Shown one piece after another: positions 1 through 41,893 of a stretch of 41,893 nt of DNA. The DNA is from Spirochaetales bacterium (GTDB taxonomy: Bacteria > Spirochaetota > Spirochaetia > JAFGXN01). The translations under genes were made by a program, and so were the position numbers. Every line of letters starts with the position of its first letter. The first letter of the stretch is position 1. The stretch is taken from assembly GCA_016936615.1 (NCBI GenBank), contig JAFGXN010000048.1:1-41893 (forward strand), in the 5' to 3' direction. The notes below the pieces were generated by a model. That model saw only the letters and a program-made list of their open reading frames with translations, made no database searches and was not told the origin of the DNA.

Positions 1-338
1 AAATTAAGATCACTGATGATATTCTCTCTGAGTAGCTCAATATCGTCAGCCTCACTAAATGTACTAAAATCAAACCGCAACACAGGAAATGTCTCCCAAT
101 CCCAATCCGCAGTTTCCATGAAAGTCCCAGTGAAAAGCTTTTTTTTCCCTGAAAAAATAGCATCAATTGTCGACAAAGTCAGCGACTTGCCAAAACGACG
201 AGGACGGGATAAGAAAAAGTACTTGCCCTCGCTAACCATCTTGTAGATGTGTGGCGTTTTATCAACATAGAGATAATTTCGCTGTATAATTTCATCAAAA
301 GTCTGAATTCCAAACGGATACTTCTTCTTCATACCCAT
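1..338 (-). CDS. AAA-ATPase-like protein (PF09820 type), N-terminal part, runs off window start
   Basis: Minus strand from 338 reads MGMKKKYPFGIQTFDEIIQRNYLYVDKTPHIYKMVSEGKYFFLSRPRRFGKSLTLSTIDAIFSGKKKLFTGTF..., with the family's typical N-terminus and Walker A (RPRRFGKSL). Not in the ORF track because it has no stop in the window. Confidence 0.88.
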   Translation of the reverse strand, partial: MGMKKKYPFGIQTFDEIIQRNYLYVDKTPHIYKMVSEGKYFFLSRPRRFGKSLTLSTIDAIFSGKKKLFTGTFMETADWDWETFPVLRFDFSTFSEADDIELLRENIISDLN

Positions 339-481
339 ATTTTACTATTTATCGCAGGATAAGGCAAGCAAGAAAGCGCGAGCTATTTTAATCGCCAAAG
401 ACCAACTAGCAGGCTCCATCATAATAACTTTGCTAAAACTTTATTCTTGCCATTTGCTCTAAAATCTCCGATAATTATAAT

Positions 482-1402
482 ATGATAAAAAAGATTGTGC
501 TAATAATTTTTTTTCATATGCTCAGTCAAATCTACCCTGCTTCGGTAACAGAAATCATACAAAATATCAGCAATCTGCAAATCTCCAAACAAGAGGAAAC
601 AATAGAAACTTGGCTTGACCTAAATGGCGAAAAAATCAATTTTTTCCTAGAAAAACAGACCATATCCGACGATGGGCAATATGTAACAATACCAATAAAA
701 ACCGAAGGATCTAACCAAGGAGAGAGATTAATAACAATAAGAGTACCAACCAACCAATCTGGAATTCTCCTCAGCTTCGACGATTACTATCCGAGCTGGC
801 TTGACAACCAAGATCTCTTCAGAACCAACAAGAGCCTTGCGACATTTTTTCTAAGCGCCCCATCCAGAGCAAAAATCGCCAACATGCTAGAGCTTCAGTC
901 AAATGGGCACGAGATCGGCTTCCACACAATAACTCATCGCCGGTTAACCACCCTTAATATAGAAGATTTCGACAAAGAAACAAGAATTCCTCTCCCAAGC
1001 CTGATCGAACAAGGCCTCGCAATATCTAATTTTGCCTATCCCTACGGTGCAAACGCAGCATGGATGCACTCATATCTAGCTAAAACCTACGATTTTACAC
1101 GTGGATTTAATAAAGAATTATTCTTCTACAAAAGATCTGATTTAAAAAAAGGCAGCTTCATTGTTTCTACATCGATAGATAATATTTTTTACCCAGAAAA
1201 AGATAAATTTGAACAAGAAATTACCAAAATTCTGCTCTACATAAAGCTTACCGACAAGATTTTCCCCTGCACAAGCCATGGAATAAATTTCGAAGCTTGG
1301 GGGATAACTAGACCGAAGCTAGAAATTTTACTTACCACAGCAAATAACTTCAAACTTACAACATATCGGTTCAAAGACCTAATCAAGAACAATATAAACT
1401 AG
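482..1402 (+). CDS. secreted polysaccharide deacetylase family protein
   Basis: Signal peptide; SFDDYYPSW and GHEIGFHTITHRRL motifs; FAYPYG. Confidence 0.8.
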   Translation: MIKKIVLIIFFHMLSQIYPASVTEIIQNISNLQISKQEETIETWLDLNGEKINFFLEKQTISDDGQYVTIPIKTEGSNQGERLITIRVPTNQSGILLSFDDYYPSWLDNQDLFRTNKSLATFFLSAPSRAKIANMLELQSNGHEIGFHTITHRRLTTLNIEDFDKETRIPLPSLIEQGLAISNFAYPYGANAAWMHSYLAKTYDFTRGFNKELFFYKRSDLKKGSFIVSTSIDNIFYPEKDKFEQEITKILLYIKLTDKIFPCTSHGINFEAWGITRPKLEILLTTANNFKLTTYRFKDLIKNNIN

Positions 1403-1466
1403 ACCATTTCAACTTTTTCCCACATAAGAAAAAGCCTAGACAATAGTCTAGACTCGTAATCCTGAC

Positions 1467-3047
1467 CTACCAGTCAGTCGGGAAATAATCTTTTAAAAAT
1501 TTGCCACACCAGTGCTTGCCAGTGTTGATTCCATCAAAAAGCGGATCCAACACCCGTGCTGCGCCATCGACGATATCAAGCGGTGGTTGGAAGCCATGGG
1601 CCTCTTGCTTGAACTTCGCAAGCTGCGCTGGATCTTCATCCGTAACCCACCCAGTATCGACAGCATTCATGTAGATTCCAAACTTAGCAAGCCCCTCGGC
1701 TGAAGTATGGGTCAACATATTCAGCGCCGCCTTTGCCATATTCGTATGCGGATGGCGATCACCTTTTTTAAATCGCAAAAACTTACCTTCCATCGCAGAG
1801 ACATTTATAATATGTTTTTTCCCAGTAAAATCGCGCTTCATCATATTCGAAAGCCGATTACAAAGGACAAACGGCGCAACCGAATTTATCAGCTGCAACT
1901 CAAGCATCTCCGCAGTCGGAATCTCCCCAAGCGTAAGCCTCCAACTGTTAGTCGTTCGCAAATCTACCTGCTGCAAGTCTGCGTCCAACTTCCCCTCTGG
2001 AAAAACCTTCTCCACCGACAAATCAGTATCATGCGAGAAAGGGATCTGCGACAGTGCAGCCGAAGAAGAAATTCCAACCCCAGGCGTCTTCCCGCTCCAA
2101 CTCACAGGTGCAACAGATTTCAGATAATTATCCTCTTTCGAGACAGAGACACTTCCTGTCAGAATCCCGACACACTGCCTGTGCTCGCTCAAAAGATGCT
2201 GAACCTCAGGCGATTGTCGCTCGAAGGGCAGATTCTCCATCTCCATCAGGTGCGCGTAGAACGACGGCGGCCGCCGCACAGTCTGGGCAGCATTATTTAT
2301 CAGAATATCTAATCTATCGTATTTATTCTCTATAAAGTGGGTAAAAATTTCAACGCTCGGGGTGTGCCGCAGATCTAGCCCGTAGATATGCAATCTATCG
2401 CGCCACTGAGGATAATCCTCCTCAGCTGCAAATCGCCTTGCCGAATCGACAGGAAATCGAGTCGTAGCAATAACACTAGCCCCAGCCCGAAGCAACATCA
2501 GAGTCGCTTGGTAACCGATCTTGAGCCGTGAACCAGTGATCACCGCAACCTGACCAGTCAAATCCGCAGTCTGGAACCGCTTGAAATAATTCAAATCACC
2601 ACACTCAGGACACATCGCGTCGTAGAAGTGGTGCAAAGTAGTATACTCTTTTTTACAGACATAACAGTTGCGAGGAGAATTAAGCTTCAGAACATCCTTT
2701 TTTATAGAAGAAAAATCCTCAATCATCTTCGGCGCAACAAAGACCACATCCTCGCGAGCACGACGAATTCCAGTCTGCCCCATAGCTGCACGCTCTCGAG
2801 CAACTGACTGCCGCTTGTTCTCCTTGCGAATCGCCTTACTCCGCTTAGTCAAAGCCTCCTTATCTGGCCGAGAAATCATCCCAGCCGCCTTAAGCAAGCG
2901 GACACGAATCGCCTCATCTAGCTTAGCAAATTTCTCAGGCTCACTATTTATCATCTCCAGAATAGCAATCGCAGCCTCAACCTGCTGAAAATCCAAAGAA
3001 CCAACCTGTAAATCTTCATTTTTTTCTTCCACAACACCAACCCTCAC
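1467..3047 (-). CDS. SDR-family oxidoreductase with N-terminal Cys4 zinc-ribbon-like extension
   Basis: CYVCKKEY...CPECGD, then [17 protein letters not shown] (Rossmann), [22 protein letters not shown]. Confidence 0.85.
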
Positions 3048-3185
3048 AACCTACCACTAGGCAATCCAAGTTTAGACAAAAAAAGAAGTTAGGTCAACTA
3101 AGAAAAACTACACAAAAAGTCAAAATATTTGAAAAATCTCCATTTTATCAATTGAAAAAGTATCTATTTTATGAAAATATAAGAC

Positions 3186-3755
3186 ATGCGAAAAAAAACA
3201 ATATTTCTAATCCTCTTCTCATTATCATCCCTTTCAGCCTTTTCAGATTTTTACATCGGGGGATATGTGGCAGGAACATTTGCATTACAACAAGAAAATT
3301 ACGAAATTAAATACAGCCCAGGATTTGATACAGGACTTTACATGGGATTTGACTTTTTTGGCAAAAAAAAAGCTGCATTTTCAGTAAATATTCAAGCAGG
3401 AATGGAATACAATCCCCAAGGAGTCTCTGTAGAAGCTTTTGGTGGGTTTGGGTTTGCTGTACTACATAAAGATAATATTATTAAAGCACACATTGGAGCA
3501 GGCTATACTACTATTTTTGATTTTTTTTGGCCATTAGCATTTATAAATTTCGAGTATGCCTTTGCAGCTACACCAAAATTTCTAATTTCACCATATATTC
3601 AAGCAAAATACCTTCCAACATTAGAAACAGGGCAAATTGTATTAGGAATTAAGCTCTCATATATGTCAACAAGTAGGTTTACCGAAACCCCAATTGACAG
3701 AAAGAAATTTTATGTAAAAGAGGGAGAAACAAATGAAGTTAAGAAACTTTTCTAA
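3186..3755 (+). CDS. putative outer-membrane beta-barrel-like protein
   Basis: Signal peptide (LILFSLSSLSAFS), Gly/aromatic alternating strands; first gene of a tightly packed operon. Confidence 0.55.
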   Translation: MRKKTIFLILFSLSSLSAFSDFYIGGYVAGTFALQQENYEIKYSPGFDTGLYMGFDFFGKKKAAFSVNIQAGMEYNPQGVSVEAFGGFGFAVLHKDNIIKAHIGAGYTTIFDFFWPLAFINFEYAFAATPKFLISPYIQAKYLPTLETGQIVLGIKLSYMSTSRFTETPIDRKKFYVKEGETNEVKKLF

Positions 3756-5229
3756 TCTTGTAATAATTTTACTACTTATAACCTCTTGCAACCCAGCAAT
3801 ATTCACATACACAGTTAATCTCTCAGAAGCAATTAACCACCTCAAGATAGAAACCCTTGAACTAACATATACCACAATAGACGGGAAGTCCCAAACAACC
3901 GAGATCACAGACTTATCCAACCAAGAGGTGAAATTCACAGTCGCATCATTTGAAACAGGGATTCTCACACTAAAAGGCAAAACAGTAGACAACCAGACAG
4001 TCATAAGCACAACCAAAATCTCTACGACCCAAGGCAAAATAACACCAGAAAAATGGTTTTTCTACGAAGAATTTCTTGAAAATGGTCATCTAGCAAAAAC
4101 CGCCTATCCTCTTGAAAAAGAGATATTGATAGACTTTGGAGAGTTACAAACACTTACGTTGACAATCCCTGCTAACGATAACAATAGTTACATTATCGAT
4201 GGGGAAATTATAATAATAGAAAATATCTCTTCCAACGAAAAAGCTATTGCAGAAATACGCGATTATGAAACTCGAAAGAGCATATCTCATGTAAAAAAAT
4301 CTGAAAAATTAGGTTTCGTAAATAAAAAAATGTTTATTATCAATAAAACAGAAAGCGAAATGAGGCTAACAATAAGAAAAAAAATATCTAATGACCGAAA
4401 AAAGATTTTTTTTAGCCCAGAAAGCTATTTTAGTCAAGAATCAATGGAAGTTTTTTTAGAAAAAAACAATGGCTCAACATACCTATATAAACTTAACAGA
4501 GAAGATGCAATCTTTGAAGTTATTTATAAATTTGAATTTGTCCCATACTCATCCCTTCATACTACAGGTAGCAATTATTTTTATTTCACTGATAGATACA
4601 AAAATAGTACTGGGCAGCTAAATATAGAAACAAAAGAAATTACAAAAATAGCTTCTAGAGCCGTAAACCTTGAGAAATCTTCTTCTGCTGGAGAATTTCT
4701 CTTATATTCCAAAGAAAAAAACAATATTATTGAAACGATAATTTACAATTCAAGAACAAAAGAAAGTACTATAGTAAATGGAACAACAGCAATATTTTCC
4801 AGCAACAACAAACTTTATGAACTAATACATAAAGATAGCAAGCTAACAATCTACGAAACAGATAATTTTAAAAATAGAACAAGAACCTACCAAGGAAATA
4901 CAGATAACAAACTTTATTATTTTTTTGATGCTTATGAAAACACTATAATCTTTAGCTCAGGATCTATTTTAAGACTTACAGAGGAAGGATCTATAATAGA
5001 AAAAAAATTCTTTTTAACCGCAAAATATATCATTGACAACATCTTTTTCTACGATAATTGGAAAAAGAAAGAGTTGTATTCATACAATTTAACGACATTT
5101 GAAGAGAGCATAATTGAAGAAGAAAAACAAGGTCAGTTTTTAATTTTTAAAAATAGCAAGGGAGATTTTTTCGAAGTCAGAAGAAATCTTAACTCCCTTG
5201 AAATTTATGAGGTGAATCCATTATGGTAA
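3733..5229 (+). CDS. lipoprotein of unknown function
   Basis: Lipobox LLLITSC; overlaps upstream stop by 23 nt. Confidence 0.7.
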   Translation: MKLRNFSNLVIILLLITSCNPAIFTYTVNLSEAINHLKIETLELTYTTIDGKSQTTEITDLSNQEVKFTVASFETGILTLKGKTVDNQTVISTTKISTTQGKITPEKWFFYEEFLENGHLAKTAYPLEKEILIDFGELQTLTLTIPANDNNSYIIDGEIIIIENISSNEKAIAEIRDYETRKSISHVKKSEKLGFVNKKMFIINKTESEMRLTIRKKISNDRKKIFFSPESYFSQESMEVFLEKNNGSTYLYKLNREDAIFEVIYKFEFVPYSSLHTTGSNYFYFTDRYKNSTGQLNIETKEITKIASRAVNLEKSSSAGEFLLYSKEKNNIIETIIYNSRTKESTIVNGTTAIFSSNNKLYELIHKDSKLTIYETDNFKNRTRTYQGNTDNKLYYFFDAYENTIIFSSGSILRLTEEGSIIEKKFFLTAKYIIDNIFFYDNWKKKELYSYNLTTFEESIIEEEKQGQFLIFKNSKGDFFEVRRNLNSLEIYEVNPLW

Positions 5230-6803
5230 GAAAAAACAAAAAAATGCTATGGCTTTTATTTATCACTTTAAATTCATGTTATATCCAGAACAACATCTAT
5301 CAACTGGAATTTGATTTTCCTCCTGCAAATTATAAGAATATAGAGTTAACAATATCAGGGAAATCTGGAATGAAAGAAATATCCCAAGAATACAACAGCT
5401 CATCATTTATTGAAAACGAACTTATATTTGCTCACAAAGGCATGACAATCCAACAGCTAACTGCAAACTTTAATTACAATAAAGAATCAAACAAATACAT
5501 CACTTTAAAAGCTAAAAACATTAACAACAAATTCTCTTTTACAGAAGGAAACTCCTACACCATCATCGATTTAAACACAGAAGCGACTCTGAAAGACATG
5601 AAAAAAAACAATGTTGTGGCTTTTAAAGCAAAAAAAGGCCTATTTCACAATATCGAAACCGCTTTCTTTATAGATGAAATTAACAGCCCATTTTCTGCAA
5701 AATCTTTTGATTCTGAAGACAGCTATAATCGGCAAAAGACGATTAATTCTTTTAATGAAGAGGATTGCTACATTTTTATTTCGTTTAGAAACCTAGGAAA
5801 TGACATAAATTCTTCTAAAAAGATTTTTACAAATATAGAAACAACTGAACTCTACACTGAATCTCTATTTTCAGAAAAAGATAATTTTATCAAAAGTAAC
5901 CAACAATTCTATCTTATAAAAGAAAATCAACTCTTCAAAATTATTATTGAGAGTGCTAAAGTGGAAAAAATAATAGACTTACCAAGCAACAGCATATATG
6001 CGTTCACAGAAAATAATAAATTGTTTTTTTTCTCAAATCCTGAGATTTTCTCTGAAAATCTATTCTTCTCAATTGATGTCATAAATAAAAAACTCGAAAT
6101 AGTCAATGACAAAAGACTAATGAAAGAAAAAGAGACAATCTTTGCCGGCAAATACTTTTTTAACAAAAAAGCCCCTGATTACATATACTCTCTTTCAACT
6201 GGGAATAAAATTACAAATATTCTTCATAGAACGATTTTTTCTAATGCTCAATACTATGAAGAAAAGCAAAAAATCTTCTCATATGAAGTTGTTTCAAGGA
6301 AAATAACCTTTTACGAAATTCTTATAAATGAAGATTCTTACTCAATAAAAGAAATAGAAAGCCTAGAAAATTTTAATCTATTATTTTTTTCAGCCGATCT
6401 TTTTCCATACATCATTGGGAATATGAAACAAATATCAATTATTCAACTATCAACTGATGAAAACGACATAACAACTATGAGAACTTTTCCAGACGTCTTA
6501 TCTGGTGATGCTTATAAAGTCTTTAAAAATGAAAATCTTTTAGGAGTAGTATCATGGAACAATAAAGTCCTTAACATTTTGAAAATTGAAAAAGACTCTG
6601 TAAATAAAATTCGATCTCACTCTGGCGATTTTACAGGATCCGATATGGATTCTAAAATTTCATATATATATATCTTTCCTCAAGAAGACAAGACGACCCT
6701 TATATTAGGGAAAAAGATATGGAGGATAGAAGAAGAAAAGCCTTACTTCTTCGCATCAGATTATAAAGCACTACAGAGACTCTCCATAGAGGAAATACGA
6801 TGA
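5223..6803 (+). CDS. lipoprotein of unknown function
   Basis: Lipobox LFITLNSC; overlaps previous ORF by 7 nt. Confidence 0.7.
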   Translation: MVRKNKKMLWLLFITLNSCYIQNNIYQLEFDFPPANYKNIELTISGKSGMKEISQEYNSSSFIENELIFAHKGMTIQQLTANFNYNKESNKYITLKAKNINNKFSFTEGNSYTIIDLNTEATLKDMKKNNVVAFKAKKGLFHNIETAFFIDEINSPFSAKSFDSEDSYNRQKTINSFNEEDCYIFISFRNLGNDINSSKKIFTNIETTELYTESLFSEKDNFIKSNQQFYLIKENQLFKIIIESAKVEKIIDLPSNSIYAFTENNKLFFFSNPEIFSENLFFSIDVINKKLEIVNDKRLMKEKETIFAGKYFFNKKAPDYIYSLSTGNKITNILHRTIFSNAQYYEEKQKIFSYEVVSRKITFYEILINEDSYSIKEIESLENFNLLFFSADLFPYIIGNMKQISIIQLSTDENDITTMRTFPDVLSGDAYKVFKNENLLGVVSWNNKVLNILKIEKDSVNKIRSHSGDFTGSDMDSKISYIYIFPQEDKTTLILGKKIWRIEEEKPYFFASDYKALQRLSIEEIR

Positions 6804-7579
6804 AGAAACTACTAATATTACTAACAATGACAACAATTTTATCTTGCTACCAGAACACCCCTTTCTACGGAAACCTTGAAGAAGAGATGGTCATAGGATA
6901 TCTCTATAAAGGAGAAGTTTTATACTTTTCTGATGGTAATGTTTTTTTTAAAGATAAGAGCGGAAAAAAGATAGATATTAAAGCCCCAAGGAGTGCAGAA
7001 GGTTTAAAAGTACCTGAAATTGCTGATGGAATATTTGAACTTGGTAGAGATACTAATTATGAGTATTGTCTATTTGATTTTAATGACCCAAATAGACAAA
7101 TGCAATCATTTAAATCAAGAGAAGAGGCAGAAGAGAAAAAAGGAACTATGTTTTCCTATCCGATTTTTTCCCCAGAAATAAAAAGAGAAACCGCCTTCCC
7201 CAAATTCGCACCATTCAAAGACTCAGAAGAACTCCCGCTGCGCCCATTCACGCACAGTAGTCTTTCATATTTCCTCGTCTACAATCAGGTTCGAAGCAAA
7301 GCTGATCTCTCGCAGATTGGTCTCTTACCTTTTCCGGCAGTAGATGCGGTATTCCATGACGGGAGTTGGTATATCTTGCGAGTCTATGATATCTCAAGAT
7401 TCATTGCAGTTCGCACCTACAAAAGCGAGATCTACCGATTTGCAGATGAATTGCCATTTGCAAATGGAGAGCTACTCTACGAACAGGACAAACCATTTCA
7501 GCAAATCGATATATACGAAAACGAGATACTCGGCCTTGATTGCCAGGCAAATATTGTTAAGACAGGAATCGAAATATAA
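6800..7579 (+). CDS. lipoprotein of unknown function
   Basis: Lipobox TTILSC; ATGA overlap with previous ORF. Confidence 0.7.
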   Translation: MKKLLILLTMTTILSCYQNTPFYGNLEEEMVIGYLYKGEVLYFSDGNVFFKDKSGKKIDIKAPRSAEGLKVPEIADGIFELGRDTNYEYCLFDFNDPNRQMQSFKSREEAEEKKGTMFSYPIFSPEIKRETAFPKFAPFKDSEELPLRPFTHSSLSYFLVYNQVRSKADLSQIGLLPFPAVDAVFHDGSWYILRVYDISRFIAVRTYKSEIYRFADELPFANGELLYEQDKPFQQIDIYENEILGLDCQANIVKTGIEI

Positions 7580-7594
7580 TAACTAGGAGAATTT

Positions 7595-8836
7595 ATGAAG
7601 AAAAACCTAAGAAAAATAATGATACTAACATCAATTTTCATCACATTCAGCTGTACAACAGTCGTAAAGGATTTAGAAAAGATAAAAGTTAAGACTGTGG
7701 AGACAAAAGATACAGAATCAATATCTTTTTCACAACTACTCTTTAAAATCCCATACAATTCCGATTTTTACAAAAATCTCGGAATCTATAATCTAATACC
7801 AAAGGAAATTAAAAAAGGATATGATGAACCTTTTCAAAGAGGCCCAAGGTACAGATACATCGCAGAAGAGATAATGCAAGCTTCAGGTCTTAATGTCCAA
7901 AAAAGATTTCTAAGAGAGTATGAAGATCGCTCCGACGAAATTTCACGATTTTTACTTTCTGCAACAATAAATGACATCAATTACAGTACATATATCCGTA
8001 GAAATAAGTCAAAAGATCAATCTCCACTATTCTCGACAATACAACTTTCGCTTACTTGGGAAGTCTTAGATACAAACAAAAACTCAATTGTTTTTGTATC
8101 AGAAGAAAAACTATCAGTGGATAACGACAATTTTTATAGCTACAATTATCTTTTTGAGATAGCGTTTCAGAAAGCAGTACTTAAACTCTGCTCTGACAAA
8201 GATTTTTTGAATAAAATAAAAAAAAGAGAAGATAGCCGCCCGCTCCCTGAAAAGATAAAAATAAAAAGCGGCTCTCGAATAAATATCCTTGATGAAGAAT
8301 CATACGTGAATTCTGTGGTTGTCATTAGAGCAGGAAAAACACATGGAAGCGGCGTGATAATCTCCAACGATGGATATATTTTAACAGCAGCCCATGTTGT
8401 TAGCAACCTCAAAGAAGTGGCAGTCGAATTCAAAAACTCAGAAATCTTCCTTGCGCAAGTAATACGAACAGACAATTATAGCGATAGCGCTCTACTCAAA
8501 ATTTCCAGTGAAAAAATTGATTTCGCAGGGGTGGGAATAGAAAAAAAAGAGGTCTCAATCGGACAATCAATATCCATAATTGGAACCCCATATAGAAAAA
8601 AATACTTCAACACAATTACAAATGGAATTGTTTCAAACATGAACATGAGAAACGGGGTAAAGTTTTTTCACTCAAATACGACAGTAAATCCAGGCAACAG
8701 TGGAGGTCCTGTGCTAAACAATGCTGGCAACATTGTCGGAATAACTTCAGAACTAATATATGGAATTGGAAATTCAATAACAATCTTCATAAATATAAAC
8801 GACATACTAACCAATCTTAATTTGGAAATAGAATAG
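7595..8836 (+). CDS. lipoprotein with C-terminal trypsin-like (S1C/HtrA-like) serine protease domain, no PDZ
   Basis: Lipobox FITFSC; GSGVIISNDGYILTAAHVV, DNYSDSALLKI, NPGNSGGPVLNNAGNIVGI catalytic motifs. Confidence 0.85.
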   Translation: MKKNLRKIMILTSIFITFSCTTVVKDLEKIKVKTVETKDTESISFSQLLFKIPYNSDFYKNLGIYNLIPKEIKKGYDEPFQRGPRYRYIAEEIMQASGLNVQKRFLREYEDRSDEISRFLLSATINDINYSTYIRRNKSKDQSPLFSTIQLSLTWEVLDTNKNSIVFVSEEKLSVDNDNFYSYNYLFEIAFQKAVLKLCSDKDFLNKIKKREDSRPLPEKIKIKSGSRINILDEESYVNSVVVIRAGKTHGSGVIISNDGYILTAAHVVSNLKEVAVEFKNSEIFLAQVIRTDNYSDSALLKISSEKIDFAGVGIEKKEVSIGQSISIIGTPYRKKYFNTITNGIVSNMNMRNGVKFFHSNTTVNPGNSGGPVLNNAGNIVGITSELIYGIGNSITIFININDILTNLNLEIE

Positions 8837-8844
8837 GAGACAAA

Positions 8845-9468
8845 ATGAAAAAGCAAATAACCATATTCATAGCAATAATTTTTCTGTCTAGCTGCTACAC
8901 CTTGAAACACCAAAGACCTTTTTCTGTTTCAACCAAAGACGCAATAGAAATAGAGAACACCCACCCAGTAGCGATGAACAATATCTCAACAGAGATAATC
9001 CACATGCAGCATGTCGCGAAGGTGACAAACATGAGAAAGGAGTATGACTTTTTTTGGGGCAACAACTTTTATTATGACTTTTACTCCTCAAAGAACTACT
9101 GTGAGAACATGCTACAGCTAAATAATTTTAATATTTATAGAGAAAATTTTACTGCTTTCAAGAACCCGAAACCTTCTATGGCAAGATTTCAAATCTACCC
9201 GTATGTCAAGGATCTATCGCTCTACCAAGTCTCTGATCTAATTTCAACCAGCCTTTCTGGGAAAGTTACCACAGAGTGGGTAATCTATGACACCTTTTAT
9301 GAAAAAGTTGTCTATAAAAAAGAGTTTATTGGCTCTACAAAGTTTTTAAACCTTCCCAAAATCAAAGGCACCCAGGTCCTTGGCTTAGTCGCAGAAGATG
9401 CCTTCAACAACGGCTTCCAAAAATTCTTCTACGACAACGACATGAGGACAATTTTGATTAAAGAGTAG
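8845..9468 (+). CDS. lipoprotein of unknown function
   Basis: Lipobox IIFLSSC; RBS AGGAGA; 8 nt after protease gene. Confidence 0.7.
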   Translation: MKKQITIFIAIIFLSSCYTLKHQRPFSVSTKDAIEIENTHPVAMNNISTEIIHMQHVAKVTNMRKEYDFFWGNNFYYDFYSSKNYCENMLQLNNFNIYRENFTAFKNPKPSMARFQIYPYVKDLSLYQVSDLISTSLSGKVTTEWVIYDTFYEKVVYKKEFIGSTKFLNLPKIKGTQVLGLVAEDAFNNGFQKFFYDNDMRTILIKE

Positions 9469-9504
9469 AAAAATTAAATTTTTTCTAACACAACTCTAAT
9501 ATTC

Positions 9505-9533
9505 TGTTAAATTTTTAAAATCGATAGTATAAT
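9505..9533 (+). promoter_or_regulatory. putative sigma70-type promoter of MCP gene
   Basis: TGTTAA (9505-9510), 17 nt, TATAAT (9528-9533). Confidence 0.5.
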
Positions 9534-9575
9534 TAACCTATCCCCGTTGTAAAAATCGGGGTATAGGGAGATTTT

Positions 9576-11228
9576 ATGAAAAATTTATTCAAGAGGTACT
9601 CAACCGAAAAAGAAAAAAGTTCGGCAAGATTACTGTTCATTTCTTCGTGCGTAATCTTTGTAATCATGGCACTGTTCTGGGTGGCTAGCTTCATCAACAA
9701 GGCAGACAAATTTTACCCAATTGCAATCCCAATTTGCATGGTAGTCGTTCTCACAGGAATATTTCTGAACATCGCGGGACACAAAAGGTTTTTCACCGAT
9801 GTGGTGCTAATCTGCATTATATTTTTATTCCTTGTTTCACAAAAATTCGCAAGCGATAATTCCCCAGATTATGTTGTCCGAAACGGAATGATGTTAATGA
9901 TAATCTCATTACTTATCGGAGACAGACTCTACCAACACATCTACAACTTCGTTGCAATTTCAGCAATGTTCTTCATCGTCTTCTTCACAAACTACATGCC
10001 AGAGATTGGCGCAGCCCAATTCACAGACCTAAGCGAAGCCCAAATTTTCAACTTCATTGTCAGCATCGGGCTGATACTAATTTCATTCGGTGCAGCACTT
10101 TTTAAGACTAGGATGTCTAGGAAAAAGTTACGTGCGGCGGAACAGGAAGCGGCCGAGAACCAGGCAATGTTTGATTCACTTGAGGAAGCACTGCTCAAAA
10201 GTAGCCAGGATCTTGATATTGGACAGAACATTCAGACAGTATCTGAGAACTTAGTCCGACTTGTCCTATCGATAACAAGCTATGTATCATCGATGAAAGA
10301 TGAAATTTTTTCCCTATCTGAAGGAATCAAAAAGGCAAAAGAAGAGAATCGTGTTGTAGTTGACTTTTTCAAAGTCGTAATAGAGAACCTTCAGAAGCAG
10401 AACAAGATAGTAGCAGAGGCGACAGAGAATATCCATGAAGTTAAGGAAAAAGTTACTAGTCTCTCATCCTCAACCGAAGGACAGCGACAGACCTTACAGA
10501 AAATGGAAAGTCTCTCCTCTAGCACAAAACAGGAGATAGACCGAACATCGGAGTCAATACAAAATATCTCTTCTGTCTCAAAGAATATGTTGGATTTTAT
10601 CTCAATAATTTCAGGAATAGCAGCTCAGACCAACCTCCTCTCAATGAATGCGACGATAGAGGCTGCACACGCTGGGGCGGCAGGAAAAGGATTCTCCATT
10701 GTTGCAGATGAGATCAAGAAGCTAGCTGACCTCACCACAAAAAACACAAAGATAATATCTCAAAATCTTCGTGCTACAATCAACAATGTCGAAGAGACAG
10801 TAGACGTCATGCACGAGACTGAGGTTTTTTTTGAAAATTTCTCCTCAGAATTTACGACAGTAAACAGCCACAGTACCAACTTAATAGAAGAATTAAGTCG
10901 ATTATCAACCCTTGCAGATGAGGTTGGATTTTATGCAAGCCAAATGAGCACGACCTCAGAAGATGTATCAAGCTCAATCTCAAAGATGGAGAAGATCCTC
11001 TCCAACAACGAAGAGGATATGGAAGGAATTATCCAAGCATCAGAGAAAATCCACTCATCCCTTGTCCATCGATTTCTCGATATAGAACGACAATTCAACA
11101 ACATAACAGCCCAAGCAGAGAAGCTCAAAGCTCTTGGCAACACAAACAGCAAGACAGTTCAATCTCTTGGCCAACAAGTAGGCGAAATGAAGCAACAAAA
11201 AGGATGCAAAATCCCAGAATTCGTATAA
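9576..11228 (+). CDS. methyl-accepting chemotaxis protein
   Basis: N-terminal transmembrane segments; MCP signalling tip [40 protein letters not shown]. Confidence 0.95.
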
Positions 11229-11250
11229 CAATAAGCTTTTAGATAAATTA

Positions 11251-11273
11251 AAGCCCCTCAGCGGGGCTTTTTT
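11251..11273 (+). terminator. Rho-independent terminator
   Basis: AAGCCCCtcaGCGGGGCTTTTTT directly after MCP gene. Confidence 0.9.
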
Positions 11274-11340
11274 AATGAAAAATATTGACCTCCAAGATAA
11301 AACAAATTATTATAATCTAAACACAATTAAGGAGTTATAA

Positions 11341-11688
11341 ATGAGTGATACAAACACCTCTCAAAACACAAACCTACAGCCACACAGAGGAACTACTGTT
11401 CTAGTTCTCGGAATACTAGGCTTTATTCCTTGCTGCGGAATGATATTAGGAATAATTGCATGGGTTCTTGGTTCTATAGATCTAAAAAAGATAGATGCAG
11501 GTCTTATGGATCCTTCTGGACGGGGTAATACTAATGCAGGAAAAATTCTTGGAATAATTTCAACCATACTATGGATTCTTGTTATTATTTTATACATCGT
11601 GATTTTTGTAATCATGGGAGTTGCAGCAATAAATAGTCCAGAATTTGCTGATGCTTTAAATGAAGCCATCGAATCTGGTTCATACTAG
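11341..11688 (+). CDS. DUF4190-type membrane protein
   Basis: LGILGFIPCCGMILGIIAWVLGSIDLKKIDAG...GNTNAGKILGII pattern. Confidence 0.7.
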   Translation: MSDTNTSQNTNLQPHRGTTVLVLGILGFIPCCGMILGIIAWVLGSIDLKKIDAGLMDPSGRGNTNAGKILGIISTILWILVIILYIVIFVIMGVAAINSPEFADALNEAIESGSY

Positions 11689-11691
11689 AAG

Positions 11692-12105
11692 ATGAAAATA
11701 GAAGTTGTTCCTGTTCAAAGATCCTACTACAAAGTTTGCCTTGTTCCGTTGTTTTTTCTACTTGTTTGGGGACTATTGATAATAACAACTCTCTATTTAT
11801 CTAACAAATTTAACAAACCTGTGACCCTTTGTGTTTTCAAAAAGGTCACAGGGATTGCTTGCCCCACCTGTGGAGCAACCCGAGGTGTTCTCGCTTTTTT
11901 TTCTGGACACCCTATTCAAATGATCAAATACAATCCATTCTTCTTCACACTAGGAGTTCTTTGGTCTCTAAAGATCGTAATAGAATTCACCGTAGGCAAA
12001 CACCTAATCCTCCGCACCTCACGACCAGAGAAAATAGCAATCTGGACAGCACTGACAGTCCTCTTCTCAATCAATTGGGCTTATGTGATAATTTATGTGA
12101 AATAG
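11692..12105 (+). CDS. DUF2752 family membrane protein
   Basis: CPTCGATRGVLAFFSGHP signature and downstream hydrophobic helices. Confidence 0.85.
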   Translation: MKIEVVPVQRSYYKVCLVPLFFLLVWGLLIITTLYLSNKFNKPVTLCVFKKVTGIACPTCGATRGVLAFFSGHPIQMIKYNPFFFTLGVLWSLKIVIEFTVGKHLILRTSRPEKIAIWTALTVLFSINWAYVIIYVK

Positions 12106-12125
12106 CTAAATTTGGTTTTATACAT

Positions 12126-12177
12126 TTGACTGCCAGAGCTTTCTGTAGTATAAGGAAAATATCGGGCAATATTTTCC
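12126..12177 (+). promoter_or_regulatory. promoter plus inverted-repeat operator for the DUF6290 gene
   Basis: TTGACT (12126-12131), 17 nt, TATAAG (12149-12154); perfect IR GGAAAATAT-cgggca-ATATTTTCC at 12154-12177. Confidence 0.65.
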
Positions 12178-12236
12178 ATAGAAAATCAAGATTTTTATGT
12201 CCATGCGATTTTAAAGCGTGAGGAGGTGTACAATAA

Positions 12237-12443
12237 ATGGCCGTAGTTAGTGTTAGACTTAATGAAGAAGAAGAAAAAATCCTCGAATTCCTTATCAAAT
12301 ACTTCAATGAAGACAAATCAACTCTATTCAAGAAATCAATGCTAGAGCTTTATGAAGACATACAAGACATAAAATTCATCGAAGAAAATATCGAAACAAA
12401 AAAGAATCCGAAATTTATAACAGGCGACGAGTTGTTTTCGTAG
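12237..12443 (+). CDS. DUF6290-type / RelB-like ribbon-helix-helix antitoxin (orphan)
   Basis: MAVVSVRLNEEEEKILEFLIKYFNEDKSTLFKKSMLELYEDIQDI; RBS GAGGAGG; no toxin ORF alongside. Confidence 0.75.
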   Translation: MAVVSVRLNEEEEKILEFLIKYFNEDKSTLFKKSMLELYEDIQDIKFIEENIETKKNPKFITGDELFS

Positions 12444-12516
12444 GAACATATTCTCAAAAGGCTTTTTTATTGATTTTTACCCAAAATAATCATAATATAC
12501 ATAAAAAGGAGCCTTT

Positions 12517-14340
12517 ATGAAAAAGACTTTAATAACAACAATAATGCTGACCATAGCAATGGTGACATTTGCGAATGGAACAGAAAGTTACGGTCCTGAC
12601 ATAGTAGAGAGTTCAGGTCAAATCTTTATAGAGAAAGAACATCCCCATGTTTCAATAGAGAAAGAGTTAATAATTGTAGAACTCGGAGACCCTGCATCAA
12701 AATATGATGTATTCTACACCTTCTACAATGATTCAGATAACACAGAAACAGTTCTGTGTGCTTTCCCATACTCGATACAAAAAAAACTAAGTTATTCAGG
12801 AGTCAAACAAAAAAATATTGATGAAACAGAGTATGTAATAACTAGAGGAGGGGAATTTTACGATATATTCGCATCCAGTCTCCATAGCTTCCTAGTACTA
12901 TCAGACGAAAGCAGATATTCAAAGGAAAACTCTGAATCAATATCAAAAGAACTAGCAGAAATACCAGTTAACACAAAAATCCTGAAAATAATTTCATGGA
13001 AAGATTTTATTGCAGAGGGAAAAGCAAAAACAAGCAATAAAGGATACGAACACTCCTACGATCCGACCCTCTTTACAATTACAAAAGATGGAAAAACTAT
13101 CGGAATTTCAGATGTAATAATTGAATACGAATACTTAAACGAGTTAGAAACAGAGCCAGACTTCTATAACGGAGGAAAAACAAAGAACAATGAGAAAACC
13201 TTAACTCTTAAGGTCAATATATACTTCCAGTACGAACTAAATTTCTCTCCCTCAAGCGAAACAAAAGTCCATATTTCATATAACCAATTGTCATTTACTA
13301 GATACGAAGGGGGTTTGGGAGGATCGATGAAAACCCTTCAAGCAAACTACATCATAGGAACAGGACGATATTGGAAAGGGCCTATAAAAGAATTCGCTGT
13401 AGTACAGAAAATAGAACCAAGATGGAACAAGGTTTTTCATGATTTTCCAAAAGAATTCAAGCAAATACAAACAGAGAGACCAGGTCTCACAGTTTTTCAT
13501 GCAAAAAACTATGAGCCAGGACAAGACGATACATTCTCAACTCTTTTTTCTAATGAAACAACAACTGATCCTGAAGAAATTGAACCCTCATGGGAGCAGA
13601 TGCGATGGATGGCAAAAAACTTTTTCCTAAACCAAAGTTCATATAAAAACTATACGGTCTCTGAAAAATCTTTTGACAGGCAGTTTGAAATAGTTTCTTC
13701 GACATATGATTTCTCCTCATCATGGTACAAACCATTACCATCAAAATATTTAAAACAACCAACATTTATTATCATAGATGATTATACAATTGCAAAAAGC
13801 ACAAATGAGCCAGAAATGGCATTCGATTCAATACAAGAGACACCTTGGATTCCAGAAAATCCAGACGACTACCTATATTTCGAAATCTCAAGACCTGTAG
13901 AGGCAATCCATATAATCTGTGGAACATTTTACAACAAGACTAACCGAAAAATCACCTATCTAACAGATCAAGAAAACAAATACAATCTATATTCACAAGG
14001 AGAAATAGAAATAATAAACCTTCAAACAAAAGAGACTACCAAAGCAAAATATCCTATTATTGATAAATACTCAAAAGGCGTACAACGGTCAACTCAATTT
14101 GGAACACCATACGAAGTAAATCTTCTCCAAGGTCAATATGGAATAAGAGTAATAAACCAAAGTACCGATATCAAGCACAGAAGCATTTCAAACCTCAAAC
14201 TTATTCCGAGAACCCCAATATCGAAGGAAATTGATTCTCTCTTCAAAGAAGAATTAAAATTAATAAAATTCTATAACTCCTCAGAGAATACAGGATTCGT
14301 TGATAGGTCCTCATATTTTAGACTACCATTAAGCAAGTAA
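12517..14340 (+). CDS. large secreted protein, possible C-terminal NADase-type glycan-binding-like domain
   Basis: Signal peptide MKKTLITTIMLTIAMVTFANG; region NEPEMAFDSIQETPWIPENPDDYLYFEIS resembles a discoidin-like binding domain. Confidence 0.55.
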   Translation: MKKTLITTIMLTIAMVTFANGTESYGPDIVESSGQIFIEKEHPHVSIEKELIIVELGDPASKYDVFYTFYNDSDNTETVLCAFPYSIQKKLSYSGVKQKNIDETEYVITRGGEFYDIFASSLHSFLVLSDESRYSKENSESISKELAEIPVNTKILKIISWKDFIAEGKAKTSNKGYEHSYDPTLFTITKDGKTIGISDVIIEYEYLNELETEPDFYNGGKTKNNEKTLTLKVNIYFQYELNFSPSSETKVHISYNQLSFTRYEGGLGGSMKTLQANYIIGTGRYWKGPIKEFAVVQKIEPRWNKVFHDFPKEFKQIQTERPGLTVFHAKNYEPGQDDTFSTLFSNETTTDPEEIEPSWEQMRWMAKNFFLNQSSYKNYTVSEKSFDRQFEIVSSTYDFSSSWYKPLPSKYLKQPTFIIIDDYTIAKSTNEPEMAFDSIQETPWIPENPDDYLYFEISRPVEAIHIICGTFYNKTNRKITYLTDQENKYNLYSQGEIEIINLQTKETTKAKYPIIDKYSKGVQRSTQFGTPYEVNLLQGQYGIRVINQSTDIKHRSISNLKLIPRTPISKEIDSLFKEELKLIKFYNSSENTGFVDRSSYFRLPLSK

Positions 14341-14350
14341 GGAAAAAAAA

Positions 14351-16249
14351 ATGAAAAAGACAACAATAATATTATTTATGATCATGTTGATTTTTTCTTG
14401 TAAAAAGGAAAAAAGTCCCGTTACAATAGAAATAACTCTGAAGAATTCAGAAGATAACACAAAAAAAACAGAATTTATTCAACAAGCCATAGAAATAACA
14501 GGAGAAAATCGAAGAAATCCCAATAATGAAAAAATAGAAAACGAAACAATAATAGTTCTTCATTCTCAGGAAGGGAATTCAACAGTCTACAAAAAAGAAG
14601 ACATAAATCTTTTTTACAATAACAATCAAATGACTAACGAGAGAATATTTCCTACAGATTTCGACTTATATGATACTCCTTGTTTTTATGTTGCCAATGC
14701 AATAGAAATATTCAGCGTAGAAAAAGATAAAAAGCAAAAGAATCTTCCATTAGTAGATAAACAACGAGACTTAGAGAACCATATTAAATCAGCCATCGAT
14801 TGGCTAAAAAAAAATGAACCATATGAATTTTCTTATGGAAATTATCAAGATGATCATTTAAATACTTTCCAAAAAGATTCCTATTATAATGAGTTCCTGG
14901 AATCATGGGTACAAATTCCAGAGTTAAAACAGACACAAGATCAAGAAAGTTTCTTTGATGAATCTGTTCCATGGGTAATCAGTTTCCCAGAACCAACATT
15001 TTTGAAAAAAATTGTCGTTACAAAAGCAAACGAGCCAATAATAATCCTAGAACACTACAAAAAAGAGTATATATATTTTCGATCCAAAATAACAGGACCA
15101 TTTAATAAAATATCATACCTAAACACAGTGAATAAAGAAAATGATATAATTTTTGCTGCAGAACCATATTCAATTGAAAATATCGAAGAAGAAAAAGAAG
15201 AAGAAACAATTGAATGGTTCTACAACTCGGACTTAATTGTAAGACGCAAAAAAGAAAAAGTTCGAAATGAAAACATAGATATTTTTTTCGCTGATGGGGA
15301 GACTATAATAATTTTCTCATCTAAAGACTATAGAGATATACAAATACTAAAAGGCAATACAGCAAATGTTATATTCAACGGTTACGATTCTGATTTTTCC
15401 GAAATCATTAAAACCCTCAGCCATGGGAATTATATATACTATCTTCCAGAAATAGAGAATATTGAATCAATAGAAATAGATAAATTAAATCAGATTGCAA
15501 TAAAAATAAATATCTTGAATTGCTTTAGAGAAAAATTTGAAGCAGAAGATATTATAAAAATTAATAATCCGGAAGGAATATGGAAAAATGAAAACATTCT
15601 CGATATCTCGACAAATCTAATAATAGATCTTGAAGCCCGTGAAAACAAAAATAACTACAATTTTCTAGAAAAGAAGATTCCCATGGAAATAGCAAAAATA
15701 TTACTCGAAGAATTCAAAATCGAAGTAAACCAGGGGAAAAATGGTTATAAAATTATCACTGATAAGGCAAAAATAAGCGATATAGAGGAAATCAAACTAA
15801 CCTTTGATAAAAACAGAGAAAACCTTGCAATGCATCTATCTTCAAACAAGACTGATCAGCTAATATTTTTCTCAAAACAAAAAGAACCAATAGAATATAA
15901 TCATAGGACATTAGAAAATCAGGAAGGATACTCCCAATCAATAAAGTATATACCTCTTTCCTTTAACGAAGGTAAATTCCTTTATGCAATAGAAAGAATA
16001 CACACTCTGAATAACTCAGAGCAAGTCTCTGAGTTCTGGTTAGCCTCAGAAGGCAAAGAAATCAAACCGATACCCGAAAATTCTCAAATTAAATTATCTG
16101 AATACAAAAGCTTTTTCTACTTCTCTTTTGATAATTCTGGTTTCAAAATTTTTCAGAATATATATCAAAGCAATGGAAGTTTCTTCGAACAAAAAGAAAA
16201 AACTGAAAGTTTCGACTTTCTTCTATTTTATATAGTTGATGGCCGCTAA
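14351..16249 (+). CDS. large lipoprotein of unknown function
   Basis: Lipobox MLIFSC; 10 nt after the preceding gene. Confidence 0.7.
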   Translation: MKKTTIILFMIMLIFSCKKEKSPVTIEITLKNSEDNTKKTEFIQQAIEITGENRRNPNNEKIENETIIVLHSQEGNSTVYKKEDINLFYNNNQMTNERIFPTDFDLYDTPCFYVANAIEIFSVEKDKKQKNLPLVDKQRDLENHIKSAIDWLKKNEPYEFSYGNYQDDHLNTFQKDSYYNEFLESWVQIPELKQTQDQESFFDESVPWVISFPEPTFLKKIVVTKANEPIIILEHYKKEYIYFRSKITGPFNKISYLNTVNKENDIIFAAEPYSIENIEEEKEEETIEWFYNSDLIVRRKKEKVRNENIDIFFADGETIIIFSSKDYRDIQILKGNTANVIFNGYDSDFSEIIKTLSHGNYIYYLPEIENIESIEIDKLNQIAIKINILNCFREKFEAEDIIKINNPEGIWKNENILDISTNLIIDLEARENKNNYNFLEKKIPMEIAKILLEEFKIEVNQGKNGYKIITDKAKISDIEEIKLTFDKNRENLAMHLSSNKTDQLIFFSKQKEPIEYNHRTLENQEGYSQSIKYIPLSFNEGKFLYAIERIHTLNNSEQVSEFWLASEGKEIKPIPENSQIKLSEYKSFFYFSFDNSGFKIFQNIYQSNGSFFEQKEKTESFDFLLFYIVDGR

Positions 16250-16252
16250 CTG

Positions 16253-16275
16253 CGACCCCCTTCGGGGGAATTTTC
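16253..16275 (+). terminator. putative terminator between convergent genes
   Basis: GACCCCCTTCGGGGGAATTTTC hairpin with UUCG loop. Confidence 0.7.
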
Positions 16276-17068
16276 ACATCTCAAGATAATCGAAGCGACA
16301 CTGCTGCAGATCAATCTGCGGCGCTCGCCCGCTTCGATAATAATACCTGATCTCATCCCGCGTCCGGCCCTTGATCCCATCCTTAAGCAGATTAACTGCG
16401 GAGACATTCTTCTCGCACGACGCAACGAAAATGTTCAGAATTGTGTAAGCCTTTTCATCCGACTCCTGAAACGACAGCGACAGCGACGACGTCACTAAAA
16501 CCAACTTTTTCAAGGAAAAAACATAATCAACCACCGCCTGAATCTCTTCATCGAGAAGACCAGTAGGTCTATCAAAAAAATAATCCAAATCCACCGACAC
16601 AGCAATCTTCTTGCCACCCAGACTGGCCAGACAGTCAGACAACTCCTCGAAGAATACCACTCGAATCAAATCCGCCTTCGCCTCAAGATCCTCATACCTT
16701 CCCATCTCAAACAACTTCTTCTTCGCATATTGAAGCCTCTCTGCACGATGACACTCAGAAACCTCCCCAGTACAGACCCAGATCACCTGCGACACAATCT
16801 CAGGCAACAGCGGTTCAATCCAGTTGTGACACTGCACAAAATTCTCAAACTCCTCGCCCCTCTTCGACCAAGCAGTTGCAGGCGAATAATCAGAATGATG
16901 ATCAAAATTCACAAGAACCATACCTTTATAACCAGACTCAATCGAATAATTTTTTACAAAAAAATAAGAATCCCCATGATTCTCAGCAATATACAACTCA
17001 ACATCCTTTGATCCGCTGCAACCAACAACAAAGAGAAAAAAAATATAAATTATACAAATTTTTCTCAC
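16274..17068 (-). CDS. UPF0489-like (arginase/deacetylase-fold-like) lipoprotein
   Basis: Lipobox FFLFVVGC; VELYIAENHGDSYFF, VNFDHHSDYSP, VSVDLDYFFDRP metal-ligand-like motifs. Confidence 0.6.
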   Translation of the reverse strand: MRKICIIYIFFLFVVGCSGSKDVELYIAENHGDSYFFVKNYSIESGYKGMVLVNFDHHSDYSPATAWSKRGEEFENFVQCHNWIEPLLPEIVSQVIWVCTGEVSECHRAERLQYAKKKLFEMGRYEDLEAKADLIRVVFFEELSDCLASLGGKKIAVSVDLDYFFDRPTGLLDEEIQAVVDYVFSLKKLVLVTSSLSLSFQESDEKAYTILNIFVASCEKNVSAVNLLKDGIKGRTRDEIRYYYRSGRAPQIDLQQCRFDYLEM

Positions 17069-19149
17069 GACAAATAAATCCTCTGCTCAACAAATAATTC
17101 AACCAAATCCATATCAAGCACACCACGCTCAGCTTCGGACTTTAGAATATCCAGAACCCGCTCAATCGGCAAGGCTTTTTTATACGGTCTATCACTCGCT
17201 GACAAAGCATCAAAGACATCTGCAATCGAAATAATCCGAGATTGAATCAAAGTGCTCTCTCGTCCCGCAAGATGATCAGGATAACCAGTACCATCAATCT
17301 TCTCATGATGCCGCAGCGCAATCTCAGGAATCCGCCGATATTCAGGCGGCCAAGGAATCCCACTTACAAAATTATAAGTATGCATGACATGGCTCTCAAT
17401 CTCCTGTCGCTCAATTGGATTCAAACTGCCTCGCTTAATCGACAAATTCATCCTATCGACATCAGTCAAAATCTCCATCTCATAGCCATCCACACCCACA
17501 CAATTAAACTCATCAATCTCACGAATAATCTGGGCCAAATCCCCTTCGGGATCATCACTGACAACAGAAGGCTCATTCAGAAGAACAATCTTCTCCTTAA
17601 TGCTCTTGATCTTCTCCAACTTATCATGGAAACTCTGAACACATGATTCGTCACAGCAAATCGCCGAACCTTCGCCACCAGAAAGAGAAGAGGCAGCAAG
17701 CTTTTTCTCCTCTTCCAGCGCACACAGCTCAACAAAGCGATATAAATAATCAAGCCGCAGAATCAAATTTTCAAAATCCTTAGGAAAAAGCTTTTTCTCC
17801 TTCTGAAAAATACTATTATCAATATAAACCTTTCCAAAATCGTGCAACAACGCAGCATACTCAAGCTCGCGCAACTCAGTATCGTTAAATGAAAAAGAAG
17901 CAAGATACCCGACACCGACGCCATTAACCGCGCGAGCCATACGAACAGATATCTCTGCCACGCGGAAAGAATGACCTGACGTCGCTGGATCTCTCGACTC
18001 AATCGCAGTAACAGAAGCCTTAACAAACTCCTCGAACTGCGACCTAATCTGCTGAATCAAATTATTATTTTCAATTGCTACCGCAGCCTGGCCAGCGACC
18101 GCCTCGAGCAAATTCCCATACCGAGGATCAAACGGCAACACAAACCGATCAAAATCCTCTTTTTCCACAAGCCTTATCGAAAAAGCCTCATTCCCAACAT
18201 TTATCTTATTCGAAGAGTCCTCTTTGCAGTTTATTAGCTGAATGACACCAATAACCTCATCAACATGGTTACGCATCGGCACAACCAGCATCGACCTCGT
18301 AAAATAATTATTTTCAATATCGAATTTAGGATTATGCTTAAAGTCATAATCAGGATTTTCCGCCAATTTATAGACATCAGGAATATTCAGAACCTCACCA
18401 GTCACCGCAACATAGCCAGCAATAGACCGCTTATTCATCTCCATCACAAACTCAGTCAACTTCATATCTCGGGAAAAAGTGTGTGAAGTCTTAAACCTTA
18501 ATTGCTTCCCACCACGTCCATTATCCTCGATAAGATAAATACTTCCAGCATCAGCGCCAGTAATCTTTTTACTCAAAGAGAGAATCAACTCAAGTAACTT
18601 CCGCTGATCCTTCTGACTAGACAACGACTTACCAATATTTATCAAGTCCTCCTGATCTAGCCGCAAATCAACAAGCGAATTCAGATAATCCCTCTGCTTA
18701 TCCATCGAAATCTTTACTGCATTTAGAGTTATCTCAGCTTTTTTTATTAGAAAAAAAGCCTCATCCTCAGAGATAGAAGAGCCTCTAACCTCCGAAATAT
18801 AAGGAAGAATCTCCTCATCAATCTCAGTAAATTCCCCATCAAAGCCTAATACAATCAGCTTAAACAAAATACCATCTTCATGACGATTCAAAAACTCCTC
18901 AAACAAAGAGACCTCATCTGCAACAACAAAAAAAACACCAACACAATCCTGACAGAAGCCAGCTCTTGCTTGATGAACAATATCCTCACAAACAAAAACA
19001 TTTAATTCAGAGAGTTCTTCAAAGATAATAAAATCAGCAGAAGCCTGCGAGACAACAATATTTTTTCCCATAAGTGTAATAAATTTAACACGAAAGAGGA
19101 AAATTAACAAGAAACAAAGATTTTTTATTACAGAAGAAATGCGAGACAA
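17065..19149 (-). CDS. GAF plus HD-GYP domain phosphodiesterase-like protein
   Basis: GAF region (SLSKKITGADAGSIYLIED...); HSFRVAEISVRMA, LLHDFGKV, HHEKIDGTGYPDHLAG, ISIADVFDALSASDRPYKKA. Confidence 0.9.
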   Translation of the reverse strand: MSRISSVIKNLCFLLIFLFRVKFITLMGKNIVVSQASADFIIFEELSELNVFVCEDIVHQARAGFCQDCVGVFFVVADEVSLFEEFLNRHEDGILFKLIVLGFDGEFTEIDEEILPYISEVRGSSISEDEAFFLIKKAEITLNAVKISMDKQRDYLNSLVDLRLDQEDLINIGKSLSSQKDQRKLLELILSLSKKITGADAGSIYLIEDNGRGGKQLRFKTSHTFSRDMKLTEFVMEMNKRSIAGYVAVTGEVLNIPDVYKLAENPDYDFKHNPKFDIENNYFTRSMLVVPMRNHVDEVIGVIQLINCKEDSSNKINVGNEAFSIRLVEKEDFDRFVLPFDPRYGNLLEAVAGQAAVAIENNNLIQQIRSQFEEFVKASVTAIESRDPATSGHSFRVAEISVRMARAVNGVGVGYLASFSFNDTELRELEYAALLHDFGKVYIDNSIFQKEKKLFPKDFENLILRLDYLYRFVELCALEEEKKLAASSLSGGEGSAICCDESCVQSFHDKLEKIKSIKEKIVLLNEPSVVSDDPEGDLAQIIREIDEFNCVGVDGYEMEILTDVDRMNLSIKRGSLNPIERQEIESHVMHTYNFVSGIPWPPEYRRIPEIALRHHEKIDGTGYPDHLAGRESTLIQSRIISIADVFDALSASDRPYKKALPIERVLDILKSEAERGVLDMDLVELFVEQRIYLS

Positions 19150-19252
19150 AGAATTAAAACTAAATTAAAAATCTCATTTTTTACCTATTTAAATTTGTCA
19201 AAGATAAAAAGAGAGTTTATCATAACTAAGTTAAACGTATTAGGGAGAAGAT

Positions 19253-20992
19253 ATGAAAAAGTTTACATTTTTACTTACAACACTACTATTCTTGTTAATC
19301 AGCTGTGACAATAATTTTTTTCTTGAAAAAATCGAAGAAGAGTTCAACGTCTACTTCTCAAAAGCAGACAACCCGCAACTCCAAGCAGATCTACAAGGAA
19401 TCAAAGTTGCAAGCGATGAACAATCAGCAGAAGATGCAAACGAAGGCAAACCAGCCGTGCGTACAGTACATTTTGGCTTCCGAGCGCCAGAGGGAACTGA
19501 TCTCTCAAACCTTAAGCCAACAATCGATGCAGGAAAATTTTGGAAATGCGATGAAGCAGCAGTAGCAACAAATTTTTCACAAGGAAGAGGTAAAACTTTT
19601 TCCTACTACAAAAAGGCAAACCCTGCAAATACAGTTAAAGTAGCTATTTCTGTTATAGAAGATATCCGCACAACTTCCGATGACTCTCAAGTATCTAAAG
19701 GCAATAAATTCTTCATGGAGAAAGGATTCTTCATCTCCTCTTGGATCAGCTCGCCAGGCTGGAATAGCGCAGGAGCCGAATACAATGAAGGAAAAATGAA
19801 AGAATTAGGCTTTTCAGGACCATTATTCTACAATCGAGAAGATGAATACCCTGATCCTTCATCCTCTTTTGATATATATTCAATAGCCTTTGGATTTTCT
19901 TCCCACCCATGGGAACCAGAATACAAGATTCTCTCAGATTGGGAGAAAAACTTTACAAAAAAGCCAGCCATAATCTATGCAGGAGATGAAGTATATTTTA
20001 CAGAAGAGGCAATGCGCTGGGCAGGATATACTTTTTCCCAAATAAAGAAGGAGTATCCCGATTCTATCTGTCACAACAACCAATGGGGTGCACAGTACAG
20101 CTTCGATCAGATGCGCTTCTACAGAGATTTTGCAAAACCAGATATGATAACCTACGATGCCTACTACTTCAACGAAAAATTAAAATATCCCGGTGGAAGT
20201 TGCTACAGAATGTATGACCACCTGAGCGAAGTTAAAATAATAGCAGATGAACCGGAAAAACCACTGCCAATCGGCCACTACGTTCAAGCCTTCAGAACTT
20301 CAGACGGCGTGAATGTCGGTACACAAATAGCGACAGAATCAGAACTCAACGCCTATTACTACTGTGGTCTAACCTACGGCGCAAAATGGTTCACACTATT
20401 CAGATGGCTTCAAAATGATGATAAAGTTGGCGTACTATTTAACTCAGATGGCACAACAACCCAGACTTTTGACATAATAAAAGCGATAACAACCGAACTA
20501 AGAAACCTAGAGCCGCACATGAAACTTCTCCATTGCAAAGAGGTATTCTACAAATCAGGAAGCATTTTCAATATAAAGCCTAAGTTTTTAAAAAAATGGA
20601 CAAGCTCAACAGATAGCTTTATCAAGAAGATTGAAACAGAGAACCTCGGAACAACCAACGAAGGCAGACCTGGTGACATCCTAATCAGCTACTTCGAGCC
20701 ACTCCCGACAGCGGAGACATACGCAACCCTCCTTGATGGGGAGTACATCATGGTATATAATGGGCTACTCTTCGGTTCAGGCACTCCTGTAGATACAGCA
20801 CTACAAGAGGGAACCGGCGCCAACACAAAGCAGAAGATTACCCTGACCATAGACAAGGCAAAAACAGTAAAAAAAGTTTCAAGAACAACCGGGCAAGTCG
20901 AACAATTACAGGGAGCACAAAACCTAACTGGAGATTTCGACTATTCCCTAGAGATTGACGGCGGCAAATCAGAGCTACTTATAATAGAATAA
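19253..20992 (+). CDS. lipoprotein with predicted glycoside-hydrolase-like TIM-barrel
   Basis: Lipobox LLFLLISC; KPDMITYDAYYFNEK, NAYYYCGLTYGAKWFTLFRWL and C-terminal beta-sandwich-like segment. Confidence 0.5.
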   Translation: MKKFTFLLTTLLFLLISCDNNFFLEKIEEEFNVYFSKADNPQLQADLQGIKVASDEQSAEDANEGKPAVRTVHFGFRAPEGTDLSNLKPTIDAGKFWKCDEAAVATNFSQGRGKTFSYYKKANPANTVKVAISVIEDIRTTSDDSQVSKGNKFFMEKGFFISSWISSPGWNSAGAEYNEGKMKELGFSGPLFYNREDEYPDPSSSFDIYSIAFGFSSHPWEPEYKILSDWEKNFTKKPAIIYAGDEVYFTEEAMRWAGYTFSQIKKEYPDSICHNNQWGAQYSFDQMRFYRDFAKPDMITYDAYYFNEKLKYPGGSCYRMYDHLSEVKIIADEPEKPLPIGHYVQAFRTSDGVNVGTQIATESELNAYYYCGLTYGAKWFTLFRWLQNDDKVGVLFNSDGTTTQTFDIIKAITTELRNLEPHMKLLHCKEVFYKSGSIFNIKPKFLKKWTSSTDSFIKKIETENLGTTNEGRPGDILISYFEPLPTAETYATLLDGEYIMVYNGLLFGSGTPVDTALQEGTGANTKQKITLTIDKAKTVKKVSRTTGQVEQLQGAQNLTGDFDYSLEIDGGKSELLIIE

Positions 20993-21002
20993 CAACCAAC
21001 CC

Positions 21003-21046
21003 GAAGGTAGTTCAAAGCCTCCAACTAGAACTACCTTCTTTTTTTT
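21003..21046 (+). terminator. Rho-independent terminator
   Basis: GAAGGTAGTTC...GAACTACCTTC perfect 11-bp stem followed by T8. Confidence 0.92.
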
Positions 21047-21064
21047 GAAGAAAAATAAGAACAA

Positions 21065-21093
21065 TTGACCATACACCTTTTAGCTGATAGAAT
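21065..21093 (+). promoter_or_regulatory. putative sigma70-type promoter of methyltransferase gene
   Basis: TTGACC, 17 nt, TAGAAT. The ORF track uses this TTG as a start codon. Confidence 0.65.
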
Positions 21094-21133
21094 TATCCTA
21101 TCACAAAAGAACAAAGGCAGAAGAAAAAATACA

Positions 21134-21706
21134 GTGAGCAATTACGATAAATACTATCTGACAGAAGACCTCTTTGGCGCGCCGTACCCGGAACTGATAG
21201 CCTTTTTTGAGAACTACCCCGACAAAGGAACAATCCTGGATTTAGGCTGTGGGCAGGGCCGAGACTCTTTATCTCTTGCAAAAATCGGATACAACGTTGT
21301 CGGAGTAGACTCTTCTAAGACAGGAATTAAGCAAATGCTTGAGAAAGCTGCAATCTCCAACTTAAACATAACAGGTCTGGTCGATGACATCTATAAATTT
21401 GAAATTTCTGAAAACCACGATATCGTTCTCCTAGATTCCATGTTCCACTTTTTAAAAAGAGATAAAGAAAGAGAAACACAATTTATAAAACGAATTTGTA
21501 AAGAATTAAAAACTGAGAGAATCCTTTGCATCTGTTTACAAAATTCAAAGAAAAAAGTAGACATCTTGCGTGAAACACTAGAAGATGCAAACATAAAATT
21601 TGAAATATTAAATGATTCAAGCTTTAACTATAGCTTTATAGACAAAGAATCTAACAGTAAAATAGTAACAAAATATATAATGCTAATAATACGAAAGACA
21701 AGTTAA
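21134..21706 (+). CDS. class I SAM-dependent methyltransferase (TehB-like)
   Basis: ILDLGCGQGRDSLSLAKIGYNVVGVDSS; proposed GTG start (MSNYDKYYLTEDLFG) rather than TTG at 21065. Confidence 0.85.
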   Translation: MSNYDKYYLTEDLFGAPYPELIAFFENYPDKGTILDLGCGQGRDSLSLAKIGYNVVGVDSSKTGIKQMLEKAAISNLNITGLVDDIYKFEISENHDIVLLDSMFHFLKRDKERETQFIKRICKELKTERILCICLQNSKKKVDILRETLEDANIKFEILNDSSFNYSFIDKESNSKIVTKYIMLIIRKTS

Positions 21707-21762
21707 TTAAATGTATCCCGCAGCCCCATTTCTACGGGAAAATCAAGACCCAAAAGCATCTA

Positions 21763-22236
21763 TCAGCCGACATCCTTCACGCATGGAATCACCCGCCCAG
21801 TGTAACTGTCGAAATTTTTTCGCTCCGGAAAATAGTCTCTTTTCAAGAGCTTCGACGAAATCAGAAAATCCGCAGAAGACCTATTCTGCGCGACAGGAAG
21901 ATTATAGACCGACGAAATTCTCAGAAGAGCCTTCACATCAGAATCATGAGGCTGCTGAGTCAACGGATCCCAGAAGAAAATCATCAAATCAATCTTGTCC
22001 TCACAAATCATCGCCCCAATCTGCAAATCTCCACCCAACGGGCCCGACTTCACCGCAAAGACATTATCCACCGCCCGCTTCAACTCAATCTCAAGCCGCT
22101 CTTTCACAAGCCGCCCAGTCGTCCCCGTACAAATCAAATTATGCACAGCAAGGAACTCCGCATTCCACCCCGCCCAATCCATCAAATCCGCCTTGCAATT
22201 GTCATGCGCAATCAACGCAATGTTTTTCATCCTCAT
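21763..22236 (-). CDS. mgsA: methylglyoxal synthase
   Basis: IALIAHDNCKADLMDW, CTGTTGRLV, KSGPLGGDLQIGAMI, DLMIFFWDPLTQQPHDSDVKALLR; RBS AGGAGG upstream. Confidence 0.96.
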   Translation of the reverse strand: MRMKNIALIAHDNCKADLMDWAGWNAEFLAVHNLICTGTTGRLVKERLEIELKRAVDNVFAVKSGPLGGDLQIGAMICEDKIDLMIFFWDPLTQQPHDSDVKALLRISSVYNLPVAQNRSSADFLISSKLLKRDYFPERKNFDSYTGRVIPCVKDVG

Positions 22237-22579
22237 AGAAACCTCCTACCAATATTAAGCAATATTCATGCCAAAAAAAGGGCGAAGCCAAATGTCCATA
22301 CCAGACAAAGAAATACCACCACAAAGCCTTTTCCCATTAAGAAAAAAGATTCGACAATGTACGGAGTCCTACAGAAATGAAAGAGAAAGTCCGAGATAGG
22401 AAAAAAGAACCTGCCTCAAAAAACATATAATACTCAAAGTTTTAATGTTCACAAAGAGTTTTTCCTGGAAGTATATAAATCGAAATAATCATGCCTAAGC
22501 TTTTTTGTATGACAAAATCCAGCCCCACCACCACGGCGTCATCGCAGGCCTTCTGCACCGACTAACCAGTCAGGAGAAT

Positions 22580-22609
22580 TTTCTACCAATTTTTCACAAT
22601 TGGTAGAAA
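22580..22609. promoter_or_regulatory. perfect inverted repeat upstream of AraC-type regulator
   Basis: TTTCTACCAAT-ttttcaca-ATTGGTAGAAA, 11-bp arms. Confidence 0.5.
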
Positions 22610-22809
22610 CTCTCTCTTTATTAAAATAAATACAGAGATACAATCTCGCACCATTCAAAAAACATATTTGACTGCCTCCAAAATTACTTGTACTATTAGA
22701 GCAGGAAAACTAAAAGACACCCTTGTGACATAAAAATGATATTTAATTGATTTACATACAAACTGACGAAAGAGGGAACACCTGCCATCAAAAATATCTG
22801 GAGGTCAAA

Positions 22810-23682
22810 ATGTCCGAAGCTATAAAAAAATTTAAATTTAAAAAAAAAGATGAATTCGAGTTTGAAATCTTCACTTTAAAATCTTTATTCGATAGGAAAC
22901 TTGATCACCTCCTTTTCAAACCCCACCGTGCGAATTTCTATCATCTCATTCTATTCACAAAAGGAGAAGGGAGACACATAATAGATTTTAAAAAATACAA
23001 TTATCAGACCAAAACATTAATGGCAGTAGCCGAAAACCAGGTGCAACAATTTGAATATAGTAAAGATTCAGATGGCATTGTTATGATTTTTACTAATCAT
23101 TTTTTCTACAAAGACGAATCCGACAAAAGAATATTACAAGCATTTCGAATTTTTGATTATGCCTTGCAATCCCCTCTTATATCACTTAATGAAAATGAAT
23201 TCAAATTCATTTTCGAATTGTTCAATACAATAAATGAAGAATGGAAATTAAAAGAACCAAATTATCTGACCGAGGAAATAATTCGCAGTCTTCTTCGTGT
23301 TATACTTTTAAAAGCAGAAAAATTAAAACAAACTGAAGTCTCTCCTACTTCTTTATCATTGTATAACGACTTCAATCTTTTTAGGGAGCAAGTTGAAAAA
23401 GATTTTTCGAGGACTCGGAATGTAAAAGACTATGCTTTTGAGTTATTAATGAGCACAAAAAAACTAAACAATCTTACACAAAATGTCATTGGAAAAACTG
23501 CTAAGGAATTCATTGACAACAGAGTTATTCTAGAAATAAAACGGTTACTAGCACATACCAACCTCTCAGTTCAAGAAATCTCGTACCAAGTCGGATTTGA
23601 TGAACCTACAAATTTTATAAAATTTTTCAAGAAATATACAGAACTCACTCCAGCTTCCTTCAGAAAGTATGAACAAAAATAA
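22810..23682 (+). CDS. AraC family transcriptional regulator
   Basis: C-terminal LSVQEISYQVGFDEPTNFIKFFKKYTELTPASFRKYE; start revised to 22810 behind GGAGG. Confidence 0.92.
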   Translation: MSEAIKKFKFKKKDEFEFEIFTLKSLFDRKLDHLLFKPHRANFYHLILFTKGEGRHIIDFKKYNYQTKTLMAVAENQVQQFEYSKDSDGIVMIFTNHFFYKDESDKRILQAFRIFDYALQSPLISLNENEFKFIFELFNTINEEWKLKEPNYLTEEIIRSLLRVILLKAEKLKQTEVSPTSLSLYNDFNLFREQVEKDFSRTRNVKDYAFELLMSTKKLNNLTQNVIGKTAKEFIDNRVILEIKRLLAHTNLSVQEISYQVGFDEPTNFIKFFKKYTELTPASFRKYEQK

Positions 23683-23792
23683 AAAAGACTAGTCCTACAT
23701 TCACCATTAATAACCTCTGATCAACCGTTACAGAATATAATTTATGCAATATAGTTTTATTATCAAATTAAATTTTGAAGGAGAATACAATA

Positions 23793-24203
23793 ATGGAAAA
23801 TTCTAAAGAGATCGTAAAAGCATTCTATACAGACTGCTTAACAGTAAATGAGAAGGCAGATCCTGCTACTGTAATGGAAAAAATCTTTGCGAACGACTTT
23901 CAGTCTATTAACGCAAAAGAAACAAAAGACAAAGCTACAATATCAGAACAGATAATGTTTTTCTGGAAACTAATTCCAGATCTAAAGTGGGTTCCAGAAG
24001 AGATACTACAAGATGGAAATAGAATTATTGTCAGATCAACTGCCACAGGTTCACCCAAAGGTAATTTCATGGGAATGATTCTAGATGGATCTAAATCCTT
24101 TAAAATAATGTCAATAGATATCCATACCGTTGAGAATGAACAAATAAAAAAAACCTATCATCAGGAAGAGTGGACAACTGCTATTGCCCAACTAAAAGGT
24201 TAA
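23793..24203 (+). CDS. SnoaL-like / ester cyclase family protein
   Basis: KEIVKAFYTDCLT...DLKWVPEEILQDGNRIIVRSTATGSPKGNFMG; start revised to 23793 behind AAGGAG. Confidence 0.8.
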   Translation: MENSKEIVKAFYTDCLTVNEKADPATVMEKIFANDFQSINAKETKDKATISEQIMFFWKLIPDLKWVPEEILQDGNRIIVRSTATGSPKGNFMGMILDGSKSFKIMSIDIHTVENEQIKKTYHQEEWTTAIAQLKG

Positions 24204-24213
24204 AAAACAAATC

Positions 24214-24255
24214 ATTCCAGGCGAAATCTTCATTCTGTGAAATTAAGCCTGGAAT
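24214..24255 (+). repeat. inverted repeat (stem-loop) after SnoaL-like gene
   Basis: ATTCCAGGC ... GCCTGGAAT perfect 9-bp arms; no clear T-tract. Confidence 0.55.
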
Positions 24256-24443
24256 ATTGCTAAAAACAACCACAGATTGACAAGAATGAATAAACACTGC
24301 TTCTCCCAAAAAAGAAGTAATCAGATGCTTTTATAATACAATTTTCCCAGTTTTTGCAAAAAAAGTATACACCATCAGCTTTGAGAACAAAGCTCATGCA
24401 AAAAGCACTGTTCTTCTCGTCATATCTTTTACAACTATAGAGA

Positions 24444-25232
24444 TCAGCTTATTATCTTCATCAAGATGTTATTAAAACCTTCAGGCTGATCTAGATTTGC
24501 TACATGACCGGCACCATTAATTTCTACAATTGAGACATTGCCAGACTTACTTAAAAATGAAACATTTTTTTTTATTTCCTTGTTAATTCCTTTATCAAAA
24601 GGCGCCTTTATAATGAAGAGAGGAGTTTTCGACTCTTCGATTATTTTTAGATAATCATAATTTCCCAGCATAACATGAGACTCTATAATAGCTTGAGGTT
24701 CTGCCTGAATCATAATCCGCTTCATAGCTTCCTGAACATCTTTTTTCTTTGAAACACTTTTGGAGGCAAAGGCAACATATGATTCAAATCCCATCATTTT
24801 TATCATTGCATTGTCCATGAACCGAATAAAAGAAAGAAAAAATTTTGATAAACGAAGCTTTGGCGTTGTACCAAAAGAGACTAAAGAACGAATAACTGAC
24901 TTGTCCTGCTTTATCACTTCATATCCAACTACACCACCCATTGAACATCCTACCCATATACAGGTGTTTATGTTAAGTTTTTTCAACAATTTTATGGCAA
25001 CATCGCCATATGACTCTAACGAATATGATTCAGGGGGATGTCCAACTGACGAATTACCATGTCCTTGCAAAGAAAATGCCAACACTTGGTATTTTTCTTT
25101 AAAATATATGAGTTGATCTGTCCACTGACCTACTGAGGCACCAAGCCCGTGAGCAAAGACAAGAGTCATATTCTTAGGATTTCCTTCTAAAATGTATTCA
25201 ATTGAATACTGGTCTATTTTTACTATATTCAT
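24444..25232 (-). CDS. alpha/beta hydrolase
   Basis: LVFAHGLGASVGQWTDQ, WVGCSMGGVVGYE nucleophile elbow, GAGHVANLDQPEGFN. Confidence 0.93.
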   Translation of the reverse strand: MNIVKIDQYSIEYILEGNPKNMTLVFAHGLGASVGQWTDQLIYFKEKYQVLAFSLQGHGNSSVGHPPESYSLESYGDVAIKLLKKLNINTCIWVGCSMGGVVGYEVIKQDKSVIRSLVSFGTTPKLRLSKFFLSFIRFMDNAMIKMMGFESYVAFASKSVSKKKDVQEAMKRIMIQAEPQAIIESHVMLGNYDYLKIIEESKTPLFIIKAPFDKGINKEIKKNVSFLSKSGNVSIVEINGAGHVANLDQPEGFNNILMKIIS

Positions 25233-25242
25233 TTTACCCTCC

Positions 25243-25851
25243 CTATGTGGTTTGATTTTTTTTGATAAAATTAAAATGTTCCTTTAATCCATTAAGGTAT
25301 TTCTCCTTCAATACAGAATTATATTTTTTGTCATAAGATATAAACTCTTCATTATATCCTTTGATAATATAAGTTATGTGTTTTTGAAAAAAAATAATTT
25401 CATCCTTAGTTCCAACCCATTCAATCTTCTTATAAATCCCCTCAAGATAAGAAGAACTAGCCTTAAGAAGTTTTTCTCTTATTCCCCCAAGCTTTGGATT
25501 ATCAAGATCTCTGATCATAACAGAGAAAAACTGATGAAGGACAGGATACTTTATAAGAAAATCAAATTCCTTTCCTGCATAAGAGAGTAAAACATAATCC
25601 CACTGGTTAGAGTCAAGGACTAAATCTTGTAAAAACAAAACCAACTGATCTGTGACCTCATCTACCAAGTATGCATAAAGATCCTCCTTCGTAGAGAAAT
25701 ACTTAAAAAGACTCCCCTTTGCTATACCGAGAGTCTTTACAATTTCATTGGTTGAAGCTCTTTCAAAACCCTTTTCAGCAAATTCCTTCAGAGCAACATC
25801 ACGAAATCTTTGTTTCTTTCCATCCTCAAGATTTTTAAAAACAAGGTTCAT
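25243..25851 (-). CDS. TetR/AcrR family transcriptional regulator
   Basis: RFRDVALKEFAEKGFERASTNEIVKTLGIAKGSLFKYFSTKEDLYAYL; start revised to MNLVF behind AAAGGAGG. Confidence 0.92.
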   Translation of the reverse strand: MNLVFKNLEDGKKQRFRDVALKEFAEKGFERASTNEIVKTLGIAKGSLFKYFSTKEDLYAYLVDEVTDQLVLFLQDLVLDSNQWDYVLLSYAGKEFDFLIKYPVLHQFFSVMIRDLDNPKLGGIREKLLKASSSYLEGIYKKIEWVGTKDEIIFFQKHITYIIKGYNEEFISYDKKYNSVLKEKYLNGLKEHFNFIKKNQTT

Positions 25852-25864
25852 TCTTCCTCCTTTA

Positions 25865-25880
25865 GTGACCATGTGGTCAC
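25865..25880. promoter_or_regulatory. putative TetR operator
   Basis: Palindrome GTGACC-atgt-GGTCAC immediately upstream of the TetR gene RBS. Confidence 0.7.
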
Positions 25881-26020
25881 CCAATAAAGAAAAGATACTC
25901 CTTTTTATAATAATCGTCAATAGAATTTTCTTATTTTTTCCCCTGTTGTGCTAAATAAAAACCCATCATTATTTATTGACAAGATTTTTCCCACAAGTAA
26001 TAATAAATCAAGGAGCTTTT

Positions 26021-26647
26021 ATGGAAAAATCAAAACCACCCCAATTATACAAACAATATTTTATAGACAAAAACGATGAACGAAAAACCCTGTTTGAGAA
26101 ACTAGTTAAACTTTTTCCAATAAAAAAAGGAATCTACCCCGGAAGCTTTGTCCACATAACACCCTCCTTCTTCATCCCAGAGATGACATACATCGACGCC
26201 GACAAAAGAATCTCAAAGTTTTTTGAAGAAACTACCCTTCTAAGCTACATCGAAGAGAACAAACATTACAAGGAGAGCCCATCAGTGCGCGGAATCCAAG
26301 CAGATTACTCAACCAACCTCCCAATCGAAAAAGCCTCATTCGACATAATGTTTTCATTCTACGCTGGATTCATATCACAATCATGCAAAAATTTCTTGAA
26401 AAAAAACGCCATCCTCGTCTGCAACAACAGCCACGGCGACGCAAGCCTTGCCGCAATCGATCCAGACTACAAACTCATAGGAGTGATAACATTCAATGAC
26501 CAGGAGTACCAAATCTCCCAAGAAGAACTAACCTCCTTTTTCATAAAAAAAGATGGATCCAGTATAGATAAAGAAAAAGTAAAAAGAACAATGACAGGCG
26601 AAAAATTCACAAAAACCCCATACGCCTACATCTTCCAACGCTACTGA
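26021..26647 (+). CDS. hypothetical protein, possibly methyltransferase-like
   Basis: MTYIDADKRISKFF...IQADYSTNLPIEKASFDIMFSFYAGFIS resembles a Rossmann methyltransferase; RBS AGGAG before 26021. Confidence 0.55.
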   Translation: MEKSKPPQLYKQYFIDKNDERKTLFEKLVKLFPIKKGIYPGSFVHITPSFFIPEMTYIDADKRISKFFEETTLLSYIEENKHYKESPSVRGIQADYSTNLPIEKASFDIMFSFYAGFISQSCKNFLKKNAILVCNNSHGDASLAAIDPDYKLIGVITFNDQEYQISQEELTSFFIKKDGSSIDKEKVKRTMTGEKFTKTPYAYIFQRY

Positions 26648-26698
26648 ATATTTCAATAAATGACCATGATACAAAAATTTAACAAGGATAAAACCAAT

Positions 26699-27229
26699 AT
26701 GAACGTAATATTTCACACACTAACAGGAATAGCATTAGGCAGCGCATTAACATCCAGGGAAAAACCCACATCAATGACAAAAAAGATTGTAACTCCAATA
26801 CTTGGATTTACCCTCGGAATAATCTCCCACGGACTGCTAGACGTACTTCCCCACACCTACCCATTAAAATCACATGTAGATATAATTTTTTCATTAGTAG
26901 CCTTCGCACTAACCCTTTTAATAGTAAAAAAAGAGACCATCCCACTCTTCACCTGCTGCTTCCTCGGTAGCATCTTCCCAGACATGATTGACCTAGGACC
27001 CGAAATGGCGAATCAATTCTTCAATTTAAAATTACCAACAATAAAAGCGAAAGTCTTCCCCTGGCACCTCCCCCAATACTCAGGCTCAATATACACCAAA
27101 CCCAGCCCCATCTCAAACCTAGCACACACATTAATAATCATCCTCTCTACAATCACAATCTTCACAAACCTGACAAAGACAATACGATTCAAAAGACGAG
27201 CAGCAGAGACAGATGAAACCCCCTTCTAG
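26699..27229 (+). CDS. YdjM-like membrane protein (metal-dependent hydrolase-like family)
   Basis: MNVIFHTLTGIALG...ISHGLLDVLPHTYPLKSHVDI...GSIFPDMID. Confidence 0.6.
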   Translation: MNVIFHTLTGIALGSALTSREKPTSMTKKIVTPILGFTLGIISHGLLDVLPHTYPLKSHVDIIFSLVAFALTLLIVKKETIPLFTCCFLGSIFPDMIDLGPEMANQFFNLKLPTIKAKVFPWHLPQYSGSIYTKPSPISNLAHTLIIILSTITIFTNLTKTIRFKRRAAETDETPF

Positions 27230-27356
27230 GATAGAAAAAAATGGCATACATAGAAAATCTCTTAGGCTCAGGTTCACCTGTATAAGCAGTACATTTTTAC
27301 ATCAAAGAAGAACAAAAAGTAAGAAGATTAGTAAAAAATAACGAAAAGAAACTTGA

Positions 27357-27512
27357 CACACGTTCACATTTACGCTAACATTTGTATCTCTACAGGAAAA
27401 ACAACTAATAATACTGACTCATGGTTTTCAAAAGAAAACGATGAAAACACCACGGCGAGAAATAGAGCGAGCAGAATGCTACCGCCAAGATTATTTACGG
27501 AGGCAAATATGA
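27357..27512 (+). pseudogene. C-terminal remnant of a HigB/RelE (Gp49-like) toxin
   Basis: Frame +1 relative to the track ORF reads HTFTLTFVSLQEKQLIILTHGFQKKTMKTPRREIERAECYRQDYLRRQI*; in-frame TGA at 27354-27356 upstream; stop overlaps antitoxin ATG (ATGA). Confidence 0.8.
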
Positions 27513-27784
27513 GTGACGTAGAAAAATACATAAAAAAGAAAGAAACAGCTTCTCCCGGATTCAAGCAAAAAGTTAACGATGAAATTCTAAACCTTCGAAT
27601 CGGAGAAGAAATAAGAAAAATGAGAACTGCAGAAGGAATGACACAAGAAGAACTTGCAAAAAAGATGTCTACAACTAAAAGTGCTATTTCTCGACTAGAA
27701 AATCACTCTGAAAGTGTTCGACTATCAACAATAGAGAAAGTAGCAGAAATCTTCAAAAAAAAGGTAATTATAAGTTTCAAATAA
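27509..27784 (+). CDS. XRE-family HigA-like antitoxin
   Basis: IGEEIRKMRTAEGMTQEELAKKMSTTKSAISRLENHSESVRLSTIEKVAEIFKK; start revised to 27509 behind CGGAGG. Confidence 0.88.
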   Translation: MSDVEKYIKKKETASPGFKQKVNDEILNLRIGEEIRKMRTAEGMTQEELAKKMSTTKSAISRLENHSESVRLSTIEKVAEIFKKKVIISFK

Positions 27785-27967
27785 TATAAACACCTCAGCT
27801 ACTGAATAATCAATCAATAGTATTTGATCATCTCCTTTTTCCAAAAGAAAGCATATCATTTCTGAAATAAATTATGTATCTTTTATTAGAACTTTTTCAC
27901 AATTGACTCAACAACTCATCACTGATATTATTATTAAAATAGCCCAAAGTCATAAAAAGAGGATCCC

Positions 27968-28723
27968 ATGGAATACCAGATATTTAAAACATCAGAAGAA
28001 TTTATCAAGACACAAAAAAAAGTAAACCTAGCAATGTATATTCTTTTCCCAATACTAATAATAATAGCTGGAGCAATACCGCTTATAATCTCTGGTGATA
28101 TGAAAGAAAATTTTAAACTGTTCCTACTAATTATTGGAATTATGTTTGTAATTATAGAAATTATAACATTCATAATGTCAAAGATTGTCTTTAGAGCATT
28201 AGAAAACAATGAAATACTTCTCAGCGAACATGAAATAATAAGACAGAACAAAAAAGTCAAAGAAACAATCAAAATCAGCGATATCAATAAAATTTTTATA
28301 AGAGAAAACAGAAAAAACAAAATCCATTTTATCAGAATCTTTTTTGACAAAAAAAGCATCACCATTCAAGGGATAGAGAAAATTGAAGAATTTTGTGAAT
28401 CCTTGGAAACTCTTACATCTTCAAATGAAGATAAGAAGGAAACAAAAAAGAAACCTTTCTTGATCGACCCACTTAGCCTCCCTTACAAGCTTTGTTTGTC
28501 ATCTTTTATGTTTTTTTTCGGACTAGTTCCAGCACTTACTTTTCTGGCTCTTGGAAATGATAAAGGTTTCCAAATATTTGTTTCCATGACTATTATCACA
28601 GGAGGAGGAAATTTTCTTCTTACCAGACCTCTTTCAACAAACTCAGGAAAAGTCTTCTCGAAGTTTGAAACAATTATGGGAATTTTTCTGATAATAATAG
28701 GACTAGCAAATATAATAATTTAA
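27968..28723 (+). CDS. hypothetical membrane protein
   Basis: Two N-terminal and two or more C-terminal transmembrane segments flanking a PH-like soluble region. Confidence 0.6.
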   Translation: MEYQIFKTSEEFIKTQKKVNLAMYILFPILIIIAGAIPLIISGDMKENFKLFLLIIGIMFVIIEIITFIMSKIVFRALENNEILLSEHEIIRQNKKVKETIKISDINKIFIRENRKNKIHFIRIFFDKKSITIQGIEKIEEFCESLETLTSSNEDKKETKKKPFLIDPLSLPYKLCLSSFMFFFGLVPALTFLALGNDKGFQIFVSMTIITGGGNFLLTRPLSTNSGKVFSKFETIMGIFLIIIGLANIII

Positions 28724-28898
28724 ATTTTTTTATAGCAGTATGAACAAATAGTCGAAGCTTAATAAAAACATCTTCAAGAATTTCCCAGCCGAACTCCACT
28801 CATAACCTCACAAATTGCTTCTCCCTGTTTTTTCTAATAAAATTAAATCAAAACCACTCCGGAAAAACCAGCAGAGAAGCTGGAAAAAAGAGGTAACC

Positions 28899-29738
28899 AT
28901 GAAAAGAGAAATCCAACAACAGACAAAAGGCTACAGAACACAAGATGGCGCAGGAGTCAGCCTCGTGCGAGTACTCGGTCCCCGAACAGTTCAGGAATAT
29001 GACCCCATATTAATGCTCGACTCCTTCGACAGCACGAATCCAGCCGACTACACCGCAGGCTTCCCCCTACATCCGCACCGAGGAATAGAAACAATCAGCT
29101 ACGTCTACCAGGGTAAAATGTCGCATAAAGACAGCCTCGGCAATGAAGACACAATCAGCGACGGCGAAATACAATGGATGACAGCCGGCTCAGGAATCCT
29201 CCACGAAGAAAACCTCCCGGCAAGCAAACGCCTGCTCGGCGTCCAGCTCTGGCTCAACCTCCCCGCAAAAGACAAAATGGCACAGCCAGTCTACAAAAGC
29301 ATCAAAAGCCATGAAATTCCAGAAATCACCCTCGACATCGGAAAAATAAGAATCCTCGCCGGCAGTTTCAACGGAACAAAAGGCTACACAAGCAAATACC
29401 TGCCACTCGACTACTACGACATACACCTCAACCCTGCCGAATCAATCACAATCGACACCGACCGCAACCGCTCCGTCATGCTATTCACCCTCAGCGGTCA
29501 GGCATACATAGCAGACCAGCTGATAAGTGAAAAAACCGCAGTCAAACTAACATCAGGCGACACCATCGAGATAAAAGCCGCAGACACCCCCGCTCAAATA
29601 TTATTCATCAGCTCCACATTTCTAGGCGAGCCAGTAGCCTGGGGCGGCCCAATCGTAATGAACACCCAGCAGGAACTCGACAAAGCCTTCGACGACCTCG
29701 ACAAAGGCACCTTCCTGAAAAGCAAAATCAGCTACTGA
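28899..29738 (+). CDS. pirin family protein
   Basis: FPLHPHRGIETISYVYQGKMSHKDSLGNEDTISDGEIQWMTAGSGILHEE; start revised to 28899. Confidence 0.95.
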   Translation: MKREIQQQTKGYRTQDGAGVSLVRVLGPRTVQEYDPILMLDSFDSTNPADYTAGFPLHPHRGIETISYVYQGKMSHKDSLGNEDTISDGEIQWMTAGSGILHEENLPASKRLLGVQLWLNLPAKDKMAQPVYKSIKSHEIPEITLDIGKIRILAGSFNGTKGYTSKYLPLDYYDIHLNPAESITIDTDRNRSVMLFTLSGQAYIADQLISEKTAVKLTSGDTIEIKAADTPAQILFISSTFLGEPVAWGGPIVMNTQQELDKAFDDLDKGTFLKSKISY

Positions 29739-29749
29739 CAGGTAGAAAT

Positions 29750-29803
29750 GTTTTTGAAGAAGAAAAAATTCGCAGACACTTTGACGAAGCAAGATCTGAT
29801 AAA
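29750..29803 (+). pseudogene. truncated 5' remnant of a BRO-N gene
   Basis: VFEEEKIRRHFDEARSDK vs VFENQTIRRHFDESEEKW of the 33032 gene; 22 bp AATTCGCAGACACTTTGACGAA identical (29767-29788 and 33073-33094). Confidence 0.8.
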
Positions 29804-30190
29804 TTATTCCTCAACCTTTGCAAGAACAAATGCACGGAGAACTTCCAAATCGTCTATAGCTTTACGCATATCGGCATCATTGATTTCATATGGATAAGGG
29901 TAACGAATTTCTACTGAATAATCAGTCAAATCGATGCATCTCTGTTTTAGTTTTTCAAATTCAGAATCAATCTCTGTGCATTTTTTAAGAATTTCAACTA
30001 AATCATGAGTCTTTTTTATCTCGCCAGAATTTTTCACGATAAATGATTTCAACAACTTTTCTGCAGACTGCTGACAATGAAAACAAACAATTTCTAATAA
30101 TGGCTTATGAGCTTGTGCAAGTAAAATTGCAGCATCGTAATCATCTTGAGCAACATCAATCCATCGCAAAAATTCTTCATCCCTACTCAT
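29804..30190 (-). CDS. HEPN domain protein (PF05168-like), paired with MNT
   Basis: WIDVAQDDYDAAILLAQ...CFHCQQSAEKLLKSFIVKNSGEIKKTHDLVEILK...IRYPYPYE. Confidence 0.88.
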   Translation of the reverse strand: MSRDEEFLRWIDVAQDDYDAAILLAQAHKPLLEIVCFHCQQSAEKLLKSFIVKNSGEIKKTHDLVEILKKCTEIDSEFEKLKQRCIDLTDYSVEIRYPYPYEINDADMRKAIDDLEVLRAFVLAKVEE

Positions 30191-30530
30191 AAATAGAAAC
30201 TCCATTTTCTTCAATTTCTTTTTCAATACTGCTCAAACTGCTAGACCGCTCATAAAACTCATCAAAAGAATAGACCAGTAAATCAAGAGGAATTGAGACA
30301 AAATCATACAACTCTCGCCTTATTTTACGCAGTAAATCAATCTTTCTAATATCACTATCTGTCAAAATACAAAGATCCAAATCACTATCTGCGGTTGCGG
30401 TTCCGTCCGAATATGAACCAAACAAAATAACTTTTTTTACATCCGAATTCATAGAGAGAATCTGGCGAATTTTCAACAAGACACCCTGAATATTTTCCAA
30501 AAAAGTACCCTCATATTTAATATAACACAT
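30183..30530 (-). CDS. MNT-type nucleotidyltransferase
   Basis: VKKVILFGSYSDGTATADSDLDLCILTD signature; overlaps HEPN gene start. Confidence 0.92.
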   Translation of the reverse strand: MCYIKYEGTFLENIQGVLLKIRQILSMNSDVKKVILFGSYSDGTATADSDLDLCILTDSDIRKIDLLRKIRRELYDFVSIPLDLLVYSFDEFYERSSSLSSIEKEIEENGVSIYE

Positions 30531-30666
30531 TTTCCAAATAAAATTTCATATTTTTTCATTTCCTCATCATTTTCCTGCATCTCTGAAATCTAGCTGACAA
30601 ACGCAGGAAAATATGCCACAATAAAAAAAGTTCTAATAATTTAAAAATCCATGGAGCACAAAACGA

Positions 30667-31791
30667 ATGAAACGAAAAATAATCCTAATTCTATTACTCA
30701 GCTGTATCTTTTCTCTGAACGCAAACATTAAGGAACATGAAGTTCAAGATAAATTGTATTCCTTTAATGGGACGCTTAAAATTGTTTCTTCTGAATTTAT
30801 GGGATTTGGAGGGGAAAGCACATCCTATTATTCTAATGGACAGCTCCTGAGTCAATTTTATTATAAAGGATTGTATGATCCAGAGAACAACTCTGGTGCT
30901 CTCATTTATAGCGGAAAAAGTAATAAGGTTTATGAAATAGATAATTGGTGCTATATATATAGAGACTATTTAATAACAAAAACTCGCATTCAAGAGGAAG
31001 ATCTCTATTTTTTTAAGTTATTGAAAGAAATAGATGGAGAACTTAAAGTAGTAGATCATTTGTATACAAAGAATTTTAATCTTCTGATGAGCGATTCTTT
31101 CATTAATGTTTATTCAAATGAAGGCCTTTATGTTTTTTATTCAATCGAAGCAGATAAGTTTAAAAAATTACATAAATTATATTTAGGAATAGAAAACTAC
31201 AGGTGGGATGGCTTTTTTTCAAAAAATGGAAAATATGTCTTTTACGACACTGAGGGAATATATATAAATCTTATTACAGGTCAAAAATTTTCACTTCCCT
31301 TGCCTTCTGGAAAATATTCTGCCACTTTGTGTTGCCTACGTGAAACAAAAGCGCTATTTAATAGTACTAACTTTAACTCATTTTTTACATTTAACATTGA
31401 AACAGGCCTTACATACGACATAGAAAGCCCAGATGTAGAACTAATAAGGTTCTATGAAGATAATAACCCTTTTTTCTACAGTGTCGCTGGAGAATCTATT
31501 AGTCTATATAAATTCAACTTTGAATCTAGCAAGTTTGACCTTATTGTAACATTTAAATCGCATTTTAATGAGGAAGAAGTTGATCGGATAAGTCTCAGAG
31601 AAGTTCAAGAGCACAATGGGAAAATTTATATCTCAACCTTTGGCGAGGGCTACATCTATGATATAAAGCAGAAGAAACTTACAGATAAATTTGTTTCAAA
31701 TCTTAAATACGGGTTAAATGTAAATTACATCAAGTTCAGGATTGTTGGAGATGATATTTTAGTCTTCTCTGATGGGAAGATGCTGGAATAG
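30667..31791 (+). CDS. secreted protein, beta-propeller-like, tandem paralog 1
   Basis: Signal peptide; C-terminal LYKFNFESSKFDLIV...IYISTFGEGYIYDIKQKKLTDKF...VGDDILVFS shared with next gene. Confidence 0.65.
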   Translation: MKRKIILILLLSCIFSLNANIKEHEVQDKLYSFNGTLKIVSSEFMGFGGESTSYYSNGQLLSQFYYKGLYDPENNSGALIYSGKSNKVYEIDNWCYIYRDYLITKTRIQEEDLYFFKLLKEIDGELKVVDHLYTKNFNLLMSDSFINVYSNEGLYVFYSIEADKFKKLHKLYLGIENYRWDGFFSKNGKYVFYDTEGIYINLITGQKFSLPLPSGKYSATLCCLRETKALFNSTNFNSFFTFNIETGLTYDIESPDVELIRFYEDNNPFFYSVAGESISLYKFNFESSKFDLIVTFKSHFNEEEVDRISLREVQEHNGKIYISTFGEGYIYDIKQKKLTDKFVSNLKYGLNVNYIKFRIVGDDILVFSDGKMLE

Positions 31792-31795
31792 AATT

Positions 31796-32974
31796 ATGAA
31801 AAAAACCCCAAATTATAAAAATAATTTTACAGCCATAACAGAAAGAACAAAAACAAAAAAGCCTTGGCTTGTTCTTTTTTCCACGCTAACAATTTTCTCA
31901 TTATCGTATGCAAATCAAAAGGAATATATTGTTGGCAACAGTGTTTATTTGTTTACAGATAATGGGTTAGAACAGATTTATTATTCTTCGTCAATAGAAT
32001 TTAATGAGCCGAGATGGCGAAGCCAAGGGTGGTTTCTTCAAAATATAAATGATTATAAAATTTTCTCTGATGGTAGACCTGTTGTAAATTTGTATAACAG
32101 CCACACAAATAAAATTATTGAAACCGAAGGTGATTTTTTCATTGTAAATAAAAAAAACTTGTTAAAAATTTATCCTCAAGAATCGAATGACAATGTCTTG
32201 CAAAAAATTCAACTTGTAAAAATTGAAGGACAAAATTTCAAAGTGATAGATGAAATTCTATTTTCTGAAGCAACCTTGAGAGTCTACGATAATATTTTCA
32301 TAATTAATGAGGATGAAAATAAAGAAGTTATCAAAATATACACAGTTGACAATGATAAAATAAAATTATTGAAAGAAACTAGAACAAAAGAAGAGATAAA
32401 CTTACCAGAGTGGTCCTTCCTCATTGATAACAGGTATTTAGCTGAATACTATGGAAGCTATTATTTAGATATTTTTACAGGAGAAAAGTCGTACATTAAA
32501 GTAGAAGGACAGTTTGGTATACGTTATTGCGAGGGGTCAAAGATTTTTGCATATTTACACACGCCTTCAGATAAAACTAATAAACCGCAATATTTTATCT
32601 TTGATATTAAAACTCAAGAAATAATCTTTGTAAACATTTCAGAATTCTACGGGAGTCCTTTAGCTCGAGATAACCAAGGAGCACGATATTTCAGAAACAA
32701 TAATCATGATAGTTATCCCCTTTACAAATTCGATTTTGAATCAAAGAAGTTCAAATTTATCGTCGATGGATTTGATTCTGAAATATCCGGAGTTCAGGAG
32801 TACAAAAATAAGCTGTTAATTGCAACACAAAAAAAGGCATATATCTACGATCTGGAAAAAAAACAGATAACAGGAAAATTTTCTATTTCTTCAGAAATTA
32901 TTTCTCACACAATTGTTTTTACTGTTGTTGGAGATGATCTGCTAGTCTATACTCAGGAGATTTTTTATAGGTAA
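31796..32974 (+). CDS. secreted protein, beta-propeller-like, tandem paralog 2
   Basis: YKFDFESKKFKFIV...LLIATQKKAYIYDLEKKQITGKF...VGDDLLVYT; start revised to MKKTPN. Confidence 0.65.
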   Translation: MKKTPNYKNNFTAITERTKTKKPWLVLFSTLTIFSLSYANQKEYIVGNSVYLFTDNGLEQIYYSSSIEFNEPRWRSQGWFLQNINDYKIFSDGRPVVNLYNSHTNKIIETEGDFFIVNKKNLLKIYPQESNDNVLQKIQLVKIEGQNFKVIDEILFSEATLRVYDNIFIINEDENKEVIKIYTVDNDKIKLLKETRTKEEINLPEWSFLIDNRYLAEYYGSYYLDIFTGEKSYIKVEGQFGIRYCEGSKIFAYLHTPSDKTNKPQYFIFDIKTQEIIFVNISEFYGSPLARDNQGARYFRNNNHDSYPLYKFDFESKKFKFIVDGFDSEISGVQEYKNKLLIATQKKAYIYDLEKKQITGKFSISSEIISHTIVFTVVGDDLLVYTQEIFYR

Positions 32975-32980
32975 TTCCTG

Positions 32981-33009
32981 TTGACCGAATCAAAATTCGC
33001 AAATAGAAT
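32981..33009 (+). promoter_or_regulatory. putative sigma70-type promoter of BRO/rSAM cassette
   Basis: TTGACC, 17 nt, TAGAAT, 22 nt before the BRO ATG. Confidence 0.7.
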
Positions 33010-33031
33010 AAATTAATAGGGTGAGGGAAAA

Positions 33032-33886
33032 ATGACAGACGATCAACCCCCAATTGTTTTTGAAAACCAGACAATTCGCAGACACTTTGACGAATCTGAA
33101 GAGAAATGGTATTTCTCCGTTATCGACGTAGTAGCAATACTAACAGGAAGCGTTAATCCTCGCGATTATTGGTTTAAGATGAAAATCCGCGTTAGTAATG
33201 ACGATGGAATTCAACTGTCGACAATTTGTCGACAGTTGAAAATGAAAGCCCCAGATGGGAAAATGCGAGAGACCGACTGCGCCGATGTAGAATCCCTTCT
33301 GAGAATAATCCAATCTATTCCGTCGCCAAAGGCAGAACCCCTCAAGCAATGGCTTGCAAAAATTGGCTATGAAAGAATACAGGACATAAGCGACCCCTCC
33401 CTTTCTCTTGACCGCGCTAGAGAATTCTGGAAAAAACACGGCAGAAGTGAAAAATGGATTCAACAGAGAATGATGGGGCAGGAAACTCGCAACAAACTGA
33501 CCGATTACTGGAAAGACCATGAAATCACAAAAGAAAACGAATTTGCAATTTTAACAAATATAATTCACCAGGAGTGGAGTGACATTTCTGTTAAAGATCA
33601 CAAAGAAATCAAAGGCCTCAAGACCCAAAACCTACGAGATCACATGAGCGAGGCAGAACTAATATTCACAGCCTTAGCCGAACTATCAACCCGACAGATC
33701 GCAGAAAGCGAAAATGCTACAGGAATGACAGAAAATGCAGAAGCAGGAAGAACAGGTGGCAAGATTGCAAAAAAAGCCCGTTTAGAGCTCGAAGAAAAAA
33801 CAGGAAAAAATGTAGTAACCGGTGAAAACTTTTTACCACCAAATAAAAATGTGAAACAAATCATCGACACAGACAAGGAAAAATAA
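33032..33886 (+). CDS. BRO-N / DinD-like domain protein
   Basis: FENQTIRRHFDESEEKWYFSVIDVVAILTGSVNPRDYWFKMK...LSTICRQLKMKAPDGKMRETDCADVESLLRIIQSIPSPKAEPLKQWLAKIGYERIQDISDPSLSLDRA. Confidence 0.92.
   Translation: MTDDQPPIVFENQTIRRHFDESEEKWYFSVIDVVAILTGSVNPRDYWFKMKIRVSNDDGIQLSTICRQLKMKAPDGKMRETDCADVESLLRIIQSIPSPKAEPLKQWLAKIGYERIQDISDPSLSLDRAREFWKKHGRSEKWIQQRMMGQETRNKLTDYWKDHEITKENEFAILTNIIHQEWSDISVKDHKEIKGLKTQNLRDHMSEAELIFTALAELSTRQIAESENATGMTENAEAGRTGGKIAKKARLELEEKTGKNVVTGENFLPPNKNVKQIIDTDKEK
33210..33240. repeat. perfect 31-bp palindrome inside the BRO gene
   Basis: TTCAACTGTCGACAA-t-TTGTCGACAGTTGAA. Confidence 0.97.
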
Positions 33887-34278
33887 TGAAAGCGAATAAA
33901 ATCGGTATCACAGCTCTAACAATTGTAAACATAATCTGGTTAAGCTTCTCTGTCTTTATGATAACAGAGCAACCCGTTGCAGGATTAATTATGCTAATCC
34001 CATTAGGTATCAGTCTGATAACTTTTTTTATAATCAAAGTTGTCAAAAAAAAGACAACATTCAAAGCGTTGAAATATGCAAACCTGGCATTCTTTATCCC
34101 CGCAGGTATAATTTCTATAATTTTATCATGGTACATAAACTCACTTCCTCAATCAACAATCGGATTTGTTATAGATCTTTCTAAAACTGGAAAATATATA
34201 GAAGAAAAACCCACCAGGAATATCATTGAAGAATCAAACGAAAAAGAGAAAAGGACTTTTCATGATATCCAGAAATAA
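33886..34278 (+). CDS. small membrane protein of unknown function
   Basis: About three transmembrane segments then charged tail; TAATG overlap with BRO stop. Confidence 0.65.
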   Translation: MKANKIGITALTIVNIIWLSFSVFMITEQPVAGLIMLIPLGISLITFFIIKVVKKKTTFKALKYANLAFFIPAGIISIILSWYINSLPQSTIGFVIDLSKTGKYIEEKPTRNIIEESNEKEKRTFHDIQK

Positions 34279-35302
34279 ATGCAAAAAATTTATGTTCAAA
34301 GCCGCTAAACAATTAGGATTTATTGATTCTCCAGTTTCTGTACAATGGATCTCAACACACTCCTGCAATTTTTCATGCGAGCATTGCATGGTAAATGCCG
34401 GAAAACCACTGGAAAACGAGCTGCAAACAGACGAAATAAAAAAAGCAATCGATGATATGGTAGAACTAGGTGTAAAATACTTTGCAGTTGCAGGAGGCGA
34501 ACCTCTTCTACGAAAAGATATCTTTGAAGTTCTATCCTATGCAAAAAGAAAAGGACTCAGAATATCGTTATCAACAAACTGCTCTCTTATACATCTGCAC
34601 AAGGCAGAAATTGAAAATCTAAAATTAGATGCTATTATGGTCAGCTTAGACGGATTAAAAAATAATCACCAAAGAATTCGAGGGGAAAATAATAATTTCG
34701 AAGAAGTCATAGAATCCATAAAATTTTTCAAAAAAATAAAAATCAAAAAAATCGCTGTCAGCACAATAGTTTACAAGTCAAACCTTGAAGAACTGGAAGA
34801 AATACGAGATGTAATTTTTCCTTTAGGATGTAACCACTGGTATATAAATCTTCCGAGACCTGAAGGCAGAGCAAAAACCAAAGAGTGGCTCTTTCCAAAC
34901 CCAATACAAATCATAAACCTCTTCAAATTCATCGAAGAAAACAGAAATAAATATAAAATCGATATATGCTCCGAAGCTGGATACCTCGGAAAATGGAACA
35001 ATATACTCAGAAATAACTCGTTCTTCTGCAGTTGCGGCTTAATCTCCTGCGCAATCATGGCAAATGGAGACATAATGGCCTGCCCAATCTTCGATGAAAA
35101 CCCCTACAAAGAAGGAACCCTCCGCGATAAATCCTTCAAAGAAATCTGGACAGCCGGCATGAAAAAATTTCAATCCATACCCCTCAGTTCAGATTGCAAA
35201 ACCTGCATCCACAACCCCAATTGCCTCGGCGGCTGCAAAGTAATGCAAGCCCTGAAAGCCCCCTGCCTAAAAGAAGCATGGGAAAATAACTTTCAGGGTT
35301 GA
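34262..35302 (+). CDS. radical SAM / SPASM domain protein
   Basis: CNFSCEHC (CxxxCxxC), AVAGGEPLLRKD, SLDGLKNNHQRIRG; C-terminal Cys cluster CSCGLISCAIMANGDIMACPIFDENPYKEGTLRDKSFKEIW...CKTCIHNPNCLGGC; start revised to MISRNK. Confidence 0.93.
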   Translation: MISRNKCKKFMFKAAKQLGFIDSPVSVQWISTHSCNFSCEHCMVNAGKPLENELQTDEIKKAIDDMVELGVKYFAVAGGEPLLRKDIFEVLSYAKRKGLRISLSTNCSLIHLHKAEIENLKLDAIMVSLDGLKNNHQRIRGENNNFEEVIESIKFFKKIKIKKIAVSTIVYKSNLEELEEIRDVIFPLGCNHWYINLPRPEGRAKTKEWLFPNPIQIINLFKFIEENRNKYKIDICSEAGYLGKWNNILRNNSFFCSCGLISCAIMANGDIMACPIFDENPYKEGTLRDKSFKEIWTAGMKKFQSIPLSSDCKTCIHNPNCLGGCKVMQALKAPCLKEAWENNFQG

Positions 35303-35316
35303 ACATGCGCACCAAA

Positions 35317-36483
35317 TTATTTTACAATCTTAAAGTTAAGTTTATTAGTCTTTGCCCACTTATAACCATATGAACTTCTGTAAACAAGAAACTCAGTTAG
35401 GCCATCACAATTTAAGAATGCACGATCGCCAATGCTTTTCACGCTTTTCGGAATCTTAAAAGAAACAAGACTTTTACAACCTCTAAAAGAATCATTACCG
35501 ATTCTGGTCACCTTATTTGGAAGCGTTATAGACTTCAAGCCGACACAGTTATAAAAAGCAGTATCTCCAATATGAGTAACATTCTCAGAAAAAGAAATCT
35601 CCTCTAAACTTTTACAATTTGAAAAAGCTGCATTTCCAACTTGCACAACACTATCTGGCATTGAAAAAGACAAAATATCTTTGTTCAAAACACTGCATAA
35701 AATACTCATATCTTTTGAAAAAAGAATTTCGTCCACAATTATGTACTTCTCGTTTTTACTATCAATTTTAATAGCTCTGCTAGGAACACCACTAAAAGCC
35801 GACTCCCCGATAAAAGTCACGCTTGCAGGTACAAGAAGCTCTCCCAGCCTCTTGCAACCGTCAAATGCGGCCTGTCCAATTTGAGTTAAACCCTCAGGAA
35901 GACTAATCGATTCAAGATTCTCACAACCAGCAAAAGACCATTCACCTAGCGCACTTACCGTCGACGGAACATCGAAAGAAGAGACAGACCTGTCTAAAAC
36001 ACTATGTAAAAAAGTCATATCCTTTGAAAATAAAACACCATCTTCCATAATGTAATAAGAATTATCGTCATCAAAATCTATTGCAACAGCATCAACTCCA
36101 GAAAAAGCAGTATACCCAATTTTTGAAACCCCCTTTGGAATATTAATACAAGATAAATTCTCACACTTATGAAAAGCTCCCCCCTCGATAGATAAAAGAC
36201 TCTTTGGCAAATATACCTCTCGCAGATTCGAGCAATTTGAAAAAGCAAGACTTCCAATAGAAACAACCCCATCAGGAAAAATTACTTTCTCTATGTTCTT
36301 ATTATTATAAAATGCCATAAACCCGATATGAGTCACCCCATCTGGAATCTCAACCTCACAGTCATCTCCAAGATATTCCTTAAGAACAACCTCAGACGAA
36401 TTCCAGGAAATTTTGAAATCCCCATCAGCAAACGCAGCCACCACAATCAAACTAAATACAAACATAACAAATATCTTTTTCAT
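35317..36483 (-). CDS. BspA-like leucine-rich repeat (LRR_5) secreted protein
   Basis: Signal peptide; repeats such as VTHIGDTAFYNCVGLKSITLPNKVTRIGNDSFRGCKSLVSFKIPKSVKSIGDRAFLNCDGL. Confidence 0.94.
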   Translation of the reverse strand: MKKIFVMFVFSLIVVAAFADGDFKISWNSSEVVLKEYLGDDCEVEIPDGVTHIGFMAFYNNKNIEKVIFPDGVVSIGSLAFSNCSNLREVYLPKSLLSIEGGAFHKCENLSCINIPKGVSKIGYTAFSGVDAVAIDFDDDNSYYIMEDGVLFSKDMTFLHSVLDRSVSSFDVPSTVSALGEWSFAGCENLESISLPEGLTQIGQAAFDGCKRLGELLVPASVTFIGESAFSGVPSRAIKIDSKNEKYIIVDEILFSKDMSILCSVLNKDILSFSMPDSVVQVGNAAFSNCKSLEEISFSENVTHIGDTAFYNCVGLKSITLPNKVTRIGNDSFRGCKSLVSFKIPKSVKSIGDRAFLNCDGLTEFLVYRSSYGYKWAKTNKLNFKIVK

Positions 36484-36594
36484 AAAACCTCTCTTTTTTT
36501 TGCTAAATAGTACACCACAACAATAAAAAAAACAATCATTTAACAAAACACTCTGAATAAATCAAAAATCTTCTATTATAATTACAGTTTCCCA

Positions 36595-36614
36595 TTCTGA
36601 CCAGTCAGTCAGAA
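36595..36614. promoter_or_regulatory. inverted repeat upstream of promoter, TetR-operator-like
   Basis: TTCTGAC-cagtca-GTCAGAA, 18 nt before the -35 box. Confidence 0.5.
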
Positions 36615-36631
36615 AAAAAAGATAAAAACTG

Positions 36632-36660
36632 TTGACCTGATCTAAATTTACAAATAAGAT
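36632..36660 (+). promoter_or_regulatory. putative sigma70-type promoter
   Basis: TTGACC, 17 nt, TAAGAT. Confidence 0.6.
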
Positions 36661-36707
36661 TATAGTAAAGAGAATTTTGCTACATAAACGACAAAAAAAG
36701 GAAAAAA

Positions 36708-37280
36708 ATGAAAGAGTTTGAAGATGAACAAAGGAAAATTGTTGAGAAATATTATGAAATTCAGGATTCTTTAACAGATGACAATGTCGAAGAAATAATT
36801 GAAGAACTTAAGACGCTGAAAAAAGAAGATCCATACTTCTTAGATTCTTATCTTTTGATAGCAGAATTGCTTAAATATTCAAATAAGTACAAACAAGCAG
36901 AGAAACAAATTGACGATGCATACGAAAAAGCTCTCGAACTAGTTACTGATCCATCAGGAATATGGCCAGACAGACTTGAGTGGGGTTGGCTAGAAAATCG
37001 ACATATTATCAGAACCTTCGTAAACATGGGACTTAAATACTGGCAGGAGACAAAAACCCTCGAGGCCTATGCACTTTTTAGCAAATTATTGGAGACTAAC
37101 CCAAATGACAATCCCGGCGTTCGCTACTATATGGTTGCAATCTTGGAAAACTTATCAAAAAACGAATTTTATGCCCGCTTTGAAAATGAAAATGGAAAGA
37201 ACGAAGACATAGAGAAATGGTTCCAAAAAGGATTAAAAAACCACAAAAAAGTTTTTAGCCAGTGGTTGAAAGAGATCTAA
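36708..37280 (+). CDS. TPR-like cytoplasmic protein
   Basis: Helical repeats: SYLLIAELLKYSNKYKQAEKQIDDAYEKALEL ... EAYALFSKLLETNPNDNPGVRYYMVAILEN. Confidence 0.65.
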   Translation: MKEFEDEQRKIVEKYYEIQDSLTDDNVEEIIEELKTLKKEDPYFLDSYLLIAELLKYSNKYKQAEKQIDDAYEKALELVTDPSGIWPDRLEWGWLENRHIIRTFVNMGLKYWQETKTLEAYALFSKLLETNPNDNPGVRYYMVAILENLSKNEFYARFENENGKNEDIEKWFQKGLKNHKKVFSQWLKEI

Positions 37281-37481
37281 AAAACAAGCAATCTTCAGTT
37301 ACTCTAAATTTTCGAAGAACTACCGCTAAACAAGCTACTCCTGAACAGGCAGTCAGGATACTACCACTCCAACCGCTCCCGCAAATCAGCAGGCTTGCAG
37401 AAGAAAAAACTTCTGTATTTCTTTAAATATGATATAATAAATGAAAAAGGCGAAAAATAAGAACCTAGGTAAGGAGACACA

Positions 37482-37976
37482 ATGAAAAAAAGAAATCTAT
37501 TTATCATTTTCATTCTTATCATAATAAATATATCTGCTCAAGAAGTATATCTTTCTGATGGAGAATCATTCGATGTAAGATTTTCTACTCCGAAAGAATT
37601 TGAAATTGAATCGACACTAGAAGGTGCAGGATTTGCAAGTCTAATTAATTTTGAAAAAAAAATTCTTTTCACAGTTTATGCTTATTGTGGCGTATTTTAT
37701 TCAAATGTTTACAAAAACCATGCCGAATCCCTAGGAAAAGATAAAAACAACACACCAATAAATCTAGAAGGAATAATAATTCCTATTGAAAATATTTGGG
37801 CATACTTAATTCCTGTTGGAAATGATGAATTCAAAATATACATATATCTCGATACACCAACAGTTTCAAAAATAAACATATATACAAACGCAATAAAAAA
37901 TTTTCAAAAAGAATATACGATTAAAAAACTTACGGAGCTAATAAACACAATAGCCGCAAATAATGCAAAACCATAA
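37482..37976 (+). CDS. hypothetical secreted protein
   Basis: Signal peptide MKKRNLFIIFILIIINISAQ; RBS AGGAGA. Confidence 0.65.
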   Translation: MKKRNLFIIFILIIINISAQEVYLSDGESFDVRFSTPKEFEIESTLEGAGFASLINFEKKILFTVYAYCGVFYSNVYKNHAESLGKDKNNTPINLEGIIIPIENIWAYLIPVGNDEFKIYIYLDTPTVSKINIYTNAIKNFQKEYTIKKLTELINTIAANNAKP

Positions 37977-38014
37977 ATCTTTTAAGCCTTAAACACTCCC
38001 CATATTAAATCCTT

Positions 38015-39622
38015 TCACCACTTCAAGCCTTCGCGTGAAATCCCAAACGGCAACCACACCCTAAACACAGCTCCACCGCCGCGAGCATTCTCAGCTGCGA
38101 TCCGGCCTCCGACCTCCTCGACAATGCCGGCTGCAACCGCCAGCCCGAGGCCGCAATGGCCTGCAGCATCACCCGAGCCTCTCCGTGTGGTGAAGAACCG
38201 GTCAAAAATCCGCGGAAGATCTTCCGCCCGTATTCCTTTCCCGAAATCAGCGACCTCGATGCAGGCAAACCCACCCGACTCACTCAGCTTCACGGCGACA
38301 CCCCGGTGCGCATCAGTAAAGCCGGCTGCGTTCTCTAGCAGATTCTCGACAATCTGCTCAAACCGCTGCTGCGGCATGCGCACACATAATCCCCGCTTTT
38401 CAATAGTCAACAAGAAAGGCATCTCCCCCCACTTCAGCTTGAACCACGATTCTGTGCGCACAAGCTCCTGTGCAAGATCCAGCTGCACCCACTCTTCACT
38501 CATCATCCCCGATCCAATCGACGTGAGATCACGAAGCCGTGAAATCAGATACTCCATGCGCACAACCTCACGTGCAATATGATCAGAAAATCTCTTCTCC
38601 TCTGTGCACACAGACTCAGAAAGAATCTCATTTGCAGCCCGAATCGACGCAAGCGGATTTTTCAACTCGTGCGCAGTATCTGCACTGAAAGCCTTAAGCT
38701 CTTCCATACTCGTGCGCACCTTGTCCGACATCACATTCAGATGCTGCGCCAAATCACGAATCTCATCATGAATCCACGGCAAATCAAAATTCCCCACAGG
38801 AATACCACTTTTATTCAGGATACCTGAGGACTGCTTTTTCAGCTTACGAATCGGCCGCGAGATAGTTTGTGAAACAATAACACTGATAATTACTGCAACA
38901 AGCAATGTATATAGAAAGATTTTGAACAAATCGAAGCGAATCTGATATAAATTTTGCATAATTCGAGCCGTTGACTGCGAAACAAGGACAACACCAGCAA
39001 CATTTCCACCAGAATAAATTGGATATGCAGAAGAAAGAATCACCGCATTCTGCGACGAAGAAATAACCGTAGACGACCCATATCGCCCTTCAAGCGCAGT
39101 TCTCACATCGCGACGAGCCAGCAATTCCTGAGAACTCTCCTTTTTTGCCTCAATCTCTTGGGCCTCTGGCTTTTTAAACATATTTATCACACGGAAAGGT
39201 AACCGCCCCAGCCTATATAAAAAAGAGTTATTTACTCTCTTCTGCTCATCAACCTCGTTAGTACCACTGTGCGCACCACTCACATCATATGCACTTCGCC
39301 CAGCTTCACTCAGAACCTCTGCTGTGCGCACAACCTCCACAACAGACGAATCAGCCAGCACTCCACCCTCACGCAAAACAATCCTTATACGCGAGAAATG
39401 CTTACGCTCCATCGTGCGCACAAGCTTATCCGCCCCGGATAAATTATCCGTAAGCGCAGCTGCAGCAACAATCGCCTGCTGCGAAAGACTATCCTCTAGT
39501 GCGCTCAAAAGCTGCTTCTCATACGTATCCAGATAAAGCATTACTGCAATCGGAAAGAATACCAGCAGCACATTAAAAATTAAAATGCGAATCCCAATCC
39601 GGTTTAAAAATCTTTTTTCCAT
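38015..39622 (-). CDS. sensor histidine kinase, CreC-like by context
   Basis: Two TM segments, FSADTAHELKNPLASIRAANEIL H-box, ENLLENAAGFTD, FGKGIRAEDLPRIFDRFFTT, GLGLAVAAGIVEEVGG. Confidence 0.92.
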   Translation of the reverse strand: MEKRFLNRIGIRILIFNVLLVFFPIAVMLYLDTYEKQLLSALEDSLSQQAIVAAAALTDNLSGADKLVRTMERKHFSRIRIVLREGGVLADSSVVEVVRTAEVLSEAGRSAYDVSGAHSGTNEVDEQKRVNNSFLYRLGRLPFRVINMFKKPEAQEIEAKKESSQELLARRDVRTALEGRYGSSTVISSSQNAVILSSAYPIYSGGNVAGVVLVSQSTARIMQNLYQIRFDLFKIFLYTLLVAVIISVIVSQTISRPIRKLKKQSSGILNKSGIPVGNFDLPWIHDEIRDLAQHLNVMSDKVRTSMEELKAFSADTAHELKNPLASIRAANEILSESVCTEEKRFSDHIAREVVRMEYLISRLRDLTSIGSGMMSEEWVQLDLAQELVRTESWFKLKWGEMPFLLTIEKRGLCVRMPQQRFEQIVENLLENAAGFTDAHRGVAVKLSESGGFACIEVADFGKGIRAEDLPRIFDRFFTTRRGSGDAAGHCGLGLAVAAGIVEEVGGRIAAENARGGGAVFRVWLPFGISREGLKW

Positions 39623-40302
39623 CTATAACCTACACCATAGACTGCCTCAATCGGCTGGAAACCCGGCGCGACCTGCTCAATCTTTTTCCTGATTCTCTTA
39701 ATATGACAATCAATTGCCCTGTCATTCAAGTAAAAATTTTCATTATAAACCTCAAAGATCAGCTGCTCACGTTCCTTAACCACACCTGGACGCTTAATCA
39801 ATGACTCAATAATCCGAAACTCAGTCAAACTGAAAGTTGCAAGTTCTCCATCAATCCAGACAAACATCTGCTGCGCATCAATCGCAACACGCCCCACCTC
39901 AAGTCTCGGCAGACTCTCGTGCGCACCAACATAGCTACTTCGTCTAAGCAGTGCACGCACACGTGCAACCATCTCCTTCAATGAAAAAGGTTTGCAAAGA
40001 TAATCATCCGCTCCGAGCTCAAGCCCTAGCACACGGTCAAACTCCTCATCCTTCGACGAAATAAACATCACCGGCACAGTAGCGCACAAACTACGCACCC
40101 GTGCGCACAGCTGCAAACCATCCAGACCCGGCATCAGAATATCCAATAGAATCAGATCCGGCATTTTTTTTTCAATATATGAAAAAGCATCAAGCCCGTC
40201 ACCATACTCGACAACCTGATACCCCTCCTTGCGCAGAACATAGACCATACTCTCACGAAGCCCCGCCTCATCTTCCGCAATCAATATACATTTCTCTTCC
40301 AT
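39604..40302 (-). CDS. OmpR/PhoB-family response regulator, CreB-like by context
   Basis: ILIAEDEAGLRESM, LILLDILMPGLDG, SSKDEEFDRVLGLELGADDYLCKPF, C-terminal winged helix CHIKRIRKKIEQV..YGVGYRW. Confidence 0.94.
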   Translation of the reverse strand: MEEKCILIAEDEAGLRESMVYVLRKEGYQVVEYGDGLDAFSYIEKKMPDLILLDILMPGLDGLQLCARVRSLCATVPVMFISSKDEEFDRVLGLELGADDYLCKPFSLKEMVARVRALLRRSSYVGAHESLPRLEVGRVAIDAQQMFVWIDGELATFSLTEFRIIESLIKRPGVVKEREQLIFEVYNENFYLNDRAIDCHIKRIRKKIEQVAPGFQPIEAVYGVGYRWKKDF

Positions 40303-40351
40303 ACACGAATCTTACCACACAAACCCGCCCCCCACAAGAGCCACCCCACAA

Positions 40352-40367
40352 TTGACACAAAATTGAC
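40352..40367. promoter_or_regulatory. direct repeat TTGAC-N6-TTGAC, candidate response-regulator site
   Basis: ttgacacaaaattgac in the divergent intergenic region. Confidence 0.5.
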
Positions 40368-40430
40368 ACAATTGCGCCACGGGATAGACATATTCACAGG
40401 TTAGGATTAACACATCAAAAGGAGATTTTT

Positions 40431-41813
40431 ATGACAATAAAAAATTTAAAACTTAACCAGGGTTTTGGCATCAAGATTGCTGGAATCCTCATCATCACAA
40501 TGCTCTCTCTTCTACCACTGAAAATGATTCGTCAGATTACAGACGAAAGAGAATCATCAAACCAACAAGTAGAAAACGAACTTGTTCACCAATTTGGAGG
40601 AGAACAAACAATCGGATGTATCACAATCGGAGTTCCAACTCTTTTTCTTGTAAAATATGAGAAAGATTCAGAGACAAAATACAGAGAAGAATGGGGAACA
40701 ATCTGGACAACACCGGAAAAGGCTTCAATCAGCGGGAATCTTGCTGTCGAAGAACGCAACAGAGGAATCTACAAAATCCCCACATACAAGGGCAACTTTT
40801 CAATCATTGGAACATTTGCTATTCCTGAAAATTTCACAATGCCTGGAAGTTCAATAATAAAGACAGACCTCTCGAAGGCATTTTTATCACTGGAAATTCC
40901 AACTTCGATGGCGCTGTTATCAACACCAGAGATAGATTTGAATAGTAAAAAGTTTAAATTAGAAAAAACAAATATCGGTCCTGGCATTCTTGATACAAAG
41001 TTTGCAACACGAGGAAGCCTTAATCTTTCAAAAGAAAACAGTTTTTCTGTAACACTAAATGTTACAGGTGCAAGAAAAATCAATTTTTTACCTCTAGCAG
41101 GTGAGACAGAAGTGAATCTGATATCTAACTGGCAATCACCCTCTTATCAAGGCTCGACGCTTCCTGTGAAACATAATTTTGGAAAAGATGGGTTTTCTGC
41201 TAACTGGACATTTCCTGGCGTAAAAAGAGACTTCACAGAGACATGGACAAACTATGACAGAAGTAATGTCTTGTCGATAAGCTCATCAGATTTCGGTGTA
41301 AGAATAATGCAGCCAGTCAACCTCTATAAAAAGACAGAACGCTCACTAAAATACGGAATTCTTTTTATCCTTATACCTTTCCTTTCTCTTCTGATCTTTG
41401 AATTGCTCCTCGGATTAAAAATCCATCCGATACAGTACCTTTTTGTTGCTGCATCCAACACAGTATTCTATCTTCTGCTGCTATCTCTCTCTGAGCATAT
41501 ACCATTCTGGCTCTCATACATTCTTGCAGGAGCTTCAGTAACATCACTGCTGATATTCTACCTCACAGCAGTTCTTAAATCTGTAAAAAGGGCACTAATT
41601 ATGATTCCAGAGCAGATCTCCCTCTACGGGCTACTTTATCTCTCTCTAGCCAGTGAAGACTACTCGCTACTTGTTGGAACACTCGGAATCTTTGCAATCC
41701 TCGCAATAATAATGACAATAACAAGAAAGATAAACTGGTACACAATCGGAAAAAAAGAAACTACCCTTGAAGAAGTGATAAGCTCTCCTGAAAAAAGAAC
41801 TTTTCCTCAATAA
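40431..41813 (+). CDS. creD: CreD-family inner membrane protein
   Basis: GIKIAGILIITMLSLLPLKMIRQITDERES; periplasmic VTGARKINFLPLAGETEVNLISNWQSPSYQGSTLP; C-terminal TM cluster. Confidence 0.88.
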   Translation: MTIKNLKLNQGFGIKIAGILIITMLSLLPLKMIRQITDERESSNQQVENELVHQFGGEQTIGCITIGVPTLFLVKYEKDSETKYREEWGTIWTTPEKASISGNLAVEERNRGIYKIPTYKGNFSIIGTFAIPENFTMPGSSIIKTDLSKAFLSLEIPTSMALLSTPEIDLNSKKFKLEKTNIGPGILDTKFATRGSLNLSKENSFSVTLNVTGARKINFLPLAGETEVNLISNWQSPSYQGSTLPVKHNFGKDGFSANWTFPGVKRDFTETWTNYDRSNVLSISSSDFGVRIMQPVNLYKKTERSLKYGILFILIPFLSLLIFELLLGLKIHPIQYLFVAASNTVFYLLLLSLSEHIPFWLSYILAGASVTSLLIFYLTAVLKSVKRALIMIPEQISLYGLLYLSLASEDYSLLVGTLGIFAILAIIMTITRKINWYTIGKKETTLEEVISSPEKRTFPQ

Positions 41814-41893
41814 ATCACTTTCACGCGGCCGACCTGGCCGTCAGTGAGTCTGACCTTGATTCCGTGGGGATGGTGGCTGGAATTTGTGAGAAT
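41807..41893 (-). CDS. YwbE-like (DUF2196) protein, C-terminal end only
   Basis: Minus strand reads ILTNSSHHPHGIKVRLTDGQVGRVKVIY*; overlaps creD stop convergently; runs off window end. Confidence 0.85.
   Translation of the reverse strand: MLTNSSHHPHGIKVRLTDGQVGRVKVIY

Follow-up and report, generated by a model that had tools for sequence, protein, structure and literature searches.

Three closely packed genes, encoding a BRO-N protein, a small membrane protein and a radical SAM enzyme, raise the question of whether they form one dedicated system or whether the BRO-N gene at their head is a module of its own. They lie in the window analysed here, i.e. the whole stretch of 41,893 nucleotides from a Spirochaetales bacterium (contig JAFGXN010000048.1, assembly GCA_016936615.1). 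A sequence-only reading had described them as packed into a single unit and had suggested a regulator or DNA-binding sensor combined with a membrane effector and a modifying enzyme. The analysis points to another organisation, in which the BRO-N gene appears to hold, within its own coding sequence, the palindromic site that its own protein reads.

Gene organisation of the locus

The BRO-N gene is an ORF encoding 284 amino acids (33032-33886, plus strand). It is followed on the same strand by the gene of a three-transmembrane protein (33886-34278, 130 aa), whose start overlaps the BRO-N stop as TAATG, and by the gene of a radical SAM/SPASM enzyme (34262-35302, 346 aa), which overlaps the membrane protein gene by 17 nt. 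The three packed ORFs and both overlaps are present as the sequence-only reading had described them. The sigma-70-like promoter that it had noted, TTGACC-N17-TAGAAT, is likewise found as letters at 32981-33009 (plus strand), matching 10 of 12 consensus positions; this candidate was assigned by consensus match only, and promoter-like matches in the region number 14 against 8.1 (sd 3.1) in shuffled sequences, a modest excess. Rfam and tRNA scans returned no matches. On the minus strand, at 29804-30530 of the window, two adjoining small genes resemble a HEPN/MNT nucleotidyltransferase toxin-antitoxin pair, and a DUF86/nucleotidyltransferase pair also adjoins the BRO-N gene of a Parabacteroides plasmid (L126).

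BRO-N homologues were found in 42 of 393 genomes drawn from the spirochaete phylum. At 29 other spirochaete BRO-N loci that were read, no relative of the membrane protein or of the radical SAM enzyme occurred within about 1.5 kb (0/29). The claim that the trio forms one unit did not survive this co-occurrence search, as the three genes rarely adjoin in relatives.

The membrane protein and the radical SAM enzyme

The two downstream products agree with their earlier descriptions. The 130-aa protein contains hydrophobic stretches at residues 8-26, 32-50 and 62-87 in addition to a charged C-terminal tail, and the enzyme passes the Pfam cut-offs for both Radical_SAM (E 3.4e-27) and SPASM (E 1e-6), with the expected CX3CX2C motif at residues 35-42 and a SPASM-like set of later cysteines (258, 274, 312, 315, 321, 325 and 335). 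Its best NCBIfam and PDB relatives are SPASM peptide maturases (mycofactocin MftC, TIGR04133 and SkfB), which have the CX3CX2C motif and the SPASM cysteines in common with it. Unlike these curated maturases, the enzyme misses every NCBIfam curated cut-off shown by a wide margin, the best score being 155 bits against a cut-off of 500. A viperin-like PADLOC assignment (E 2.8e-26) was rejected, since the viperin equivalog cut-off was missed (76 of 180 bits), and the match is put down to the similarity common to radical SAM proteins.

When some 85,000 genome assemblies were scanned with short exact patterns, a method that finds close relatives only, a single close relative of the enzyme, 65% identical, came to light in a Patescibacteria MAG (L011), directly downstream of a homologue of the membrane protein (55% identity over residues 1-93). 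No orthologue of the enzyme at this level was present in the 393 spirochaetes or in any other Patescibacterium among 380, and only generic relatives of it were found in phages or plasmids; the membrane/radical SAM pair is a rare conserved unit. No BRO-N gene was found in a search of the L011 genome. Since the pair occurs there without BRO-N, and BRO-N loci occur without the pair, a fixed three-gene cassette was rejected. The pair makes up one unit, preceded in the window by BRO-N as a module of its own.

The membrane protein is the only small neighbour of the enzyme. Comparison of the two known pairs shows no conservation of its tail: that of L011 carries two CX3C motifs (CYEMC and CINNC), both absent from the window copy. 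This difference makes the membrane protein a weak candidate for a RiPP precursor. In L011 the pair (273-1734) adjoins a clpP/rny/L34-rnpA-yidD region. Elsewhere in Patescibacteria (L043:1480-2873, minus strand) a SPASM radical SAM gene directly follows that of an unrelated protein of 90 aa, whose C-terminal part contains a hydrophobic segment.

Family and predicted fold of the BRO-N protein

The identity of the first gene product was borne out by Pfam Bro-N (PF02498), matched at residues 17-109 with 37.6 bits against a gathering cut-off of 25.6 (E 3.6e-9). The protein also matches PADLOC PDC-S13 over its full length (residues 1-282 of 284, E 2.6e-123), a family listed there as a single-gene phage-defence candidate, and phrog_15286 (E 4e-91). 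It had no NCBIfam match and was not among the matches of a DinD query at E<=1e-20, though G000:C159 was. In an AlphaFold model (mean pLDDT 85.7) a winged helix-turn-helix, with helices at residues 30-38 and 43-58 and strands at 67-72 and 78-84, precedes a helical C-terminal part. The helix at residues 43-58, encoded at 33158-33205 (plus strand), is the predicted recognition helix.

In the PDB, the predicted fold is matched best by DdrC of Deinococcus radiodurans (8u0g, 7udi and 7qvb; E 1.7e-6), known as a protein that binds DNA lesions and compacts DNA. DdrC resembles the model in its N-terminal winged helix and helical C-terminal part, but differs in sequence (about 12% identity), and the TM-score normalised to the query is only 0.3-0.4.

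A palindrome inside the BRO-N gene

A perfect 15+1+15 palindrome, TTCAACTGTCGACAATTTGTCGACAGTTGAA, missed in the sequence-only reading, lies within the BRO-N ORF at 33210-33240, about 50 nt downstream of the recognition-helix codons, and is proposed as the self-operator of the gene. It encodes residues 60-70 (IQLSTICRQLK), the start of the wing. For comparison, 96 homologous genes were picked by protein similarity from spirochaetes, from plasmids of Bacteroidota, Campylobacterota and Chloroflexota, and from viral contigs. A palindrome with at least 9 of 12 pairs occurs at the identical codons in 90 of the 96, and four others carry it in a shifted register. It is absent from two Chloroflexota plasmid genes (L127 and L128), both of which lie on Chlorohelix plasmids downstream of ParA/ParB-type partition genes.

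The homologues contain 69 distinct 25-nt palindrome sequences, yet these are palindromic at the same codons, so the arms covary. Mean pairing is 10.6 of 12, compared with 6.7 after synonymous-codon resampling within each gene. Coupling extends to synonymous codons across the arms (L and QL), where TTG occurs with CAA-CTG 31 times and CTG with CAG-TTG 19 times, with three exceptions; protein-level constraint cannot explain this coupling. These comparisons indicate that the palindrome is conserved beyond what the protein would require.

Correspondence between recognition helix and half-site

Each column of the protein alignment was tested for association between sharing of the residue and sharing of the half-site (+3 to +8) at matched overall identity; the resulting statistics come from related sequences and hence are not strict probabilities. 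Residues 45, 48 and 49, which are D, F and K in the window protein, are the top columns of the whole protein (z 6.9, 6.6 and 6.0) and lie on the same face of the predicted recognition helix. Columns 42, 53, 52 and 44 rank next, and there is no signal beyond about residue 80.

The triplet at 45/48/49 and the half-site correspond almost one to one. NKV occurs with GTAACC in 14/14 genes, ARK with GTCACG (7/7), KNK with GTCACC (6/6), RSD with TCGTAC (7/7), K(N/S/G)D with TCGGAC (10/10), D(F/Y)(K/R) with GTCGAC (7/7), (V/T)RV with GTAACG (6/6) and KSV with GTAG(T/C)C (11/11). Single residues follow rules of their own: V49 accompanies A at +5 (35/35) and D49 accompanies TCG (20/20); at +6, K45 goes with G (11/11) and R45 with T (8/8); and R48 pairs with CG at +7/+8 (13/13) and A48 with GC (4/4), whether residue 49 is V or K. 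In five exceptional cases A at +5 accompanies K or R at residue 49. As read from these genes, the residue-to-base code is modular, the rules recurring in separate backgrounds.

When the triplet was used to predict the half-site hexamer, with ties given to the most distant relative, 93% of hexamers were recovered. The corresponding figures were 17% when the nearest relative, judged by the remainder of the protein, served as predictor and at most 32% when triplets of variable columns were drawn at random. In a tree built from residues 85-265, about 61 changes of palindrome class are counted; of the 27 sister pairs, 20 differ in both palindrome and triplet and seven share both, without exception. 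The assignment of this site and this reader is strongly supported by sequence evidence. The match between palindrome and recognition helix lends strong support to the earlier suggestion that BRO-N is a DNA-binding regulator.

DinD, phage antirepressors and defence operons

A palindrome of this kind also occurs in DinD, which shares with the window gene a BRO-N domain, a helical C-terminal part and the corresponding position of the palindrome within the ORF, while differing in its half-site family (DHFxxxxxMV segment). In Escherichia coli K-12, dinD (b3645; L148:2261-3085), which stands alone and is SOS-induced, carries TGACCATTTCGAGGAGATCCTCGATATGGTCA. Among DinD-type genes below 90% identity, 76/84 show 8 or more of 12 pairs at this position; mean pairing is 9.9, compared with 6.7 once synonymous codons are resampled. 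Association is highest for residues 35 and 38, with the i, i+3 spacing seen in BRO-N, and three residues alone predict 43% of the hexamers, compared with 29% for the nearest relative. In one DinD-like gene (L157:1503-2261) a second strong palindrome, AACTTGAAGTCACAATTTGTGACTTCAAGTT, is found downstream in the same frame.

Two main N-terminal versions of dinD occur in E. coli, the K-12 type in at least 1,887 genomes and the other in at least 2,794, and they differ both in the helix (SEYRHF or RDWRNF) and in the palindrome; the predicted DinD site of the other allele is GACCATTTCGTTGAAACCACCAAAATGGTT. The two versions concern the N-terminal 246 nt. In most of the alleles read that have the other N-terminus, the C-terminal part is nearly identical to that of K-12, so that module exchange is directly visible.

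Phage BRO-N antirepressors (Ant) are classically viewed as binding repressors, not their own gene. They share the Bro-N domain and a palindrome with the window gene, and their C-terminal parts differ from it. In most of the genes examined the palindrome lies over the KGxxxxxTLGG codons; the best odd-centred palindrome with at least 9 of 12 pairs is in the same codon phase in 72/86, and the association peaks at helix positions -19, -18, -17 and -14. Phage-type antirepressors with this palindrome include L133, L134, L177, L188, L191, L193, L208 and L212.

Several homologues of the window gene form part of CRISPR-Cas, restriction-modification and Wadjet operons. Some PDC-S13 genes are flanked by hsdM and hsdS, by Cas12a and cas4, by cas3 and cas4, or by cas4 and cas1, and others precede hsdR, JetA or an MmeI-type enzyme. 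Overlaps of start and stop codons like that in the window are frequent among them. Many homologues have no tightly coupled downstream gene, and any role of BRO-N in defence is conjectural.

Proposed mechanism and alternative explanations

We consider it quite likely, from the sequence relationships described above, that BRO-N is an autorepressor with an intragenic operator, heading its operon. The protein would be a sequence-specific winged-helix DNA-binding protein, probably acting as a dimer, and its cognate palindrome would be the one about 50 nt downstream of its recognition-helix codons. At that position, with the promoter before it and the partner genes after it, the bound protein would block transcription of its own gene and of those that follow, by roadblock or occlusion; control of the operon by a roadblock autorepressor would call for a self-specific site located in just this way. 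The genes so controlled would be those of the membrane protein and radical SAM enzyme in the window, and restriction-modification, CRISPR-Cas or Wadjet genes in relatives. DNA damage is a possible inducing signal, if SOS-induced DinD and DdrC are taken as models. Reader and site belong to one short module, with about 50 nt between them, so that one recombination event could swap the specificity while keeping the loop intact, and co-resident copies would not cross-regulate.

The site appears to be private to the gene. Allowing up to three mismatches, no second copy of the 25-nt site was found in the genome of the window, and none upstream of the gene. Looser half-site patterns were no commoner in the genome than reversed controls. 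Copies of the palindrome acting as regulon targets elsewhere in the genome were rejected, none being found beyond chance; a single site in the genome indicates a private site rather than a regulon.

Co-resident copies bear on an alternative in which self-recognition serves exclusion, the protein blocking incoming elements that carry the same BRO-N allele, as in phage immunity groups. The family does occur in phages, plasmids and defence loci, PDC-S13 has its PADLOC listing as a defence candidate, and in no spirochaete genome do two copies share a palindrome class (0/27 pairs, 3.06 expected). With P about 0.03, however, this deficit is weak, and copies that avoid cross-repression would yield the same pattern. 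Strict mutual exclusion of equal palindromes per genome was rejected as suggestive only, being contradicted by E. coli strain NZ_CP024275.1 (L388), in which two tandem dinD genes are of one class. We regard exclusion as unlikely.

The palindrome might instead act in mRNA, as a hairpin recognised by the BRO-N protein or a nuclease in translational autoregulation, and Watson-Crick covariation of the arms would indeed preserve an RNA stem as well. In 82 genes below 90% identity the arms form 900 Watson-Crick pairs, 19 G-U pairs and 147 others, so that G-U accounts for 19/166 (11%) of the non-Watson-Crick pairs compared with 17% by chance. The lack of G-U enrichment in the window family fits a DNA duplex site better than an RNA stem, and base-specific reading by a helix face of the winged helix is likewise easier to reconcile with DNA than with an RNA stem, whose groove is narrow; a hairpin is, in our judgement, very improbable.

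Even less credence is given to one dedicated system in which a BRO-N regulator and a membrane effector are joined by a radical SAM enzyme that modifies the membrane protein. The overlapping, packed genes and the conservation of the pair in L011 speak for it, whereas the occurrence of the pair without BRO-N, that of BRO-N without the pair, and the unconserved membrane-protein tail speak against it; under the autorepressor reading, the membrane and radical SAM genes would simply be co-regulated by BRO-N. The least probable account has no operator at all: templated mutation (quasi-palindrome correction) would maintain the palindrome, and the linkage would be hitchhiking, the N-terminal segment recombining as a block. 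Only about 50 nt indeed separate reader and palindrome, and E. coli dinD does show block exchange, but the association peaks at residues 45/48/49 and declines at residues 51-60, which are nearer the palindrome, the same residue-base rules recur in different backgrounds, and the top DinD columns share the i, i+3 spacing.

Generality and comparison with known systems

The matching of an internal site with its own reader can probably be extended to the BRO-N superfamily, including defence-operon proteins, DinD (that of E. coli K-12 among them) and phage antirepressors. Such a gene would be self-addressing: the DNA coding for its wing would be a palindrome read by the adjacent helix through a simple residue-to-base code, and the two would be exchanged as a cassette, giving rise to new, mutually blind specificities. 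Autoregulators and intragenic operators are known kinds; the open-licence literature searched yielded no description of a superfamily whose operator is formed by the DNA encoding the DNA-binding domain and moves together with its reader. If true, this would define a distinct class of regulatory genes, with operator and reader physically united.

Of the DNA-binding proteins of phages and bacteria that await explanation, BRO-N proteins are some of the commonest, and DinD is an SOS protein of unclear role; a helix-matched palindrome would provide a predicted DNA target for each such protein from its sequence alone. It would also explain the swapping of the dinD N-terminal part between E. coli strains, suggest how some CRISPR-Cas, restriction and Wadjet operons are controlled, and supply a collection of orthogonal autoregulators whose code can be read.

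Among known systems, the controller (C) proteins of restriction-modification loci would work alike, as small self-specific autoregulators inside a defence operon. They are Xre-type helix-turn-helix proteins with operators upstream of their gene, whereas the candidate operator of BRO-N lies inside the ORF and its predicted fold is a winged helix. The exchange of N-terminal modules resembles the swapping of HsdS target-recognition domains, in that a recognition module is replaced in an otherwise conserved gene; unlike in HsdS, the module exchanged in BRO-N and DinD would carry its own DNA target.
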